A stretch of 64,000 nt of DNA from Actinomycetospora sp. NBRC 106378 (GTDB taxonomy: Bacteria; Actinomycetota; Actinomycetes; Mycobacteriales; Pseudonocardiaceae): NCBI RefSeq assembly GCF_030269685.1, contig NZ_BSTT01000004.1:248001-312000 (forward strand), given 5' to 3'. A program made the position numbers and the translations under genes. The notes under the pieces are model-generated. The model was not told the origin of the DNA. It worked only from the letters and a program-made list of their open reading frames with translations, and ran no database searches. Below, in pieces: positions 1 to 64,000 of this stretch (position 1 is the stretch's first letter; each line of letters begins with the position of its first letter).

Positions 1-2
1 AC

Positions 3-638
3 GCGGGCGCGCGGGTGCTGCTGGTCGACTGCGACCCGCTCGGGGGCGGGCTGGACCTGGTGGTCGGCGCCGAGCAGGTCGACGGCCTGCGGTGGCCGGG
101 GCTCGCGCTCGGCGGCGGCCGGGTGGCGGCCTCGTCGCTGCACGCGGCGCTGCCGCGGGCGGGCGGGCCGTTGACGGTGCTCGCCTGCGACCGGCACGGG
201 CCGGGCCCGGCGCCCGACGCGGCGGTGGCGGTCGTGGAGGCGGGCCGCCGGGCCGGCGACACCGTGGTGTGCGACCTGCCGCGCCACCTCACCGACACGG
301 CGGCCGCGGTCCTCGCCGTGGCCGACCTGACGGTGCTGGTGGTCCCCGCCGAGGTGCGCGCGACGGCGGCGGCGTCCCGGGTCGCCGGGCTCGTCGCCGA
401 GCACGGCGGGGCGGTCGGGGTCGTGGTTCGCGGCCCGGCCCCGGGCGGGTTGACCGGCGAGGACGTTGCGGCCGCGCTCGGGCTCGAGGTGCTGGCGTCG
501 GTCGACGCGGAGCCCGGTCTGGCGGCCGCGATGGACCACGGGACGGTGCCCGGCGTCCGGCGGGGACCGCTGGCCGACGCGGCCGAGGCCGTGCTCGACG
601 CCCTCGAGGGAGCGGGAGGTCCGTCGCTGGCGGCGTGA
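3..638 (+). CDS. ssd: Ssd/CpaE-like septum-site/Tad localisation ATPase (5' truncated)
   Basis: The reading frame is open from base 3, so the start lies upstream of the window. About 211 C-terminal residues are visible. The segment VLLVDCDPLGGGLDL resembles the core of the MinD/ParA/CpaE P-loop superfamily, where an Asp follows a hydrophobic strand, and CDLPRH and LTVLVVPAE look like later strands of the same fold. The Walker A loop would sit before the visible part. Such proteins sit at the head of actinobacterial Tad loci (the Ssd/Rv3660c type). The family role is a cell-division or pilus-positioning ATPase. A strong hairpin follows the stop, so this gene probably ends its own transcript before tadA. 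The family call rests on sequence pattern plus neighbours. Confidence 0.75.
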   Translation, partial: AGARVLLVDCDPLGGGLDLVVGAEQVDGLRWPGLALGGGRVAASSLHAALPRAGGPLTVLACDRHGPGPAPDAAVAVVEAGRRAGDTVVCDLPRHLTDTAAAVLAVADLTVLVVPAEVRATAAASRVAGLVAEHGGAVGVVVRGPAPGGLTGEDVAAALGLEVLASVDAEPGLAAAMDHGTVPGVRRGPLADAAEAVLDALEGAGGPSLAA

Positions 639-651
639 GGCGGTCGGTGTG

Positions 652-682
652 CGACCCGGCTCCCCACGGGGGAGCCGGGTCG
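652..682 (+). terminator. Hairpin terminator after ssd
   Basis: A perfect 14-bp inverted repeat (CGACCCGGCTCCCC at 652-665, complement at 669-682) with a 3-nt loop lies 13 nt after the ssd stop. There is no long T-run, as is common in high-GC actinobacteria. It implies that tadA is transcribed from its own promoter within 683-832. Confidence 0.7.
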
Positions 683-832
683 TCGTCGTGCCTGCCCGCG
701 GTGGCGTTCGGAGCAGTGGGTTGTCCCCACCGGCAGCCGGTGCCCGGGTTGTCCACAGAGCAGTGATCGCCGTTCGACCGCGGTGCTCGGGCTCGGGCAG
801 CGTCGACGTCGATCGGGCGGGAGGTGTGGGGG

Positions 833-2092
833 ATGGCGGACGGCGGGGTGCCGGACCTGGTGGAACGGGTCCGGACGCGGCTCGCGGCGGCGGGCGGCGA
901 GGCGGGGGTGGCGGAGCTGGCGGCGGCGGTGCGTGCCGAGGCCCGCGGGGTGGTGGGGGACGCCGACGTCCTCGCGGCGGTGCGCACGCTGCAGCGCGAG
1001 TTCGTCGGGGCGGGGCCGTTGGAGCCGCTGCTGCGCGATCCGGCCGTGTCCGACGTGCTGGTCACCGCACCGGACGCGGTGTGGGTCGACCGCGGGGCGG
1101 GGCTGGAGCGGGCGGGGGTGTCGTTCGCGGACGAGGACGCGGTGCGGCGCCTCGCGCAGCGGCTGGCCGCCGCCGCGGGTCGTCGGCTCGACGACGCCAG
1201 CCCGTACGTCGACGCGCGGCTGCCGGGCAGCGGGGTGCGCCTGCACGCGGTGCTCCCGCCGGTCGCGGCGGACGGGACGTGCGTGTCGCTGCGCGTGCTG
1301 CGTCCGGCGTGCCACGACCTGGACGCGCTGGAGGCCGGGGGGACGGTCGACGCGACTGGGCGGGCGCTGCTGGAGGCGGTCGTGGCCGCGCGCCTGGCGT
1401 TCCTCGTCGTCGGGGGCACCGGGTCGGGCAAGACGACGGTGCTCTCGGCGCTCCTCGCCCGCGTCCCGGCCTCCGAGCGGATCGTCGTGGTCGAGGACGC
1501 CGAGGAGCTGCGGCCCGCGCACCCGCACGTGGTGCGGCTCGTCTCCCGGCCGGCCAACGTCGAGGGAGCCGGGACGGTGCTGCTGCGCGACCTCGTCCGG
1601 CAGGCGCTGCGGATGCGCCCCGACCGGCTGGTGGTCGGAGAGGTCCGCGGCGCCGAGGTCTGTGAGCTGCTGGCGGCGCTCAACACCGGGCACGACGGCG
1701 GGGCGGGCACGGTGCACGCCAACTCCCCGCGGGAGGTCCCGGCACGGCTCGAGGCCCTCGCCGCCCTCGGCGGGATGAGCCCGGCGGCGCTGCGCAGCCA
1801 GATGGCGGCCGCGGTGCAGGCGGTGCTCCACGTGCGGCGGGTGCCCGACGGTCGGCGGGTCCTCGAGGCGGTGGGGGTGCTGCGCCGCACCGAGGGCGAT
1901 GCGGTCACGGTGGTGCCGGCCTGGGGGCGCGAGGAGGGCTGGGCGCCCGGTCGGGCCGACCTGGGGGCGATGCTCGCCGAGCGCGGGGTCGCGGCGCCGT
2001 GGACGGGCACGTCCGCGCAGGCCCCGGCGCCCCGGGCGACGACGCCGCGGCTGGCCGGCGGGGTCGCGAGCCTGCGGTCGGTGTCGGCGTGA
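833..2092 (+). CDS. tadA: TadA/CpaF family secretion ATPase
   Basis: This is the cytoplasmic motor ATPase of a Tad (type IVc pilus/type II-like) secretion system. It hydrolyses ATP to drive pilin assembly through the TadB/TadC platform. Walker A is VVGGTGSGKTT (near residue 200), the Walker B region is RLVVGEVRGAE, and the His-box follows as HDGGAGTVHANS. The length of 419 aa fits the family. ATG 833 is chosen because GGGAGG sits just upstream; a GTG at 824 is possible. The last bases overlap the next gene as GTGA, so translation is probably coupled. It belongs to the actinobacterial Tad neighbourhood that also holds a DUF1998 helicase. Confidence 0.93.
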   Translation: MADGGVPDLVERVRTRLAAAGGEAGVAELAAAVRAEARGVVGDADVLAAVRTLQREFVGAGPLEPLLRDPAVSDVLVTAPDAVWVDRGAGLERAGVSFADEDAVRRLAQRLAAAAGRRLDDASPYVDARLPGSGVRLHAVLPPVAADGTCVSLRVLRPACHDLDALEAGGTVDATGRALLEAVVAARLAFLVVGGTGSGKTTVLSALLARVPASERIVVVEDAEELRPAHPHVVRLVSRPANVEGAGTVLLRDLVRQALRMRPDRLVVGEVRGAEVCELLAALNTGHDGGAGTVHANSPREVPARLEALAALGGMSPAALRSQMAAAVQAVLHVRRVPDGRRVLEAVGVLRRTEGDAVTVVPAWGREEGWAPGRADLGAMLAERGVAAPWTGTSAQAPAPRATTPRLAGGVASLRSVSA

Positions 2093-2895
2093 GCGCCCCC
2101 GTCGCCCTCCTCCTCGGCGCTGCGGCCGTCCTGACCTGGCCGGGGTCGCCCGCCCCGGTCCGGGTGCGCGCCCTCGCGGCGGCGGTGTCGGGCCCGCGGG
2201 CCGTCCGACGTCCGCCCGTCGTCGCGCTGGTGACCGTCGGGCTCGGTGCGGTGGTCCTCCTCGCCGGACCCGGCGGCGGTGTGGCGGCCGCCGTGGTGGG
2301 CGGCGTGCTGTGGCGGGCCCGCACCGCCCGTCGGCGTGACCGCGCGCGGCGCACGGCGGTCGCGGGGCTCGCGGAGGGGCTGGCCGGGTTCGCGGCCGAC
2401 CTGCGCGCGGGCCATCCGCCCGCCGTCGCGGCCGGCGCCGCCGCCCGGGACGCCCACGCGGTGTGTGCCCGCGCGCTGACGCTGGTGGAGGCCACGGCCC
2501 GGCTCGGTGGGGACGTCCCGGGGGCCCTGCGCGCGCACGCCGACACGGAGCCGCTGGTCGGCGGGCACGTCCGACGGCTCGCCGACGCGTGGGCGCTCGC
2601 CGACCGCCACGGCATCGGTCTCGCCGGGTTGGCGGAGGCGGTCGCGGAGGACCTGCGTGCGAGGGCCCGGTTCGAGGGCCGGCTGGGTGCGCAGCTCGCC
2701 GGTCCGCGGACGACGGCCGGTGTGCTCGCGGTCCTGCCGGTCGTCGGCCTGCTCCTCGGGCAGCTGCTGGGCGCCCGGCCGTGGGCGGTGCTGACCGGCA
2801 CGGCGCTCGGTCAGGGCCTGCTCGTCGTCGGGGCCGTGCTCGTCGCCGCAGGGCTGGAGTGGAGCGCCCGACTCACGGCACGGGTCGTCCGGTGA
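2089..2895 (+). CDS. tadB: TadB-like type II/IV secretion platform membrane protein
   Basis: This 268-aa inner-membrane protein has hydrophobic segments near the N-terminus (VALLLGAAAVLTW, VALVTVGLGAVVLL) and at the C-terminus (VLAVLPVVGLLLGQLLGA and the following segment). In between lies a soluble helical region (GLAEGLAGFAADLRAGHP) typical of the T2SSF/GspF domain. The family forms the platform on which the TadA ATPase acts. The GTG start at 2089 overlaps the tadA stop, and its own stop overlaps the next GTG, giving a tight tadA-tadB-tadC operon. Assigning TadB rather than TadC follows from gene order and is less certain than the domain call. Confidence 0.85.
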   Translation: MSAPVALLLGAAAVLTWPGSPAPVRVRALAAAVSGPRAVRRPPVVALVTVGLGAVVLLAGPGGGVAAAVVGGVLWRARTARRRDRARRTAVAGLAEGLAGFAADLRAGHPPAVAAGAAARDAHAVCARALTLVEATARLGGDVPGALRAHADTEPLVGGHVRRLADAWALADRHGIGLAGLAEAVAEDLRARARFEGRLGAQLAGPRTTAGVLAVLPVVGLLLGQLLGARPWAVLTGTALGQGLLVVGAVLVAAGLEWSARLTARVVR

Positions 2896-3473
2896 CCGGC
2901 GTCCTGCTCGCGGTGCTGCTGCTCGCCGTTGCCCTGCTCGTGTCCCCGGGGCCGGTCGACGCCGCCCACCGCCTGGCCGCGCTCGACCGTCCGCCCGCGC
3001 GATCCTCCGTCCTCCTGCGGCCGGACCGCCCGGACCCCTGGCGCGAGGCGGGCGGGTGGGACGAGCTCGCCGCCTGTCTGCGGGCGGGCCTCCCGCTCGA
3101 TCTCGCGGTCCGCGCGGTCGCCGACTCCGCCCCGGACGCGACCGCGGCCGCGCTGACCGGGGTCGCCGACCTCGTCGCTCTCGGCGCCGATCCCGCGGCG
3201 GCCTGGCTGCCCGCGCTCGAGGAGCCCTCCACCGCGCGGCTCGCCCGGGCCGCCCGTCGCTCGGCCCGCAGCGGTGCGGCCGTCGCGGAGGTGGCGGCGA
3301 CCGTCGCGGCCGACGTCCGGGCCGAGGCCGGTGAGGCGGTCGCCGCCCGGGCCGAACGCGCCGGGGTGCTCGTCGCCGGCCCGCTCGGGCTGTGTTTCCT
3401 GCCGGCCTTCCTGGCGCTGGGGATCGCCCCGGTCGTCATCGGGCTGGCGGGCCCGCTGCTGGAGCGGACATGA
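2892..3473 (+). CDS. tadC: TadC-like type II/IV secretion platform membrane protein
   Basis: This 193-aa protein starts with a hydrophobic segment (VLLAVLLLAVALLVSPG). A T2SSF-like helical domain follows (WDELAACLRAGLPLDLAVRAV; AARRSARSGAAVAEVAATVA), and it ends with a membrane hairpin (VAGPLGLCFLPAFLALGIAPVVIG). It is the presumed partner of the upstream TadB-like platform protein. The GTG at 2892 overlaps the preceding stop. It is shorter than full GspF-type proteins, which is usual for split actinobacterial TadB/TadC pairs. The next gene starts 40 nt later with its own ribosome binding site. Confidence 0.82.
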   Translation: MTGVLLAVLLLAVALLVSPGPVDAAHRLAALDRPPARSSVLLRPDRPDPWREAGGWDELAACLRAGLPLDLAVRAVADSAPDATAAALTGVADLVALGADPAAAWLPALEEPSTARLARAARRSARSGAAVAEVAATVAADVRAEAGEAVAARAERAGVLVAGPLGLCFLPAFLALGIAPVVIGLAGPLLERT

Positions 3474-3515
3474 CCACCGGCGCCCACCCGGGGCCCGGGA
3501 CGGAAGGAGAACGTG

Positions 3516-3728
3516 ATGGAGAACCCCACGACCGCGGTCGCGCTGCTGACGGCCCGGCTGACGGCGCTGATGCGGTCCGACGACGGCATGTCGACGGTCG
3601 AGTACGCCGTCGGGCTGGTGGCCGCGGCGGCGTTCGCCGGACTGCTGATCGTGATCATCAACGGTGCGGGGGTCCTGGACGCCCTGACCGGGCTGATCGA
3701 ACGGGCCCTCGCCCCGGCCGCCGGCTGA
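3516..3728 (+). CDS. DUF4244 Flp-pilin-like small membrane protein
   Basis: This 70-aa protein has the motif DDGMSTVEYAVGLVAAAAFAG. That matches a prepilin-type signal: a short charged head, then Gly-Met-Ser-Thr-Val-Glu-Tyr, then a hydrophobic helix. The Glu-Tyr pair is the hallmark of Flp/TadE pseudopilins processed by a prepilin peptidase, and the family is usually annotated DUF4244. It is the likely major pilin of this Tad locus. ATG 3516 has an AAGGAG ribosome site at optimal spacing; GTG 3513 is an in-frame alternative. No prepilin peptidase is present in the window, so processing must rely on a gene elsewhere. Confidence 0.85.
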   Translation: MENPTTAVALLTARLTALMRSDDGMSTVEYAVGLVAAAAFAGLLIVIINGAGVLDALTGLIERALAPAAG

Positions 3729-3745
3729 TCGGCGACGACCGGGGC

Positions 3746-4135
3746 ATGGCCACCGTCGAGGCCGCGATCGCCCTGGGCGCCCTCGTCCTGGTGTTCGCGG
3801 TGGTGCTCGCGGGCCTCGGCGCCGTGGTCGCCCGCATCCGCTGCGTGGACGCGGCGGGTGAGGCCGCGCGGCGCGCCTCCCGGGACGACGGGATCGGTGC
3901 GGGCGAGCTCGCCGCGGACCTACCCCCGGGCGCCACGGTGACCGTGACGAGCGAGGGAGACACGGTGCGGGTCCGCGTCGGGCTCCCGCCCCTCGGCGGG
4001 GCACTGCGGGGCCTGCAGGTCTCGGCGGAGGCCGTCGCGGCCCGGGAGCCCTCCGTCGCCGGGCCGACAGGGGTGCCCGACGGTGGGTCCGCGACGCCCG
4101 GTGCGGAGGTCACGCCCGAGGAGCTGCCGCCGTGA
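3746..4135 (+). CDS. TadE-like pseudopilin
   Basis: The sequence DDRGMATVEAAIALGALVLVFAVV is a TadE-type prepilin helix: Arg-Gly-Met, a Glu at mature position 5, then a long hydrophobic stretch. A globular region with beta-strand character follows (ATVTVTSEGDTVRVRVG) and then a Pro/Glu-rich tail. The start is uncertain. ATG 3746 lies inside the processing motif itself, while the DDRG part would need a non-standard start such as CTG 3725 overlapping the previous stop. Protein length is about 129-136 aa. The stop overlaps the next GTG, so it is translationally coupled to the second TadE-like gene. Confidence 0.78.
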   Translation: MATVEAAIALGALVLVFAVVLAGLGAVVARIRCVDAAGEAARRASRDDGIGAGELAADLPPGATVTVTSEGDTVRVRVGLPPLGGALRGLQVSAEAVAAREPSVAGPTGVPDGGSATPGAEVTPEELPP

Positions 4136-4497
4136 GGGCGGTGGTGACCGACGACCGCGGCGCCGCGACGGTCGTGGCCGCGGCGATGATCGGTGCCCTC
4201 ACGCTGCTGCTCGCCAGCGTGCTCGTGCTCGGGTCGGCGGTCGCGACCCGGCACCGGGCGGCGATCGCGGCGGACCTCGCCGCGCTCGGAGGCGCGGCCG
4301 AGGGCGTGCGGGGTCAGCAGGCGGGCTGCGACCGGGCTGGCGATCTCGCCGGGCGCAACGGCGGCGAGCTGCGGTCGTGCACGTGGCAGGGCTGGGATCT
4401 GGAGGTCGTCGTGGCCGTGAGCTGCGGATGTCTCCCTGCCGGTGGCTCGGCCACCGTGCGCGCTCGGGCAGGTCCTGTGGTGAAGGTCATGGGTTGA
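4132..4497 (+). CDS. TadE-like protein of the Rv3654c type
   Basis: This 121-aa protein begins MRAVVTDDRGAATVVAAAM followed by a hydrophobic helix (IGALTLLLASVLVLGSAVA), again a pseudopilin-like N-terminus. Here the conserved Glu is replaced (GAATVVAA), as is typical of the second, Rv3654c-like TadE paralogue. Its C-terminal part holds four Cys residues (AGCDRAG, RSCTWQG, SCGCLP) that could form disulfides outside the cell. The GTG start overlaps the preceding stop. It closes the Tad operon; 275 nt follow before the next gene. Confidence 0.82.
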   Translation: MRAVVTDDRGAATVVAAAMIGALTLLLASVLVLGSAVATRHRAAIAADLAALGGAAEGVRGQQAGCDRAGDLAGRNGGELRSCTWQGWDLEVVVAVSCGCLPAGGSATVRARAGPVVKVMG

Positions 4498-4772
4498 ATC
4501 GCCGGGGGCGCGGTGACCGATCGTCATCAGATCGTGTCCTGCGAGGACGAGCGGCCCGACGTCCCCGTCGAGCGGCGACACGGATGGTGCAGCCGGGACG
4601 AGTGGTGCGCCGACCGCCCGCCGAATGCGCGTTCGCCCGTTCGACGGTGCCAGGACGGGCGCTCGGCGTTCCGGCGGGTCCGATGGGCGACGACGGGTGG
4701 AAATCGGGGCGGAACCTGCCGTTACTGGAACAGGAACACCGCACGGGGTGGACCAGTACCGGGAGGACCCGC

Positions 4773-5420
4773 ATGCAGTGGTGGGACAGCTACCGCGCCG
4801 TCTACGGCACCGAGCTCCGCGCCGAGGCGATGGTGCTCGCCGACCACGGCTGGGCGGTGGTCCCGGGCACCTTCCCGCAGGGGGAGGTCTGGACGGGTCG
4901 TGCGGAGGCGCCGCAGGTCGGTCCCGTGCCCGTGCTCGACGACTGGGCGGCCAGGGCGACGACCGACACGGCCCAGATCGCCGACTGGTGGTCGGGCCTG
5001 CCGTACTCGATCCTGCTGCCGACCGGCCTCACGTTCGACGTCATCGAGGTGCCCGCGAGCATCGGCCGGCGGGCGGCCGCGGCCCTGCGCGCGGTGGGTG
5101 CCCCGGTGCCGATCGCCGCGACGCCGACCGGTGAGTGGCTCTTCCCGGTCCTGCCCGGTGAGCCGCTGCGGCCCGACCTCGCGGGGCGCCCGGGCATGAC
5201 GCTCCACGGCCGCGGCAGCTACCTCACCGCGCCGCCCTCGACGTTCCCGCAGGGCTCGATCCACTGGCGGGTCCGCCCGGCGGTATCCGGCTGGCGGCTG
5301 CCCGACCCCTACAGCGTCCAGGACGCGATGGCCGAGGCCGTCCGCGAGCGCCCGCACCGCGGGCTCGGCGGCAGCTCGACCTACCGCCTGGCGACGGTCG
5401 CCACGGGCATCCGCTCGTAG
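4773..5420 (+). CDS. Short primase/polymerase (Prim-Pol) N-terminal-like protein
   Basis: This 215-aa protein resembles the N-terminal half of the bifunctional DNA primase/polymerase family: AEAMVLADHGWAVVPG at residues 15-30, a central IADWWSGLPYSILLPTG, and a later GMTLHGRGSYLTAPPST. The region that carries the catalytic acidic pair in active Prim-Pol enzymes reads FDVIEVPAS, so metal-dependent catalysis is doubtful. It stands alone, with no helicase domain attached. ATG 4773 follows GGGAGG with good spacing. Upstream bases 4498-4772 show no convincing gene. Similar short proteins are common in actinobacteria and their role is not established. Confidence 0.7.
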   Translation: MQWWDSYRAVYGTELRAEAMVLADHGWAVVPGTFPQGEVWTGRAEAPQVGPVPVLDDWAARATTDTAQIADWWSGLPYSILLPTGLTFDVIEVPASIGRRAAAALRAVGAPVPIAATPTGEWLFPVLPGEPLRPDLAGRPGMTLHGRGSYLTAPPSTFPQGSIHWRVRPAVSGWRLPDPYSVQDAMAEAVRERPHRGLGGSSTYRLATVATGIRS

Positions 5421-5538
5421 CACCCGCACCACTACCACAACTGAAGACTCGGGTCGGCCAGGACCGCCGACGACGTCCCGCGGAGCGCGCCCTGCCCCGC
5501 TGCTGCCCGCGAGGGGGACGTCCCGGTCCGGCAGACCC

Positions 5539-5635
5539 GCGGCGGTGGGCACCGGCACGATGCAGCGCCCGCCCGGCGGCCCCCTGGAGACGTGCCGCCG
5601 TCCGCGTGGAGCGCGCCCCTGGTGCCCACCGCCGC
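5539..5635. repeat. 15-bp inverted repeat pair, outer hairpin of island
   Basis: GCGGCGGTGGGCACC at 5539-5553 pairs perfectly with 5621-5635, enclosing 67 nt. It belongs to a dense palindrome island filling the 546-nt gap between two convergent genes. I see no convincing gene in 5421-5966; the open frames here follow the repeats. Confidence 0.7.
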
Positions 5636-5644
5636 CCGAAACAG

Positions 5645-5684
5645 CGCCGCAGGGCGGGTCGAGTCACCTCCCCGCCCTGCGGCG
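5645..5684. terminator. 14-bp hairpin in convergent intergenic island
   Basis: CGCCGCAGGGCGGG at 5645-5658 and its exact complement at 5671-5684, with a 12-nt loop. This is a strong candidate for a bidirectional terminator between the Prim-Pol-like gene and the helicase gene. Confidence 0.6.
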
Positions 5685-5693
5685 TGGCAGACC

Positions 5694-5805
5694 TCCCCGC
5701 GGGCCGAGCGTCCCCCGAAGACCTCGGCCCGCGGTGGACCCCACCAGCTTCCCCGCGGGCCGAGCGTCCCCCGAAGACCTCGGCCCGCGGAGGACCCCAC
5801 GTTCC
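5694..5805. repeat. Tandem 56-bp repeat, each copy with a 12-bp hairpin
   Basis: Two copies (5694-5749 and 5750-5805) differ at few positions. Each contains CCGCGGGCCGAG and its complement CTCGGCCCGCGG around a 14-nt loop (5697-5734 and 5753-5790). A degenerate start of a third copy follows. Confidence 0.75.
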
Positions 5806-5930
5806 CCCCGCGAGAGTGACGTCAGGCAGCTTTTCGGTCCGCCGGGCCTGCGTGGTGTCGCCCTCGCGGCGGGCGGCCCGGCACACGTCCGGTCGGCCCT
5901 GCACGAAAGTGCCGTTCGCAGCTTCTCTGT

Positions 5931-5955
5931 GAGCGAGAGTGCCGTTCGCTCACAC
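5931..5955. terminator. Small hairpin near helicase 3' end
   Basis: GTGAGCGA and TCGCTCAC flank GAGTGCCGT. Together with the nearby partial copy of AGTGCCGTTCGC just upstream, this sits about 15 nt beyond the helicase stop on the minus strand and probably ends that transcript. Confidence 0.5.
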
Positions 5956-5966
5956 CGGGCCGGGGA

Positions 5967-8342
5967 TCAGCCCAGCCGGTCCAGCACCGCCGTGAGCACG
6001 GCGATCGCGCCGGCCTTGTCCAGCGGGTCGTTCCCGTTGCCGCACTTCGGTGACTGCACGCACGACGGGCACCCGGAGCGGCACTCGCAGTCCGCGATCG
6101 CGTCGCGGGTCGCCGTGAGCCACACCCGCATCGCCTCGTGCCCCCGGTCGGCGAACCCGGCCCCGCCCGGGTGCCCGTCGTGGACGAACACGGTGGGTCG
6201 GCCGGTGTCGGGGTGCAGGGCGGTGGAGACCCCGCCGATGTCCCACCGGTCGCACGTGGCCACGAGCGGCATCAGCCCGATCGCCGCGTGCTCGGCCGCG
6301 TGCAGCGAGCCCGGCACCGCGGCGGGCTGCACCCCGATGGCCGCCAGCAGCGACTCGGAGAGCGTGTACCAGACCGCCCGGGTCGCGAGGGTGCGCTCCG
6401 GGAGGTCCAGCGGCACCTGCTCGACGATCTGCCCCGACGGCATCCGGCGCAGGTAGCCCACGACCTGCTCGGTCACCTCCACGGTGCCCAGGCAGACCTG
6501 CAGCTCCGGCCCGTCCTCACACGCGGCGCCGTAGGACTCGCACTGCTCGGTGTGCACCACCGCGATGTCGGTGACCGACCGCGACTGCGTGGTCCACTCC
6601 GGCTCCTCGGCGTGGACGTGGGCGATGTTCTCCTCGAGGTCCAGCTCGTCGACGACGTAGCTGGCGCCCTGGTGCAGGTGCACCGCGCCCTCGTGCACCG
6701 TCGAGTGCGCCGCGCCCGGGTCGACCGTGCCGAGCATGCGGCCCGTGTCGGACTCGACGATCACGACCTGCTCCCCGCCGGAGCCGCGGATGTCGACACC
6801 GTGGTGGGGGGTCTCCGTGGGCAGCGCCCAGAACCAGCCGCCGCGGCGGTGCCGCAGCAGGCCCTCCGCCACGAGGTCGGCCAGCACGTCCCCGCTGCCC
6901 GGGAACACGTCGGCCACGTCCGCGGCCGTCAACGGCATCTCCGACGCGGCGCACGCCAGGTGCGGCGCGAGCACGTAGGGGTTCGTGGGGTCGAGCACGC
7001 AGCGCTCGAGCGGGGCGCCCAGGAGCGCGGCGGGATGGTGGACGAGGAACGTGTCCAGCGGGTCGTCCCGGGCCACCAGCAGCACCAGGGCGTCGTCGCC
7101 CGAACGGCCCGCGCGGCCCGCCTGCTGCCAGAACGAGGCCCGCGTGCCGGGGAAGCCGGCCACGACGACCGCGTCGAGCCCCGCGATGTCGATGCCCAGC
7201 TCCAGGGCGTTGGTGGTGGCCACGCCGCGCAGCTCCCCGGAGAGCAGGGACTCCTCGAGCGCGCGCCGCTCCTCGGGCAGGAAGCCCGCGCGGTAGGCCG
7301 CGACCCGGTCCGCGAGATCGGGGTCGACCTCGGCCAGCACGCGCCGCGCCCCGAGCGCAGCGAGCTCCGCCCCGCGTCGGGAGCGTACGAAGGCGAGCGA
7401 CCGGGCGCCCTCCACCACCAGGTCGGCGAGGATCCGGGACGTCTCGGCGCCCGCGGAGCGGCGTACGGGCGCCCCGTTCTCGCCGGTGATCTCCTCGAGC
7501 AGCGGCGGCTCCCACAGGCCCACCGCGCGTGCCCCCCGCGGGGACGCGTCGTCGGTGACCCCCACGACGTCGAGCCCGGTCAGCGCGGACGCCGACGTCG
7601 CCGGGTCCGACATGGTGGCCGACGCCAGCACGAACACCGGGTGTGCGCCGTAGCGGGCGCAGACCCGGCGCAGCCGCCGCAGGAGCAGGGCGACGTGCGA
7701 GCCGAACACCCCGCGGTAGGCGTGCGCCTCGTCGATCACCACGTAGCGCAGGCGCCGCAGGAAGGTGGTCCAGCGCCCGTGCCGCGGCAGGACCCCGCGG
7801 TGCAGCATGTCGGGGTTGGTGAAGATCCACCGGGCGGTCCGGCGGATCGCGTCGCGCTCGGCGTAGGGGGTGTCCCCGTCGTAGGACGACGCCCGCAGGC
7901 CCGCCTCCCCGCCCGGGTCGAGCGCCCGGGCCGCGCGCAGCTGGTCGGCGCCCAGGGCCTTCGTCGGGGACAGGTAGAGGGCGGTGGCCCGCGGGTCGGC
8001 GGAGAGCCCGGCGACCACCGGCAGCTGGTAGGCCAGCGACTTGCCGGACGCCGTGCCGGTGGAGACCACGACGTGCCGGCCGGCCCACGCGTGCTCGGCC
8101 GCCTCGGCCTGGTGCCGCCACGGACCCGGGATGCCGCGGGCGGCGAGCCGGGCACGGACGTCGTCGGGAACCCACTCCGGCCACGGCGCGCGCCGTCCCT
8201 CGCGGGCGGGGACCACCTCGGCGTGCGTGAGCGGCGCCTCGCCCTGCGGCGTGCCCGCGAGGACCCGGCGCAGCAGGGCGGTGCCGCGCCCGTCGTCGTC
8301 GGGAATGCCCTCCGCCCGCTCCAGGGCCCCGACGCTGCTCAC
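5967..8342 (-). CDS. DEAD/DEAH-box SF2 helicase with C-terminal DUF1998 (MrfA/YprA type)
   Basis: An SF2 helicase of about 791 aa. Motif I is STGTASGKSLAYQ, motif II is DEAH (VVIDEAHAYRG), motif III is ASATM, and motif VI is QQAGRAGRSG. The C-terminal DUF1998 region ends with four Cys in CECRSGCPSCVQSPKCG, the zinc site of MrfA-type helicases. Characterised relatives (MrfA of Bacillus) act in DNA repair. In actinobacteria this helicase recurrently sits beside Tad genes, as here, but no mechanistic link is known. GTG 8342 is chosen; a TTG at 8372 is an alternative and neither has a clear ribosome site. It is convergent to the Prim-Pol-like gene across the hairpin island. Confidence 0.9.
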   Translation of the reverse strand: MSSVGALERAEGIPDDDGRGTALLRRVLAGTPQGEAPLTHAEVVPAREGRRAPWPEWVPDDVRARLAARGIPGPWRHQAEAAEHAWAGRHVVVSTGTASGKSLAYQLPVVAGLSADPRATALYLSPTKALGADQLRAARALDPGGEAGLRASSYDGDTPYAERDAIRRTARWIFTNPDMLHRGVLPRHGRWTTFLRRLRYVVIDEAHAYRGVFGSHVALLLRRLRRVCARYGAHPVFVLASATMSDPATSASALTGLDVVGVTDDASPRGARAVGLWEPPLLEEITGENGAPVRRSAGAETSRILADLVVEGARSLAFVRSRRGAELAALGARRVLAEVDPDLADRVAAYRAGFLPEERRALEESLLSGELRGVATTNALELGIDIAGLDAVVVAGFPGTRASFWQQAGRAGRSGDDALVLLVARDDPLDTFLVHHPAALLGAPLERCVLDPTNPYVLAPHLACAASEMPLTAADVADVFPGSGDVLADLVAEGLLRHRRGGWFWALPTETPHHGVDIRGSGGEQVVIVESDTGRMLGTVDPGAAHSTVHEGAVHLHQGASYVVDELDLEENIAHVHAEEPEWTTQSRSVTDIAVVHTEQCESYGAACEDGPELQVCLGTVEVTEQVVGYLRRMPSGQIVEQVPLDLPERTLATRAVWYTLSESLLAAIGVQPAAVPGSLHAAEHAAIGLMPLVATCDRWDIGGVSTALHPDTGRPTVFVHDGHPGGAGFADRGHEAMRVWLTATRDAIADCECRSGCPSCVQSPKCGNGNDPLDKAGAIAVLTAVLDRLG

Positions 8343-8560
8343 GGCACCGAGAAAAGCACACGACCCCGACAACGCTCTGAGCCGGGAAAGAGCCGCATCT
8401 CACAGCTTGATCGGGAACCGGGCCCGACGGCTGTCGTACACCCCTCCTACACTGCGACACCTGCCACTTCGTGCGGATCGCGCGTGGTGGCGGTCACTCA
8501 GCGCCGAGGACGCCGCCAGCCGGCCTCCCGTCGCCGGATCCGTTCCAACCGGGAGGCTGG

Positions 8561-10864
8561 ATGCAAGCGTCCGTCCTCGCTCAGGGAGTCGAGTTCTCCA
8601 CGAGCGAATACACCGTGGTGAGCGTGGTGGGGGTGATCGCTCTCATCGCTCTCGCCATCGGGTTCGTCCTGCGCAAGCAGGTCCTCGCCGCCGACGAGGG
8701 CACGCAGAACATGCGCGACATCGGTCGCGCCGTGCAGGAGGGCGCTCAGGCCTTCCTGCGTCGCCAGTTCCGCACCCTCGCCCCCTTCATCGTCATCGTG
8801 TTCCTCGTGCTGCTGGCGCTTCCGGCCACCGGCTGGGGCGAGCGGATCGCGCGCTCGATCGCGTTCGTGGTCGGTGCGCTGTTCTCGATGGCCATCGGTG
8901 GCCTGGGCATGAACCTCGCGACGAAGGCGAACATCCGCGTCGCCGCCGCCTCCACCAAGCCGGGCGGCCGTGACGAGGGCGCCCGTATCGCCTTCCGCAC
9001 CGGTGGTGTGGTCGGCATGGCGACCGTCGGGCTGGGCCTGCTCGGCGCGGCCGTCGTCGTCCTGATCTTCGTCCAGGACGCCCCGCGCATCCTGGAGGGC
9101 TTCGGCCTCGGCGCCGCACTGCTCGCCATGTTCATGCGCGTCGGCGGCGGCATCTTCACCAAGGCCGCCGACGTCGGCGCCGACCTCGTCGGCAAGGTGG
9201 AGCAGGGCATCCCGGAGGACGACCCCCGCAACGCCGCGACGATCGCCGACAACGTCGGCGACAACGTGGGTGACTGCGCCGGCATGGCCGCCGACCTCTT
9301 CGAGTCCTACGCGGTGACCCTGGTCGCGGCGCTGATCCTGGGCTCGGTCGCGTTCGGCACCCTCGGCCTGACCTACCCGCTCATCGTCCCGGCGATCGGC
9401 GTGCTCACCGCCATCGTGGGTGTCTTCATCACCCGGACCCGCGAGGGCGAGAACGCCCTGAAGGCGATCAACCGCAGCTTCTACATCTCCGCGGGCATCT
9501 CGCTGGTCCTGACGATCATCGCGGCGTTCGTCTACCTGCCCTCGAGCTTCGACCAGCTGCCCGGGGTCAACGCCGCGTCCGTCGGCGACCTCGCCGCGGC
9601 CGGCAACCCGGCGGTCATCGCCGCGATCGCCGTCGCGATCGGCATCGTGCTGGCGATCATCATCCTCGCGCTGACCGGCTACTACACCGGTACCGAGGAC
9701 CAGCCGGTCAAGGACGTCGGCACCTCGTCGCTCACCGGCGCGGCCACCGTCATCCTCGCCGGCATCTCGGTCGGCTTCGAGTCGGCGGTCTACACCGCGA
9801 TCGTCATCGGTGCGGCCGTCTACGGCGCCTTCCTGCTCTCCGGGTCGGTCATCGTGGCGCTGTTCGCCGTGGCCCTCGCGGGCACCGGCCTGCTGACCAC
9901 GGTCGGCGTCATCGTCGCCATGGACACCTTCGGTCCGGTCTCGGACAACGCGCAGGGCATCGCGGAGATGTCCGGTGACGTCGAGGGCGCCGGCGCGGAC
10001 ATCCTCACCGAGCTCGACGCGGTGGGGAACACGACGAAGGCCATCACCAAGGGCATCGCGATCGCGACCGCCGTCCTGGCCGCCACGGCGCTGTTCGGCT
10101 CGTACAACGACGCGATCCGCCAGGCCTACGAGCAGGTCGGCCAGCAGGTGACCGACATCTACAACGTCACCGCCCCGAACCTGCTCGTCGGCGTCGTGCT
10201 CGGCGCGGCCGTCGTGTTCATGTTCTCCGGTCTCGCCGTGAACGCCGTGTCCCGCGCCGCGGGCGCCGTGGTCTACGAGGTGCGGCGGCAGTTCCGCACC
10301 AAGCCCGGGATCATGACGTTCGAGGAGCGGCCCGAGTACGGCCGCGTGGTCGACCTCTGCACCCGCGACGCGCTGCGCGAGCTCGCGACGCCGGGTCTGC
10401 TCGCCATCCTCGCCCCGATCGCCGTCGGCTTCGGCCTCGGCGTCGGTCCGCTCGCCGGCTACCTCGGCGGCGCGATCGCGGCGGGCACGCTCATGGCGGT
10501 CTTCCTCGCGAACTCGGGCGGCGCCTGGGACAACGCGAAGAAGCTGGTCGAGGACGGCAACCACGGTGGCAAGGGGTCGGACGCCCACGAGGCGACGATC
10601 ATCGGCGACACCGTCGGCGACCCGTTCAAGGACACCGCGGGTCCGTCGATCAACCCGCTGATCAAGGTCATGAACCTGGTGTCGGTGCTCATCGCGCCGG
10701 CCGTGGTCGTGCTCTCGGTCGGGCCCGACGCGAACCCGGTGGTGCGCATCGTGATCGCCCTCGTGGCGGTCATCGGCATCGCGGTGGCGGTCTACATCTC
10801 GAAGCGCCGCTCGACGGCGATCGCGGACTCCAACACCGACGCCCCGGCGTCCGTGTCGGCCTAG
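8561..10864 (+). CDS. hppA: Membrane-bound proton-translocating pyrophosphatase
   Basis: This 767-aa polytopic protein hydrolyses PPi and pumps protons across the cytoplasmic membrane. The signature DVGADLVGKVEQGIPEDDPR runs into ADNVGDNVGD, and the C-terminal active-site segment DTVGDPFKDTAGPS is intact. The motif GNTTKAITKG has Lys where potassium-dependent enzymes carry Ala, predicting a potassium-independent pump. ATG 8561 has GGGAGG four bases upstream. It is a single-gene unit with a strong terminator. A TACACT box at 8448-8453 is a possible -10, though without a clear -35. Confidence 0.97.
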   Translation: MQASVLAQGVEFSTSEYTVVSVVGVIALIALAIGFVLRKQVLAADEGTQNMRDIGRAVQEGAQAFLRRQFRTLAPFIVIVFLVLLALPATGWGERIARSIAFVVGALFSMAIGGLGMNLATKANIRVAAASTKPGGRDEGARIAFRTGGVVGMATVGLGLLGAAVVVLIFVQDAPRILEGFGLGAALLAMFMRVGGGIFTKAADVGADLVGKVEQGIPEDDPRNAATIADNVGDNVGDCAGMAADLFESYAVTLVAALILGSVAFGTLGLTYPLIVPAIGVLTAIVGVFITRTREGENALKAINRSFYISAGISLVLTIIAAFVYLPSSFDQLPGVNAASVGDLAAAGNPAVIAAIAVAIGIVLAIIILALTGYYTGTEDQPVKDVGTSSLTGAATVILAGISVGFESAVYTAIVIGAAVYGAFLLSGSVIVALFAVALAGTGLLTTVGVIVAMDTFGPVSDNAQGIAEMSGDVEGAGADILTELDAVGNTTKAITKGIAIATAVLAATALFGSYNDAIRQAYEQVGQQVTDIYNVTAPNLLVGVVLGAAVVFMFSGLAVNAVSRAAGAVVYEVRRQFRTKPGIMTFEERPEYGRVVDLCTRDALRELATPGLLAILAPIAVGFGLGVGPLAGYLGGAIAAGTLMAVFLANSGGAWDNAKKLVEDGNHGGKGSDAHEATIIGDTVGDPFKDTAGPSINPLIKVMNLVSVLIAPAVVVLSVGPDANPVVRIVIALVAVIGIAVAVYISKRRSTAIADSNTDAPASVSA

Positions 10865-10878
10865 TCCCGCTCCGCGGA

Positions 10879-10905
10879 GGGCGCCGTCCGGTCCGGGCGG
10901 CGCCC
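10879..10905 (+). terminator. Terminator after hppA
   Basis: GGGCGCCG (10879-10886) and CGGCGCCC (10898-10905) form a GC-rich stem around an 11-nt loop, followed by TTCG. It lies 14 nt after the hppA stop. Confidence 0.75.
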
Positions 10906-11114
10906 TTCGTGCTGTCCGGGGCCGGGCGGCACGTCAGCGGTGGCACACGGCTGACACCTGACGTCAGCGCGGCGCCACGGTCGCCCGATGCCGGGTGGTC
11001 GCCCGAGAGGCACGCCAGGCAGGTCCGGAGGCCGTGGAGGCTGCCTGACGCACCCCTCGCGAGCGGGTCGGCAGAGCGGTGCCGAGACACGACCGGCGCG
11101 TGATCGTCCATCGT

Positions 11115-11130
11115 TCGAACGCATGTTCTA
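11115..11130 (+). promoter_or_regulatory. LexA-type SOS box
   Basis: TCGAACGCATGTTCTA contains the exact GAAC-N4-GTTC core and matches the mycobacterial LexA consensus TCGAAC-N4-GTTCGA at all but two bases. Its right half runs directly into TAGAGT (11129-11134), a plausible -10 box. LexA bound here would therefore block the promoter of the gene starting at 11143. Confidence 0.7.
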
Positions 11131-11134
11131 GAGT
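11129..11134 (+). promoter_or_regulatory. -10 box of a putative leaderless promoter
   Basis: TAGAGT lies 14 nt before GTG 11143, placing the expected transcription start at or next to the start codon. It overlaps the SOS box. Confidence 0.5.
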
Positions 11135-11142
11135 GCGCGCGC

Positions 11143-12003
11143 GTGGGGCAGATGTCGTTCTACTCGGCGGACGCCCTGCCGCGCGCGATCACCGACCTCG
11201 AGGGCGTGCTCTGCGCCGGCGGGGGCATGTCCCTGTTCGGCCGCGGCACGGCCGCGCGCCTCACGATCGTCCTCGGCGCTCCACCACCCCCGCCCGACGA
11301 GGCGCCCGACGAGGACCTCGACGACGAGCCGGAGCCAGAGCCCGTCGAATCCACCCCGGAGCCGGCGACGCCCGAGCCGGAGGCGCCCACCGAGGAGCCG
11401 CCCGCCCGGGCCTGGGAGGAGGGCGTCGACGAGATCTACGACGACGACCTCCCGGTCCGTGACGACGGGGCGCCCTCCACCCCGGAGCCGCCGCCTGCCG
11501 CGCCCGGGCCGGCCCCATCTCCTGTCGGCGTGCTCGGTTGCTCTGTCGGGAGAACGGACCCGATGACGGAGTGGCGCGCGCACGCCCTGTGCTGTGCCTT
11601 CCGGGGCCGCGGGGTGCCGGCCGAGGTGGAGCGCCTGCCCGACGGGCGACCGGTGGTGCGCAGCGCCTTCCGGGCCGACCTCCTGCCGCTGGCGGAGCAC
11701 TGGCACACCGACCCGAAGCACGTCCCGGATCCCCTCCAGCTGGACGGCCCGCGGTTACGCCTGTGGGTCCTGGCCGCCGGGCGGTGGGCGGGCCGTGCCT
11801 ACACTCTCGGTCTCGACCCGCTCGCCCCGACGACCCACGAGCCCCTGCTCACGGCCTGTCAGCGGGCGGGCCTCGGCGCCACCCTCGCCGGGGACTCCGG
11901 CGAACCCGTCGTCCGGATCGTCGGGCGGGCGCGACAACGCCGGCTCGCCGAACTGGTCGGGGACCGGCCACGGCACCTCCACGACGGGGTGTGGCCGGAC
12001 TGA
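11143..12003 (+). CDS. Unknown protein under a putative SOS promoter
   Basis: This 286-aa protein has no function I recognise. Three parts are visible: an N-terminal segment of about 45 residues (MSFYSADALPRAITDLEGVL), an acidic Pro/Glu/Asp-rich linker at roughly 46-135, and a C-terminal alpha/beta domain from about 140 (TEWRAHALCCAFRGRGVP to the end) rich in Arg. The layout suggests two small domains on a flexible tether. GTG 11143 is 14 nt after TAGAGT and overlaps no ribosome site, fitting a leaderless mRNA; ATG 11152 is an alternative. It lies just upstream of topA on the same strand. The LexA-type box at the promoter suggests DNA-damage induction (inference). Confidence 0.75.
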   Translation: MGQMSFYSADALPRAITDLEGVLCAGGGMSLFGRGTAARLTIVLGAPPPPPDEAPDEDLDDEPEPEPVESTPEPATPEPEAPTEEPPARAWEEGVDEIYDDDLPVRDDGAPSTPEPPPAAPGPAPSPVGVLGCSVGRTDPMTEWRAHALCCAFRGRGVPAEVERLPDGRPVVRSAFRADLLPLAEHWHTDPKHVPDPLQLDGPRLRLWVLAAGRWAGRAYTLGLDPLAPTTHEPLLTACQRAGLGATLAGDSGEPVVRIVGRARQRRLAELVGDRPRHLHDGVWPD

Positions 12004-12169
12004 CGGAGCCGATCCAGGCTCATGACCAGCGAGAATCGGTGGGTGATCCGGGAACGACCGCACCGCGGTCGACGTTCTCGATGGCACGGACGTCGCCGTG
12101 AGGCACACTGGCGACGAGTGGGGGACCCGACAACGGGCCGCCACGAGGCGACGAGACGAGGCATGACTG

Positions 12170-15109
12170 GTGGCAGCGCGAGAGGCAGCGGCTGGGAAGT
12201 CGGCAACGACACCGGCACGGAGCGCGACCGCGACGGCCGACGACACGCCGGCTCCGACCCAGCGCGCCCGCGCGTCGAGCACGCGCAAGAGCACCGCGAA
12301 GGGCGGCGGTCGGAAGAACGGCGGCGGCACGGCGACGCCGGCCGGCGACGGCAACCGTCGGCTGGTCATCGTCGAGTCCCCGGCCAAGGCCCGCAAGATC
12401 GCGGACTACCTGGGCTCGAGCTACATCGTCGAGTCGAGCCGCGGGCACATCCGCGACCTGCCGCGCGGCGCCGCCGACGTGCCCGCCAAGTACAAGGGCG
12501 AGAGCTGGGCGCGCCTCGGGGTCGACGTCGACAACTCCTTCGAGCCGCTCTACATCGTCACGCCGGACAAGAAGTCGACGGTCACCGAGCTCAAGGACGC
12601 CCTCAAGGAGGTCGACGAGCTCTACCTCGCGACGGACGGCGACCGCGAGGGCGAGGCCATCGCCTGGCATCTCCTCGAGACGCTGAAGCCGAAGGTCCCG
12701 GTCCGCCGGATGGTCTTCCACGAGATCACCGAGTCGGCGATCCGCGCCGCCGCCGCGAACCCGCGCGAGCTCGACCACGACCTGGTCGACGCGCAGGAGA
12801 CCCGGCGCATCCTCGACCGGCTCTACGGCTACGAGGTCAGCCCCGTGCTGTGGAAGAAGGTCATGCCGAAGCTCTCGGCGGGCCGCGTCCAGTCGGTGGC
12901 GACCCGCGTGATCGTGGAGCGGGAGCGCGAGCGGATGGCGTTCGTCTCCGCCGGCTACTGGGGCATCGACGCCCAGCTGAACACCGGCAAAAAGGCCGAG
13001 ACGGGCAACACCTCGACCTTCAAGGCCTCCCTGACGAAGGTGGGCGACCGGCGCGTCGCCACCGGCCGCGACTTCGACGCCCGGGGGCAGCTCAAGTCCG
13101 ACGCCGTCACGCGGCTCGACGAGGCCTCCGCCCGGCGGCTCGCCGAGGCCCTCGGCGCCAGCGACTACACGGTCGCCGAGGTCGAGGAGAAGCCCTACAC
13201 CCGCAAGCCCTACGCGCCGTTCATGACCTCGACCCTGCAGCAGGAGGGCGGCCGCAAGCTGCGGTTCTCGTCGGAGCGGACGATGCGCACCGCGCAGCGG
13301 CTGTACGAGAACGGCTACATCACCTACATGCGTACGGACTCCACGACGCTCTCGGAGACCGCCATCAACGCCGCGCGCAGCCAGGCGCGCGACCTGTACG
13401 GCGCCGAGAACGTCGCGGAGCAGCCGCGCCAGTACACGCGCAAGGTGAAGAACGCCCAGGAGGCCCACGAGGCCATCCGTCCGGCGGGGGACTCCTTCCG
13501 GACGCCGGGTCAGGTCGCCGGGGAGCTCGGCGGCGACGAGTTCCGGCTCTACGAGCTGATCTGGCAGCGCACCATCGCGAGCCAGATGCGTGACGCCCGC
13601 GGCACGACGATGACGGTGCGGATCGAGGCGACCGCCGCGACCGGCGAGGCGTGCACCTTCACGACGTCGGGTCGCACCATCACCTTCCCCGGCTTCCTGC
13701 GGGCCTACGTCGAGACCGTGGACGAGCTCGAGGGCGGCCAGGCCGACGACGCCGAGTCGCGGCTGCCGCGCCTGGCCGAGGGCCAGGGGCTCACGGCCGA
13801 CCAGCTCGACCCGTCGGGGCACGCCACGAGCCCGCCCGCGCGCTACACCGAGGCGAGCCTCGTCAAGACCCTGGAGGAGCGCGGCATCGGCCGTCCGTCG
13901 ACGTACGCGTCGATCATCAACACCGTCCAGGAGCGGGGCTACGTCTGGAAGAAGGGGAGTGCGCTCGTCCCGAGCTGGATCGCGTTCGCCGTCGTCGGGC
14001 TGATGGAGAAGCACTTCGGCCGGCTGGTCGACTACGACTTCACCGCGACCCTCGAGGACGAGCTGGACGCGATCGCGTCCGGGAACGCCCAGCGTCAGAC
14101 GTGGCTCTCGCACTTCTACTTCGGCGGCGACGGCGAGTCCGCGAACGGCACGACCGGGGACGGCGTCGAGGCGTCGATGACCCAGCTCGGTGGCCTCAAG
14201 AAGCTCGTCGGCGACAACCTCGAGGGCATCGACGCCCGCGAGATCAACTCGCTGCCGATCGTGGTCGACGGCGAGGGCCGCGACATCGTCGTGCGGGTCG
14301 GGCGCTACGGGCCCTACCTCGAGCGGACGATCACCGAGGACGGCGAGGAGCGCTCCCAGCGGGCGAACCTGCCCGAGGACCTCCCGCCCGACGAGCTCGA
14401 CCTCGACCTGGCCGAGCAGCTGTTCGCCACGCCGCAGGAGGGCCGCTCGCTCGGCACCGACCCGGGGTCGGGGCACGAGATCCTCGCGAAGGAGGGGCGC
14501 TTCGGGCCGTACGTCACCGAGGTGCTGCCGGAGGGCGCGAAGGAGAAGCCGCGTACCGGCTCGCTGTTCAAGTCGATGACGCTCTCCGAGATCACCCTCG
14601 ACGACGCCCTGAAGCTCCTGAGCCTCCCGCGCGTCGTCGGGAAGGACCCGGAGACCGGCGTCGAGATCACCGCGCAGAACGGGCGGTACGGGCCCTACAT
14701 CAAGAAGGACAAGGACTCGCGGTCGCTCGACAGCGAGGACAAGCTCTTCACGGTCACGCTCGAGGAGGCGCAGAAGATCTTCGCGCAGCCGAAGCAGCGT
14801 GGTCGGGCCGCGGCCAAGCCCCCGCTGAAGGAGCTGGGCAAGGACCCGGTGTCCGGTGAGCCCATGGTGGTCAAGGACGGCCGCTTCGGCCCCTACGTCA
14901 CCGACGGCACCGGCTACAACGCGTCGCTGCGCAAGGGCGACAGCGTGGAGACGCTGACCGACGAGCGGGCCTCCGAGCTCCTCGCGGAGAAGCGGGCCAA
15001 GGGCCCGGCGCCGAAGAAGCCCGCCGCGGCGAAGGCCCCGGCCAAGAAGGCGACCGCCAAGAAGGCCCCTGCGAAGAAGGCGACCGCCCGGAAGTCGCCG
15101 ACGACCTGA
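12170..15109 (+). CDS. topA: DNA topoisomerase I
   Basis: This 979-aa type IA topoisomerase relaxes negative supercoils through a Tyr-linked single-strand break. The Toprim motifs are VIVESPAKARKI and TDGDREGEAIAWHL, and the active-site Tyr lies in YITYMRTDSTTLS. The C-terminal half carries several short repeats of the actinobacterial type (GRYGPYLERT, GRFGPYVTEV, GRYGPYIKKD, GRFGPYVTDG) and a basic tail of AKKA units that promotes processive DNA binding in mycobacterial and Streptomyces enzymes. The GTG start at 12170 has a weak GAGACGAGG upstream. The stop is one base from the stop of the convergent DUF998 gene (TGACTCA). Confidence 0.97.
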   Translation: MAAREAAAGKSATTPARSATATADDTPAPTQRARASSTRKSTAKGGGRKNGGGTATPAGDGNRRLVIVESPAKARKIADYLGSSYIVESSRGHIRDLPRGAADVPAKYKGESWARLGVDVDNSFEPLYIVTPDKKSTVTELKDALKEVDELYLATDGDREGEAIAWHLLETLKPKVPVRRMVFHEITESAIRAAAANPRELDHDLVDAQETRRILDRLYGYEVSPVLWKKVMPKLSAGRVQSVATRVIVERERERMAFVSAGYWGIDAQLNTGKKAETGNTSTFKASLTKVGDRRVATGRDFDARGQLKSDAVTRLDEASARRLAEALGASDYTVAEVEEKPYTRKPYAPFMTSTLQQEGGRKLRFSSERTMRTAQRLYENGYITYMRTDSTTLSETAINAARSQARDLYGAENVAEQPRQYTRKVKNAQEAHEAIRPAGDSFRTPGQVAGELGGDEFRLYELIWQRTIASQMRDARGTTMTVRIEATAATGEACTFTTSGRTITFPGFLRAYVETVDELEGGQADDAESRLPRLAEGQGLTADQLDPSGHATSPPARYTEASLVKTLEERGIGRPSTYASIINTVQERGYVWKKGSALVPSWIAFAVVGLMEKHFGRLVDYDFTATLEDELDAIASGNAQRQTWLSHFYFGGDGESANGTTGDGVEASMTQLGGLKKLVGDNLEGIDAREINSLPIVVDGEGRDIVVRVGRYGPYLERTITEDGEERSQRANLPEDLPPDELDLDLAEQLFATPQEGRSLGTDPGSGHEILAKEGRFGPYVTEVLPEGAKEKPRTGSLFKSMTLSEITLDDALKLLSLPRVVGKDPETGVEITAQNGRYGPYIKKDKDSRSLDSEDKLFTVTLEEAQKIFAQPKQRGRAAAKPPLKELGKDPVSGEPMVVKDGRFGPYVTDGTGYNASLRKGDSVETLTDERASELLAEKRAKGPAPKKPAAAKAPAKKATAKKAPAKKATARKSPTT

Positions 15110-15110
15110 C

Positions 15111-15809
15111 TCACCCGACGGGCGTCAGCAACGGCGTCCGCCGGTACAGGTCGAGGCTCGTGAGTGCGAGCCACGCCCAGGCGAGGATCACGGCGATCCA
15201 GAAGCCGATCACGACGACGGGTGCGGCGGATCCGCTCGCGACGCCGACGAAGGCGACGAGGAGGAGCACCCCGGTCACGCGGCCGAACCAGGGCCGGCCC
15301 GCGGGCACGGCGAAGCACGCCACGACGAGGCACAGGAAGCCGAGCGCGGCGAACACGACGTGCCCGGTCCCGTTCGCCGACACCGTCGCCGGTGGTCCGT
15401 CGGGGGTGCCGGGCGGGAAGCCCTGCATCGGGTCGGCCACGAACACCCCTGCCCCCACGAGGCCGATCCCGTAGCCGACGACGAGCCACCCGCTCCACGC
15501 CCGGCCGGTGTGCAGCGTCCGCAACGCCCGGACGACGCCGACCCCGGCGGCCGCCGTCATGAGCCCGCAGACGACGAACGTCGTGATCTGCGCCCACCCG
15601 CCCGGGCCGTTCGCGAGCAGCGACACGTCGTGGCGGGTCAGGTCGAACCCGTCCCGGACCAGGCCCTGGACGAGGGCCGAGACGACGTACAGCGGTCCGG
15701 CCAGCAGGCCGTAGCCGAGCAGCGACCGCGTCACGGCGGCGTGGCGGTCCGCGTCCCCGCGCCCGACGAGCGGGCTGCCGGAGGGGCCGGTGGGGCGGGA
15801 GGTGGTCAT
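15111..15809 (-). CDS. DUF998 multi-pass membrane protein
   Basis: This 232-aa protein has about six hydrophobic segments (for example YGLLAGPLYVVSALVQGLV, TTFVVCGLMTAAAGVGVV, VTGVLLLVAFVGVASG, VIGFWIAVILAWAWLAL). The layout and the conserved DLTRHDVSLLANGPGGW near the first extracellular loop match DUF998. The function of the family is unknown. ATG 15809 has AGAGGGG upstream on the minus strand. It is transcribed divergently from a TetR regulator across a large palindrome, which makes it the most likely target of that repressor. Confidence 0.85.
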   Translation of the reverse strand: MTTSRPTGPSGSPLVGRGDADRHAAVTRSLLGYGLLAGPLYVVSALVQGLVRDGFDLTRHDVSLLANGPGGWAQITTFVVCGLMTAAAGVGVVRALRTLHTGRAWSGWLVVGYGIGLVGAGVFVADPMQGFPPGTPDGPPATVSANGTGHVVFAALGFLCLVVACFAVPAGRPWFGRVTGVLLLVAFVGVASGSAAPVVVIGFWIAVILAWAWLALTSLDLYRRTPLLTPVG

Positions 15810-15840
15810 GGCGAGCCCCTCTGGACTGATCAGTACTCCG

Positions 15841-15882
15841 ACTGGACCGGACGGTACCGAGAGCAGTACCGTTCGGTCCAGT
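15841..15882. promoter_or_regulatory. TetR operator, 17-bp inverted repeat
   Basis: ACTGGACCGGACGGTAC (15841-15857) pairs with GTACCGTTCGGTCCAGT (15866-15882) at 16 of 17 positions across an 8-nt spacer. The right arm covers a TACCGT -10-like box (15867-15872) and the GTG start of the TetR gene. A second perfect palindrome, ACTGATCAGT, lies at 15825-15834 toward DUF998. Confidence 0.75.
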
Positions 15883-16540
15883 GGATGAGCTGATCGTGCG
15901 GGTCGACGGCGGGGGGCCACCCGGGCGACGCCGGGACGAGCCGGCGCGCGCCGCGATCGTGCGGGCGGCCACGGAGCTGTTCCTCGCAGAGGGCTACCAG
16001 GCGACCGGCACCGACCGGATCGCGGCGGCGGCCGCGGTGTCGAAGCAGACGGTCTACAACCAGTTCGGCGACAAGCGTCGACTCTTCGCGGCCGTCGTCC
16101 TCGGCGTCACCGCCACGGCCGAGGCGTTCGGGACCGAGCTGTCCACGGTGCTGGCGGCCGTCTCGCGGCCGGAGGACGTGAAGCCGGCGGTGCGAGGGCT
16201 CATGCGGCGGTGGGCGGCGGCCGTCCTGAGCCCCCGGGTGCTCGCGGTCCGACGCCTCGTGATCGCCGAGGCCTGCCGGTTCCCCGAGCTCGCCGCCGAG
16301 TACCACCGACGGGCGCCGGGGGCCACGCTGCGCACGGTGGCGGCCGGACTGGCCGACCTGACGGAGCGGGGCCTGGTCCGCATCGAGGACCCGGAGGGCG
16401 TCGCGGCCGATCTCGCGTTCGTGCTCGTCGGCGCCGAGCTCGACCACGCCCTCTTCCACCCCGGCGCCCCCGCTCCCGACGACGAGCGTCTCGACGCCCT
16501 CGTCGAGCACGCGCTGCAGGTCGTCCGGCCGCTCGGGTAA
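15881..16540 (+). CDS. TetR/AcrR family transcriptional regulator
   Basis: This 219-aa repressor has an N-terminal helix-turn-helix at residues about 25-70: AIVRAATELFLAEGYQATGT, then IAAAAAVSKQTVYNQFGDKR. The C-terminal ligand domain resembles the TetR_C AefR-like type. The GTG 15881 start lies in the palindrome and 14 nt after TACCGT, so the mRNA is probably leaderless and the protein probably represses itself and the divergent DUF998 gene. The ligand is unknown. Confidence 0.92.
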   Translation: MDELIVRVDGGGPPGRRRDEPARAAIVRAATELFLAEGYQATGTDRIAAAAAVSKQTVYNQFGDKRRLFAAVVLGVTATAEAFGTELSTVLAAVSRPEDVKPAVRGLMRRWAAAVLSPRVLAVRRLVIAEACRFPELAAEYHRRAPGATLRTVAAGLADLTERGLVRIEDPEGVAADLAFVLVGAELDHALFHPGAPAPDDERLDALVEHALQVVRPLG

Positions 16541-16616
16541 CGACGAGGTCAAGGGCGTCGATAGCCCGGTCGTCCGAGGCGCAGGGTGCGCCCGGTCGAA
16601 TCGATCGGGGGGATCG

Positions 16617-17384
16617 GTGCGCATCGTCGCGCTCGTCGTCGGGGCCGTCACGGCCGTCCTGCTGCTCGCCGGGTGCGTCCCGGAGCGCTCCTTCCCGACG
16701 TCGGGTGCGGCGGGTTCCGCGGCCCCGGTCGCCGCGTCCCCGGTGGCGGACACCGACGCCGCCACCACGACCGGCACGACCGTCACGCGGGTGATCGACG
16801 GCGACACGTTCGTCGTCGACGGCGGCACCGAGGTCCGGGTGCTCGGCATCGACTCGTGCGAGGCGCCCACGGCCGGCGGCAGGCGGGCGACGCGCGCGGC
16901 GGAGGACGCGATCCTGGGGCAGGCCGTCCGGCTCACCACGGAGCCGGGCGTCGACCTCGACCGGTACGGCCGGCAGCTGCGCTACGTCTCCTACGCGGAC
17001 GGGGACTTCGCGGAGATGATGGTCCGCGCCGACCACACCGCGATCTACACGAAGGGTCGCAACGACGCCTCCGCCGCGGTGCAGGCCCGGCTGCGCTCCC
17101 TCGACGGCAACGGACGCACCTGCGGGACCGCCGCGACCAGCAGCACGAGGCAACCGGCACCCGTCGTCGGGAACCCGTCGCCGAAGCCGCAGCCGAAGCC
17201 GCGCCCCGCGGTGTCACCGCGGGCCCCGCAGCCGAGGCCCGTCGCCGCCGCCCCGAGGCCCGCGGCGGCGTCCTACAAGAACTGCACCGAGGCCCGCGCC
17301 GCCGGAGTGACGCCCCTGCACCGGGGCGAGCCCGGATACGCGGCGAAGCTGGACCGCGACGGGGACGGTGTGGCCTGCGAGTGA
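16617..17384 (+). CDS. Staphylococcal-nuclease-like lipoprotein with excalibur domain
   Basis: This 255-aa exported protein has the lipobox LLLAGC (Cys about residue 20). An SNase domain spans about 52-150: TVTRVIDGDTFVVDGG, VRVLGIDSCEAP, YGRQLRYVS. A Pro/Lys-rich linker follows, then a C-terminal excalibur calcium-binding motif DRDGDGVACE. The domain order is that of secreted nucleases. Replacement of the usual APE motif by SCEAP and the absence of an obvious second catalytic Arg/Glu set leave activity open. GTG 16617 has GGGGGGA upstream. Its stop is one base from the convergent DUF4236 stop (TGACTCA). Confidence 0.88.
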   Translation: MRIVALVVGAVTAVLLLAGCVPERSFPTSGAAGSAAPVAASPVADTDAATTTGTTVTRVIDGDTFVVDGGTEVRVLGIDSCEAPTAGGRRATRAAEDAILGQAVRLTTEPGVDLDRYGRQLRYVSYADGDFAEMMVRADHTAIYTKGRNDASAAVQARLRSLDGNGRTCGTAATSSTRQPAPVVGNPSPKPQPKPRPAVSPRAPQPRPVAAAPRPAAASYKNCTEARAAGVTPLHRGEPGYAAKLDRDGDGVACE

Positions 17385-17385
17385 C

Positions 17386-17568
17386 TCAGTCCGACGTGTA
17401 CGAGTAGCCGCCGGGCAGGTCGACGGTGCTCTTCTTCGTCCGGCTGTTCCAGGTCCAGGGGCCCAGCTTGAACGAGTACGACACCGTCTTGCCGGAGTCG
17501 GAGCGCGAGACGTTCCGCCAGATCGGCAGCGGGCCCAGGCGGCGCTTCTTGCGGTAGTTGAGTCCCAT
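17386..17568 (-). CDS. DUF4236-like small protein
   Basis: This 60-aa basic protein begins MGLNYRKKRRLGPLPIWRN and ends with VDLPGGYSYTSD. The N-terminal pattern (GLNYRKRxRLGP followed by a Ser/Lys beta-hairpin, and a Gly-rich end) matches the short DUF4236 family, whose role is unknown. ATG 17568 has a GGAG ribosome site. It is convergent with the nuclease lipoprotein gene. Confidence 0.7.
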   Translation of the reverse strand: MGLNYRKKRRLGPLPIWRNVSRSDSGKTVSYSFKLGPWTWNSRTKKSTVDLPGGYSYTSD

Positions 17569-17658
17569 ACCGGTCTCCTGCCCGCTCCCGGCCCGTGCCA
17601 CGCGCGTCGGTCGGCGCGGACAGTGGCCGATGACGCTCGAAAGGGGGATCGTCGAGAG

Positions 17659-18135
17659 ATGGACGAGCGCACGACCGAGGGGTTCGGGGACCCCCTCGCC
17701 GGCCCGGACGGGACCGGACCGGCCCGTCGGGGGGACGACCCGACGACCGCCACGCCCCGGCCGTCGGACCTGCGGCTCCCGGGTGCGACCGACCCCGATG
17801 GCGTCTCGCGGTGGATGGACGAGGACCGCAGCCGCGCGCTGCGCCCGCTCGCGCGGGAGGTGCCCCCGCCCCGGCCGATCCCGCGGCCGCGTCGGGAACG
17901 GGTGCTCCCGCCGGAGTTCACGGAGGTCCCGGCTGCCCGGTCCGGGGACGGCGAGGAGTCGGCGTGGCAGCGGGAACGGCGGGAGGAGGCGGAGTTCCGC
18001 GCGCAGTTCGGGGAGTGGCGCGCGGGCGCGCCGCGCCGCGCGCCCGGTCCGCTCGGCGGGGTGCGGCTCGGGGCGCCGCTGATCGTGCTCATCGCCGTCC
18101 TGATCGCGGTGTTCGCGCTGGCCCTGCACCTGTAG
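17659..18135 (+). CDS. Tail-anchored single-pass membrane protein of unknown function
   Basis: This 158-aa protein is hydrophilic and Pro/Arg/Glu-rich over the first 130 residues, with no domain I recognise. It ends in one hydrophobic helix (LIVLIAVLIAVFALALHL), implying a cytoplasmic body with a C-terminal anchor. ATG 17659 is supported by GAGAG upstream. It precedes holB by 38 nt on the same strand, but no functional connection is evident. Confidence 0.7.
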   Translation: MDERTTEGFGDPLAGPDGTGPARRGDDPTTATPRPSDLRLPGATDPDGVSRWMDEDRSRALRPLAREVPPPRPIPRPRRERVLPPEFTEVPAARSGDGEESAWQRERREEAEFRAQFGEWRAGAPRRAPGPLGGVRLGAPLIVLIAVLIAVFALALHL

Positions 18136-18173
18136 GCGGAGCCTGTCGGTGGCCTGGGGCATCATCTCCTGGT

Positions 18174-19376
18174 GTGAGCGTGTGGTCGCAGGTCGTGGGG
18201 CAGCCGGAGGCGGTGGCCGAGCTGCGCGCGGCCGCCGAGCACGCGGCCCATGTGCGGTTCACCTCCGACGGCCCCGACGACCGGCCGCGGGTCACGGCCG
18301 GGATGACGCACGCCTGGCTGTTCACCGGGCCGCCCGGGTCGGGTCGGTCGGTGGCCGCCCGGGCGTTCGCGGCGGCCCTGCAGTGCCCGCGCGGGGGATG
18401 CGACGCCTGCCAGGTCTGCCACACGGTGCTCGCCGGCACGCACGCCGACGTCCACGAGGTGGCCACCGAGAAGCTCTCGCTCGGGGTCAAGGAGATGCGC
18501 GCGGTCATCGAGCGGGCGGCGCGGATGCCCACCACCGCGCGCTGGCAGGTCGTGCTGATCGAGGACGCCGACCGGATGTCGGAGAACGCCTCGAACGCCG
18601 TGCTCAAGGCCGTCGAGGAGCCGAACGAGCGCACCGTGTTCCTGCTCTGCGCGCCGAGCGAGCACCCGGACGACGTCAGCGTCACCATCCGGTCCCGCTG
18701 CCGGCCGGTCCGGCTGCGCACCCCGCAGGCGTCGGCGATCGCCGACGTGCTCCGCGAGCGCGACGGGATCGACGCGGAGACCGCGTCGTGGGCCGCCAGC
18801 GTGTGCGGCGGGCACATCGGTCGAGCGCGGCGTCTGGCGCGTGACGAGGACGCCCGGGCGCGCCGCGAGGCGGTCCTGGGGCTGCCGCGGGCGTTGCGGG
18901 ACGCGGCCGCTGCCTTCGAGGCGTCCGACGACATGCTCGCCGCCGCCGAGGCCGAGATGGTGGCCCTCACCGGGACGCGCGACGAGGCGGAGCGCGAGGA
19001 ACTCGCCGTCTCGATGGGGGCGGGCGGCACCGGGAAGGGCGTGGCGCAGGCGCAACGGGTCGCGAAGGCCGCGGAGAAGGAGCTGGAGAAGGCGCAGAAG
19101 CTGCGGCAGACCCGCGCCCGGCGCGACTCGCTCGACCGGGCGCTCGTCGATCTGGCCGGGTACTACCGCGACGTCCTCGTCCGGGGCTTCCACGCCCAGG
19201 TCGCCGCCACGCATCCCGACCGGGCGATCGAGGTGGAGAACGCCGCCCGCGACGGCTCGCGCGAGTCCACGCTCCGGCGCCTCGAGGCGGTGCTGGCCTG
19301 CCGCGAGGCGCTGGAGACCAACGTGAAGCCGCAGATCGCCGTCGAGGCGATGGTGACGGCGCTGCGGGCCGGTTAG
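18174..19376 (+). CDS. holB: DNA polymerase III subunit delta'
   Basis: This 400-aa clamp-loader AAA+ subunit acts with delta and tau/gamma to load the beta clamp. A modified Walker A is FTGPPGSGRSVAARA, with Arg in place of the catalytic Lys, as usual for delta'. The zinc module is CPRGGCDACQVC, and sensor-type segments follow (VLIEDADRMSENASNAVLKAVEEP; the arginine region SVTIRSRCRPVRL). A Lys/Glu-rich helical stretch at about 280-320 precedes the C-terminal collar domain. GTG 18174 is the best start; GTG 18180 is possible. The stop TAG overlaps the stop of the convergent gene (TTAG). Confidence 0.93.
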   Translation: MSVWSQVVGQPEAVAELRAAAEHAAHVRFTSDGPDDRPRVTAGMTHAWLFTGPPGSGRSVAARAFAAALQCPRGGCDACQVCHTVLAGTHADVHEVATEKLSLGVKEMRAVIERAARMPTTARWQVVLIEDADRMSENASNAVLKAVEEPNERTVFLLCAPSEHPDDVSVTIRSRCRPVRLRTPQASAIADVLRERDGIDAETASWAASVCGGHIGRARRLARDEDARARREAVLGLPRALRDAAAAFEASDDMLAAAEAEMVALTGTRDEAEREELAVSMGAGGTGKGVAQAQRVAKAAEKELEKAQKLRQTRARRDSLDRALVDLAGYYRDVLVRGFHAQVAATHPDRAIEVENAARDGSRESTLRRLEAVLACREALETNVKPQIAVEAMVTALRAG

Positions 19377-20212
19377 TCCTCCACGAACACCAGGTCGGTG
19401 ATCGGCACCGTGAGCGACACGCGGTCGCCGTCCTGCGTGATCAGCTCGGAGAGGGTCGTGCGGCGGCCGGCCGCCTCCACCGGGTCGTCGTCGCCGCCCT
19501 GGGCGCGCAGCCACTCGAGGAAGGTCTCGGAGGTGTCGGCGCGCAGGTAGTCGGTGGCGCGCCGGAAGAGCTTGGGCAGGATCAGCTGGCCGTCCGGCCC
19601 GACGTCGGCCTGCTTCGTCAGCGTGAACCCGCCCGACCGGTCGGCGGCCCACACGCTGCCGGACCCCGTCGCCGCGGCCGCGAGTTCCAGGAATCGGTGA
19701 CGGACGGGCTCCGGCGTCGAGGTGTACAGGGTCAGGTAGGCGCGCCCGTTGCTCGTCTGCGTGGCGTTGACCGAGGAGTCGACGACCGTCGCCGGATCGA
19801 CCTCGTCGCCGTCCGCGTGCGCCCCGGCCGCGTCCCCGGTCACGAGCAGGGCCACCGGGCGGCCGTTGACCTCGACGAGTGCTGCGCAGATGGCGGCGGG
19901 GACCGACTCCGGCGTCGCCGCCGTGACGGTCTCGTGGTCGTCGAACGTCACGTCGCGGAAGCCGACCGCCTCGAGCAGCGTCGTCCGGGCCTCGCCGGCG
20001 AGCGGCTGCGCCTGGTCCTGGTAGTGCGTCTCCGGCGCGTCGATCGCGTCGAGCCGCAGCTGGATGCTGCCGTCCCGCGTGCTCGGGTCGACCCGACCGC
20101 CGTTCTCCAGCCCGCGCACGGTCGCGATCTCGTCCGGCACGAACCGCACCGAGTCGCCGTCGGGGGAGTAGCCGACCACCACGAGCCGGCCGCGAATCCA
20201 CGTGAACGCCAT
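19373..20212 (-). CDS. Staphylococcal-nuclease-like protein
   Basis: This 279-aa protein, without an evident signal peptide, has the SNase-type core YSPDGDSVRFVPDE ... IQLRLDAIDAPETHY near residues 15-75. The LDAIDAPE segment corresponds to the metal and substrate strand of thermonucleases. The long C-terminal part is acidic and not recognised. ATG 20212 is chosen (MAFTWIRGRL); GTG 20245 would add 11 residues. It lies opposite holB with overlapping stops and divergent from a beta-lactamase-like gene. A cytoplasmic member only 2 kb from a secreted one is unusual. Confidence 0.75.
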   Translation of the reverse strand: MAFTWIRGRLVVVGYSPDGDSVRFVPDEIATVRGLENGGRVDPSTRDGSIQLRLDAIDAPETHYQDQAQPLAGEARTTLLEAVGFRDVTFDDHETVTAATPESVPAAICAALVEVNGRPVALLVTGDAAGAHADGDEVDPATVVDSSVNATQTSNGRAYLTLYTSTPEPVRHRFLELAAAATGSGSVWAADRSGGFTLTKQADVGPDGQLILPKLFRRATDYLRADTSETFLEWLRAQGGDDDPVEAAGRRTTLSELITQDGDRVSLTVPITDLVFVED

Positions 20213-20279
20213 GTCGGACCCGTGCCCCGTGCCGAGCGGGGCCACGCCGTCGGGGAGGCGAACAGCGGGCGACGGCTGC

Positions 20280-20285
20280 TAGCGT
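20280..20285 (+). promoter_or_regulatory. -10 box of a putative leaderless promoter
   Basis: TAGCGT lies 13 nt before ATG 20293, so transcription should begin at the start codon. No ribosome binding site is present. Confidence 0.5.
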
Positions 20286-20292
20286 CGCCGGC

Positions 20293-21366
20293 ATGTCGAC
20301 ATTCCGGATTATCGTAATCACGGTTCTCCTCGGCCTGGCACTGGTCGGATGCGGGTCGGCGCCCGCCTCCTGCCCGCCGGTCGGGTCGTCGGACCTGACG
20401 ACCGCCGACGGCTGGCTCGGCCGCGTCGCGGGAGCGCCCCGGACCGTCGGGCTCGTGGTCGACGACGGGCGCGGGCACGTGGTGTCGCACGGGGCCGACA
20501 CGCCGTTCCCGCTCGCCTCGGCGGTGAAGGTCGTGCACCTGACCGCCTACGCCGCCGCCGTGACGGACGGGCGCATCCGCCCCGACGAGCCGGTCGCCCG
20601 CGTCGACTGGGAACGCTGGTACGTCGCGGGGACCGACGGCGGCGCCCATCCGGTGGCACTGCAACGGCTCGGGCCAGGGCCGGCCTACACCGTCGACCAG
20701 CTGGTCACGGCGATGATCCGGGAGAGCGACAACGCCGCCGCCGACTGGCTGCGCGCCCGGCTCGGCGACGACGCCCTGCGGGCCGCTGCGGCCTCGGTCG
20801 GCTGGTCCGGCGTCGAACTGCCCGGGTTCGCCGGCGCCACGGCCCGGCTCGCGATGCCGCAGCTGGTCACCCCCGGGTCGACCCACGCCCAGCTGATGGA
20901 CCTCGACGGGCGCCTCGGCCGCCGGGTGGCCGACGACGCGGCGTTCCACGATGAGGTCGCCCGGCGCGTCGCCGCGGCCGCGGCGCAGGACCCGGCCCGG
21001 TTCGTCGCCGACGCCCTCGCCTGGTCGGCGACCACCGCGCAGGGCACGCCCACCCAGCTCCTCGCCCTCCACCGGGCGATCGCGACCGGCGCGGTCCCCG
21101 GCGCGGACGTGGCCGCCCGACACCTGACGTGGCAGGGCCCCACGTCGGCCGGGACGATCGGTTTCAAGGGCGGGAGCCTCGTGGGCGTCCTGACCTTCGG
21201 CGGCTTCCTCCGTCGCGACGACGGATCGACGGGCTACGCGGTCGTCCTCGGGCGGGACCTCCCGACGACGCCGCCGGTCACCGAGCAGGTCACCGGCCAG
21301 CAGGGGCTCGTGCTCGAGGCCCTCGTCTCCCCGGACCGGTTCGACCGTCTGGCCTGCGTCGCGTGA
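20293..21366 (+). CDS. Class A beta-lactamase-like serine hydrolase lipoprotein
   Basis: This 357-aa exported protein has the lipobox LALVGC (Cys about 20). The three penicillin-binding signatures are recognisable: SxxK as LASAVKVVH, SDN as RESDNAAADW, and the KTG-like triad as FKGGSLVG. These fit the class A beta-lactamase/transpeptidase fold. Replacement of Thr in KTG by Gly and the divergent omega-loop region make beta-lactam hydrolysis uncertain; a cell-wall peptidase role is also possible. The mRNA is probably leaderless. The ArsR-like gene starts 16 nt after the stop. Confidence 0.85.
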   Translation: MSTFRIIVITVLLGLALVGCGSAPASCPPVGSSDLTTADGWLGRVAGAPRTVGLVVDDGRGHVVSHGADTPFPLASAVKVVHLTAYAAAVTDGRIRPDEPVARVDWERWYVAGTDGGAHPVALQRLGPGPAYTVDQLVTAMIRESDNAAADWLRARLGDDALRAAAASVGWSGVELPGFAGATARLAMPQLVTPGSTHAQLMDLDGRLGRRVADDAAFHDEVARRVAAAAAQDPARFVADALAWSATTAQGTPTQLLALHRAIATGAVPGADVAARHLTWQGPTSAGTIGFKGGSLVGVLTFGGFLRRDDGSTGYAVVLGRDLPTTPPVTEQVTGQQGLVLEALVSPDRFDRLACVA

Positions 21367-21382
21367 GTGGGACGATCGGCCG

Positions 21383-21838
21383 GTGACCGACGACCGTCTC
21401 GCCGCCCTCGAGGCCCGCGTCGCCGCGCTGGAGTCGTCCACCCCGGCGCCGCCGTCCGACGTGGCGGACGAGTCCGGGCTCCTGTCCTACGAGGGCGCGG
21501 TCCGGCTGCACGGCGAGGTGTCGTGGCGGATCGGCTACTCGCCGGCCGCCGTCGTCGACCTCCCGGCCGGTCCGACCGCCGAGGTCCTCGCGGCCCTCGG
21601 CCACCCCGTCCGGCTCGCCCTGGTCCGCCGGCTGCTCGCCGGACCCGCCTCTGCCGCGGAGCTCCAGGAGGCCGCCGATCTCTCCTCGACCGGGCAGGTC
21701 TACCACCACCTGCGCGCCCTGACCGCCGCCCGCGTCGTCGAGCAGGACGCCCGCTCCTTCCGCGTCCCCGCCACCGGCGTCGTCCCGGTCCTGACGATGC
21801 TCCTCGCCGCGGGCGACGTCGCCGGCCTCCTCCGCTGA
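21383..21838 (+). CDS. ArsR-like winged-helix regulator
   Basis: This 151-aa protein has an N-terminal coiled stretch (RLAALEARVAALESS) followed by a winged helix: VLAALGHPVRLALVRRLL, SAAELQEAADLSSTGQVYHH, LRALTAARVVEQ. That is the ArsR/HTH_20 pattern. No Cys metal site is visible. It may be co-transcribed with the upstream hydrolase, starting at GTG 21383. Its target and effector are unknown. Confidence 0.82.
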   Translation: MTDDRLAALEARVAALESSTPAPPSDVADESGLLSYEGAVRLHGEVSWRIGYSPAAVVDLPAGPTAEVLAALGHPVRLALVRRLLAGPASAAELQEAADLSSTGQVYHHLRALTAARVVEQDARSFRVPATGVVPVLTMLLAAGDVAGLLR

Positions 21839-21876
21839 GTTCGTCCGTTCCGTTCCCGACGGCGGGTTCGGCTGGC

Positions 21877-21882
21877 TAGCGT
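21877..21882 (+). promoter_or_regulatory. -10 box of a putative leaderless promoter
   Basis: TAGCGT lies 13 nt before GTG 21890 and is identical to the box before the gene at 20293. Confidence 0.5.
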
Positions 21883-21889
21883 GGGTCGG

Positions 21890-22357
21890 GTGAGTGTCCC
21901 GGTGCCGCTCGGCCTGTACACGGAGCCGTCCCGTGGCGCTCCGGCGTTCCCGCCGCCGCCCCCGCCGCAGGCCTCCGACCCGACCGTCCTCTCCACCGGC
22001 CAGGTCGTCCCGCGCCAGGCGATGCCGACCGTCCCGGCCGTCGACTCGTTCTCCGTCGACCTCGCGGCCGCGCCCCAGGTCCTCCGGGATCTCAGGGAGG
22101 CGGCCGAGGAGCTGACGGCGATCCGACGAGATGCGGTCCAGCTGGGCAAGGTCGATCCGGGGACGAGCGACGAGGTGAGCCGCGACGCAGCGTCGGTCCT
22201 GGAGACGGTGGCCGTGGGCGGAACCGGAAGTCTGTTGAGCGCCCTCGATGGTGGCCTCCGACGCCTCGAAGCGTTGGTCCACGCGATCGAGACCGAACTC
22301 GGGGAGTACCGGCTCGCCGAGGAATCGGCCGGCCGCGGGTTCGATGCGCTGCCGTGA
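21890..22357 (+). CDS. Hypothetical helical protein upstream of a DUF3558 lipoprotein
   Basis: This 155-aa protein has a Pro-rich N-terminal third (PAFPPPPPPQ), then a predicted helical region about 50-150 (LRDLREAAEELTAIRRDAVQ; RRLEALVHAIETELGEYRL). The size and helical character recall WXG/PE-type proteins of type VII loci, but no WXG or YxxxD signal is seen. GTG 21890 is preferred over GTG 21881 because the latter overlaps the -10 box. The next gene overlaps its 3' end by 14 nt. Confidence 0.7.
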   Translation: MSVPVPLGLYTEPSRGAPAFPPPPPPQASDPTVLSTGQVVPRQAMPTVPAVDSFSVDLAAAPQVLRDLREAAEELTAIRRDAVQLGKVDPGTSDEVSRDAASVLETVAVGGTGSLLSALDGGLRRLEALVHAIETELGEYRLAEESAGRGFDALP

Positions 22358-22901
22358 GTTGGTCGGAGCTCTCGGTCTCCTACTCGTCATGACAGGTTGT
22401 TCGGCGCAGGCCCCGGCGCCGACTCCTCCGACGACAGCGAGTCCGATCCGGTACGGCGCTCCCGTCGTGATGGAGCCGCGCGACGGTCGGGCGTTCGCTG
22501 GGCAGCCCTGCGACCTGTTGTCGGGGCCCGAACTGCTCACTCTCGGCTTGCGAGCGCCCGGCCGGCAACGGACGTCCATCGATGTCCAGGAGTGCTCGTG
22601 GCGAACGGCGAGCGACGGGCGTCTGGCCATGGCCGTGAACGCAGGCCGCGACCTGCTCGTCGACACCTACCGAGCGCGTGTGCTGCCGATCTTCGAGCCG
22701 ACGACCGTCGAGGGGATGCCTGCGGTCCGGCAACGGATGCGGCTCGACGACAACACGTGCACGGTGACGACCGGGCTGGGCCCGAGCGAGGCGCTCGAGA
22801 CCGAGTGGTCGGGACTGATGACCCGCCAGACCACCGACCCGTGCGCGAAGGCCGAGGAGGCGATCGCGCTCGTCGTCAGGAAGCTCCCGCCGCTGCGGTG
22901 A
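22344..22901 (+). CDS. DUF3558 lipoprotein
   Basis: This 185-aa protein has a signal peptide ending in the lipobox LLVMTGC (Cys about 19). The mature part shows DUF3558 features: PCDLLSGPELLTLGL, then a conserved Cys (DVQECSWR) and another in NTCTVTTG with a late Cys (DPCAKAEEAI), suggesting two disulfides. The family is an actinobacterial secreted protein group of unknown role. It is translationally overlapped with the upstream helical protein. ATG 22344 is the only start that retains the full signal peptide. Confidence 0.85.
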   Translation: MRCRELVGALGLLLVMTGCSAQAPAPTPPTTASPIRYGAPVVMEPRDGRAFAGQPCDLLSGPELLTLGLRAPGRQRTSIDVQECSWRTASDGRLAMAVNAGRDLLVDTYRARVLPIFEPTTVEGMPAVRQRMRLDDNTCTVTTGLGPSEALETEWSGLMTRQTTDPCAKAEEAIALVVRKLPPLR

Positions 22902-22918
22902 CCGTCCGGCGGAGGAAC

Positions 22919-23241
22919 TTGTGTGGCACGGGGTGCACCCAGGTGGCCCCGGTGCCACACAAGTTCGTCGTCTGACGACGGTGTGGCCCTTGTCAGTGGC
23001 ACCGGCCCCCCTCCGGGGCGCTTCGTGCCGCTGACATCCCTCGCGTGCCCTCTGCTCGCCCCGCCGTCGTCGACCTGTGTGGCACGGGGTGCACCCAGGT
23101 GGCCCCGGTGCCACACAAGTTCGTCGTCTGACGACGGTGCGGCCCTTGTCAGTGGCACCGGCCCCCCTCTGGGGCGCTTCGTGCCGCTGACATCCCTCGC
23201 GTGCCCTCTGCTCGCCCCGCCGTCGTCGACCTGTGTGGCAC
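22919..23241. repeat. 156-bp tandem repeat (two full copies plus partial) with three hairpins per unit
   Basis: Copy 1 is 22921-23076, copy 2 is 23077-23232, and a third copy begins at 23233 and breaks off after GTGTGGCAC. The copies differ at only two or three bases. Each unit has an outer inverted repeat TGTGTGGCAC/GTGCCACACA (22920-22929/22952-22961), a palindrome CGTCGTC-T-GACGACG, and TGTCAGTGGCAC/GTGCCGCTGACA (22991-23002/23025-23036). It fills the 411-nt gap between convergent genes; I see no gene in it. Confidence 0.85.
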
Positions 23242-23312
23242 CGAACTACGTGGCCGTCCGATTGAGGCGCGAGGACTCGGATGGTCGGGCACGGATCCGA
23301 GTGGAGACCGGC

Positions 23313-23789
23313 CTACTCCGCCACGTCCACCACGGTGCCGCCGGTGGCCGCCAGGAGTTCGTCGGGCGTCGCGTCGAAGACGGTCCGCGGCGACCCGGCG
23401 GCCGCCCACACGTGGTCCCAGCCCAGGACCCCGCGGTCGACGTACGTCGTCACCGGCGCCACCAGCCCGACCGGCGCGACCCCGCCGATCGCGAAGCCCG
23501 TCCGGTCCCGCACGAACGCACCGGACGCCTGCTCCACGGTCTCACCGACCACGGCGGACAGCTTCCCCACGTCCACCCGCGTCGACCCCGACGCGAGCAC
23601 CAGCACGGCCGTGTCCGTCGAGGGCAGCCGGAAGACCAACGACTTCACGATCTGCCCGACCTCGCAGCCCAGGGCGGCGCCCGCCTCGGCCGCCGTGCGC
23701 GTCGAGTCCGGCAGCTCACGGGAGCGACCGCCCAGACCGAGCTCGGACAGCGCGGACGCGACCCGCGCGACACTCCGTCCCTTGGCCAT
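23313..23789 (-). CDS. YbaK/EbsC-type aminoacyl-tRNA deacylase
   Basis: This 158-aa protein belongs to the editing-domain family that hydrolyses mischarged tRNA (for example Cys-tRNA-Pro). The family core is seen in AEAGAALGCEVGQIVKSLVF, the VLASG turn, VDVGKLSAVVG, and FAIGGVAPVG. ATG 23789 overlaps the stop codon of the upstream nitrilase gene, so the two are one operon with coupled translation. The precise tRNA substrate cannot be read from sequence. Confidence 0.88.
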   Translation of the reverse strand: MAKGRSVARVASALSELGLGGRSRELPDSTRTAAEAGAALGCEVGQIVKSLVFRLPSTDTAVLVLASGSTRVDVGKLSAVVGETVEQASGAFVRDRTGFAIGGVAPVGLVAPVTTYVDRGVLGWDHVWAAAGSPRTVFDATPDELLAATGGTVVDVAE

Positions 23790-24577
23790 CAAAGACGCCG
23801 GTTCGCGAGCACCGGCAGCACCTCACGCACCTTCGCGACCGACGTCGTGTCGACGTCCACGACGAGCAGGCCCGGGTCGTCGGCCAGCGACTCCACGACC
23901 GTCCCCGTCGGCGACGCCACGAGCGAGTGGCCGACCCCGCGCGGCGCCTTGCCGGGGTCGAGGCCGCGGGCCAGGGGGTCGGCCTGGTCGCAGGCCACCA
24001 CGAACGTCGTCGAGTCGACGGCCCGGGCGCGCACCAGCAGTTCCCACTGTTCGATCTTCCCCTCGCCGGCACCCCAGGACGCCGGGAGCAGGACCGTCGA
24101 GGCGCCGCGGTCGGCGAGGGCGCGGAACAGCTCGGGGAAGCGGACGTCGTAGCAGACCGCCAGCCCCAGGGTCTCGCCGTCGACCTCCACCACGACCGGC
24201 GACGAGCCGGGCGCCACGGTCCGGGACTCGGCGAACCCGAACGCGTCGTAGAGATGGATCTTGTCGTAGGAGGTGTCCACCCCGCGCCCGACCGCGAGCA
24301 GCGTGTTGGTCACGCGCCCGTCGTCGGTCGGGGTGAACATCCCCGCGACCACCAGCACCCCGTGCTGCTCGGCGATCGCGCGCACCTCGGTGGCCCAGGG
24401 ACCGTCGAGCGGCTCCGCGACCGGCTTGAGCGACACCCCGAAGCGGCACATGGTCGCCTCGGGGAACACCACGACCGTCGCGCCCTGCTGCGCGGCGAGC
24501 GCCGTGTGGTCGCGCACCAGCTCCAGGTTCGCCTTCGGGTCGTCGGTGGCCAGGATCTGGGCGAGGGCGACGCGCAT
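23789..24577 (-). CDS. Carbon-nitrogen hydrolase (nitrilase superfamily)
   Basis: This 262-aa amidohydrolase has the Glu-Lys-Cys triad visible: Glu in VVFPEATM, Lys in YDKIHLYDAF, Cys in LAVCYDVRFPEL. Length and motifs fit the Nit/omega-amidase group that removes deaminated glutathione or alpha-ketoglutaramate-like amides; the actual substrate is not determinable. ATG 24577 lies 13 nt from a TATACA box on the minus strand, so the mRNA may be leaderless. It shares its promoter region with the divergent N-acetyltransferase. Confidence 0.92.
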   Translation of the reverse strand: MRVALAQILATDDPKANLELVRDHTALAAQQGATVVVFPEATMCRFGVSLKPVAEPLDGPWATEVRAIAEQHGVLVVAGMFTPTDDGRVTNTLLAVGRGVDTSYDKIHLYDAFGFAESRTVAPGSSPVVVEVDGETLGLAVCYDVRFPELFRALADRGASTVLLPASWGAGEGKIEQWELLVRARAVDSTTFVVACDQADPLARGLDPGKAPRGVGHSLVASPTGTVVESLADDPGLLVVDVDTTSVAKVREVLPVLANRRL

Positions 24578-24584
24578 GGGCCCG

Positions 24585-24592
24585 TGTATACC
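24585..24592. promoter_or_regulatory. Shared symmetric -10 element of a divergent promoter
   Basis: GTATAC (24586-24591) reads as TATACC toward GTG 24599 and as TATACA toward ATG 24577 on the other strand. It lies 12 and 13 nt from the two start codons. Only 21 nt separate the two genes. Confidence 0.55.
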
Positions 24593-24598
24593 GGGCGC

Positions 24599-25324
24599 GT
24601 GGACGTGACCGCATACCTCGGGCGCATCGGGGCGCGTGAGGACGACGACCTCGCGACCCTCGCCGACCGCCACTTCCGGTCCGTGCCCTTCGAGAACCTG
24701 TCGATCCACCTCGGCGAGCCGATCGAGCTCGCGCCCGAGGCGTTGTTCGACAAGATCGTGCACCGGCGGCGCGGCGGCTTCTGCTACGAGCTCAACGGTC
24801 TGTTCGGGTGGCTGCTCGACGAGCTGGGGCACGACGTCGCGTTCCTCGGCGCGGTCGTCCACACCCCGAAGGGCGACACGGCGCCGCTGGCCCACCTGGC
24901 CCTGCAGGTGGACGGCCTCCTCGTCGACGTCGGGTTCGGCGACTTCCCCGTCCCGCCGGCCGCACTGGACCGGCCGTCGACGCACGTCGACCCGCAGCCC
25001 GACGGTGACGTCGAGGTCCGGGGTCCCGACGGCAGGCCCGGCTACCGGTTGGAGCGCCGGGTGCGGTCTCGCGACGACTTCGGCCCCACCTGTTTCTGGA
25101 CCGCGACCCACCCCGACTCCGGGTTCACCCACGGCCCCACGTGCTCCCTGCCGACCGCCGACGGCGGCCGCGTCACGATGGCCGGCGCCCGTCGCATCGT
25201 CACGGCCGCCGACGGCACCCGGAGCGAGAACGACCTTCCCGACGACGAGGCCCTGGTCGCCTACCGCGACCTGTTCGGGATCGTCCTCGACCGCCTCCCG
25301 GTCGCCCTGCACCCGCTGTCGTGA
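24599..25324 (+). CDS. nat: Arylamine N-acetyltransferase
   Basis: This 241-aa enzyme would transfer acetyl from acetyl-CoA to arylamines or hydrazines. The Cys-His-Asp triad is present: Cys in RRGGFCYELN, His in LAHLALQV, Asp in VDVGFGDFP. The N-terminal FRSVPFENLSIHLG matches the NAT signature. Mycobacterial relatives affect lipid metabolism and isoniazid sensitivity. GTG 24599 sits 12 nt after TATACC. Its stop overlaps the next GTG (GTGA), coupling it to the SurE-like gene. Confidence 0.94.
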   Translation: MDVTAYLGRIGAREDDDLATLADRHFRSVPFENLSIHLGEPIELAPEALFDKIVHRRRGGFCYELNGLFGWLLDELGHDVAFLGAVVHTPKGDTAPLAHLALQVDGLLVDVGFGDFPVPPAALDRPSTHVDPQPDGDVEVRGPDGRPGYRLERRVRSRDDFGPTCFWTATHPDSGFTHGPTCSLPTADGGRVTMAGARRIVTAADGTRSENDLPDDEALVAYRDLFGIVLDRLPVALHPLS

Positions 25325-26166
25325 TCGCGCCGCGTCTGGTCCTCGCCGTCGTCGGTGCGCTGCTCTGCGGTGCGTGCGCCGCCGCGCCGGTCGCCCCGCC
25401 GGCTCCGCCCGCGGCGACCGTCCAGGCGCGGGAAGCCCCCGCGCCGACGACGACCACCACCGCCACCCCACCCGAGAAGCTCCGCGTCCTCCTCACCGAC
25501 GACGACGGCTGGGAGGCCGGCGGGATCACGGCCATGCGGGCCGCCCTGCTCGACGCCGGGTACGACGTCACGCTGGTCGCCCCGTCCGGCAACCGCTCGG
25601 GCGCGGGCGCCACCTCGGACGGGCGGACCGAGCTCGAGGAGAAGCGCCCGGGTGTCTACGCCGTCGACGGCTACCCGGTCGACGCGGTGCGCGCCGGCCT
25701 GGACCTCATGCGCGCGGACCCGCCCGATCTCGTCGTCTCCGGCACGAACCTCGGGCACAACTCGGGCACCGGGATCGTGGAGTCCGGCACGGTGGGCGCT
25801 GCCGTGACCGCCGCGCGCGCCGGCTTCCCGGCCATCGCCGCGTCGACCCACCGCGGGAAGACGGAGGACGACTGTGCCCCGACCGCCGCGTACGTCACCC
25901 GGCTCGTCCGGACGCTCGGTCCGCGGCTGTTCGCACCTGGCGTCGTCGTGAACGTCAACTACCCGGCGGGCGACCGCGCGGAGGAGGTCCGGGTGCGCGA
26001 CCCGCTCGTCGTCGAGCTGGACGGCGAGGACATGCGCGTGCCGACCGACGGGCCGGACGACGACGTCGACCTGCTCGACGACGGCGTCGCGACGCTGACC
26101 CAGCTGGACCTGGGACCGGAGCCGTCGACCACCGTCGTCGACCGGCTCCGGGACGTCCCCGCCTAG
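25321..26166 (+). CDS. SurE-like 5'-nucleotidase lipoprotein
   Basis: This 281-aa protein starts with a signal peptide and lipobox LLCGAC (Cys about 19), then a Pro/Thr linker and a SurE domain from about residue 54. The metal site is [12 protein letters not shown], with Thr replacing the usual Asn. The downstream [10 protein letters not shown] ... VESGTVGAA matches the SurE SGxNxGxN and SGTVGAA segments. SurE enzymes are normally cytoplasmic nucleotidases, so surface anchoring suggests an extracellular phosphatase role (inference). The stop TAG overlaps the convergent stop within CTAG. Confidence 0.88.
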
Positions 26167-27239
26167 GCGTCGACCCGGGCGAAGCCCGCCTCCACCGCGT
26201 CCGCGTACGGCGTCGGATCGATCCCCTGCGCGGCCAGCCAGGCGTCGTCGCCGAAGGTGGCGCGGTAGCGGTCGGCGCGGTCGCAGAGCAGGGTGACGAC
26301 GCTGCCCTGCTCGCCCCGGTCGATCATCTCGCCGGCGAGGTGCAGCGCGCCGACCACGTTCGTGCCGGTGGACGGCCCGGCGTCGATCCCGAAGCGGTCG
26401 GCGAGGAACCGCATCGCCGCCACCGACCCGCCGTCGGGAACCCCGAGCATCCGGTCGACGACCCGCGGGACGAACGACGGCTCGACCCGCGGCCGCCCGA
26501 TGCCCTCGATGACCGACCCGGGGCCGGTCGGCTCCTCCCCGGCGTAGTGGCGCAGGAAGGCCGATCCCTCGGGGTCGACGACGGCGAGGTGGGTCGGGTG
26601 GCCGCGGTAGCGCAGGTAGCGGCCGATCGTCGCGCTCGTGCCGCCGGTGCCGGCGCCGACGACGATCCAGGTCGGGACCGGGTGCGGCTCCTCCGCGAGC
26701 TGGTCGAAGATCGATTCGGCGATGTTGTTGTTGCCGCGCCAGTCGGTCGCGCGCTCGGCGTGGGTGAACTGGTCGAGGTAGTGGCCGCCGCACGCGTCGG
26801 CGATCCGGCGGGCCTCCGCGTAGACCGCACCCGGGGAGTCGACGAACGCGCACGTGCCACCCTCGCGCTCGATGAGGCGCACCTTGCGGACGCTGGTCGA
26901 CCGCGCCATCACCGCGACGAACGGCAGCCCGACGAGCCGCGCGAAGTAGGCCTCGCTGACGGCGGTCGAGCCGGACGAGGCCTCGACGACCGTCGTGCCG
27001 GGTCCGATGTCGCCGTTGCAGAGCGCGTAGAGGAACAGGCTGCGGGCGAGCCGGTGCTTGAGGCTGCCGGTCGGGTGCGTCGACTCGTCCTTGAGGTAGA
27101 GCTGGACGTCGCCGCCGCCCGGCAGCCGCAGCAGGTGGGTGTCGGCCGAGCGCCGGGTGTCCGCGGTGATCTGCCCGACCGCCCAGGTCACCCAGGCGCG
27201 GTCGGTCGTCGTGGCCGGGCGGACGTCTCGGAGCTCCAC
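26163..27239 (-). CDS. PLP-dependent cysteine synthase/desulfhydrase-like enzyme (Cds1/Rv3684 type)
   Basis: This 358-aa fold-type II PLP enzyme has the cofactor Lys in [11 protein letters not shown], the substrate loop in [11 protein letters not shown], and the phosphate-binding Gly loop in [12 protein letters not shown]. The sequence resembles the mycobacterial Cds1 group, which releases H2S from L-cysteine, more than canonical CysK/CysM. It is the last gene of a minus-strand operon: thioredoxin, Cys leader peptide, DUF4395, then this enzyme, with 13 nt after DUF4395. GTG 27239 is the start. The context supports cysteine/sulfide handling. Confidence 0.85.
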
Positions 27240-27252
27240 GCCCCGCAGCCTC

Positions 27253-27672
27253 TCAGGCGGTGCGCGCTCCCCGGGCGCGGGCGATCAGCCCGTACATCTC
27301 GCAGCCCAGGCAGAAGCCGAACGCGGCGTTGAGGAAAGCCGCGGCCAGGGCGAACGCGGTCGCGACGACGCCGAGCGCGGTCACCCCGGTCATGTACCCG
27401 GCGGCCGCGACGACCGTGAACACGAGCCCGACGGTCTGCGAGAAGCGCACGGGGGCCGCGTCCTCGGTCTCGGACGGCGGGCCCAGGCGCGGGCGGACCG
27501 CGACGCGGAACAGGGCGCCGTACGGCGAGAGGCGCATGCCGAACAGGGCGGGCAGCGCGAACACGACGGCCTGGGCGAGCGCGAGCCAGCCGCTGCCGGT
27601 GATCAGGACGAGGGCCAGGACGACGGTCGTGATGGTCGCGGCGACACGGACGCCACGGGGATCGAGCTGCAT
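27253..27672 (-). CDS. DUF4395 membrane protein
   Basis: This 139-aa protein has three or four hydrophobic helices ([58 protein letters not shown]). The conserved C-terminal GFCLGCEMY contains two Cys, typical of DUF4395. This family regularly neighbours thioredoxins and sulfurtransferases, and a role in sulfur or thiol transport has been inferred but not shown. ATG 27672 has AGAGGAAG upstream. It lies 34 nt after the leader peptide gene. Confidence 0.88.
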
Positions 27673-27706
27673 GGGGACTTCCTCTGCGGAGTGGTGGGCG
27701 CGCGGG

Positions 27707-27784
27707 TCAGCGGCCCGGACAGAGGTCCGAGGCGAGGCGGCCGTGGTCCACGGCGCGTCGTCGGGTCAGCACGTCGTCGATCAT
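27707..27784 (-). CDS. Cys-containing leader peptide (putative attenuator uORF)
   Basis: This 25-aa ORF encodes MIDDVLTRRRAVDHGRLASD followed by LCPGR. The LTRRRxVDxxRxxSxLC pattern is that of the actinobacterial putative leader peptide group found upstream of sulfur-metabolism genes, where the Cys codon near the end is thought to sense charged tRNA-Cys. ATG 27784 overlaps the thioredoxin stop (ATGA); GTG 27772 would give the shorter form starting at LTRRR. Position inside the operon, after thioredoxin and before DUF4395, suggests it tunes expression of DUF4395 and the cysteine enzyme. Sensing is inferred. Confidence 0.72.
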   Translation of the reverse strand: MIDDVLTRRRAVDHGRLASDLCPGR

Positions 27785-28209
27785 CGGGCTGAGGTCAGCT
27801 CGCTGTCCAGCGCCTCGAGCAGTTCCTGACGACGGGGCACCCCGGACACCCGCAGCAGCTCCCGTCCGTCGCGGGCGAAGGCGACGGTGGTGGGGGTGCG
27901 CATGACGTCCAGCGTGCGGGCGATCTCCGGGCGCTCGGCGATGTCGACCTCGACGTGCCGGATGCCGGGGCGCGCCGCGAGGTCGGTGAGCTGCGCCGCG
28001 GTCTGACGGCACGGCGTGCAGATCGGGGAGGACAGCTGGAGCAGCAGCACCCGGTCGACGGCCTCGGGCGTCACGCCCGCGAGGTCCCACCCCGGGGCGC
28101 CCCGACGCGTCGTCGTCCGGACCCGGCCGGCGCGGAAGCGCAGCACGAGGCCGACGACCGACGCGAGCGCGAGCACCCCGAGGACGACGATCAGACCGGT
28201 GACGGACAC
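27781..28209 (-). CDS. Membrane-anchored thioredoxin-fold protein
   Basis: This 142-aa protein has an N-terminal hydrophobic helix (GLIVVLGVLALASVVGLVL), then a thioredoxin fold with active site SSPICTPCRQT and the cis-Pro region MRTPTTVAF. The CTPC motif differs from the usual CGPC and hints at a higher redox potential or a specialised thiol partner. GTG 28209 is chosen; GTG 28218 and TTG 28221 are also in frame. It heads the sulfur operon and its stop overlaps the leader peptide start. Confidence 0.85.
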   Translation of the reverse strand: MSVTGLIVVLGVLALASVVGLVLRFRAGRVRTTTRRGAPGWDLAGVTPEAVDRVLLLQLSSPICTPCRQTAAQLTDLAARPGIRHVEVDIAERPEIARTLDVMRTPTTVAFARDGRELLRVSGVPRRQELLEALDSELTSAR

Positions 28210-28249
28210 GTCGTGCACCAACCCCGCGCGGCCGCGGACTGTTCCCCGC

Positions 28250-29275
28250 TCAGCCGGTCTCCAGCCGACGCCCGACCGTCAGCGCGCCCGACTGCTTCAC
28301 GTGCCGCAGGACGGGGCTCACCTCCAGCCCGTCGACCCCGGGCAGGCCGCCGATCCGGTCGGAGGTGAGCTCGAAGAGTTCGTCGGTGTCGCGGCAGTGC
28401 ACGAGGGCGTGGAGGTTCGCGCGGCCGGAGACCGCGAGGGCGAACCCGAGCTGCGGCATGCCGGCGAGGGCGCGCCCGACGGCCCGGAGGCGGGACGGGT
28501 GGACGTGCAGCCAGAGGTTCGCCCCGACCGCGAGCCCGAGTGCGGCGGGCGCCAGCTCGAGGTGGAAGTGCACGACCCGGCGCTCGACGAGGTCCGCGAG
28601 CCGCCGTGCGGCCCGTCCGGCCGTGAGCCCGGTGGCGACCGCGAGGTCGACGTGGCTCGCGCGTCCGTCACGGACCAGGGCGTCGAGGAGCGGCTCGTCG
28701 CCGTCCTGCAGCGGCCCGACGTCGGACACCGCCGACCGCTCGACGACGGTGTCGGACGTGCCGCCCAGGGCGGCCTCCTCGTCCGGGGTCAGGACGCCGT
28801 CGAACACGGTCCGGTACTCGCCCCGGCCGCCCGCGAACTTCCGCATCACCACCGAGACCTCGAGGTCGAGGACGGCCGCGGCCCGGGGCAGCCGCGTGCC
28901 GAGCAGGTCCTCGCGCGCCTCCTGGGAGCGTGACCGGACGACGCAGGTGACCTCGGTGCCGGCCGCGCTCAGGGCGACCCACCCGACGTCGGCGCGCAGG
29001 GCCAGCGACTCGGCGATCGCGGCCGCGCTGCCGGGACGGCAGCGCAGCCGCACCAGCCACTGGGTCTGGCCGAACGCCCCGGGATCCACGACCCCCGCGA
29101 CGTGCAGCACGCCGGCCCGGCGCATCCGCGCGTGACGACGGGAGAGGGAGGCCTCGGAGGTCCCCAGCACGGCGGCGATCGTCGCGAAGGGTGCCCTCGG
29201 TGCGAGCTGCAGGGTGCGGAGGATACGGAGGTCCTCGGGCGCCAGGCTGCACGATTCCGACGTCTCGCCGTCCAC
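28250..29275 (-). CDS. Lrp/AsnC family regulator with two HTH-ligand units
   Basis: This 341-aa protein contains two Lrp-type modules. The first HTH is at about 12-60 (LRILRTLQLAPRAPFATIAA; SEASLSRRHARMRRAGVL) with a ligand domain to about 140. The second HTH is near 195-240 (EPLLDALVRDGRASHVDLAV) with a second AsnC domain to the end. Double-length members are common in actinobacteria. It is divergent from an MFS exporter across 71 nt and is a likely regulator of it. GTG 29275 is the start. Confidence 0.87.
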   Translation of the reverse strand: MDGETSESCSLAPEDLRILRTLQLAPRAPFATIAAVLGTSEASLSRRHARMRRAGVLHVAGVVDPGAFGQTQWLVRLRCRPGSAAAIAESLALRADVGWVALSAAGTEVTCVVRSRSQEAREDLLGTRLPRAAAVLDLEVSVVMRKFAGGRGEYRTVFDGVLTPDEEAALGGTSDTVVERSAVSDVGPLQDGDEPLLDALVRDGRASHVDLAVATGLTAGRAARRLADLVERRVVHFHLELAPAALGLAVGANLWLHVHPSRLRAVGRALAGMPQLGFALAVSGRANLHALVHCRDTDELFELTSDRIGGLPGVDGLEVSPVLRHVKQSGALTVGRRLETG

Positions 29276-29346
29276 GTGCGCAAGGATCGCACGGGAATGG
29301 CGGCCGGAGCGTCGGAAGCCGGGGCGGTGCGGCGCACGCTGGCCGC

Positions 29347-30843
29347 GTGCTCAGGTGGTTGCGGCTGATCGCGGTGTGTCTCGGGACGTTCATGCTGCTC
29401 GTCGACGTCACGATCGTGAACGTGGCGCTGCCGGCCACGGCGGTCGACCTCGACACGTCGTTCGGGGCGCTGCAGTGGGTGATCGACGGCTACGCACTGG
29501 CCCTGGCGGCGCTGCTGATGGCCGCCGGCGGGGTCGCCGACCGCGTCGGCCACCGGTCGACCTACGTCGCGGGCACCGTCGTCTTCGCGCTCGCGTCCCT
29601 TGGCTGCGGCCTCGCGGTGGACCCGGCGATGCTGATCGTGTCGCGGCTGGTGCAGGGCATCGGGGGCGCGGCCATGATCGCCACGACCTTCGCGCTGCTC
29701 AACGGCTCCTACACGGGCTCCGACCGGGCGAGCGCCTACGGCGTGTGGGGTGCGGTGTCGGGGGCCTCCACGGCGGTCGGGCCCCTGCTCGGCGGTCCGA
29801 TCACCGAGGCCCTGTCGTGGCGGTGGATCTTCTTCGTGAACGTGCCGGTGAGCGTCGTGGCGATCGCCGTCTCGCTTTTCGTCCTGCCCGCCGCGCGTCC
29901 GGCGCGGGCCCGTCGGGTCGACGTCGCCGGGGTCGTCGTGTTCAGCGCCGCGATCGCAGCGCTGACCTCCGGCATGATCCGCGCGACCGACGACGGCTGG
30001 TCGTCGCCGGCGTGCTGGGGCCTGATCGTCCTCGGGGTGCTGTTGCTGGCCGCCTTCGCCGCGGTGGAGCGGGCCGTCGCCGAGCCGCTGCTCGACCTCG
30101 CCCTGCTGCGGCAGCCCGTCTTCGGTGGTGTCCTGCCGGTGGCCCTGCTGCTCAACGGCGCGGCGTACGTCTCGCCGGCCTTCGCCTCGCTGTGGATGCA
30201 GTCGGTGCTGGGGCTCTCACCGGTCACGGCCGGTCTCGTCGCCCTGCCGATGTCGGTGGCGGCCTTCGTCGCCTCCCTCGCGACCGGGCGGCTGCTGCGG
30301 GTCCGGACGGCGGGTGCGGTGATCGGATGCGGCCTCCTGCTCGTCGGGGTCGGGGACCTGCTGGGGGCGGTGCTGGTGTGGACCCTCGCGGCGTGGCCGG
30401 CCCTGCTGCCGGGCTTCCTGCTCGTCGGCGTGGGGATCGGGCTCGCGACCGCCCCGCTGGGCTCGGCCGGGACCGGTGCCCTGCCCGCCGCCCGGGCGGG
30501 GATGGCGGGCGGCGCGGTCTACACCGCCCGACAGGTCGGGGTCGCGTTCGGCGTCGCCCTGCTCGGCGGTGTCTTCGCCGGTGCGACGGGATCCTCCCTC
30601 GCCGGCCGCGGGGCGGGGTCCGCGGCGCGCGACGTGGTCGGCGGGCGGACCGCCCAGGTGCTCGCCGCCGCGCCGGTCTCCGCGCGGCCGGCCCTCGAGG
30701 GAGCCGTGCGCGCCGCGGTCGCGCACGGGATGGCCTCGCTGCTCGCCGTCGCCGGGCTCGCCGGGCTGCTCGGGGCCCTCGTCGCGTGGACGGTGGTGCG
30801 GGCCCGCCGCACCGACCCGGCGTCAGCCGTGGCCCACCGCTGA
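29347..30843 (+). CDS. DHA2-type (14-TM) MFS multidrug exporter
   Basis: This 498-aa membrane protein has about 14 hydrophobic helices. Motif A-like VADRVGHRS, motif C GAVSGASTAVGPLLGGP, and the N-terminal LDVTIVNVALP-like segment (LVDVTIVNVALPA) are characteristic of EmrB/QacA antiporters. It uses the proton gradient to export drugs or metabolites; the substrate is unknown. GTG 29347 is chosen because translation then starts directly before the first helix. The divergent Lrp-type gene suggests local control. Confidence 0.92.
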   Translation: MLRWLRLIAVCLGTFMLLVDVTIVNVALPATAVDLDTSFGALQWVIDGYALALAALLMAAGGVADRVGHRSTYVAGTVVFALASLGCGLAVDPAMLIVSRLVQGIGGAAMIATTFALLNGSYTGSDRASAYGVWGAVSGASTAVGPLLGGPITEALSWRWIFFVNVPVSVVAIAVSLFVLPAARPARARRVDVAGVVVFSAAIAALTSGMIRATDDGWSSPACWGLIVLGVLLLAAFAAVERAVAEPLLDLALLRQPVFGGVLPVALLLNGAAYVSPAFASLWMQSVLGLSPVTAGLVALPMSVAAFVASLATGRLLRVRTAGAVIGCGLLLVGVGDLLGAVLVWTLAAWPALLPGFLLVGVGIGLATAPLGSAGTGALPAARAGMAGGAVYTARQVGVAFGVALLGGVFAGATGSSLAGRGAGSAARDVVGGRTAQVLAAAPVSARPALEGAVRAAVAHGMASLLAVAGLAGLLGALVAWTVVRARRTDPASAVAHR

Positions 30844-30929
30844 CCCTCGACGTCAGGAAACCGCCACGCTCGTCCTGCCCACCCCGCCCGACCGGGGCGC
30901 CGGACAGGTCCCCTACACTCGGCTCTGCT

Positions 30930-31003
30930 GCCGCCTTAGCTCAGTCGGCCAGAGCAACGCACTCGTAATGCGTAGGTCTCGGGTTCGAATCCCGAAGGCG
31001 GCT
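30930..31003 (+). tRNA. tRNA-Thr (anticodon CGT)
   Basis: The acceptor stem GCCGCCT pairs with AGGCGGC (30996-31002), followed by discriminator T. The D-stem is GCTC/GAGC, the anticodon stem ACGCA/TGCGT holds loop CTCGTAA with CGT at 30964-30966, and the T-arm contains GGTTCGAAT. CCA is not encoded. It reads ACG. A TACACT -10 box lies at 30914-30919. Confidence 0.97.
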
Positions 31004-31012
31004 CCGCTGGTC

Positions 31013-31047
31013 AGGGCCGGTCCGGACGTCTCCGGGCCGGCCCTTTT
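31013..31047 (+). terminator. Terminator after tRNA-Thr
   Basis: AGGGCCGG (31013-31020) pairs with CCGGCCCT (31037-31044), followed by TTTT. This is the only hairpin in the region with a T-run, a classical intrinsic terminator. Confidence 0.75.
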
Positions 31048-31074
31048 CCGTGGACGTCGTGGAGGCTGTGTCCG

Positions 31075-31974
31075 GTGCCGGGGCTGCGCAGGCGAACGCT
31101 CGCGGTGGCCGGGTGCGCGGCCGTGCTGCTGCTCGCGACCGCCTGTGGCGGTGCGCCGGCACCCGCCGTCGCACCCCTGGCGGCGACGCCCACACCGCCT
31201 CCCGTGGTCGCGCCCCCGCCGGCCGCGCCGCCCACGACGACCCCCACCACCGCTGCCCCGGCGCCGGCCGACCTGCACGATCCGGCGCTCAAGGACGTCG
31301 CGATGCAGCTGGTGTCCGCCGCCGAGAACTCGACGCTGGACTGGCGCGACCAATACGGCTACCTGCAGGACATCGGCGACGGGCGCGGCTACACCGGCGG
31401 GATCATCGGCTTCACGTCCGGGACCGGCGACATGCTGGCTCTCGTCCGGAACTACACCGCGACCGTGCCGGGGAACCCGCTCGCCGAGTTCCTCCCGGCC
31501 CTGCGGGCGGTGAACGGCAGCGACTCGCACGACGGACTCGGCGCGGCGTTCGAGGACGCCTGGCGCGAGGCGTCGACCGACCGTCGGTTCACGGCCGCCC
31601 AGGACCGCCTCCGCGACCAGGCCTACTTCGACCCCGCCGTCGCAGCGGCGAAGGCCGACGGGCTGCCGCCGCTCGGGCAGTTCGCCTACTACGACGCGAT
31701 CGTGGTGCACGGTCCGGGCAGCGATCCCGCGAGCTTCGGGGGTATCCGCGCCGCGGCGAAGAAGCAGGCCAGGACCCCGGCGCAGGGCGGTGACCTCGCC
31801 GACTACCTCGACGCCTTCTGGCGCGTGCGGATCGCGGTGATGCGCTCCGAACCCGCCCACACCGACGTCACCCGCATCACCGACGTGCAGCAGAAGTTCG
31901 CCCGCGACGGCAACGATGAGCTCCGGACGCCGCTGACGTTCTCGGTCTACGGGGACCGCTACACGATCTCCTGA
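31075..31974 (+). CDS. GH46 chitosanase lipoprotein
   Basis: This 299-aa secreted enzyme has the lipobox LLLATAC (Cys about 24), a Pro/Thr-rich linker to about residue 65, then a GH46 domain. The catalytic Glu lies in QLVSAAENSTLDW and the catalytic Asp region in DIGDGRGYTGGIIGFT, both family hallmarks. It would cleave beta-1,4 glucosamine linkages of chitosan outside the cell. GTG 31075 is the start. The lipobox means it is probably tethered rather than released, unlike most secreted chitosanases. Confidence 0.92.
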   Translation: MPGLRRRTLAVAGCAAVLLLATACGGAPAPAVAPLAATPTPPPVVAPPPAAPPTTTPTTAAPAPADLHDPALKDVAMQLVSAAENSTLDWRDQYGYLQDIGDGRGYTGGIIGFTSGTGDMLALVRNYTATVPGNPLAEFLPALRAVNGSDSHDGLGAAFEDAWREASTDRRFTAAQDRLRDQAYFDPAVAAAKADGLPPLGQFAYYDAIVVHGPGSDPASFGGIRAAAKKQARTPAQGGDLADYLDAFWRVRIAVMRSEPAHTDVTRITDVQQKFARDGNDELRTPLTFSVYGDRYTIS

Positions 31975-31978
31975 ACTT

Positions 31979-32041
31979 CTAGCAGCGCTAGCAAAATGCC
32001 GGCGCCTGGTCTAGCGTGGCTCCTGGAGCTAGCGATGCTAG
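31979..32041. promoter_or_regulatory. Promoter with repeated CTAGC-N3-GCTAG operators before DUF4267 gene
   Basis: Two perfect copies of CTAGC-N3-GCTAG (31979-31991 and 32029-32041) are centred 50 bp apart. A degenerate copy (32011-32023) overlaps a TAGCGT -10-like box at 32012-32017. The downstream copy overlaps the ribosome binding site. This is the layout of a cooperatively bound repressor; no regulator gene is adjacent. Confidence 0.7.
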
Positions 32042-32049
32042 GAGACGTG

Positions 32050-32451
32050 ATGACCACGCTACGACAGACCTCCGGCCCCTCCCGGGCCCACCGTGCCGGC
32101 CTCCTCGGACTCGGCGCGGCCGCGGTCGCGATCATCCCGATCGGGGTGCGCTTCCTCGTCGCCCCCGACGCGGCCCAGACCGGCTACGGGCTCCCGACGA
32201 CGGCGGACAACCCGTACGGCCCCCCCAAGGGGATCCGCGACATCGCGACCGGACTCATGACGCTCGCCGTCCTCGCCCGGGGCGACGGTCGGCTCGCCGG
32301 CCAGGTCGGGCTCGCGGCGGCCACCATCCCGCTCGGCGACATGGTCGTGGTGCTGCGCGGTGGCGGGCGGCCCCGGGACGCGTTCGGCATCCACGGCGCC
32401 ACCTGCCTCGTCATGGCCGCGTCCGCCGCCGGCCTGCTCGTGACCCGCTGA
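32050..32451 (+). CDS. DUF4267 membrane protein
   Basis: This 133-aa protein has about four hydrophobic helices (GLLGLGAAAVAIIPIGVRFL; LMTLAVLARG; HGATCLVMAASAAGLLV). The conserved segment DNPYGPPKGIRDIATGL is characteristic of DUF4267, a family of unknown function often found next to or controlled by TetR repressors. ATG 32050 has TAGGAGAC upstream, within the second operator copy. A perfect hairpin terminator follows the stop. Confidence 0.85.
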   Translation: MTTLRQTSGPSRAHRAGLLGLGAAAVAIIPIGVRFLVAPDAAQTGYGLPTTADNPYGPPKGIRDIATGLMTLAVLARGDGRLAGQVGLAAATIPLGDMVVVLRGGGRPRDAFGIHGATCLVMAASAAGLLVTR

Positions 32452-32468
32452 GCGGGACGAAACTCCGT

Positions 32469-32488
32469 CGCGCCCCACACGGGGCGCG
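32469..32488 (+). terminator. Terminator after DUF4267 gene
   Basis: CGCGCCCC-ACAC-GGGGCGCG is a perfect 8-bp stem with a 4-nt loop, located 18 nt after the DUF4267 stop. Confidence 0.7.
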
Positions 32489-32502
32489 CCCACCCTGGGG
32501 GC

Positions 32503-33408
32503 ATGGACGCACCCGAGGACGACCCGATCCGGGCGCGCCGCCACGCGCTCCGTGTCGCGGCCGCCCTCCGACGCGACACCGGCGACGTGGCCGCCCGCGT
32601 CGACACCGCCGCCCGTCTGCTGGCGCGCTGGACGACCGACGCGAACGTGCGGGCGGCCCTGCGGCCGGTGTTCGCGGCCGCGGTGCCGCACCAGCGCGCG
32701 CTGATCGCCCTCGGGGACATCGACGCCTGGCAGCGGGACGGTCGGATCGCCCTCGCGTGGTGGGAGGCGGCGGCCCGCGGACCGGACGCGGCCCTGGCGG
32801 GCGCGGCGGCCTCGCGGGCCGGGCGCGCGCACCTGCGGGGCGGCCGGCGTGGGACGGCCGCACCCCTCCTGCGCCAGGGCGCGGAGGCGGGCTGCCCGGA
32901 GGCGGCGGAGGCGCTGCGGCGAGGCGACCGGGAGCGGGCCCAGGAGGCCGCGGCCCGTCGGGACGAGCGCCGCCTCGCCCTCGCGGAACGCCACCTCGGC
33001 GCGGACGACACCGCGAGGGCGCGGGAGGCCCTCCGCCGGCTCGAGCGCCCCGACCACCGGCCGGGCGGGCCGAACCTCACGGGCTGGGAGCACGGGGTCC
33101 GGGGCGAGCTCGCCTTCCGCCGGGGGGAGCTGGAGGAGGCGGCGGACCGGTTCGCGGCCGCCTCCGACGCACCCGGGGCCCGTCCGCGGCGGTACCGGCT
33201 GCGCCTCGCCCAGATCGCGATCGCGCGGGGCGACGCGGCCGGGGCCTACGCGGAGACGCTCCCGCTCACCGACGCCGACGACGAGGTCGGGGAGCAGGCG
33301 TGGGTGCTGATCGCGCTGCACGGCGACCTGATCGCCGCCGGCATGCCGATCGCGCGGCTCTGCACCTGCTGCTGCGACTGCTGCTGTGATTGCGACGACG
33401 AGGATTGA
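32503..33408 (+). CDS. TPR-like repeat protein with a poly-Cys/Asp C-terminal tail
   Basis: This 301-aa protein is Arg/Ala-rich and helical, with degenerate TPR-like spacing (IALAWWEAAARGPDAALAG; GTAAPLLRQGAEAGCPEAAE; ELAFRRGELEEAADRFAAAS). It ends in LCTCCCDCCCDCDDED: eight Cys in eleven residues followed by acidic residues. That tail is exceptional for a protein with only one other Cys, and suggests metal binding or a modification site. ATG 32503 follows CACCCTGGGGGC. It stands alone between the DUF4267 gene and the ole promoter. No function is recognised. Confidence 0.8.
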   Translation: MDAPEDDPIRARRHALRVAAALRRDTGDVAARVDTAARLLARWTTDANVRAALRPVFAAAVPHQRALIALGDIDAWQRDGRIALAWWEAAARGPDAALAGAAASRAGRAHLRGGRRGTAAPLLRQGAEAGCPEAAEALRRGDRERAQEAAARRDERRLALAERHLGADDTARAREALRRLERPDHRPGGPNLTGWEHGVRGELAFRRGELEEAADRFAAASDAPGARPRRYRLRLAQIAIARGDAAGAYAETLPLTDADDEVGEQAWVLIALHGDLIAAGMPIARLCTCCCDCCCDCDDED

Positions 33409-33519
33409 TGAGAACATCGCATCGGACCCGTCGTCGTACTCCGCAGTAGTGCCGTACGGTGCGCCGCTGCCGATTCCCCGAGCGGCGGCCACCGTTCGGC
33501 CCAGGGAATCGCACGAATC

Positions 33520-33561
33520 TTCCCGTTACCGCGCGTTGCTTATGATTCGCGGTAACGGGAA
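33520..33561. promoter_or_regulatory. ole operon promoter/operator, 14-bp inverted repeat around -10
   Basis: TTCCCGTTACCGCG (33520-33533) and its exact complement CGCGGTAACGGGAA (33548-33561) flank a 14-nt spacer that contains TATGAT (33541-33546), a near-consensus -10. A repressor bound to both arms would cover the promoter. The start would be near 33553, leaving about 84 nt of leader before oleA. Confidence 0.7.
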
Positions 33562-33636
33562 CGTCCGGTAAGGGACACGGGGTGTCCCGAACACCTCTCA
33601 TGGCGTCGTCACGAGAAAACCCGCACTCTCGGATTC

Positions 33637-34659
33637 ATGAGAGCGGCACAGCGCTACGACGACGTGGTGATCACGGGGCTGGCGCACGTCGACGCGCCGC
33701 ACGTGGTCACCTCCACCGACCTCGAGGACCGGCTCGCCGGCACCCTCGCCAAGCTTCGCATCACCCCCGGCCTGCTCGAGAAGCTGTCCGGCATCGCCGA
33801 GCGCCGGGTGTGGGACGACGGGACGATGCCCAGCGAGGTGGCCGCCCGCGCCGGGGAGAAGGCCCTCGCCGACAGCGGCGTGAGCCGCGACGACATCGGC
33901 ATCCTGATCAACACCTCGGTGTCCCGCGACCACCTCGAGCCGAGCACCGCGAGCATCGTGCACGGCCGGATGGAATTGTCGCCGGAGGCGGGGAACTTCG
34001 ATCTCGGGAATGCGTGCCTGGGATTCCTCAACGGCATGAACGTGGTCTCGACGATGATCGAGGCGGGCGAGATCGACCACGGACTCGTCGTGGCGGGCGA
34101 GACGAGTCGATTCGCGATGGAATCGACGATCGCGCGGCTCGCGGGCGACGACGCCACCCGGAAGATGTTCCACCAGCAGTTCGCCACGCTGACCGTCGGT
34201 TCCGGCGCGGTCGCGATGGTGCTCTCCCGGGGCACGCAGGGGCACCGCTACCTCGGCGGCCTCGGCCGGGCCAGCACGATGGGCAACTCCGAGCTCTGCG
34301 TCGGGCAGGCCGACGAGATGCGCACCGACTCCTCGGGGCTGCTCAGCGCCGGGATGGAACTCGCCGGGCGGGCGTGGAAGGACGCGGTCTCGGCCTTCGA
34401 CTGGGACACCGACTCCTACGACGTCTACTGCCTGCACCAGGTCTCGAAGGTGCACACCCGCGCGGTCGCCGACCAGCTCGGCCTCGACATCGCCCGCTTC
34501 CCCTCGCAGTTCCCCCGCTTCGGCAACATCGGGCCGGCCGGGGTACCGACGGTGCTGTCGAAGGCGGTCGAGGACGGCACCGTCACCGACGGCTCGCGCG
34601 TGATGCTCATGGGCGTCGGCAGCGGGATCAACGCCGCGGCGGCCGAGGTCGTCTGGTGA
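33637..34659 (+). CDS. oleA: OleA: head-to-head acyl-CoA condensing thiolase
   Basis: This 340-aa thiolase-fold enzyme condenses two fatty acyl-CoAs to a beta-keto acid, the first step of long-chain olefin synthesis. The Cys-His-Asn triad is present: Cys in LGNACLGFLNG, His in CLHQVSKVH, Asn in FGNIGPAGVPT. The length fits OleA and KAS III alike; the three downstream ole genes decide for OleA. The ATG at 33637 is preceded by a 75-nt leader from the putative operator promoter. Its stop overlaps the oleB GTG. Confidence 0.9.
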   Translation: MRAAQRYDDVVITGLAHVDAPHVVTSTDLEDRLAGTLAKLRITPGLLEKLSGIAERRVWDDGTMPSEVAARAGEKALADSGVSRDDIGILINTSVSRDHLEPSTASIVHGRMELSPEAGNFDLGNACLGFLNGMNVVSTMIEAGEIDHGLVVAGETSRFAMESTIARLAGDDATRKMFHQQFATLTVGSGAVAMVLSRGTQGHRYLGGLGRASTMGNSELCVGQADEMRTDSSGLLSAGMELAGRAWKDAVSAFDWDTDSYDVYCLHQVSKVHTRAVADQLGLDIARFPSQFPRFGNIGPAGVPTVLSKAVEDGTVTDGSRVMLMGVGSGINAAAAEVVW

Positions 34660-35537
34660 CGGCCGTCGACTTCGCCCTCGCGTCGAGGACGGTCGAGATC
34701 GGCGGCCACACGATGGCCTACGTCGACGAGGGCGCCGGCACCCCGGTGCTGCACGTCCACGGCAACCCGACCTGGTCGTTCTACTTCCGCTCGCTGCTCT
34801 CCACCCTCCCCGACGACGGGTTCCGCGCGATCGCGCCCGACCACATCGGCATGGGCCGCTCCGCCAAGCCCGGCCGCGACGCGTACCCGCACACCCTCGC
34901 CCGCCGGGTCGCCGACCTGACGGCGTTCGTCGAGCACCTCGACCTCGACGAGCCCCTGCACCTCGTCGTCCACGACTGGGGCGGCCCCATCGGCCTGTCC
35001 TGGGCCGCCGAGCACCTCGACCGGGTCGACCGGATCGTCATCCTCAACAGCGCGGCCTTCCCGCTGCCCGCCGACAAGCGCATCCCGTGGACGCTGCAGG
35101 TCGCGCGCCTCCCCGTCGTCGGGGACGTGCTCGTCCGGCGCTTCAACGCGTTCTCCCTCGGCGCGCTCGCCCTCGGGAGCGGCCGCCCCTTGCTCGGCCC
35201 GGAGGCCCGTCGCGGGCTGCTCGCCCCGTACGACTCCCCGGAGCACCGCGTCGCCGTCCACGCCTTCGTCCAGGACATCCCGACCGGGCCCGACGACCCG
35301 GCCCACCCCGTCCTCGTCCGGCTCGCGGAGAGGCTGCCCGAGCTCGACACGCACCCGGTCCAGGTGCACTGGGGGATGAAGGACCCGGTCTTCGACGAGA
35401 CGATCCTGCGCCACCTCGTGGCGCACCTGCCGCACGCCGCGGTGCACCGCTACCCGGCCGCCGGGCACTACGTCCTCGAGGACGCCGCCGACCGGATCGT
35501 GCCCCGCGTCCGCACCTTCCTGACGGCGGGCCGGTGA
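34656..35537 (+). CDS. oleB: OleB: alpha/beta hydrolase, beta-lactone decarboxylase
   Basis: This 293-aa alpha/beta hydrolase is related to haloalkane dehalogenases. The nucleophile Asp sits in VVHDWGGPIG and the oxyanion/halide-side HGNPTWSFYFR is conserved. The acid is probably in the HWGMKDPVFDE region and the His in AAGHYVLED. In ole pathways OleB removes CO2 from the beta-lactone to release the cis-olefin. GTG 34656 overlaps the oleA stop and its own stop overlaps the oleC GTG. Confidence 0.9.
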   Translation: MTAVDFALASRTVEIGGHTMAYVDEGAGTPVLHVHGNPTWSFYFRSLLSTLPDDGFRAIAPDHIGMGRSAKPGRDAYPHTLARRVADLTAFVEHLDLDEPLHLVVHDWGGPIGLSWAAEHLDRVDRIVILNSAAFPLPADKRIPWTLQVARLPVVGDVLVRRFNAFSLGALALGSGRPLLGPEARRGLLAPYDSPEHRVAVHAFVQDIPTGPDDPAHPVLVRLAERLPELDTHPVQVHWGMKDPVFDETILRHLVAHLPHAAVHRYPAAGHYVLEDAADRIVPRVRTFLTAGR

Positions 35538-37135
35538 CGCCCACGCTCGACGGCATGCTCGCCGAGCACGCCGTCGCCCGCTCCGACGCGGCCGCCCTGG
35601 TCCTGCCGGCGCCCCTCGGTCGCACGCGGACCATCACCTTCGGGGCCCTGCAGCGCCGCGTCGCGGACGCCGCGGCGGGCCTGCTCGCCGCCGGGATCGG
35701 GCCGGGCACGCGCACGGCGCTGCTCGTACCCCCGACCGCCGACTTCTTCGTCGTCGCCTACGCGCTCCTGCGCGTGCGGGCCGTCCCCGTCGTCGTGGAC
35801 CCGGGCATCGGCCTGGACCGTGTCCGCTCCTGCCTCGGCGAGGCCGCGCCCGAGGCCTTCGTCGGGATCGCGAAGGCGCACCTCGCGCGGCGCGGGCTGC
35901 GGTGGTGCCCGTCCGCCCGGATCGCGGTGACGGCCGGCCCCGTTCCCGTGCCCGGCACGCACTCGCTGCGCCGCCTCGAACGCGCGGGGTCCCGACGCCG
36001 GGCCCTCCCGCCGCTCCCGCGGCCGGAGGGCGTGCCCGCGGCGATCCTGTTCACCAGCGGCAGCACCGGCCCGCCCAAGGGCGTCGAGCACCACGAGGAC
36101 GGGCTGCTCGCGCAGGCGCGCCTCGTCCGCGACCTCTACGGGCTGGGTCCCGGCGACGTCAGCCTCGCGACCTTCCCGCCGTTCGCCCTGTTCGGACCGG
36201 CCCTCGGCATGACGACGGTGGTGCCGCGGATGGACCCGACGAAGCCGGCGAAGGTCGTCCCGTCGCGGCTGGTGCGTGCCGCGAACCGGACCGGCGCGAC
36301 CGTCATGTTCGGCTCGCCCGCCGTCCTCGACCGGCTCGGCCGCGGCGTCCCCGCCGACACCCACCTGCCCACGCTCCGCCAGGTCATCTCGGCGGGCGCA
36401 CCGGTGCCGCGCGACGTCCAGCGGCGGGTGCTGGCCCTGCTCCCGGACGGCGCGCAGGTGCACACCCCGTACGGCGCCACGGAGGCGCTTCCGGTGGCGA
36501 CGATCGGCAGCCACGAGCTCCTCGAGCTGCCCGACGACGGCATCTGCGTCGGCCGCGCCGTGCCCGGCGTCGACGTCGCCCTGATGCGCCCGACCGAGGG
36601 GCCGGTCACGCGGCTCGAGCCGTCGATGCTGGTCGGACACGGTGAGGTGGGCGAGGTGGTCGTGCGCGGCCCCGTCGTCAGCCCCGCCTACGCCGAGCGG
36701 CCCGAGGCCACCGCGGCCGCCAAGGTCTCCTGGGACGGTCGCCTCGCGCACCGCACCGGCGACCTCGCCTCGCTCGACGACGCCGGCCGGCTCTGGTTCG
36801 CGGGCCGGGTCGCGCACGTGGTGCACACCGCCGACGGCCCGCTGTACAGCGTGCCGTGCGAGGAGGTGCTGAACCGCCATCCGGCGGTGCGGCGCACGGC
36901 CCTCGTCGGGATCGGGCCGTCGGCGGACCGCACGCCGGTGGCCGTGGTCGAGATGGTGGCTGGCGCGCGGCTGGGCTCCTCGCTCGACGACCTGCGCGCG
37001 CTCGCCGCGTCGGACCCGCGGACGAAGCCGATCGAGACGTTCCTCGAGCACCGGGCGCTCCCCGTGGACCCGCGGCACAACTCGAAGATCGACCGCGAGG
37101 CACTGGGGCACTGGGCGGCGGGGGAGCTGTCGTGA
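35534..37135 (+). CDS. oleC: OleC: AMP-dependent beta-lactone synthetase
   Basis: This 533-aa ANL-superfamily enzyme has the P-loop AILFTSGSTGPPKGVEH, motif A5 TPYGATEALPVA, and the later HRTGDLASLDDAGRLWFAGR. Downstream of OleA/OleB and upstream of OleD it is expected to form the beta-lactone from the beta-hydroxy acid, using ATP and releasing AMP and PPi. PKIDREAL-type C-terminal Lys motif is seen as NSKIDREAL. GTG 35534 overlaps the oleB stop. Order and spacing indicate one transcript. Confidence 0.9.
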   Translation: MTPTLDGMLAEHAVARSDAAALVLPAPLGRTRTITFGALQRRVADAAAGLLAAGIGPGTRTALLVPPTADFFVVAYALLRVRAVPVVVDPGIGLDRVRSCLGEAAPEAFVGIAKAHLARRGLRWCPSARIAVTAGPVPVPGTHSLRRLERAGSRRRALPPLPRPEGVPAAILFTSGSTGPPKGVEHHEDGLLAQARLVRDLYGLGPGDVSLATFPPFALFGPALGMTTVVPRMDPTKPAKVVPSRLVRAANRTGATVMFGSPAVLDRLGRGVPADTHLPTLRQVISAGAPVPRDVQRRVLALLPDGAQVHTPYGATEALPVATIGSHELLELPDDGICVGRAVPGVDVALMRPTEGPVTRLEPSMLVGHGEVGEVVVRGPVVSPAYAERPEATAAAKVSWDGRLAHRTGDLASLDDAGRLWFAGRVAHVVHTADGPLYSVPCEEVLNRHPAVRRTALVGIGPSADRTPVAVVEMVAGARLGSSLDDLRALAASDPRTKPIETFLEHRALPVDPRHNSKIDREALGHWAAGELS

Positions 37136-38136
37136 GGGCCCTCGTGACCGGGGGCGGGGGGTTCCTCGGCGGCGCCGTCGTCGACGCCCTGCTCGCGCGC
37201 GGTGACGACGTGACCAGCGTGGCCCGCGGGGACTACCCGGCATTGCGGGCCCGCGGGGTCGCGACGATTCGGGGCGACCTGGCCGACCCCGCCGTCGCCC
37301 GGTCCGCCGTCGAGGACGTCGACGTGGTCTTCCACGTCGCCGCCCGCGCCGGCATCTCGGGCTCCGCCGCGCTCTTCCGCCGCAGCAACGTCGACGCGAC
37401 CCGCTGCCTGCTCGACGCGTGCCGAACGGCGGGGGTGGGCCGGTTCGTCTTCACCAGCACCCCGAGCGTGGTGCACGGCGGCGACGACATCCGCGGCGGC
37501 GACGAGTCGCTGCCCTACGCCACGCACTTCGACTCCCCGTACCCGGAGACGAAGGCCGAGGCCGAGCGGCTGGTGCTGGCGGCGAACTCCCCGTCGTTGG
37601 CGATCGTCGCGCTGCGCCCCCACCTCGTGTGGGGCCCGGGCGACACCCAGCTCGTCCCGCGCATCCTGGAGCGGGCCCGTTCGGGACGGTTGCGGCTGGT
37701 CGGGGACGGTTCCGCGGTCATCGACACCACCTACGTCGACGACGCCGCCCAGGCCCACCTCGACGCCGCCGACCGGCTCGCCCCCGGGGCTCCCTGCGCC
37801 GGGCGGCCGTACTTCATCACCTCCGGCGACCCGCGGCCGGTGCGCGACCTGGTGAACGGGATCGTGACGGCGGGCGGGCTGGAGCCGATCTCGGCGACCG
37901 TCCCGCTGCCCGTGGCGGTCGCAGCGGGCGCCGTGGTGGAGACGGTGTGGAAGGGGCTCGAGCGGTTCGCGTCGGTGGGCGACCCGCCCATGACCCGGTT
38001 CCTCGCCCGCCAGCTCGCCACCGACCACTGGTTCGACATCTCCGCCGCGAAGCGGGACCTGGGGTACGCGCCGCAGGTCCCGCTCGACGAGGGGTTCGCG
38101 CGGTTGGGGTGTGCGCTGCGCGCAGGTGAGCACTAA
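37132..38136 (+). CDS. oleD: OleD: NAD(P)-dependent beta-keto acid reductase
   Basis: This 334-aa extended SDR has the Rossmann motif VTGGGGFLGGAVVDAL and the catalytic SPYPETKAEAE (Tyr-x3-Lys). In the ole pathway it reduces the 2-alkyl-3-keto acid from OleA to the hydroxy acid used by OleC. GTG 37132 overlaps the oleC stop. The stop TAA overlaps the convergent esterase stop within CTAA and lies inside a 14-bp-arm hairpin (38119-38172) that probably terminates both genes. Confidence 0.9.
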   Translation: MRALVTGGGGFLGGAVVDALLARGDDVTSVARGDYPALRARGVATIRGDLADPAVARSAVEDVDVVFHVAARAGISGSAALFRRSNVDATRCLLDACRTAGVGRFVFTSTPSVVHGGDDIRGGDESLPYATHFDSPYPETKAEAERLVLAANSPSLAIVALRPHLVWGPGDTQLVPRILERARSGRLRLVGDGSAVIDTTYVDDAAQAHLDAADRLAPGAPCAGRPYFITSGDPRPVRDLVNGIVTAGGLEPISATVPLPVAVAAGAVVETVWKGLERFASVGDPPMTRFLARQLATDHWFDISAAKRDLGYAPQVPLDEGFARLGCALRAGEH

Positions 38137-38172
38137 TCCGTGTCAGAGCGCGGATTTCTGCTCACCTGCGCG
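38119..38172. repeat. Recurring hairpin element, copy 1 (oleD/esterase junction)
   Basis: CGCGCAGGTGAGCA (38119-38132) pairs with 38159-38172, with an inner AATCCG/CGGATT stem. A closely related element occurs at 58775-58820. Both stop codons of the convergent genes lie within it. Confidence 0.8.
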
Positions 38173-39251
38173 AAGCGCACCATCGCCGCGCTCGCGTCCG
38201 GGCCCGCCGGATCGGTGTACGACCCGCCGGCCCGGCCGCCCGACCAGGCGTGCCCGCTGCCGTGCACCGTCCAGTGCTCGGCCCGCACGATGCCGTCCCG
38301 GTCGGTCCAGCTCTCCCGCGTCCAGTCCCGGCCCCCGTGGCCATGCTCGACGGTGTGGGCGCACCCCGGTCGGTCGGCCAGGGCGGCCTCGACGGCGCGG
38401 GTGCCGTTGACGGCGGCCACCGTCGGGTCGTCGGACCCGTGGATCACGATCGTCGGCACGTCCGTCGCGGCGGCGCGGTACGGCGCCCCTCGCATCGCGG
38501 CGAACGCCGAGCCGACGTCCCGGGCCGACCCGGCCGGGAGGCCGGAGTGGATGCCGACCCCGGCGACGAGGTCGGGATAGGCGGCGCCCAGCACCGCCGC
38601 CATCGCCGCGCCGGCGGAGAAGCCCGCGACGAACACCCGGTCCCGGTCGACCCCGTGCGCCGCGGACACCTCGGAGATCACCGCCGCGATCAGCGCGGCC
38701 TCGCCGTGGCGCCCCTGGTGGGCCGGCTCGAACCAGTTCCAGTAGCCCATCGCGTTCGCCGACCGGGACTGCTCGGGGTAGACGACGACGAAGCCCTCCT
38801 GCTCGGCCAGGTCGTCCATCCCGGTCGCCGCCGCGAACGTCTCCGCGTCCTGCGTGCCGCCGTGCAGCATCACCATCAGCGGGGGCCGGTCCTGCGGCTG
38901 CGTGGGCACGACGAGGCGGTACGAGCGTGTCCCGCCGGCGCCCGTCACAGAGCCGCGGGAGACCCTTCCCGACGTCGGGTCCGGTCCGGTCGCGCGGGCT
39001 CCCGCGCGGAAAGCGCCCGGCATCGTCGGGACGGTTCCGCGCATCGTCGGGAACGACCCGGGCATCGTCGGGAAGACGCCGGTGGGTGCGCCTCCCGCGC
39101 CCTGCAGGACGGTCATCGCCTCGGTGAGCCGGCCGGCGCGGGTCAGGCGGGTGGCCTCGATGACGGCGGACGGCGTGGGACCCGTCGTCGGGACCGGGTG
39201 GTGTGCGGCGAGCGCCTCGACGAATCGGCGGGCGCGCTGTGTGACGGACAT
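38133..39251 (-). CDS. PHB-depolymerase-family esterase
   Basis: This 372-aa alpha/beta hydrolase has the lipase box AGFSAGAAM, oxyanion segment VMLHGGTQD, and a C-terminal His in VHGSGHAWSGG, the pattern of type 1 short-chain PHA depolymerases and feruloyl-esterase-like proteins. Residues about 55-80 carry a small repeat (FPTMPG, FPTMRG, VPTMPG). There is no obvious signal peptide, so an intracellular role is possible. ATG 39251 follows GGAGGGGAC-like bases. An RHH regulator gene lies 56 nt upstream on the same strand. Confidence 0.85.
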   Translation of the reverse strand: MSVTQRARRFVEALAAHHPVPTTGPTPSAVIEATRLTRAGRLTEAMTVLQGAGGAPTGVFPTMPGSFPTMRGTVPTMPGAFRAGARATGPDPTSGRVSRGSVTGAGGTRSYRLVVPTQPQDRPPLMVMLHGGTQDAETFAAATGMDDLAEQEGFVVVYPEQSRSANAMGYWNWFEPAHQGRHGEAALIAAVISEVSAAHGVDRDRVFVAGFSAGAAMAAVLGAAYPDLVAGVGIHSGLPAGSARDVGSAFAAMRGAPYRAAATDVPTIVIHGSDDPTVAAVNGTRAVEAALADRPGCAHTVEHGHGGRDWTRESWTDRDGIVRAEHWTVHGSGHAWSGGRAGGSYTDPAGPDASAAMVRFAQVSRNPRSDTD

Positions 39252-39307
39252 GGGGTCCCCTCGGAGGAGGTGTCGGGCGAGGGGAGGGCCCCGACGCCGC
39301 CGACGGC

Positions 39308-39700
39308 TCAGACGATCCGCGGCCCCAGGGCCGCCTTCACGGCCCGGCTCGCGCGGAACGCGCCGAGGACCTCGACCGAGGCGATGGTGGCCACCGCCAG
39401 GTCGGGTGGGACGTCCTCGGCGAGGCTCGCCAGTCCCAGCACCCGGATGTGGATCTGCTCGCCCCGGTCCTGCAGGGCCTGCAGGTCGGCGCGGGAGAAG
39501 TGCTGGGTGCCGAGCACCAACGTGCGGCGGGCCACCGTGCGGTCGAGGGCCGGACCGTTGGCGCTCAGCTGGTTGCGGATCGCGGTGCGGATGAAGTCGG
39601 TGCGGGTCGTGTAGAAGCCCTCCTGCACGAGGAGGTCGATGTGCCCGAGATCCACCAACCCGAGGTTGACGGTGATCTTCTCGTTCTTGTCCTCCCCCAC
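39308..39700 (-). CDS. Ribbon-helix-helix (CopG-like) regulator
   Basis: This 130-aa protein has the N-terminal EKITVNLGLVDLGHIDLLVQ followed by GFYTTRTDFIRTAIRNQL, a beta-strand then two helices typical of CopG/MetJ DNA-binding proteins. The C-terminal 80 residues are unrecognised and might be a dimerisation or ligand domain. GTG 39700 has GAGGGG upstream. A 16-bp palindrome 25 nt upstream (39725-39740) is a good autoregulation site. Being 56 nt before the esterase gene, it may also control that gene. Confidence 0.8.
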   Translation of the reverse strand: MGEDKNEKITVNLGLVDLGHIDLLVQEGFYTTRTDFIRTAIRNQLSANGPALDRTVARRTLVLGTQHFSRADLQALQDRGEQIHIRVLGLASLAEDVPPDLAVATIASVEVLGAFRASRAVKAALGPRIV

Positions 39701-39724
39701 GACCTGCCCCTCGTCATCCCGCCG

Positions 39725-39740
39725 CCATCCATGTGGATGG
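39725..39740. promoter_or_regulatory. Palindromic operator before RHH gene
   Basis: CCATCCATGTGGATGG is a perfect 7-bp inverted repeat with a 2-nt centre, 25 nt upstream of the RHH start. Short palindromes of this kind are typical RHH targets. Confidence 0.5.
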
Positions 39741-39778
39741 TGCCCGGCCGGGGGCGCGAGGGCAAGTGTCGATCCCCC

Positions 39779-39838
39779 GATGGCAGCAACGACGCGTTCC
39801 TGCCACGGGATGACAGCAACGACGCTTTCCTGTCGCGG
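39779..39838. repeat. Tandem 30-bp repeat downstream of SDR gene
   Basis: Two copies (39779-39808, 39809-39838) of GATGrCAGCAACGACGCk followed by TTCCTGyCrCGG. The same unit recurs at 40815-40844. Both loci end in GGAGGGGGTCA, which carries the stop codon of the neighbouring minus-strand gene. Confidence 0.8.
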
Positions 39839-39849
39839 GGCGGAGGGGG

Positions 39850-40695
39850 TCAGCGGCCGCCGAGGACCTTCCCGCCGAAGCGCACGAGCGCGGCCGGGTA
39901 GAAGCGCGGCACGAGGCGCACGAAGAGGTCGACCAGCTTGGCGTCGTTCCCGACGAGCACGCGCGGCTTCCCGCTCTCGACCCCGTCGACGATGATCGTC
40001 GCGGCCTGGTCGGCGGGCATCTTGAGCAGCTTCTCGTTGTAGGCCTTCACGCGTCGCTCGTCGGCGGCGGTGGTCTGCCCGGCGGCGGACCCGCGCTCGA
40101 AGGCGGCGGTCGCGATGTTGGTCTTCACCCCGCCCGGGTGCACCACGGTCACGGCGACCGGCTTGCCGCCCGCGAGCATCTCCGCGCGCAGCGTCTCGGT
40201 GAAGCCCCGGACGCCGAACTTCGCGGTGCAGTACGCCGACATGCCGGGCTGGGCCATGATCCCGTTGAGCGACGACACGTTGATGACGTGCCCGTCGCCG
40301 GAGCGCACGATCGCGGGCAGGAACGCCTTCGTTCCGTTGATGACGCCGAAGAGGTTGATGCCGAGTACGTGGTCGTACTCCGACCACTCGCCGTCGAGTA
40401 CGGTGCCGGACGAGGCGACGCCCGCGTTGTTGTAGACCTGGTGGACCACGCCGTAGTGCTCCTCGACGGCCGCGGCGTAGGCCAGCACGGCCTCGCGGTC
40501 GGCGACGTCGAGCCGCGCGGTGTGCACCTCGGCGCCGTGGGCCTTCGCCTGGTCGGCGGTCTCGGTCAGGCCGGTCTCGTTGACGTCGGAGATCGCGAGC
40601 CGCGCGCCACGACGGGCGAGCTCGAGCGCGAGCCGGCGTCCGATGCCCGACCCGGCCCCGGTCACGACGGTGACCTTGTCCCGCACGCTGCTCAT
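39850..40695 (-). CDS. Short-chain dehydrogenase/reductase
   Basis: This 281-aa classical SDR has the Rossmann motif VVTGAGSGIGRRLALEL, the NNAGV motif, and the catalytic Ser-Tyr-Lys in NVSSLNGIM ... SAYCTAKFGVRG. It is an NAD(P)-dependent oxidoreductase of unknown substrate; the C-terminal extension LVDLFVRLVPRFYPAALVR is typical of the mycobacterial SDR group acting on lipophilic compounds. ATG 40695 has GAGGAGG upstream. Two matched palindromes lie just upstream, suggesting repressor control. Confidence 0.9.
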   Translation of the reverse strand: MSSVRDKVTVVTGAGSGIGRRLALELARRGARLAISDVNETGLTETADQAKAHGAEVHTARLDVADREAVLAYAAAVEEHYGVVHQVYNNAGVASSGTVLDGEWSEYDHVLGINLFGVINGTKAFLPAIVRSGDGHVINVSSLNGIMAQPGMSAYCTAKFGVRGFTETLRAEMLAGGKPVAVTVVHPGGVKTNIATAAFERGSAAGQTTAADERRVKAYNEKLLKMPADQAATIIVDGVESGKPRVLVGNDAKLVDLFVRLVPRFYPAALVRFGGKVLGGR

Positions 40696-40719
40696 GGGTG
40701 GTGTGCCTCCTCGGCGTCG

Positions 40720-40764
40720 TTCGGTACGGCCTCGTACCGAAGCAGACGGTACGTCAGCGTACCG
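40720..40764. promoter_or_regulatory. Two palindromic operators upstream of SDR gene
   Basis: TTCGGTACG-GCCT-CGTACCGAA (40720-40741) and CGGTACG-TCAG-CGTACCG (40747-40764) share the core CGGTACG-N4-CGTACCG and are centred 25 bp apart. The regulator is not next to the gene. Confidence 0.7.
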
Positions 40765-40802
40765 GCGGGGCGCAAGGCCACCCGGGACGCGACGAGGCGG
40801 TG

Positions 40803-40844
40803 TTCCTGCCACTGGATGACAGCAACGACGCTTTCCTGCCACGG
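40803..40844. repeat. 30-bp repeat unit downstream of YihY gene
   Basis: A partial unit (40803-40814) followed by a full one (40815-40844), nearly identical to the pair at 39779-39838, and again followed by GGAGGGGGTCA at a gene's stop codon. Confidence 0.8.
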
Positions 40845-40852
40845 GGAGGGGG

Positions 40853-41863
40853 TCACGACTCCGGCCGCTCGTGGCCCCGGGGCGGGGTGGCCGTCGGGTC
40901 GAACTCCACGTCGATGGTCTGGAAGGACTTCAACCGCTCGGCCGCGGCGTAGGCCGCGTACGCGCGTTCGTCGGCCGGGGTGGTGTCGGTGTCGTCGGGC
41001 ATCGCCGAGAGCAGGCTGCGCGGGTGCAGGCGCAGGACGCGCACCGTGTTCAGCTCCGCGCAGAAGAGCGCGACGACGGCGCTCAGGTAGATCCAGGCGA
41101 GCAGGCCCAGCACGATGCCGAAGATGCCGTAGCTCGAGCTCATGCCGCTCAGCTGGTAGCGCACGAGGTAGGCGCCGAGCGACTGCAGGACGTACCAGGC
41201 CACCGCGGCGAGCACCGCCCCCGGGAGGACCTGGCGCATCGTCAGGGTCCGGGGGGTCAGCAGACGGAACGCGAGCACCACGAGGGCGGCGTTCACCGCG
41301 ATGCCCGCGAGGGTCAGCAGGATCCGACCGAGGACCTCGAGCGGCGTCGGCAGCCCCGGGAGCTGCCCGCCGAGCGCGGTGATCCCGGCCGCCGCGGCGA
41401 TGGCGACCGCGAGGACGACCACGGCGAGCGCACCCCGACCGTAGGCGGTGGGCAGCGCCGGGCGCTCGGCCTTCGGGACCACCCACATCCGGGCGAACGC
41501 GTTCTGCACGGCCACGGTGACGCCGAGCCCGCCGTAGAGGCTCACCACGATCCCGACGACGAGCGCCCCCACGCTGCCCTGCAGCGAGCGGACGTTCTCC
41601 CCGATCTGGTCGCCGACGATCGGGAAGTTGCGCAACGCCGAGCTGACCAGGGCCTGCTGGAGCGCCGGGTCGCCCTGGAGCACGAAGCCCAGCACGGTGA
41701 GCGCGAGCAGCAGCAGCGGGAAGAGCGAGAGGAAGCCGTAGTAGGTGATCAGCGCGGCGAGGTAGGTGCCCTCGTCGTCGATGAACTTCCACAGCACCGC
41801 GATCGGCAGCCCCGCCCACCGGTGTCGCCGCTGGAAACCGTCGAGCGCGCCCACCACACCCAC
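40853..41863 (-). CDS. YihY/BrkB family membrane protein
   Basis: This 336-aa protein has about six hydrophobic helices (LAALITYYGFLSLFPLLLLA; GALVVGIVVSLYGGLGVTVA; VLPGAVLAAVAWYVLQSLG; GIVLGLLAWIYLSAVVALF) and the family segment YGFLSLFPLLLL early in the chain. The hydrophilic C-terminus is acidic. YihY proteins are inner-membrane proteins of uncertain role, formerly mislabelled RNase BN. GTG 41863 lies 13 nt after the stop of the upstream oxidoreductase gene. A second YihY gene sits 3.6 kb away. Confidence 0.88.
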   Translation of the reverse strand: MGVVGALDGFQRRHRWAGLPIAVLWKFIDDEGTYLAALITYYGFLSLFPLLLLALTVLGFVLQGDPALQQALVSSALRNFPIVGDQIGENVRSLQGSVGALVVGIVVSLYGGLGVTVAVQNAFARMWVVPKAERPALPTAYGRGALAVVVLAVAIAAAAGITALGGQLPGLPTPLEVLGRILLTLAGIAVNAALVVLAFRLLTPRTLTMRQVLPGAVLAAVAWYVLQSLGAYLVRYQLSGMSSSYGIFGIVLGLLAWIYLSAVVALFCAELNTVRVLRLHPRSLLSAMPDDTDTTPADERAYAAYAAAERLKSFQTIDVEFDPTATPPRGHERPES

Positions 41864-41876
41864 GGTGCCTCCCGAC

Positions 41877-44800
41877 TCAGGCCAGCAGCTCGTCGCGCCG
41901 CGCGCGGAAGCGCTCGACGTTCCGGAGCTTGATCTCCTCGTACCCCCGGACGTCGTCGGCCAGCCCCGCGATCTCCGACACCCGCTCGACGGAGAGCTCC
42001 GGCAGCCGCGTCACCGCCGTCCGGACCGCCTGCTGGTACTCCCCGACGAGCGCCCGCTCGACCGCCCGGACGTGCGCGAGGCCGAACACGTCGAGCGGGG
42101 TGTGCCGCAGCCGGCGGGCCGCCCGCAGCCCGCGGAAGGCGATGTCCGCGGTCCGACCCCGCAGCCGGATCTTGCGCTGCATCCCGAGGGCGCGCAGCAG
42201 CGGCGGGTGCAGCATCACCGACACGTCGGCGTCGGCGCCGTACTCCGCCTCGCGGCGGGCGACCTCGACGGGGTCCAGGTGCAGCCGCGCGACCTCGTAC
42301 TCGTCCTTGTAGGCCATCAGCTTGTGCAGGCCGCGCGCGTAGGCGGCGCCGAGGCGCGACCCGTCATCGGGACCCACCGCCTCCGTCGCGAGCGCCGTGA
42401 CCCGCCGGACCTCCTCGGCGTAGCGGGCGGCGTAGGCCGCGTCCTGGTAGCCGGTGAGGTCGGCGATCCGCGTCGCCAGCACGTCCTCCAGTCCCTCCAC
42501 CTCGCTCGCCAGCGCGGCCGACCGCGCGTCCACCGGGACGACGACGGGTGCGGGCGGGAGCGCCGCGGCGAGGACCGCCGCCGGGTCGATGGCGGCGGCA
42601 CGCCCCCACCGGAATGCCGCGAGCGAGGTGTCCACCGCGGCCCCGTTGAGCCGGATCGCCTGCTCGAGCGCCTCGGCCGAGGCCGGCACCACCCCGTGCT
42701 GCCAGGCGGCGCCGAGCAGCAGCAGGTTGGTGGGCAGGTGATCGCCGAACAGGGCCTCGGACAGGCGCTGAGCGTCGACCCCGTGGACCTCGGCGCTGAC
42801 CGCCGCGAGCTTCTCGAGCGCATCGTCGGGGGAGCCGGGCAGCACGACCCGACCGGTGACCATCGCCGCGGTCGGCGTGAGCGAGGTGTTGACGACGGCG
42901 ACGGTGTGCCCCGGCCGCGCGACCCCGAGCGTGGCGGCGTCGGCCGCCCCGAGCAGGTCGAACCCGACGATGACGTCCGCGCTGCCCCGGGAGGCCCGCA
43001 GCGCCCCGACGACCGGGTGCTTCGCGATGCGGACGTCGGAGACGACCGGGCCGCCCTTCTGCGCGAGCCCGACCTGCTCCAGCCCCGCCGCGAACGACCC
43101 GTCGAGGTGCGCGGCCATCTGCAGGATCTGGGAGAGCGTGACGACGCCCGTACCGCCGATGCCCGGCATCCGCAGCAGCACCTCGTCGCCCTGCGTCCGC
43201 TCGGCGGGCTCGACGAGGCGGACCGGCAGCTCGGGCACCGCGCGGGGAGTCGGCGTACCCGGCTCGACGAGCAGGAACGACGGGCAGTCGCCCTTCAGAC
43301 AGGAGAGGTCGGAGTTGCACGACGCCTGGTGGATGCGGGTCTTGCGGCCGAACTCGGTCTCCACCGGCAGCACCGACAGGCACGTGGACACGTCGCCGCA
43401 GTCGCCGCAGCCCTCGCAGACGCGCTCGTTGATCACGACCCGCTCGGTGACCGTCGGCAGCTCGCCGCGCTTGCGCAGGCGGCGCTCCTCGGTGGCGCAG
43501 CGGTCGTCGTGGATGAGCACGGTGACGCCCTCGACGTCCGCGAGCTCGCGTTCGACGTCGGCGAAGTCGTCGCGGTGGCGGACGGTCGCGATCGGGTCGA
43601 GGTCGCCGCGCCCGTAGCGCCCGGGCTCGTCGGTGGTGACGACGATGCGGCGTACGCCCTCGATCGCGAGCTCGCGGGTGATGGCGGCGACGTCCAGGCG
43701 GCCCTCGGCGCGCTGCCCGCCGGTCATCGCGACGGCGTCGTTGTAGAGCAGTTTGTAGGTCATCGACACGCCGGCGGCGATCGCCGCGCGGATCGCGAGC
43801 GAGCCGGAGTGGTGGAAGGTGCCGTCGCCGAGGTTCTGCACGAGGTGGCGGTCGTCGGTGAACGGGGCCAGCCCGATCCACTGCGCGCCCTCGCCGCCCA
43901 TCTGCGTCATCCCGACCTGGTGGCCGCGGTGCGCCGGGTCGAGCGCGACCATGGCGTGGCAGCCGATCCCGACCCCGACGAGCGTGTCGTCGCCCGTGCG
44001 CGTCGAGGTGTTGTGCGGGCAGCCCGAGCAGAAGTACGGCGTGCGCGTCGGGGTGTCGGCGGTGGTCAGCGGGATGCGCGACGGCCGTGGCGGGGCGAGG
44101 GCGTCGAGGTGCGCCCGCGCGGCCGCCGGCAGCTCTCCGCCGAGGGCGGTGATTCGGGCCGCGACCGCCTTCGCCACGTCCTCCGCCGCGAGCTGGGCGC
44201 GGGCCGACAACAGGGGGCGGTTCCGGTCGTCGCGGCGGCCGACCACGCGCGGCGCGGGGACCGCGCCGTAGAGGGCCTGGCGGACGTGGCCCTCCAGGAA
44301 CGGCACCTTGTCCTCGACGACGAGCACCTCCTCGAGGTCCGCGGTCATCGCCGCGAGGGCCTCGTGGTCGACCGGGAACGGCATCGCGAGGCGGACCAGT
44401 CGCACGCCGAGCGCGTCGAGCTCCGGCTCGCCGAGCCCGAGGTCGTCGAGGGCCCGCAGCACCGTCGCGTAGCTCGTCCCCGAGGCGACGATGCCGAGCC
44501 GGGCCCGCTGCGCGGTGAAGGCGACCCGGTTGAGCCCGGTCTCCCGCGCGTAGGCCTTCGCGAGGTCCAGCCGGCGGGTGAGGATGTCGTGCTCCGCGTC
44601 GAGCGCGGTGGGTCCGACCAGCGCGGACGGCGCCGGACGGGTCCCCGACGGCGGGTGCGGCACGCCGACCACGTCGGGCGCGAGGGCACCGAGGTCGACG
44701 GTGGCGGAGGCGTCCGCGACGTCGGCGATGATCTTGAGGCCGGTCCACAGCCCGCTCGCCCGCGACAGCGCGACCGCGTGCAGGCCGAGCTCCACGATCT

Positions 44801-45332
44801 CGGCGACCGACCCGGGGGCGAGCAGCGGCAGCGACAGGCTGGCGGCCATCGGTTCGCAGGAGCTCGGGACGGTCGAGGACTTGCTCGCCGGGTCGTCGCC
44901 GATGATCGCGACCGCCCCGCCCTGCGCGGCCGTGCCGACGAGCTGGCCGTGCCGGATCGCGTCGGCCGCCCGGTCCAGGCCGGGGTTCTTGCCGTACCAG
45001 AACCCGACGACGCCCTCGTGCCGCCGACCGGGGACGCGGTCGAGCAGCTGCGACCCGGCGACGGCCGTCGCGGCGAGCTCCTCGTTGACCCCGGGAGTGA
45101 ACACCACGCCGGCGGGATCGAGGTGACGGCGGGCGCGCCCGATCTCGGAGTCGAACCCGCCCAGCGGCGAGCCCTGGTAGCCGGACACGAACACGCGGGT
45201 GTCCAGCCCCCGGGCCTCGTCGAGCCGGCGCTGGTCGAGCAGGAGCCGCACCAGCGCCTGGATCCCGGTCATCAGTGCGCGCCCGCTCGTGGCGGTGTAG
45301 CGGTCGTCGAGGGAGACGGTCGTGCTGCCCAT
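41877..45332 (-). CDS. Indolepyruvate:ferredoxin oxidoreductase family protein (fused)
   Basis: This 1151-aa three-part 2-oxoacid oxidoreductase decarboxylates an arylpyruvate or other 2-oxo acid to the acyl-CoA using TPP and Fe-S clusters. The N-terminal pyrimidine-binding part includes SGYQGSPLGGFD. The TPP part includes GIGCHAMVALDP and GDGTFHHSGSL with LLYNDAVAMTGG. The Cys-rich cluster is CEGCGDCGDVSTC plus CNSDLSCLKGDC. The C-terminal gamma-like part has GGTGVVTLSQIL. All parts are fused, as in the aerobic actinobacterial and proteobacterial type. ATG 45332 is the start. No ferredoxin gene is adjacent. Confidence 0.92.
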   Translation of the reverse strand: MGSTTVSLDDRYTATSGRALMTGIQALVRLLLDQRRLDEARGLDTRVFVSGYQGSPLGGFDSEIGRARRHLDPAGVVFTPGVNEELAATAVAGSQLLDRVPGRRHEGVVGFWYGKNPGLDRAADAIRHGQLVGTAAQGGAVAIIGDDPASKSSTVPSSCEPMAASLSLPLLAPGSVAEIVELGLHAVALSRASGLWTGLKIIADVADASATVDLGALAPDVVGVPHPPSGTRPAPSALVGPTALDAEHDILTRRLDLAKAYARETGLNRVAFTAQRARLGIVASGTSYATVLRALDDLGLGEPELDALGVRLVRLAMPFPVDHEALAAMTADLEEVLVVEDKVPFLEGHVRQALYGAVPAPRVVGRRDDRNRPLLSARAQLAAEDVAKAVAARITALGGELPAAARAHLDALAPPRPSRIPLTTADTPTRTPYFCSGCPHNTSTRTGDDTLVGVGIGCHAMVALDPAHRGHQVGMTQMGGEGAQWIGLAPFTDDRHLVQNLGDGTFHHSGSLAIRAAIAAGVSMTYKLLYNDAVAMTGGQRAEGRLDVAAITRELAIEGVRRIVVTTDEPGRYGRGDLDPIATVRHRDDFADVERELADVEGVTVLIHDDRCATEERRLRKRGELPTVTERVVINERVCEGCGDCGDVSTCLSVLPVETEFGRKTRIHQASCNSDLSCLKGDCPSFLLVEPGTPTPRAVPELPVRLVEPAERTQGDEVLLRMPGIGGTGVVTLSQILQMAAHLDGSFAAGLEQVGLAQKGGPVVSDVRIAKHPVVGALRASRGSADVIVGFDLLGAADAATLGVARPGHTVAVVNTSLTPTAAMVTGRVVLPGSPDDALEKLAAVSAEVHGVDAQRLSEALFGDHLPTNLLLLGAAWQHGVVPASAEALEQAIRLNGAAVDTSLAAFRWGRAAAIDPAAVLAAALPPAPVVVPVDARSAALASEVEGLEDVLATRIADLTGYQDAAYAARYAEEVRRVTALATEAVGPDDGSRLGAAYARGLHKLMAYKDEYEVARLHLDPVEVARREAEYGADADVSVMLHPPLLRALGMQRKIRLRGRTADIAFRGLRAARRLRHTPLDVFGLAHVRAVERALVGEYQQAVRTAVTRLPELSVERVSEIAGLADDVRGYEEIKLRNVERFRARRDELLA

Positions 45333-45464
45333 GTGCGCCCCTGCCCGTCGTGGTGGAGCCCACATGGCAGCGGACGCGACCTCGGCGGCGCAACCTTCCG
45401 CGACCCGCCGTCGGGAAGGACGCAAAAGAACCCGTCCCGACAGGGGCTCTGGAGCGAGGACGTT

Positions 45465-45504
45465 GCGTCAGGGCGTCAGGGCGTCAGGGCGTCAGGGCGT
45501 CAGG
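45465..45504. repeat. Tandem 8-bp repeat at YihY gene 3' end
   Basis: Five perfect units of GCGTCAGG with a partial sixth (45505-45509). The stop codon of the minus-strand YihY gene lies in the fourth unit, so the repeat encodes the last residues and the start of its 3' region. Confidence 0.85.
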
Positions 45505-46538
45505 GCGTCGTCCGCCTTCACCGCCCCGCGCCGCCCCATCGGCTCCGTCGCGCCCGTCGTGGTGTCCGCCGCGGTCTGGTACTCCGACTCCGCGTTGACC
45601 TCGGCGCCGAGGAGCACGATGTAGCTGGTCAGGTACAGCCACAGCATGAGCACGATGACGCCCGCGAGCGCGCCGTAGGTCTTGTTGTAGCTGCCGAAGT
45701 TGTCGACGTAGACGCTGAACAACACGCTGGCGATGACCCAGACGACCGTCGCGAAGATCGACCCGGGCGTGACCCACGCGAAGCGCGGGGCGTCGCGGTC
45801 GGGGGCGACGCGGTAGAGCACGGCCAGCGCGACCAGCATGAACAGCACGAGCAGCACCCAGCGGACGACCTGTCCGACCACCTGACCGACGGGTCCTAGC
45901 GCGTCGAGCACGATCGGCGCGACGGCCACGAGCGCGATCGCGACGATGACGAAGACGACCGCGCCGATCGTGAGCAGGAGGGCGAGCGCCCGGAGCTTCA
46001 CCGCGCCGCGCGTCTCGGTCTCGTCGTAGGCGATGTTGATCGCGGCCATGAGGTTCTGGGTGCCGCTCGAGGCGCTGAACAGGGCGGCGAGCGCGGCGAT
46101 GACGAGGCCCGTCGTCAGGCCGCCGGTCGAGGAGGTGACCACCGACCGGAGCTGGTCGGCGACCAGCGGGCGTGCGCTCTCGGGCAGCGCCGAGGTGATG
46201 CTCTCCAGCGTCTGCGCTGCCTGCGCGGGGTCGGCGACCAGCCCGTAGAGCGACACCAGGGCGATCAGCGCCGGGAAGATCGCGAGGAACCCGAAGAACG
46301 CGACGCCGCCCGCCAGCATGCTGACGTTGTCCTTGCCGCTCTCGGCGAACGCACGCTTCAGGATCTGCCACCAGCCGGTCGGTGGGATCTCGGTGGGCTT
46401 CTCGGCGTTGCCGCCGGGCGGGTCGTCCGTGCCGCGGACCGGCGCCGGGGCGTGGTCGGACGGCGGGTGCGGGTGGCGCACCCCCTGGGTGACACTGCGG
46501 GCGACCAACCCCGCGGCGAGCAACCTGGCTGGGTTCAT
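45492..46538 (-). CDS. YihY/BrkB family membrane protein, second copy
   Basis: This 348-aa protein has a hydrophilic N-terminus of about 60 residues, then the family segment MLAGGVAFFGFLAIFPALIA and about six helices in total (TIGAVVFVIVAIALVAVAPI; RWVLLVLFMLVALAVLYRVA; IFATVVWVIASVLFSVYV; VIVLMLWLYLTSYIVLLGAE). The FGSYNKTYGALAGV loop is typical of YihY. It differs clearly from the copy at 40853-41863, so this is not a recent duplication. ATG 46538 is the start. Confidence 0.88.
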   Translation of the reverse strand: MNPARLLAAGLVARSVTQGVRHPHPPSDHAPAPVRGTDDPPGGNAEKPTEIPPTGWWQILKRAFAESGKDNVSMLAGGVAFFGFLAIFPALIALVSLYGLVADPAQAAQTLESITSALPESARPLVADQLRSVVTSSTGGLTTGLVIAALAALFSASSGTQNLMAAINIAYDETETRGAVKLRALALLLTIGAVVFVIVAIALVAVAPIVLDALGPVGQVVGQVVRWVLLVLFMLVALAVLYRVAPDRDAPRFAWVTPGSIFATVVWVIASVLFSVYVDNFGSYNKTYGALAGVIVLMLWLYLTSYIVLLGAEVNAESEYQTAADTTTGATEPMGRRGAVKADDALTP

Positions 46539-46567
46539 TCCTGGTGGTACCCGACCGACGGCCGGGG

Positions 46568-47221
46568 TCACCGTCGTCGTCGGGAACTCTCCGCGGCGTC
46601 GTCGAGGGTGACCCCGACGTGCGCGTTCATCCACTCCGCGAGCGGATCCATCCGCCGCCAGGCCGCCGCGACACGCTCGGCGAGCTCCGGGGTGTGCAGC
46701 TCGTCGGAGGGCTCCCACGAGGTCCAGGCGTAGAGGGCCTTGTGGCGGAGCAGGTCGATCCTGGGGTGGTCGGGATCGGTGCCGCGGGGTCGGGTCTTGA
46801 GGCGCTCCCCGCCGAGGGAGAACCCGTCGTCGTGCAGATCGGCGACGATCCGTTCGAGCTCGGGCCCGTGCCGGTCGTCGTCGACCGCGGCCCGGTACCG
46901 CGCGACCTGACCCGGGACCATCGCGTAGTAGCCGGCGGCGACCATGATCCCGTCGGCCGAGACCTGGACGTAGTGGGCGCCGGCGGTGGCGCCGCACTGC
47001 GTCTTGTAGGGCACCTTCTCCTTCGAGAACCGCACGTCCCGGTACGGCCGGAAGATGCGGCCCTCGCCGAACTCGGGCTCGAGGCTCAGCAGCAGGGCCT
47101 GCATCGGTGCCCGCACGTGGTCCTCGTACAGGTGCTTGTTGTCCTGCCAGTAGGCCTTGGTGTTGTCGGCCTCGAGGCCCTCGTAGAAGTCGACCGCCGC
47201 GTCGCCGAACCCCGTGAACAC
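46568..47221 (-). CDS. DUF2461 family protein
   Basis: This 217-aa protein starts MFTGFGDAAVDFYEGLEADN and contains NTKAYWQDNKHLYEDHVRAP, FRPYRDVRFSKEKVPYKT, and YVQVSADGIMVAAGYY, which together define DUF2461 (TIGR02453-type). The function of the family is unknown. GTG 47221 is chosen because TAGCGT lies 14 nt upstream on the minus strand, fitting a leaderless mRNA, and because homologues begin at FxGF. Confidence 0.87.
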   Translation of the reverse strand: MFTGFGDAAVDFYEGLEADNTKAYWQDNKHLYEDHVRAPMQALLLSLEPEFGEGRIFRPYRDVRFSKEKVPYKTQCGATAGAHYVQVSADGIMVAAGYYAMVPGQVARYRAAVDDDRHGPELERIVADLHDDGFSLGGERLKTRPRGTDPDHPRIDLLRHKALYAWTSWEPSDELHTPELAERVAAAWRRMDPLAEWMNAHVGVTLDDAAESSRRRR

Positions 47222-47229
47222 GGTCGACG

Positions 47230-47235
47230 ACGCTA
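47230..47235 (-). promoter_or_regulatory. -10 box before DUF2461 gene
   Basis: On the minus strand TAGCGT lies 14 nt before GTG 47221. Confidence 0.45.
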
Positions 47236-47249
47236 GTACGGCGGTCGGC

Positions 47250-48671
47250 TCAGCGGCTGCGTCGGGCGCGGGGAGCCCCGGATCCGGACCCGGCCGCGGA
47301 GGCCGCCTGTCCGCCCCGGCCACCTCGACGTCGGCCGCCGCCACCGCTCGGGGCCTGCCCGCCGGTGCTCTGGCCGCCGCCCTGCGGGGCGCCGCCCCGG
47401 CCACCCCGTCGACGCGGCCGGCCGCTGCGCGAGGAGCCCGACGACGGGCGGGCCTGCTGCTCGGGCGCCTCGGCCACCGGCATCTCGGCGGGCGGGGCGG
47501 CCTCGCCGACCAGGTCGCGGATCTCGCGCGACCCCGGGGTGACCTGCACGGTGCGCGGCTTGATGCCGGCCTGGCGAGTCAGTTTGTTGACGTCCGAGCG
47601 CTGGTCCGGCGAGGCGAGGGTGACCACGTCACCGGCCGAGCCGGCGCGGGCGGTGCGCCCGGAGCGGTGCAGGTAGGCCTTGTGCTCGGCGGGCGGGTCG
47701 ACGTGCACCACGATGGTGACGTCGTCGACGTGGATGCCGCGCGCGGCGATGTCGGTGGCGACGAGGACGCGGACCTCGCCGTCACGGAACCAGCCCAGGT
47801 TCCGGTCGCGGGCGTTCTGCGCGAGGTTGCCGTGCAGCTCCGCGGCCGGGATGCCCGACGCAGCGAGCTTGCGGGAGAGCTTGCGGGCGGCGTGCTTCGT
47901 GCGGGTGAACAGCATCGTGCGGCCGAGGCCGCCGGCGAGCTCCTGCACGATCTGCGCGCGGTCGCCGGGGGCCACCGTGAAGACGTGGTGGGTCATGTCC
48001 GGCACCGGCTCGGCGGCGCGGTCGACGCTGTGGGTCACCGGGGAGCGGAGGAACTCCTTGACGACCTTGTCCACCTCGCCGTCGAGCGTCGCCGAGAAGA
48101 GCAGGCGCTGGGAGTCGGTCGGGGTGCGGCGCAGCAGGCGGCGCACGGCCGGGAGGAACCCGAGGTCGGACATGTGGTCGGCCTCGTCGAGCACCGTGAC
48201 CTCGACGCGGTCGAGGTCGAGGATGCCCTGGCCGATGAGGTCCTCGAGGCGGCCGGGGCAGGCGATGAGGAGGTCGACGCCGCGGCGCAGCGCGTTCTCC
48301 TGCGGGCGCTGGCCGACGCCGCCGTAGACGACGGTCTGCTCGAGCCCGAGGGCCTCCGAGAGCGGGGCGAGCGCGTCGCGGACCTGGCTCGCGAGCTCGC
48401 GCGTCGGCAGCAGGATCAGCGCCCGCGGGCGGTTGGGGCGCGTCGGGGCGTCGCAGCGCGCGAGCTTGGCCAGCACGGGGAGACCGAAGGCGAGGGTCTT
48501 GCCCGATCCCGTGCGCCCGCGGCCGAGGACGTCGCGTCCGGCCAGGGCGTCGGGGATCGCGGCGGCCTGGATCGGGGTGGGCTCCGTGATGCCGCGGGGG
48601 GCGAGGAGCTCGGCGATCGAGGGCGAGATGCCCAGGCCGGTGAACGTGGTGATGTCAGAGATGAGGAGCAC
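47250..48671 (-). CDS. DEAD-box RNA helicase
   Basis: This 473-aa ATP-dependent RNA helicase has Q-motif GITEPTPIQAAAIP, motif I GRTGSGKT, motif Ia PTRELASQ, motif II DEAD (VLDEADHM), motif III SAT, and motif VI HRSGRTARAG. The C-terminus is an Arg/Gly/Ser-rich disordered tail (RRRGGRGGAPQGGG ...), common in RNA-remodelling helicases. The GTG 48671 start has no clear ribosome site. A small uncertainty remains in the exact N-terminus. Confidence 0.95.
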   Translation of the reverse strand: MLLISDITTFTGLGISPSIAELLAPRGITEPTPIQAAAIPDALAGRDVLGRGRTGSGKTLAFGLPVLAKLARCDAPTRPNRPRALILLPTRELASQVRDALAPLSEALGLEQTVVYGGVGQRPQENALRRGVDLLIACPGRLEDLIGQGILDLDRVEVTVLDEADHMSDLGFLPAVRRLLRRTPTDSQRLLFSATLDGEVDKVVKEFLRSPVTHSVDRAAEPVPDMTHHVFTVAPGDRAQIVQELAGGLGRTMLFTRTKHAARKLSRKLAASGIPAAELHGNLAQNARDRNLGWFRDGEVRVLVATDIAARGIHVDDVTIVVHVDPPAEHKAYLHRSGRTARAGSAGDVVTLASPDQRSDVNKLTRQAGIKPRTVQVTPGSREIRDLVGEAAPPAEMPVAEAPEQQARPSSGSSRSGRPRRRGGRGGAPQGGGQSTGGQAPSGGGGRRRGGRGGQAASAAGSGSGAPRARRSR

Positions 48672-48815
48672 CTAGCGTCGGGGTGGGTCCGCCCGGGCGG
48701 TGCTCGCGCGTCGCGAGGGCCAGGCGGCGTGCGCGTCACGCATCGGGGGTGTCGCGCTCGTTCGCCAGTGTCTCACGGAGATCGTCCGGGATGCCGTCGA
48801 ACGTGATACTCGTCC

Positions 48816-49373
48816 TCAGGGGCGCACACTGACGTGGACGTGGTCGTAGTGCCCGCCGGTCGCGTCGGTCGGGTCGTAGACCCCGCCGCCGTCGTAGGGC
48901 CGGCCCCATCCGTCCTGGTCGGCGGACCCGCGGAACCAGATGCGGCCCTGCCAGATCACGTACCGGACGCGCAGCTCGGTCGCGTTCTCCCGCAACCACG
49001 TCGCCATGGCCCACCCCGCGGCGAGCTCCTCGCCGGCCGGGAAGCGCCCGGAGCGGGTGGGGAACAGGTCGCACGCGCGCCCGGCCGGGTGGTCGCTCGA
49101 CGGGTTCCATGCGTGCTCGGACCAGCAGCTCACCCCGCGCAGGTCGGCGTCGAAGCGGGCGACCGCCGCGTCGTGCAGGCGCCGCGTGGTGGGCGTGAGG
49201 CAGCCGTCGCCCGTCGGGTCGTCCTCGCTGCACGCCTCGGGCGGCGGGGGCGCCGCGACCTCCCACACGTCGGCGGCGGTGACCCCGCGGCTCGTGGCGA
49301 CCCAGGCGGCCCCGGCGGCGAGCAGCACGAGCACCAGGACGGCGACGAGGGTGCGGGTGGTGGTTCGGGCGAT
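48816..49373 (-). CDS. Exported LAS/M15-like metallopeptidase-fold protein
   Basis: About 185 aa with one N-terminal helix (LVAVLVLVLLAAGAAWVA) and a soluble domain carrying SSDHPAGRACDLFP and HYDHVHVSV. The His-x6-Asp and His-x-His arrangement is the zinc ligand pattern of LAS enzymes (D-Ala-D-Ala carboxypeptidases), so a cell-wall hydrolase role is likely. The start is unclear. A TATCCT box on the minus strand points to a leaderless start at or near 49373, where the codon is ATC. GTG 49334 would clip the signal helix, and ATG 49472 would overlap the divergent gene's start. Confidence 0.75.
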   Translation of the reverse strand: MARTTTRTLVAVLVLVLLAAGAAWVATSRGVTAADVWEVAAPPPPEACSEDDPTGDGCLTPTTRRLHDAAVARFDADLRGVSCWSEHAWNPSSDHPAGRACDLFPTRSGRFPAGEELAAGWAMATWLRENATELRVRYVIWQGRIWFRGSADQDGWGRPYDGGGVYDPTDATGGHYDHVHVSVRP

Positions 49374-49457
49374 GTGTCCAGGATAGGAAGATCGGTCGTG
49401 ATCCGGCGGTGAGTCGTGGCCCCCCCGCCGGCCTTCCGGACGGCGGGTGGCGCGGCC

Positions 49458-49463
49458 TAGGGT
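49458..49463 (+). promoter_or_regulatory. -10 box of a putative leaderless promoter
   Basis: TAGGGT lies 13 nt before ATG 49471 of the FmdB-like gene. Confidence 0.5.
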
Positions 49464-49470
49464 CGCGGGC

Positions 49471-49695
49471 ATGGCCGTGTACGAGTTCCGGTGCCGGGAG
49501 TGCGGGTCGACCTTCGAGGTCAACCGGCCCATGCAGCAGGCGGGCGACCCCGCCGACTGCCCGGACGGGCACGCCGACACCGTCAAGCTGCTGTCGACCG
49601 TCGCGCTCGGCGGGAAGGCGCGGACCGCGCAGCGACCCGCCATGGCGCCGTCCGGCGGCGGCGGGTGCTGCGGCGGCGGCGGGTGCTGCGGCTGA
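49471..49695 (+). CDS. FmdB-type zinc-ribbon protein
   Basis: This 74-aa protein begins MAVYEFRCRECGSTFEV, with Cys-x2-Cys, and has a second CPDGH pair, forming a single zinc ribbon as in FmdB_reg_2. After a linker it ends in GGGGCCGGGGCCG, giving two extra Cys pairs of unknown purpose. Such small proteins are proposed regulators, but without evidence. The mRNA is probably leaderless, and a perfect 12-bp terminator hairpin follows. Confidence 0.87.
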   Translation: MAVYEFRCRECGSTFEVNRPMQQAGDPADCPDGHADTVKLLSTVALGGKARTAQRPAMAPSGGGGCCGGGGCCG

Positions 49696-49704
49696 CCGCG
49701 GGAG

Positions 49705-49731
49705 TGGACCGTGTCCGTCGGACACGGTCCA
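49705..49731. terminator. Bidirectional terminator between FmdB and PAV-repeat gene
   Basis: TGGACCGTGTCC-GTC-GGACACGGTCCA is a perfect 12-bp hairpin with a 3-nt loop between convergent gene ends. Confidence 0.8.
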
Positions 49732-49747
49732 CCGGACCCGCCCCGGC

Positions 49748-50098
49748 CTAGGCGCCCGGAACGGACGGCGCCGCAGGAGCCCCCGGCACGGCGGGTGCGG
49801 CGGGGACGTCCGGCGCGGCGGGCACCGCGGGCACCGCGGGCGCGCTCGGCACCGCGGGCGCACCGGGTGCCGTGGGCGCGCTCGGGACCGCGGGCGCACC
49901 GGGCACCGCCGGCACGTCCGGGACGGCCGGAGCCCCGGGCACCGCCGGGGTACCCGGGACCGACGGTGCGGTCGGTGGTGTCACCTGCCCCGCCACGGCG
50001 GGTGTGGCCGGCAGGACCGTCGCACTGGCGACGGGTGCGACCACGACGGCCGCACCGATCGCCATCATGGCGGCAGCGGCCGCGATCCGAACGCGCAT
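49748..50098 (-). CDS. Secreted Pro/Ala/Val-repeat protein 1
   Basis: This 116-aa protein has a signal peptide (MRVRIAAAAAMMAIGAAVVV ... ASA) and a mature part made of x-Ala-Pro and Ala-Val-Pro triplets (VPGAPAVPDVPAVPGAPAVP). Such low-complexity Pro/Ala/Val chains are extended and typical of wall-spanning or surface proteins. ATG 50098 has GGGGGAGAC directly upstream; ATG 50116 and a farther GTG are in frame but lack it. A paralogue lies upstream on the same strand. Confidence 0.75.
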   Translation of the reverse strand: MRVRIAAAAAMMAIGAAVVVAPVASATVLPATPAVAGQVTPPTAPSVPGTPAVPGAPAVPDVPAVPGAPAVPSAPTAPGAPAVPSAPAVPAVPAAPDVPAAPAVPGAPAAPSVPGA

Positions 50099-50305
50099 GT
50101 CTCCCCCGATCGACTTCATCCGCTGGAGCAGTCGGCCCCAGTTCTCGGCGGTGTCGAGCAAACGCCCGGGGGGTGATCACGACAAGTGAGCGCGACACGC
50201 CGCACTCGATCGTGCGGTTCGGGTCTCCGCGATCTTGTCGGCGCCCGGGCCCTGTGCCTCCGGCGTGTCGGGCGCCGCCACGGTTCCGCGCCGGCGCCCG
50301 ACCGC

Positions 50306-50776
50306 TCAGCCGGTGGAGACCCCGCCGCCGGCGCCCACCGGGCCCGCTCCCACGCCGCCCGAGCCGGACACGGACGGGACGCCCGGTGCGCCGGGCAGTG
50401 CGGGGGCCGCGGGTAGCGCGGGCGTCAGGAGCGTGGGCACGGTCGGCAGTGCGGGTGCGCTCGGCAGTGCGGGTGCGCTCGGCACGGCGGGTGCGCTCGG
50501 CACGGCGGGTACGGCAGGGACGGCGGGGAGGGCAGGGACGGCCGGGACCGGCACCGCGACCCCGCCCGACGCCGATCCGTTCACGCCCACCGAGCCCGAC
50601 GGCGGCGTCGGGTCGGCCAGCCCGAGCGAGCTCAGCAGGTCGGAGACCACGGGGATGCCGTGGTCCGTCGTCCCGGTCGGCGGCGAGACCTGGTCGGCCA
50701 TCGCCACCGGTGCGCTCCACAGCGCCGCACCCGCCACCACCACCGCCGCCAGCGCGGCCTTCGTCCTCGTCCTCAT
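50306..50776 (-). CDS. Secreted Pro/Ala/Val-repeat protein 2
   Basis: This 156-aa protein has a signal peptide (MRTRTKAALAAVVVAGAALW ... AMA), a middle segment DHGIPVVSDLLSSLGL, and a repeat region of ALPAVPAVPAVPSAPAVPSA type, ending in a Gly-rich tail (GVGAGPVGAGGG). The DUF-like LSSLGL segment also occurs in chaplin-like or small secreted actinobacterial proteins, but I cannot assign a family. ATG 50776 has GCGGGGGC upstream. It is divergent from the MntR-like gene. Confidence 0.75.
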   Translation of the reverse strand: MRTRTKAALAAVVVAGAALWSAPVAMADQVSPPTGTTDHGIPVVSDLLSSLGLADPTPPSGSVGVNGSASGGVAVPVPAVPALPAVPAVPAVPSAPAVPSAPALPSAPALPTVPTLLTPALPAAPALPGAPGVPSVSGSGGVGAGPVGAGGGVSTG

Positions 50777-50856
50777 CGTGTGCCCCCGCACTCTCGATGC
50801 CGGCCCGATCGCCGTCGCGATCAGGCGACGAGGAGGAAACGCTGCGTGCTCGTGTG

Positions 50857-50871
50857 CGACAAGAATTGTCG
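50857..50871. promoter_or_regulatory. Palindrome between PAV-repeat gene and mntR-like gene
   Basis: CGACAAGAATTGTCG is a perfect 6-bp inverted repeat around GAA. It lies 81 nt from the PAV-repeat start and 122 nt from the regulator start. It is a candidate operator only. Confidence 0.4.
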
Positions 50872-50979
50872 ACACGCGGAACTGATGGTGTGGTTCGGGG
50901 TCACTGTGCTTCCTGTGACCACGGATCGTGGCGGAGATTGCTCGTCATGGAGTCGCAGGTCCCGGGGCGGTCGCGGCGA

Positions 50980-50985
50980 TATCGT
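50980..50985 (+). promoter_or_regulatory. -10 box of a putative leaderless promoter (mntR-like)
   Basis: TATCGT lies 13 nt before GTG 50993, which decides between three in-frame GTG codons at 50984, 50987 and 50993. Confidence 0.5.
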
Positions 50986-50992
50986 GGTGACC

Positions 50993-51667
50993 GTGGAGGG
51001 TGGCGCGCACTCGGCGGCGGTCGACGACTACGTCAAGGCCGTCTACAAGCTCGTCGAGTCCGAGGGCACCGCGACCACCTCCCGCCTCGCGCTGCGACTG
51101 GGCCTGTCGGCATCGTCGGTCTCCGGGATGGCGCGCAAGCTCGCCGACCTCGGGCTGGTGGAGCACCGCCCGTACGCCGGGCTCACCCTGACCGAGGCCG
51201 GTCGCCGGCACGCGCTGTCGATGCTGCGGCGCCACCGGCTCATCGAGACCTTCCTGGTCCAGGAGCTCGGGTACGGCTGGGACGAGGTGCAGGACGAGGC
51301 GGAGGTCCTGGAGCACTACGTCTCCGACACCTTCCTCGCCCGCATCGACGCCCGCCTCGGCCACCCGGAGGTCGACCCGCACGGTGACCCGATCCCCGAC
51401 CCCGAGGGCCGGACGGTGGAGCAGGAGGCCTGTGTCCTCTCGCTGCTCGAGACCGGGTCGACGGGTCGGCTGGTCCGGGTCGACGAGGAGGACCCGGCGG
51501 TCCTGCGTCACCTGAAGGAGCGCGGCTTCGGCCTGGGCACCGAGGTGGTCATGCGCGGGCGGCACCCCTTCGGCGGTTCGTTCATCGTCTCGCTCGGCGG
51601 CGATCCCGAGGAACACCTGCTCGGCCCGGAACTCGCAGCCGCCATGTGGGTCGCCGGCGGCGAGTAG
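50993..51667 (+). CDS. MntR/SirR-like DtxR-family metalloregulator
   Basis: This 224-aa regulator has a winged helix at 9-65 ([40 protein letters not shown]), a metal-binding dimer domain ([44 protein letters not shown]), and a C-terminal SH3/FeoA-like domain. It resembles Mycobacterium Rv2788 (MntR) more than IdeR, so manganese is the likely effector. NRAMP and P-type metal transporter genes lie 11-13 kb downstream, but no MntR box is identifiable with confidence. Confidence 0.88.
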
Positions 51668-51743
51668 GGCCCGGTGCATGATCGGACTGCCGTCCGGGGA
51701 AGAGACCTCACGGAATCGTCCACGATCCAACGAGGAGGACCCC

Positions 51744-52286
51744 GTGGCGTCGCAGCCGCCGGACCCGTACAGCTTCCTGCCCGAGGTGGCCACCTTCCAG
51801 GTGACCTCCACCGACGTCACCGACGGTCAGCCGGTCCCGAACTCGCTGGTCAGCGGCATCATGGGTGCCGGTGGCGAGGACGTGTCGCCGCAGCTCGAAT
51901 GGTCGGGCTTCCCCGAGGGGACCAAGAGCTTCGCGGTCACCTGCTACGACCCGGACGCCCCGACGGCCAGCGGGTTCTGGCACTGGGCGGTCACGAACAT
52001 CCCGGTGACCACGACGTCGCTGCCGACCGACGCGGGCAACCCGGACAAGGGCCTGCTGCCCGAGGGCGCGGTCACCCTCGCGAACGACGCCGGCGCCCAC
52101 CGCTTCATCGGGGCCGCCCCGCCCGGAGGGCACGGGCCGCACCGCTACTTCTTCGTGGTCCACGCCGTCGACGTGGAGGACCTCGGGGTGGGGGATGACG
52201 GGAGCCCGGCGTTCCTGGGCTTCAACCTGTTCTTCCACTCGATCGGCCGCGCCACGATCACGCCGACCTACGAGGTCGCGGGCTGA
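51744..52286 (+). CDS. PEBP/YbhB-type Raf-kinase-inhibitor-like protein
   Basis: This 180-aa protein has the two PEBP boxes: [15 protein letters not shown] and the later [15 protein letters not shown]. The N-terminal [20 protein letters not shown] also matches the family. PEBP proteins bind anionic ligands such as phospholipid head groups; the bacterial role is unclear. GTG 51744 has an excellent GAGGAGGAC ribosome site. A hairpin follows the stop. Confidence 0.92.
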
Positions 52287-52292
52287 GAAACC

Positions 52293-52324
52293 GTTCCGGA
52301 CCCGGTGTCCACCGGGCCCGGAAC
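52293..52324. terminator. Hairpin between PEBP gene and convergent hypothetical
   Basis: GTTCCGGACCCGGT and ACCGGGCCCGGAAC pair with one mismatch around GTCC, seven nt after the PEBP stop and just before the next minus-strand stop. Confidence 0.75.
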
Positions 52325-52329
52325 GCGTC

Positions 52330-52632
52330 TCAGCGCTCGAGCAGCTCGTCCATGAACGCCTCGAGGTCCAGCGGGCGTCCGGCCACGTCCTCGAGACGCG
52401 GGGCCGGTCGGATGTCCGCGGTCGCCTCCTCGACGGCCTGGCACACCAGCGCCAGCTCCTCGGCGCCCAGCACCCGGAAACCGCGGGTGACTCCGTTGTA
52501 GGGGCGCCGCCACTCGACGGCGGTCAGCTCGGTGCCCTCGATCTCCCACATCACGACGCGGTTGCCCATCCAGGGCACAGAAGTCGTCGGCATCGCCATC
52601 ACCACCTGATCCGTGCTGGTATCGACCACCAC
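52330..52632 (-). CDS. Small hypothetical protein
   Basis: An approximately 100-aa protein with a beta-rich start (NRVVMWEIEGTELTAVEWRR) and a helical second half (EELALVCQAVEEATADIRPA; LDLEAFMDELLER). No family is recognised. GTG 52632 gives the longest form; ATG 52602 or 52596 would remove 10-12 residues. Codon use follows the genome pattern, so it is probably genuine. Confidence 0.65.
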   Translation of the reverse strand: MVVDTSTDQVVMAMPTTSVPWMGNRVVMWEIEGTELTAVEWRRPYNGVTRGFRVLGAEELALVCQAVEEATADIRPAPRLEDVAGRPLDLEAFMDELLER

Positions 52633-52713
52633 AGCACTGGGGCGATCGCCGCAGGATGCCTGCCCGGAGCCGCCGTCACACCGCCGAGTGGGCCGGGTGA
52701 CAGGCGATGCGGG

Positions 52714-53193
52714 TCACCCCCGTCCGTGGAGGCGGCGGTGCAGTTCCCGGACCTCCTCGTCCAGGCCGGGCGCCGGGCCCTCGACGACGACGCCGGGCGC
52801 GACGGCCGCCACCGGCAGCGCCGCGACCGGCCCGGGGCGTTCGCCGAACTCGACGAGCCAGCCGCTGAGCTGCGCCGATGAGCTCGCGTAGACGATCCGA
52901 CCGAGCCCGACCCAGGCGTGCGCGGCCGAGCACATCGGGCAGTGCTCGCCCGAGGTGTAGACCGTCGCGCCCGGACGGTCGGCCGGCGGCATCGACTCCG
53001 CCGCCCACCGCGCCAGCGCGAACTCCAAATGCAGCGTCGCGTCGGAGCCGGTGTTCACCCGGTTCCGGTCCTCCGCGAGCGCCGTGCCGTCCGGCCCGAC
53101 CAGCACCGACCCGAACGGCTCGTCGCCGGCCTCCAGCGCCTCGCGGGCCAGCTCGACACAGCGGCGGAGATGGACGAGATCGGCGTCGCGCAC
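52714..53193 (-). CDS. Nucleoside/guanine deaminase-like zinc protein
   Basis: This 159-aa CMP/dCMP-deaminase-fold enzyme has the zinc motif TLHLEFALARW (His and catalytic Glu) and EHCPMCSAAHAW (Cys-x2-Cys). The sequence before it, GDEPFGSVLVGPDG, is typical of guanine deaminase and tRNA-adenosine deaminase relatives. GTG 53193 starts 11 nt after the P450 stop, so it is the third gene of the TetR-P450 operon. Its substrate is undetermined. Confidence 0.88.
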   Translation of the reverse strand: MRDADLVHLRRCVELAREALEAGDEPFGSVLVGPDGTALAEDRNRVNTGSDATLHLEFALARWAAESMPPADRPGATVYTSGEHCPMCSAAHAWVGLGRIVYASSSAQLSGWLVEFGERPGPVAALPVAAVAPGVVVEGPAPGLDEEVRELHRRLHGRG

Positions 53194-53204
53194 GCCCGGG
53201 GAAG

Positions 53205-54614
53205 CTACAGCCGCTCGAGGCGCAGCGGCAGGTGGTCGGCCGGGGTCGGACCCGTCGTCAGGCCGACCGGCATCACGTAGTCGGCGGGGACCGACCAGCG
53301 GAAGCGCCGCAGCATCGCGTGCATGATCGCCTTGACCTCCATGCCGCCGAAGTGCAGGCCGATGCACTTGTGGACCCCGCCGCCGAACGGCATCCAGGCG
53401 AAGCGGTGGGACTTGTCCTCGGCGCGTTCGGGGGCGAAGCGGTCGGGGTCGAACTCGTCGGGCCGGTTCCACCACGGCTCCATGCGCTGCGAGGCGTGGA
53501 TGCCGAGCGACATGAGCGTCCCGGCGGGGATGTGGAAGCCCTGCAGCTCGGCGTCGCGGACGGTGATCCGGGCGAGCTGGCCGACCGGGGCGTACATCCG
53601 CAGCGTCTCGCGCATCGCGAGGTCGAGGGAGACCAGCGAGTCGAGCTCGGCGCCCGTCAGGTCGTCGGAGTCGAGCGCCAACGACTCCTCGCGCAACTTC
53701 TCCTGCCATTCCGGGTTCTTGGCGAGCAGGTAGCTCATCATCGACAGCGTGATCGTCGACGTGTCGTGCGCCGCCATGAGCAGGAAGATCATGTGGTTGA
53801 CGATGTCGTCGTCGGAGAACGTCTCGCCCTCGTCGCTGCGGGCGCGGCAGAGCACGCTGAACATGTCGCGGCCCTCGCCCGCGCGCTTGACCGGGATCTG
53901 CGCGGCGAAGTAGTCCTCGAGGACCTTCCGCCCGTCGAGGCCCCGTTTCCAGGAGCCGCCCGGCACCGGCGCCCGGACCACCGCGACGCCGGCGTGCACG
54001 GTGTCGACGAAGGCGCGGTTGACGCGGTCCGCCTGCGGGCCGAGCTCGGCGCCGACGAACACCTCGGTGCCGATGTCGAGGGTCATCTGCTTGATGCGGT
54101 CGTAGATGCGGATGCCGTCGCCGGTGGTCCAGTCGTCGAGGCTGCGCCGGATCCGCGGGTTCATCACCTCGAGGTACTCGGCGAGCCGGTCGCGGGTGAA
54201 CGCCTCCTGCAGGATGCGCCGGTGGGTGCGGTGCTCCTCGAAGTCGAGCAGCATCACCCCGCGCCGGAAGAACGGGCCGATGAAGAAGCCCCACCCGTCG
54301 GCGTTGCCGAAGTACTTGTCCTTGTTGACGAGCACCTGGCCCAGCGCGTCCGGGCCCAGCACCGACACCATGCGCCGGCCGAACGCCCCGGTCCACGACA
54401 CCGGGCCGTAGCGCTCGTACTGCTGCCGCCCGAAGCCGAGCATGTCCGACGCGAACTCCAGGGACCGCCCGACGACGGGCGTGCCGAAGTCCCCGGGGAC
54501 CGCCTCCAGCCCGCTACCGGGCGGGGGCGGCGCGAGGGGCGCGGCGGTCGACGGCACCCGGCTCAGAGCCGTGGCCAGGCCGCTCTGGATGCGGTGCGAC
54601 AGTGGTGCCGTCAT
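53205..54614 (-). CDS. Cytochrome P450
   Basis: This 469-aa monooxygenase has I-helix AAHDTSTITLS, K-helix ETLRMYAP, and heme loop MPFGGGVHKCIGLHFGG with the proximal Cys. The N-terminal segment before PGDFGTPVVG resembles CYP of the CYP123/CYP136-like groups rather than a classical soluble short form. No ferredoxin gene is adjacent. ATG 54614 follows GGGAGG and overlaps the TetR stop (ATGA). The TetR repressor and its palindrome probably make it inducible by a small ligand. Confidence 0.93.
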   Translation of the reverse strand: MTAPLSHRIQSGLATALSRVPSTAAPLAPPPPGSGLEAVPGDFGTPVVGRSLEFASDMLGFGRQQYERYGPVSWTGAFGRRMVSVLGPDALGQVLVNKDKYFGNADGWGFFIGPFFRRGVMLLDFEEHRTHRRILQEAFTRDRLAEYLEVMNPRIRRSLDDWTTGDGIRIYDRIKQMTLDIGTEVFVGAELGPQADRVNRAFVDTVHAGVAVVRAPVPGGSWKRGLDGRKVLEDYFAAQIPVKRAGEGRDMFSVLCRARSDEGETFSDDDIVNHMIFLLMAAHDTSTITLSMMSYLLAKNPEWQEKLREESLALDSDDLTGAELDSLVSLDLAMRETLRMYAPVGQLARITVRDAELQGFHIPAGTLMSLGIHASQRMEPWWNRPDEFDPDRFAPERAEDKSHRFAWMPFGGGVHKCIGLHFGGMEVKAIMHAMLRRFRWSVPADYVMPVGLTTGPTPADHLPLRLERL

Positions 54615-55228
54615 CGGTCCTCCCGGAAATCGGCCGCCGCCACCACGAGGCGGGCGCAGCGCATGACGAGGTGCTCGGCGTCGACGGCGAGGCGGCCGTC
54701 GAGCCAGAAGCCGACGGCGTCGACGATGCCGGCGGTGAGCAGCACCGTCGTGACGTCGAGGTCGTCGGGGGACAGGAGCGGTCGCGCCTCGACGATCAGG
54801 CGGGCGAGGAAGGCCGCGAACGCGGCCACGGTGTCCTGACGGCGGGCCGCGAGCACCGGGTGCCCGACCGCCTCGCGGTAGAGCCGGGCCGACCGTGGGT
54901 CGCGGGCGAGCAGTGTGACGGTCGCCCGGACCGCGGCGTGGGCCCGGGCCTGCAGGTCGCCCGCGGGCACGGCGGCGGCGGCCTGCTCGGCCTGGCGCAG
55001 CGCGGTGTCCGACGTCGCCTCGAACAGCGCCGCGAGCAGGTCGTCCCGGCGGGCGAACGACTCGTAGAAGTAGCGCTCGGTCAGCCCGGCCGCCCGACAG
55101 ACCGCCGTCATCGTGAAGTCGGCGACCCCCCGCTCGCCCACCACGTCCAGGGCGGCGTCGAGCAGCCGTGCGCGGCGCTCGGCCACGCGCTCCGCGGCGC
55201 TCGCGCCCTGGAAGGTGCGGGTGGGCAT
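54611..55228 (-). CDS. TetR family regulator of the P450 operon
   Basis: This 205-aa repressor has its HTH at 18-62 (RARLLDAALDVVGERGVADF; TMTAVCRAAGLTERYFYESF). The C-terminal ligand domain contains LLAALFEATS and a long helical bundle. ATG 55228 lies 8 nt downstream of a perfect palindrome (55236-55259) on the minus strand, so it almost certainly represses its own operon, including P450 and deaminase. Confidence 0.93.
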   Translation of the reverse strand: MPTRTFQGASAAERVAERRARLLDAALDVVGERGVADFTMTAVCRAAGLTERYFYESFARRDDLLAALFEATSDTALRQAEQAAAAVPAGDLQARAHAAVRATVTLLARDPRSARLYREAVGHPVLAARRQDTVAAFAAFLARLIVEARPLLSPDDLDVTTVLLTAGIVDAVGFWLDGRLAVDAEHLVMRCARLVVAAADFREDR

Positions 55229-55235
55229 GCACCCA

Positions 55236-55259
55236 TCCTGACAGGACGCCCTGTCAGGA
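55236..55259. promoter_or_regulatory. TetR operator, perfect 10-bp inverted repeat
   Basis: TCCTGACAGG-ACGC-CCTGTCAGGA, 8 nt upstream of the TetR ATG. This is a symmetric operator of the kind bound by TetR dimers. Confidence 0.8.
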
Positions 55260-55267
55260 AGGAAGAC

Positions 55268-55738
55268 TCAACCCTCCTCCTGACCGATCACGTGCACCGC
55301 GGCCTCCTCGGCGCTCGCGCCCGCACCGTCGACGCCCACGTCGTCGGCGTAGCCCTCGTCGCCCTCGTCGCGCAGCACCAGCCGACCGGAGCGCGCGTCC
55401 CCGACCTCGTCGTCGTAGAGCTCGCCCGCCGTGTCGCGGGAGTCGCCGAGGCCGTCGGCGCCGAGGTCGTCCGGGTCCTCGGGGATCTCGCGGCGCAGCC
55501 GGTCGTCGAGCGGCTCGCCCTCCTCCTCCTCGCGCTGCGTGACGCCCCAGGCGTCGACGCCGCGGGTGCGCTCGTTCGGCACCCAGCCGGCGTCGAGCGG
55601 GTCCTCGGGGTCGCGTTCGGGAGCGTCGCCGTCGAGCAGGTCGGCCTCGTCGAGCTGCTCGAAGGAGGTGTCGTCGACGGAGTCGCGGTCGTCGGCGGGG
55701 AGGTCGTCGGGGCTGTCGGGCAGCTCGGTCCCGGTCAT
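55268..55738 (-). CDS. DUF5709 acidic protein
   Basis: This 156-aa, strongly acidic protein (many Asp/Glu) includes the conserved stretch EDPLDAGWVPNERTRGVDAW and REIPEDPDDLG, typical of DUF5709. The family is restricted to actinobacteria and has no known role. ATG 55738 has GAGAGGACC upstream. It is divergent from the molybdopterin oxidoreductase across a 323-nt gap. Confidence 0.85.
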   Translation of the reverse strand: MTGTELPDSPDDLPADDRDSVDDTSFEQLDEADLLDGDAPERDPEDPLDAGWVPNERTRGVDAWGVTQREEEEGEPLDDRLRREIPEDPDDLGADGLGDSRDTAGELYDDEVGDARSGRLVLRDEGDEGYADDVGVDGAGASAEEAAVHVIGQEEG

Positions 55739-56061
55739 GGTGGTCCTCTCGGCGCTCACGGGTGAACGCGGTCGATCCTGCCCGGGCACGCTCCGGAGCG
55801 TTGCCTCGACCGACCGTGGAGATTCCCCAGGTCGTCCCGACGACGGGTGTGACCGGCTCGGCGGACCCCGGTCGGGTCGGCGAGCCGTCACTCATCCGGC
55901 CCTCCGGGCCCGGCGCAGCCCGACGGTGATGTCTCGCCGGAGCCGCGTCGGCACCCGCACCGACCGGCGTCGGGAAGGAAGCGCCGCGCTGCGTCGTTCG
56001 ACCGACGCGAGCGGACACGGCCCATCCCTAGGGTGTGGCGGCGAGGTCGAGAGGAGCCGGT
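55739..56061. other. Intergenic region, divergent promoters
   Basis: 323 nt between divergent genes. I see TAGGGT (56029-56034), a plausible -10 for the oxidoreductase operon with a leader of about 20 nt, and a short inverted repeat GCGTCG-N6-CGACGC near 55991-56008. I see no convincing gene inside. Confidence 0.5.
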
Positions 56062-56673
56062 ATGGCGATCACACGAGGGTTCTCCGGGCGGCGCAAGCAG
56101 GCGGAACGCGACCCGCGGCTGCCCCCGGGCCAGTACGACGTCGGGAAGTCGTGGCCGGTGCTGACGGCCGAGCCGACCGGCCGGGTCGACGCCGAGCGGT
56201 GGTCGCTGACGATCGACGGGCTCGTCGCGCACCCGACGTCGTGGTCGCTGAAGGAGCTCAAGGCCCTCGGACAGGACACCTACCGCGGCGACATCCACTG
56301 CGTGACGACGTGGTCGAAGCTCGACACCTCGTTCACCGGGATCAGCCTGGACACCCTGCTCGACGTGGCGCAGCCGCTGCCGGAGGCGCGGTTCGTCGTC
56401 GAGGAGTCGACGACGCGGTACCGCACCAACCTCCCGCTCGAGGACGTCACGGGTGGGAAGGCCTGGGTCGTGTGGGAGCACGAGGGCAAGCCGCTCACGC
56501 GCGAGCACGGCGGACCGGTGCGGATGCTCGTGCCGCACCTCTACTTCTGGAAGTCCGCGAAGTGGATCTCGAAGATCACGCTGCTCGACCACGACGAGCC
56601 GGGCTTCTGGGAGATCAACGGCTACCACCACCGCGGCGACCCCTGGCAGGAGCAGCGCTTCGATGGCGACTGA
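56062..56673 (+). CDS. Sulfite-oxidase-like molybdopterin oxidoreductase
   Basis: This 203-aa protein matches the oxidoreductase molybdopterin-binding fold (YedY/MsrP-like). The molybdenum-ligating Cys is in DIHCVTTWSKLD, and conserved segments are TIDGLVAHPTSWSLKEL and GGPVRMLVPHLYFWKSAKW. It lacks a Tat signal, so it is probably cytoplasmic, unlike MsrP. The next gene, a flavin reductase, overlaps its end and is a natural electron donor. ATG 56062 has GAGAGGAG upstream. Confidence 0.87.
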   Translation: MAITRGFSGRRKQAERDPRLPPGQYDVGKSWPVLTAEPTGRVDAERWSLTIDGLVAHPTSWSLKELKALGQDTYRGDIHCVTTWSKLDTSFTGISLDTLLDVAQPLPEARFVVEESTTRYRTNLPLEDVTGGKAWVVWEHEGKPLTREHGGPVRMLVPHLYFWKSAKWISKITLLDHDEPGFWEINGYHHRGDPWQEQRFDGD

Positions 56674-57376
56674 GGACCGGAAGCTCGCGGCCACCTGGCG
56701 GGACGCGAAGGTCGTCTCGGTCGACCACCACGGCGAGCTCGGAGTGGTCCTGCGCCTCGACGTGCCCGACCGCGTCGTCCACCGCCCCGGCCAGCACTAC
56801 GTCCTGCGGCTGCGCGCCGAGGACGGCTACACGGCGAGCCGCTCCTACTCCGCGGTGTCGGCCCCGTCGGACGACCTGGTCGAGCTGTACGTGGAGAAGG
56901 TTCCCGACGGCGAGGTGTCCGGCTTCCTCGCCGAGGTCGTCGAGCCGGGGGACCTGCTGGAGTGCCGCGGTCCGATCGGGCGCTGGTTCGCCTGGGACGG
57001 CCAGTCGCCCGCCCTCGGGATCGGCGGCGGCAGCGGGGTGGCGCCGCTGGTGTCGATGCTGCGGCACGCCCGCGACGTCGGGCACCCCGAGCTGCTGCAC
57101 CTGGCGGTCTCGGCGTGGACCGCCGACCACCTGCCCTACCGCGAGGAGCTGGAGTCGTCCGGCGCGCTCGTCGCGTACTCCCGGCAGAAGGGCGGATCGC
57201 GCCTGGACGCGGCCGTGATCGCCGCGGTCGCCGACCCCGGCGCGACCGCGTTCGTGTGCGGCTCGGCACGATTCACCCTGGCGATGGAGTCACACCTCCT
57301 GTCCGCCGGGCAGCCGGAGTCCAGCATCCGGATCGAACGGTTCGGGCCGACGGGAGAGAGTGCGGAGAATGGCTGA
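56663..57376 (+). CDS. Ferredoxin-NADP reductase-type FAD oxidoreductase
   Basis: This 237-aa protein shows an FAD-binding domain (HRPGQHYVLRLRAEDG; SRSYSAVSAP) and an NAD-binding domain (GIGGGSGVAPLVSMLRHA; FVCGSARFTLAMESHL). It probably passes electrons from NAD(P)H to the upstream molybdopterin enzyme. ATG 56663 overlaps the upstream gene by 11 nt. The pair is conserved in many actinobacteria, according to my knowledge of the family; that is not tested here. Confidence 0.88.
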   Translation: MATEDRKLAATWRDAKVVSVDHHGELGVVLRLDVPDRVVHRPGQHYVLRLRAEDGYTASRSYSAVSAPSDDLVELYVEKVPDGEVSGFLAEVVEPGDLLECRGPIGRWFAWDGQSPALGIGGGSGVAPLVSMLRHARDVGHPELLHLAVSAWTADHLPYREELESSGALVAYSRQKGGSRLDAAVIAAVADPGATAFVCGSARFTLAMESHLLSAGQPESSIRIERFGPTGESAENG

Positions 57377-58766
57377 CATCGACGTGGACGTCGTGGTGAT
57401 CGGCGCGGGCCCGGTGGGGGAGAACGTCGCCGACCGCGCGCACCAGCAGGGCCTGAGCGCCGCGGTCGCCGAGGCGGGCCTGGTCGGGGGCGAGTGCTCG
57501 TACTACGCGTGCATCCCGTCGAAGGCGCTGCTGCGGCCGGTCGACCTGCGGGCCGCGGTGGAGCGCATGCCCGGTCTCGACGTGGGCCCGGTGGACGCCG
57601 CGAAGGTCTTCGAGCGGCGCGACCAGTTCGCGAACCCGGACGACTCCGGCCAGGCCGACTGGCTCGACGGCGCCGGCATCACGCTGCTGCGCGGGCGCGG
57701 CCGGATCACCGGCGAGCGTGCGGTCGCGGTGGACCACGGCGACGGCACGACGACGGAGGTCGCCGCGCGCTACGTCGTCGTCGCGACCGGCTCGGTGCCG
57801 ACCTACCCGCCGATCGACGGCATCGACGAGGTCGACGCCTGGACCAACCGCGAGGCCACCCAGGCCTCCCGCGTCCCGGACTCGCTGCTGATCCTGGGCG
57901 GCGGGGTGGTCGGCGTGGAGATGGCGACGGCCTACCAGCGGCTCGGGAGCCGCGTGACCCTCGTGCAGCACGGCGAGCGGCTCGTCCCCTCCGTCGAGCC
58001 CGAGGCGTCGCGGCGGCTGCAGGCCTCGCTCGAGCGCGACGGCGTGGACGTGCGGCTCGGTGTCTCCATGACGGCGGTGAAGCGGGACGGCAGTGAGGTC
58101 GTGGCCTCGCTCGACGACGGCTCGGAGCTGCGCGGCGCCGAGCTGCTGGTCGCGGCGGGCCGGAAGCCGGCCACGTCGGACCTCGGGCTGGACACGGTCG
58201 GCCTGGAACCCGGGAAGCCGCTCGACGCCGACGAGACGACGACGGTGCAGGGCGACTGGCTCTACGCCGTCGGCGACGCCTCGACGGGCGCGAAGCTGAC
58301 GCACATGGGCAAGTACCAGGCCCGGATCTGCGGCGACGTGCTGGTTGCGCGCTCGCGGGGGGAGGAGCTCGGTGGGCGCTACTCGAAGCACGCGGCCACC
58401 GCCGAGTCGACGGCCGTCCCGCAGGTGATCTTCACCGACCCGCAGATCGCGGCGGTGGGGCACACCTCGGAGAGTGCCGAGCGCGCCGGGCTGACCGTGC
58501 GCGCCGTCAGCTACGAGATCGGGAACACCGCCGGCGGCTCGCTGCAGGCCGACGGCTACGACGGGTTCGCGACGATCGTGGTCGACACCGACCGCGAGGT
58601 CGTCGTGGGCGCGACCTTCGTCGGCCAGGACGTCGCCGACATGGTCCACGGGGCGACCATCGCGATCGTCGGGGAGGTGCCGCTCGCCCGCCTGTGGCAC
58701 GCGGTCCCGTCGTTCCCGACGATGTCCGAGGTCTGGCTGCGCCTGCTGGAGACGTACGGGATGTGA
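57369..58766 (+). CDS. Pyridine nucleotide-disulfide oxidoreductase (dihydrolipoyl dehydrogenase-like)
   Basis: This 465-aa flavoprotein has FAD motif VVVIGAGPVGENVA, redox segment VGGECSYYACIPSKAL with Cys-x4-Cys, NAD motif LLILGGGVVGVEMATAY, second FAD motif LYAVGDASTGAKLTH, and dimerisation domain from about 340. The GGECSYYACIPSK variant of the redox centre is usual in an actinobacterial LpdA/Mer-like group that is not necessarily part of 2-oxoacid dehydrogenases. ATG 57369 has GGAGAGAGTGCGGAGA upstream. It is the last gene of the three-gene redox operon. Confidence 0.88.
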   Translation: MADIDVDVVVIGAGPVGENVADRAHQQGLSAAVAEAGLVGGECSYYACIPSKALLRPVDLRAAVERMPGLDVGPVDAAKVFERRDQFANPDDSGQADWLDGAGITLLRGRGRITGERAVAVDHGDGTTTEVAARYVVVATGSVPTYPPIDGIDEVDAWTNREATQASRVPDSLLILGGGVVGVEMATAYQRLGSRVTLVQHGERLVPSVEPEASRRLQASLERDGVDVRLGVSMTAVKRDGSEVVASLDDGSELRGAELLVAAGRKPATSDLGLDTVGLEPGKPLDADETTTVQGDWLYAVGDASTGAKLTHMGKYQARICGDVLVARSRGEELGGRYSKHAATAESTAVPQVIFTDPQIAAVGHTSESAERAGLTVRAVSYEIGNTAGGSLQADGYDGFATIVVDTDREVVVGATFVGQDVADMVHGATIAIVGEVPLARLWHAVPSFPTMSEVWLRLLETYGM

Positions 58767-58774
58767 GCTCCGCT

Positions 58775-58820
58775 CAGGTGAGCACTAATCCGTGTTCGGG
58801 CACGGATTTGTGCTCACCTG
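58775..58820. repeat. Recurring hairpin element, copy 2
   Basis: CAGGTGAGCAC-T-AATCCGTG (58775-58794) pairs with CACGGATT-T-GTGCTCACCTG (58801-58820) around TTCGGG, a stem of 19 of 20 bp. It matches the element at 38119-38172 and again lies between convergent genes. Confidence 0.85.
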
Positions 58821-58830
58821 GCGAAGCCAC

Positions 58831-59469
58831 CTAGTTGCTGATCGCCGGCGACGCGCGCAGGTACGTGGTGCTGGTCAGCTGGTCGACCAGGAACCGCGCG
58901 ACGTCGGCGCGGGCCATCTCCACGCCGATCGGGTCGACGCCGAGGAAGCCCGAGCGGATCGGGTTGCCACCCGGCACGTCGATCGGCGCGAACATGCGCG
59001 CCACGGTCCAGTCGAGCTCCGAGGTGGTCACCGCCTCGTGGATGCCCTGCACCTCGGCGAGCGCGCCGGGGATGAGGATGCCGATGCCGATCGGCACGAG
59101 GCGGTCGAGCAGGCGGGGCCGGTCGCGCGGGTCGGGGACGCTCACGGTCACGAGCGACACCAGACGACGGACGTCCGCGGCGTGCATCGCCTTGACGATG
59201 GTGCGGGTGCCGTCGGTCAGCGGCGTGTCCGACAGGAACGGGTCGATCGGCGGCCCGTAGGCCGTGATCACCCCGTCGGCGCCGTCGACGGCCCGGGCGA
59301 CCGCGTCGGTGTCGGAGAGCTCGGCCTCCACGACGTCGACCGCGTACTGCAGGTCCCCGAGCTTCTCGGGGCTGCGCACGAGGGCGGTGACCTCGTGCCC
59401 GTCGGCGAGGAGGTGATGGACGACGAACCGGCCGACCCCGCCGGTCGCCCCGAACACGGTGACCTTCAT
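58831..59469 (-). CDS. NAD(P)H-binding (NmrA-like) oxidoreductase
   Basis: This 212-aa atypical SDR has the motif VTVFGATGGVGRFVVHHLL and AVDGADGVITAYGPP, typical of NAD(P)-binding_10/NmrA-like proteins acting as quinone or lipid modifiers, or as redox sensors. No classical Tyr-x3-Lys site is evident. ATG 59469 overlaps the stop of the upstream CBS/MgtE-N gene, so it may be the last gene of the metal operon. Confidence 0.85.
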   Translation of the reverse strand: MKVTVFGATGGVGRFVVHHLLADGHEVTALVRSPEKLGDLQYAVDVVEAELSDTDAVARAVDGADGVITAYGPPIDPFLSDTPLTDGTRTIVKAMHAADVRRLVSLVTVSVPDPRDRPRLLDRLVPIGIGILIPGALAEVQGIHEAVTTSELDWTVARMFAPIDVPGGNPIRSGFLGVDPIGVEMARADVARFLVDQLTSTTYLRASPAISN

Positions 59470-60608
59470 GGGGTGGGATGGCTCACGGGAGGTGTGCCCA
59501 ACCGTTCCGTGTCGGGCAGCACACCCGGGGCGGGCAGGTCACGGCGTCGCCAGTCCGCCGGGACCGTCGCCTCGAGCGCGTCGTCGACGGTGACCACGCC
59601 GAGCACCCGGCCGTCGCGGTCGACCACCGGGAGCGCGAGCAGGTCGTAGTCGCTCATCAGCACGGCGACCTCGACGACGTCGGCGTCGGCCCGCACCCGC
59701 ACGGGATCCGGCTCCGCGACGGTGGCCAGCGCGGCCGTCGGGTCGGCCTGGACCAGGTGCACGAGCGGCACGCTGCCGCACAGCCGGTCGTCGGCGTCGA
59801 GGGCGAGCACGGTGGCGAGCACCCCCGGCTGGACGGCCGAGGTCCGCACCCGGTCCAGGACCTCCCCGATGGGCGTCGACCCGGGCAGCGCGAGGTGGTC
59901 CGGGATCATCAGCCCGCCCGCCGACGTCGGCTTGTAGCCCAGCAGGGCGACGACCTTCGCCCGCCGCGGGGCGGGCAGGAGGTCGAGCACCCCCCGCCGG
60001 CGTTCCTGGGGCAGGTCCATGAGGGCGTCGGTCGCGTCGTCGGCGTCCATCCGGGCGAGCACGGCGGCCACGTCGTCGTCGGTGCGGCCGCGGAAGAGCC
60101 GGGTCTGGTCGTCCTCGTCGAGCTCTTCGAAGACGTCGGCCTCCAGCTCCGGGTCCGCGTGGACGCGGTCGAGCAGCTCGGCCTGCTCGGCCCGCGACGC
60201 GTCCTCCAGCAGGTCCGCGAGCTGGGGGGCCTTCAGGGCGCGGAGCCGGTCGAGCGGGGTGCGGGCGAGGACCGAGGGCGCGTGCCCGATGAGGGCCTCG
60301 AAGGCGAGCCAGTCGCGGCACCGGGCGCCGTCGTCGTCGGTGACGGCCACCGGGCCGGGGAGCAGCCGGCCGAGCGCCCGCCGCCACCACGCACGCGGCC
60401 GGACGTCGACCCCGACGAGCGTGGCGGCCGCCGGGGTGACGGCGAGCTCCAGGTCCCACGCGGTGACCAGGGCGGCGGCGGGGACGTCGATGAGGCGGTG
60501 CCCCAGGATGTCCTCGCGCAGCAGCACCTCACCGTCCCGGCGGGCGAAGGGCCGGAGGTCGAGCCGGTCCCCGCGCAGGGTGAGGTCGGTGGCGCTCCAG
60601 TCGACCAC
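59466..60608 (-). CDS. MgtE N-domain and CBS-pair protein (main part of a frameshifted gene)
   Basis: This 380-aa open part contains a PRC-like beginning (LTLRGDRLDLRPF; LLREDILGHRLIDVPAA), an MgtE-type N-domain with helical repeats (DLLEDASRAEQAELLDRVHA; VAAVLARMDADDATDALMDL), and a CBS pair at the C-terminus (SAVQPGVLATVLALDADDRL; MSDYDLLALPVVDRDGRVLG). In MgtE such domains sense Mg2+, but no channel helices are present. GTG 60608 is not a convincing start; the reading frame looks like the continuation of the fragment at 60529-60783. It follows the NRAMP-like gene. Confidence 0.8.
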   Translation of the reverse strand: MVDWSATDLTLRGDRLDLRPFARRDGEVLLREDILGHRLIDVPAAALVTAWDLELAVTPAAATLVGVDVRPRAWWRRALGRLLPGPVAVTDDDGARCRDWLAFEALIGHAPSVLARTPLDRLRALKAPQLADLLEDASRAEQAELLDRVHADPELEADVFEELDEDDQTRLFRGRTDDDVAAVLARMDADDATDALMDLPQERRRGVLDLLPAPRRAKVVALLGYKPTSAGGLMIPDHLALPGSTPIGEVLDRVRTSAVQPGVLATVLALDADDRLCGSVPLVHLVQADPTAALATVAEPDPVRVRADADVVEVAVLMSDYDLLALPVVDRDGRVLGVVTVDDALEATVPADWRRRDLPAPGVLPDTERLGTPPVSHPTP

Positions 60609-60783
60609 CTCCTCGGCGGGCAGGAACGAGGCGGTGGCCGCCGACGTCGGCGACGAGCCCGGTCACGGCCGGGTGGTCGTGCCCGCGCAGCCGGACGATC
60701 ACGTCGGCGATGCGGCCGAGGTGCTGGTCGTGGGTGCCGCGGACCGGACGTCCGAGGAGGTCGTGCAGGGATCGCCGGTTCAT
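60529..60783 (-). pseudogene. N-terminal PRC-barrel fragment, out of frame with the CBS gene
   Basis: From ATG 60783, with GGAAGGAAG upstream, the frame reads MNRRSLHDLLGRPVRGTHDQ ... GRIADVIVRLRGHDH ... GLVADVGGHR, the start of a PRC-barrel protein. It then degenerates into Arg/Gly-rich nonsense. One extra base near 60635 would join it to the frame reading FLPAEEVVDW of the downstream part. Either a true frameshift mutation, a programmed shift, or a sequence error explains this. Confidence 0.75.
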
Positions 60784-60812
60784 GGTGCTTCCTTCCGGGG
60801 TCGGGGCGGGAC

Positions 60813-62447
60813 TCACGACGCGAGGGCGAGCTGGACGATCCGGACGACGACCATCCCGACGGCGACGACGAGGTAGCCGCGGAGCACGGTCAGGCCGACC
60901 CGACGGCCGCGGGAGAGCTCCGGGCGGGTGAGCAGGGCCAGCGGCGGCATCCGCCACGAGGTGCGCTCCGGGGCGGCGGGCCGGGGAGTGCGCGGCCGGC
61001 GCAGCCCGACGACGAGGGCCACCAGCCCGACGAGCAGCGCGAGGCCCCCGCCCGCCCCGAGGATCGTCACGATGGCGCCGGCGGTGATGTCGGGGAACAC
61101 GACCGCGGCCGTGAGGACGATCGAGAGCAGCACGAGCACCGCGATGACGACGACGGTGAGCAGGTTCCGCACCCGCCCGTTGACCCACGGCCCGAGGACC
61201 TCGCGGTCGTTGCAGAGCAGGAGCAGGAACACGCTCGCGGAGGGCAGCAGGACGCCCGCGAGGGTCTGCACGCCCTCGGTGAGCAGCCCGAGCGGGCTGC
61301 CCGGGATCACCACGACGACGGCGGCGAGCACGAGGATGCCCGCGAAGACCGCGTAGAAGCCCTTCGCCTCCCGGACCCCGCGGTGCAGGGAGTGCTTCAG
61401 CCCGAGGACGTCGCCGATCGCGTAGGCGGTCGCCAGCGAGACCGCGGCGGCCCCGATGATCGAGGCGTCGATGAGCGCGAGCGCGAACATCACGCCCGCG
61501 GCCGGGCCGACGTAGCGCCCCAGGCCGTCGGCCACCCCGCCCGCGTCGGTGAAGTTCCCGAACTCCGGCTGCCCGGCGAACGCCGTCGCGGTGAAGGCCA
61601 TCATCGCGCCCGCGCCGATCACCACGATGACGATGCCGATCCACAGGTCGGCCTTCTCGTAGTTCATGAAGCGGGGCGTGATGCGCTTGTCGATCACGTA
61701 GGACTGCTGGAAGAACAGCTGCCACGGCGCCACGGTGGTCCCGACGATGCCGATGATCAGCAGCATCACCGTCGACAGCTCGCCGCCGGGCAGGCCGAGC
61801 ACCACGAAGTCGCGGGCCAGCTGCCCGATCGGCGGGTGCGCCATGACGAGGATCGGGATCAGCAGCACGTTCCCGACGACGAGGACCAGGCAGACCCGCT
61901 CGAACCGGCGGAAGCTCCCGGTGGAGGCCGCCGCGACCACGACGACGGCGGCGACCAGCACCCCGGGCACGGTCGGGAGCCCGAGGTAGGACAGCCCGAG
62001 GCTGATGCCGATGAACTCCGTGACGATCGTCAGGCCGTTGAGCAGGAACAGGTCGATGACGCTGAACGCGCCCCAGAAGCGGCCGAACCGCTCGAGGATC
62101 AGCCGCGCGTGCCCGACGCCGGTCACCGCGCCGAGACGCAGCACCATCTCCTGGTTGAGGTAGAGCACCGGGACGAGCAGCAGCAGCGTCCAGAGCAGGC
62201 TCGTCCCGTAGTTCTGCCCGGCCTGGGTGTAGGTGCCGAAGGCGCCGGCGTCGTTGTCGCCGACCATGACGATGAGGCCGGGACCGACGATGGCGACGAG
62301 GGTCTTCAGGCGGGCGGGGAGGGTCACCCGCGCGCCGGTGTCGTCGAGGCGGACGGTGCCGAGGGCGCCGTGGATGTCGCCGAGGTGGGCGTCGTCGAGA
62401 ACCGCGCTGTCGGCGCTGCCGCGCTCGGTCGGGGTGGGCGTGGCCAT
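60813..62447 (-). CDS. NRAMP-family divalent metal transporter (divergent binding motif)
   Basis: This 544-aa protein has about 11-12 helices and NRAMP-like organisation: first-helix GPGLIVMVGDNDAGAFGTYT, helix 6 GIVGTTVAPWQLFFQQSYVI. In canonical NRAMP the metal sites are DPGN in helix 1 and MPH in helix 6; here they read DNDAGA and APW. Loss of the Met and altered Asn suggest a different ion range, as in NRAMP-related magnesium transporters, rather than Mn/Fe (inference). ATG 62447 is 74 nt after the P-type ATPase stop; the PRC/MgtE-N gene follows by 29 nt. Confidence 0.85.
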   Translation of the reverse strand: MATPTPTERGSADSAVLDDAHLGDIHGALGTVRLDDTGARVTLPARLKTLVAIVGPGLIVMVGDNDAGAFGTYTQAGQNYGTSLLWTLLLLVPVLYLNQEMVLRLGAVTGVGHARLILERFGRFWGAFSVIDLFLLNGLTIVTEFIGISLGLSYLGLPTVPGVLVAAVVVVAAASTGSFRRFERVCLVLVVGNVLLIPILVMAHPPIGQLARDFVVLGLPGGELSTVMLLIIGIVGTTVAPWQLFFQQSYVIDKRITPRFMNYEKADLWIGIVIVVIGAGAMMAFTATAFAGQPEFGNFTDAGGVADGLGRYVGPAAGVMFALALIDASIIGAAAVSLATAYAIGDVLGLKHSLHRGVREAKGFYAVFAGILVLAAVVVVIPGSPLGLLTEGVQTLAGVLLPSASVFLLLLCNDREVLGPWVNGRVRNLLTVVVIAVLVLLSIVLTAAVVFPDITAGAIVTILGAGGGLALLVGLVALVVGLRRPRTPRPAAPERTSWRMPPLALLTRPELSRGRRVGLTVLRGYLVVAVGMVVVRIVQLALAS

Positions 62448-62521
62448 GGTTCAGCTCGCTCTCATGGTCATACGATCGTTTGAACGGAGGTCGTGGGGAG
62501 GGGCTACGGGAGCGGGGCGGA

Positions 62522-64000
62522 CTAGAGCCAGCGGCCCCGTCGGCGCAGGTGCAGGGCCTTGAGCACCTGGGCGAGCGCGGCGTAGCCGAGCACCGCGGCC
62601 CCGATCCACAGCAGGTAGACCGCCGGCAGGCCCTGCATCGAGAGCCGGCCGGCCAGGGGGCTGAAGGCCAGCAGGAGCCCCACCCCTGCCGCGGCGCCCG
62701 TCGCGAGGACCACCGGCCGTCGGGGGAGACGGCGCCACGGAGCGCCCCGGGTGCGCAGCACCAGCACGATCGCGAGCTGGGTGAGCAGGCCCTCGACGAA
62801 CCAGCCGGCGCGGAAGCGGTCCGGCGCCGACCCGGCGTCGAGACCCCACCAGAGCACCCCGAAGGTGGCGAGGTCGAACAGCGAGGACAGCGGCCCGAAC
62901 GTCAGCATGATGCGGATCAGGTCCGAGGTGTCCCAGCGGCGCGGCCGTGCGGCGTACTCGGGGTCGACCCGGTCCCACGGCAACGCCAGCTGGGCGGCGT
63001 CGTAGAGCAGGTTCTGCACCACGAGCTGCAGCGGGAGCATCGGGAGGAAGGGCAGCACGACGGCCGCGGCGACGAGCGTCAGCACGTTGCCGAAGTTCGA
63101 GCTCGCCGTGATCGTCACGTACTTGAGGGTGTTGCCGAGGGTCCGACGGCCCTCCACGACGCCGGCCGCGAGGACGGCGAGGTCGGGGTCGGTGAGCACG
63201 AGGTCGGCCGCGCGCTTCGCGGCCGGCGTCGCGGAGTCGGGGGCGATGCCGACGTCGGCGACGCGCAGCGCCGGCGCGTCGTTCACGCCGTCGCCGACGA
63301 AGCCGACCACCCGGCCGCGGGCGCGCAGCGCGGTGACGACGCGGGCCTTGTGGGCCGGGGTGACCCGGGCGAACACCCGGGCCCGCTCGAGCAGGCGCCC
63401 GAGGCGGGCGTCGTCGAGCCCGTCGAGGTCCTCGCCGACGACGACGTCGGCGGCGGGGATGCCCGCCTGGTGCGCGACGCGGGCCGCGACGTGGCGGTTG
63501 TCCCCGGTGAGCAGGAGGACCTCGACGCCGTGCCGGGCCAGGTCGCGCACGGCCGCCGGTGCGCTCTCGCGCACCGGGTCGACGAACCCGACGAAGCCCA
63601 CGAGCGTCAGGCCCTGCTCGTCGCGCTCGGAGACCTCGCCCAGTCGCGGCAGCCGCTTCGCCGCCACGGCGAGCAACCGCAGACCCTGGTCGGCGTGGGC
63701 CCGCGCGAGATCCTCCGCCGCGAACCGGCGGCCGGGGTCGAGCGCGACCGCGTCCCCGTCGAGCCGCGCCTCGTCGCACCGGGGCAGGACCTCGTCCGGG
63801 TCGCCCTTGGTGATCATGAGGCGTTCGCCGTCGCGCCGGCGCACCACCGCCGTCGCGCGGCGACGCACCTGGTCGAAGCCGATCTCGTCGACCGGGGTGT
63901 AGAGCGCCTCGTCGAGCGTGTCGCTCGGGTCGGCGAGCTGGTCGAGCACGGCCTCGTCGAGCCGGCCCACGGGCGCGATCTGGGAGCGGACCGCCAGGAC
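62522..64000 (-). CDS. mgtA: Magnesium-type P-type ATPase (MgtA/MgtB-like), 5' part outside window
   Basis: The frame is open to base 64000, so the N-terminus (including the DKTGT site) lies outside. About 492 C-terminal residues are seen. The nucleotide and hinge motifs are MITKGDPDEVLPRC, TGDNRHVAARVAHQAG, and VGFVGDGVNDAPALRVADVG. The C-terminal membrane helices include SSNFGNVLTLVAAAVVLPFL and MLPLQLVVQNLLYDAAQLAL, and the latter resembles the MgtA C-terminal LLxxNLLYD. It is the first gene of the metal operon in this window. Confidence 0.9.
   Translation of the reverse strand, partial: VLAVRSQIAPVGRLDEAVLDQLADPSDTLDEALYTPVDEIGFDQVRRRATAVVRRRDGERLMITKGDPDEVLPRCDEARLDGDAVALDPGRRFAAEDLARAHADQGLRLLAVAAKRLPRLGEVSERDEQGLTLVGFVGFVDPVRESAPAAVRDLARHGVEVLLLTGDNRHVAARVAHQAGIPAADVVVGEDLDGLDDARLGRLLERARVFARVTPAHKARVVTALRARGRVVGFVGDGVNDAPALRVADVGIAPDSATPAAKRAADLVLTDPDLAVLAAGVVEGRRTLGNTLKYVTITASSNFGNVLTLVAAAVVLPFLPMLPLQLVVQNLLYDAAQLALPWDRVDPEYAARPRRWDTSDLIRIMLTFGPLSSLFDLATFGVLWWGLDAGSAPDRFRAGWFVEGLLTQLAIVLVLRTRGAPWRRLPRRPVVLATGAAAGVGLLLAFSPLAGRLSMQGLPAVYLLWIGAAVLGYAALAQVLKALHLRRRGRWL

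Follow-up and report, generated by a model that had tools for sequence, protein, structure and literature searches.

In the window, by which we mean the whole 64-kb stretch of DNA that was analysed, a 25-codon open reading frame (ORF) between a thioredoxin gene (trx) and a DUF4395 gene is a real gene that is maintained by selection. Judged by its motif and its profile score, it is a homologue of the actinobacterial leader peptides that precede sulfur genes. We consider it probable that this ORF functions as a cysteine-sensing leader uORF of the Ms5788A kind, situated in its usual place behind trx and before DUF4395 and cut off from cysA, and that ribosome stalling at its UGU codon frees the Shine-Dalgarno sequence of DUF4395.

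The ORF is encoded on the minus strand, which the preliminary description had not stated although it had located the 25 codons correctly at 27707-27784. Its ATG is at 27784-27782 and its stop codon, TGA, at 27709-27707; the plus-strand translation of 27707-27784 is unrelated to the leader peptide. The ATG and the trx stop codon share the sequence ATGA, DUF4395 begins 34 nt past the leader stop, and a Cds1-like gene follows 13 nt past DUF4395. The features of the locus are as follows.

27781-28221, minus strand: thioredoxin-like protein (PF00085, E 1.1e-7)
27780-27809, minus strand: promoter-like site in the tail of trx, TGGACA (27809-27804), 18 nt and GATGAT (27785-27780), from a promoter scan
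27707-27784, minus strand: leader ORF of 25 residues, MIDDVLTRRRAVDHGRLASDLCPGR, when translated from the ATG overlapping the trx stop (sequence, HMM, pN/pS)
27707-27772, minus strand: leader if leaderless from the GTG at codon 5, VLTRRRAVDHGRLASDLCPGR (GTG invariant in 6/6 genus members, spacing to GATGAT)
27720-27725, minus strand: CCUCUG over the Leu-Cys codons, complement of CAGAGG in the Shine-Dalgarno region (27681-27686), paired in the minimum free energy fold
27719-27721, minus strand: lone Cys codon of the leader, UGU (TGT in 6/6 genus members)
27678-27685, minus strand: Shine-Dalgarno sequence of DUF4395, AGAGGAAG, from the sequence
27253-27672, minus strand: DUF4395 membrane protein, the predicted first controlled gene (PF14340, E 8.4e-46)
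26163-27239, minus strand: Cds1-like PLP enzyme (NF052478, 547 bits)

The strict motif RRxVDxxRxxSxLC has a single match in the window, while 60 random 64-kb sequences generated from a first-order Markov model contained one match altogether (0.017 each). When the 969 stop-to-stop segments of the window were searched with a profile (HMM) of 110 outgroup leader peptides, the leader frame obtained an E-value of 2.5e-9 and the runner-up 0.6. The resemblance to this leader pattern and the overlap of the ATG with the trx stop had both been pointed out in the preliminary description, and both were confirmed, the ATGA overlap being present in all six leader-bearing genomes of the genus. After the UGU come Pro, Gly, Arg and the stop, which is therefore the fourth codon past the Cys.

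DUF4395 is found in ten of 18 Actinomycetospora genomes and the leader in six of those ten. The proposed check on conservation in relatives came out in favour of the peptide: over these six genomes codons 5-25 have a pN/pS of 0.165, a value as low as which was reached in none of 2000 column shuffles, whereas codons 2-4, between the ATG and the GTG, have a pN/pS of 1.86, i.e., no protein constraint. The stretch GAC-CTC-TGT-CCG-GGC is invariant across the six species and is the sole invariant stretch of the leader, which is suggestive at best. The low pN/pS together with this stretch indicates that strong purifying selection has preserved the peptide from about codon 5 onwards. A surplus of synonymous conservation over the whole leader was considered and rejected, as 4 of its 13 fourfold sites are invariant, compared with 18 of 78 in DUF4395 and 15 of 47 in trx. 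The genus leaders have Gly, following His or Phe, at the position of the first Cys in most outgroup leaders, and the spacer between leader and DUF4395 is 32-38 nt long in the six genomes (34 nt in the window). In G003 and G013 the leader is absent and trx directly overlaps DUF4395; in G001 and G007, whose DUF4395 is diverged, no leader was found upstream of DUF4395. The window copy is a leader in a derived setting, with the peptide and its UGU retained, one Cys, and an ATGA overlap with trx.

With the Ms5788A family of Cys-rich leaders (NCBIfam NF042933) the window leader has the motif LTxRRAVDxxRxxSxLC in common, and the gene order trx, leader, DUF4395, cysA of that family is likewise seen in the scanned relatives; it differs in having one Cys and no Cys run, no downstream cysA, the ATGA overlap with trx and no TANNNT box. 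Against the leader_Ms5788A model it scored 23.8 bits (E 2.5e-5), below the curated cut-off of 45 bits; for scale, L123, a leader from the same taxonomic order, scored 54.9 bits, and the Pseudonocardiaceae leaders L031 and L022 scored 44.2 and 43.6 bits, just under the cut-off. The 'putative leader peptide' family cis_reg_atten (NCBIfam NF042934) has the same short motif, and 18 of its residues align with the window leader, which scored 14.5 bits (16.2 with the GTG start), below the cut-off of 27 bits. Among the traits of actinobacterial cysteine leaders before DUF4395/cysA, as observed in the loci compared, the motif, the place between trx and DUF4395 and a terminal UGU a few codons before the stop were found in the window leader, and the stop/Shine-Dalgarno complement and the downstream cysA were not. 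Its sequence marks it as an Ms5788A-type relative that lies below the formal family cut-offs, in a derived setting. The cysA leader of the same genome (L218) shares LTRRRAVD..R..S.LCPG, the UGU at the SxLC Cys and an upstream trx with it, but differs by its TAGCGT-N7-GTG, by having at least two Cys and by being followed by cysA. The uORFC-8-2 motif before cysS in Rhodobacterales is likewise a uORF with Cys codons, thought to use attenuation, but as presented in the available text of PMC8632094 it has two tandem Cys codons, predominantly UGC, and an intrinsic terminator, none of which the window leader has. In mycobacteria, a conserved cysteine-rich small ORF before cysA2/Msmeg_5788 was described, with ribosome occupancy in M. 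smegmatis (PMC4633059), and two papers that cite Canestrari 2020 report at second hand a cysteine-dependent attenuation, in that species, of the genes downstream of such ORFs (PMC9031893; PMC13236596). A comparative study of 2005 covered mycobacterial cysteine leaders; its available text finds no terminator and calls the mode of regulation unknown (PMC1262725).

DUF4395 loci were drawn from the genus, family and class of the window. A first set of 117 loci is an uneven sample, made up of the 59 best-scoring DUF4395 matches (L019 to L077), 49 hand-picked loci (one per genus or family) and nine genus members; the locus of G007 (L136) lies outside it because its diverged DUF4395 gave no tblastn match. 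A second set holds 80 named loci and overlaps the first in at least five genomes. Using one regular expression, we found a leader upstream of DUF4395 in 103 of the 117 loci (among the 14 misses, L090 and L091 have a variant leader by inspection) and in 51 of the 80, that is, in 154 of 197 loci with at least five genomes counted twice. In 104 of the 117 loci DUF4395 is preceded by a trx match on its own strand, and a cysA-like sulfurtransferase lies downstream on the same strand in 143 of the 197, namely at 138 of the 154 loci with a leader versus five of the 43 without one. These counts therefore define trx, leader, DUF4395, cysA as the common operon. Ten of the 16 leader loci that lack cysA are from Actinomycetospora, some of them one genome twice. 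In Dactylosporangium, Hamadaea, Actinoplanes and relatives (L154, L156, L163, L164, L166, L168, L169, L171, L172, L173) neither a leader, by the regular expression, nor cysA was found at the DUF4395 loci.

Canonical leaders look like leaderless uORFs with their own promoter, since, outside the genus, 77 of 97 loci have TANNNT exactly 7 nt before the leader start and 92 of 97 have it 6-9 nt before; as several start codons and gaps were tried per locus with no shuffled control, the evidence in these counts is the peak at exactly 7 nt. In many Pseudonocardiaceae loci (L021, L022, L030, L033, L036, L042, L103 and others) we noticed by eye an inverted repeat, TCCC...GGGA, just before the leader -10 box, a possible operator for some regulator.

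Two starts can be envisaged for the window leader, and we hold them about equal: the ATG coupled to trx, and a leaderless start at the GTG at 27772. The overlap of the ATGA and the missing T of the -10 box fit the coupled ATG, while the 7-nt rule of the outgroup and the unconstrained codons 2-4 fit the leaderless GTG. This bears on the earlier proposal that the leader is inside an operon, which agrees with the ATGA overlap in 6/6 genomes; yet GATGAT-N7-GTG behind TGGACA, also in 6/6, permits a 5′ start of its own. A serious possibility, if not quite a probable one, is that the leader is not internal at all: it would be leaderless from GTG 27772, with a promoter in the trx tail, and would form the ordinary 5′ end of a DUF4395 transcript, an arrangement compatible with a working cysteine-sensing uORF. 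The ATGA overlap would then be a by-product of the -10 hexamer GATGAT. In support of this, TGGACA-18 nt-GATGAT is the only promoter-like match in 26000-29500 (shuffles gave a mean of 0.0), GATGAT stands exactly 7 nt before the invariant GTG of codon 5 in all six leader-bearing genus genomes, the same gap as in the outgroup rule (77/97), and TGGACA is present in all six genus sequences. Codons 2-4 with their pN/pS of 1.86 point the same way, and there is a precedent in L109, where TAGGGT-N7-ATG overlaps the trx stop. Against it, GATGAT does not fit TANNNT, lacking the first T, and no TANNNT was found within 40 nt of the ATG or the GTG in the six genus members; TGGACA doubles as coding sequence for conserved trx residues; and, relative to the motif, it is the ATG that is near the outgroup start position. 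In the outgroup starts inspected there are at least three residues between the start and LT; with the GTG start of the window leader there are none.

Of 103 leaders, 88 use UGU for the terminal Cys of the motif; UGU encodes the first Cys in four of 73 cases and accounts for 24 of 323 Cys codons in the neighbouring genes. Among non-redundant leaders the terminal codon is UGU in 61 of 78, versus five of 67 Cys codons in DUF4395 genes. Seven other leader-like matches were inspected in the window's genome, and six of them have TGT as their last Cys codon. Of 101 non-redundant leaders, 56 have the stop as the fourth codon past the last Cys.

The leader stop region is complementary to the DUF4395 Shine-Dalgarno region over at least 6 nt in 39 of 101 non-redundant loci (below 75% identity, so that relatedness is reduced and some remains); this is not universal, and 500 permutations averaged 21.5 and reached 32 at most. 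For the 74 loci with a spacer longer than 60 nt, such a complement was found in 27, against 2-3 for shifted windows. Covariation was evaluated in those 44 of the 101 loci that have a TGA stop and in which TCAGG could be located in the Shine-Dalgarno region; the remainder were left out. In 40 of the 44, the base that follows UGA makes a standard pair with the one that precedes UCAGG (expected 25.2; 0 of 5000 permutations), and the next position is a Watson-Crick pair in 21 (expected 11.3; 0 of 5000 permutations). In the same 44 loci the third pair after the leader stop did not reach significance. Before the stop, two of the three pairs have an unvarying base on one side, and the remaining one is no more frequent than expected. 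This covarying pairing points to translational attenuation in other genera, where the leader stop region would hide the next ribosome site.

In Actinomycetospora the picture is different. The stop/Shine-Dalgarno complement is just 3-5 nt in all six leader genomes, and in single-sequence folds of these six the hiding of the Shine-Dalgarno sequence was not clearly stronger than in shuffled sequences, of which a fraction of 0.07 to 0.88 equalled or surpassed the real one. The CCUCUG/CAGAGG pairing is weak evidence because it is present in only two of the six, the window and G002, while G010 and G005 have a different complement between the Leu-Cys codons and the Shine-Dalgarno sequence. The leader-to-DUF4395 RNA of the window folds better than shuffles overall (z -2.69), and the six genus folds are dissimilar. 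A conserved RNA fold of the whole spacer was rejected, as RNAalifold, applied to 40 family sequences, yielded only a weak consensus (-11.3 kcal/mol).

The internal attenuation suggested earlier finds no support if an intrinsic terminator is meant: none was found on the leader strand in 26000-29500, where the sole terminator-like site is on the other strand at 26703. A classical transcription attenuator was likewise rejected, there being no terminator hairpin with a U run in the 34-nt spacer between leader and DUF4395. An Rfam search over 25000-31500 gave nothing at the leader; its sole matches were a tRNA and, on the opposite strand of that tRNA, one below threshold.

That the leader still senses cysteine and controls DUF4395 is nevertheless the most likely interpretation, with ribosome stalling and the cysteine response ascribed to it by analogy with its homologues. 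When charged tRNA-Cys is scarce, the ribosome would stall at the UGU, four codons before the stop; the stalled ribosome would block the leader 3′ end from pairing with the DUF4395 Shine-Dalgarno sequence, so that DUF4395 would be translated, and in this species translation of the following Cds1-like gene might be raised too. With ample cysteine, the ribosome would leave and the Shine-Dalgarno sequence would be hidden. Several observations count against such a working leader: the 3-5 nt complement, the folds close to shuffles, the single Cys, the scores below the cut-offs, the lack of a leader in G003 and G013 and the logic of a desulfhydrase under this control.

Some of these would be expected of a decayed remnant, in which the RNA switch has been lost in the genus and the ORF only relays ribosomes from trx to DUF4395. 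The six genus members show neither the stop/Shine-Dalgarno pairing nor a TANNNT box, one Cys has been lost relative to most outgroup leaders, and two genomes have dispensed with the leader. A relay, however, needs no retention of particular residues, yet codons 5-25 have a pN/pS of 0.165 and GAC-CTC-TGT-CCG-GGC is invariant in six species, and we regard decay as the less plausible account. A role of the peptide as a small trans-acting protein, as its conservation in the RRxVD part away from the Cys codon might suggest, is very improbable in view of its fixed place before DUF4395 and cysA, its end a few codons past the Cys (most often at the fourth) and the action on downstream genes reported, second-hand, for experimental homologues (PMC9031893).

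The Cds1-like enzyme scored 547 bits (E 2.1e-164) against NF052478 (Cds1 L-cysteine desulfhydrase), under the curated cut-off of 600 bits, with 145.8 bits for the next model. Its gene adjoins DUF4395 in only three of the 18 genus genomes, G000, G002 and G005, which are close to one another. The only other genome of the 18 with a Cds1 match at E 1e-30 is G009, where the gene has no trx, leader or DUF4395 beside it and its flank is directly contiguous with the stretch that in the window contains the tRNA. Cds1 does not look like an ancestral part of the trx-leader-DUF4395 unit, and it would be odd, making little sense, for such a leader to raise a cysteine desulfhydrase under cysteine shortage. 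Because Cds1 is patchy and its induction at low cysteine is odd, the 'cysteine/H2S homeostasis module' that the preliminary description read into the locus is unsupported beyond these three genomes. The comparative search for the peptide beside DUF4395 and Cds1, proposed at the same time, was successful for DUF4395 (103/117 loci) but not for Cds1 (3/18 genus genomes). Between trx and the tRNA, at 28250-30843, the window's genome also has an Lrp/AsnC-type regulator and a transporter-like gene; both are missing there in G002 and G005, where trx comes directly after the tRNA region.

As for the origin of the locus, cysA is present in 16 of the 18 genus genomes, including all 15 of good quality, and is not beside DUF4395 in the loci read. 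At all 16 primary cysA loci the leader is of the canonical form: it has a TANNNT box, contains at least two Cys and uses UGU for the Cys of SxLC. (Second cysA copies in G000 and G002, L234 and L235, have no leader.) In 15 of the 16 loci cysA is closely preceded by a separate trx, 43-49% identical to the window trx; in G013 none was found upstream of cysA at E 1e-15. The window trx and DUF4395 are closer to those of Pseudonocardia, with identities of 57-70% for trx (13 of 29 loci compared) and 68-77% for DUF4395. With a separate trx and cysA leader elsewhere and Pseudonocardia-like genes in the window, the window locus is therefore a second, split-off trx-leader-DUF4395 unit, which arose either by duplication or by transfer. 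The window's genome has seven further leader-like matches (L001, L002, L004, L005, L006, L007 and L008), some of which, e.g., L008, may be due to chance; the genes after some of them look by eye like a cysA sulfurtransferase and alkanesulfonate monooxygenase-like, OsmC-like and sulfite reductase-like genes.

Taken to its furthest, the locus could be a re-wired attenuator separated from its sulfur operon, in which initiation overlaps the end of trx, sensing is by a single UGU, the Leu-Cys codons hide the DUF4395 Shine-Dalgarno sequence and cysteine sets DUF4395, and locally Cds1, apart from trx, with two wider rules: that the terminal sensing codon is the rare UGU and that the leader stop region hides the next ribosome site. 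We put this forward tentatively, as a rather doubtful whole. The two rules were not met in the literature surveyed, as represented in its available texts, and Canestrari 2020 stands outside that survey. If cysteine does set the ratio of trx to the downstream genes, this would hold under the ATG as under the GTG start. Across many genera, the covarying stop/Shine-Dalgarno pairing and the UGU rule would make the mode of regulation of these leaders directly testable, unless it was settled in Canestrari 2020. The Actinomycetospora copy is a natural experiment in this respect, since the peptide and its UGU are kept, the promoter box and the stop pairing are gone, and some relatives are without the leader.
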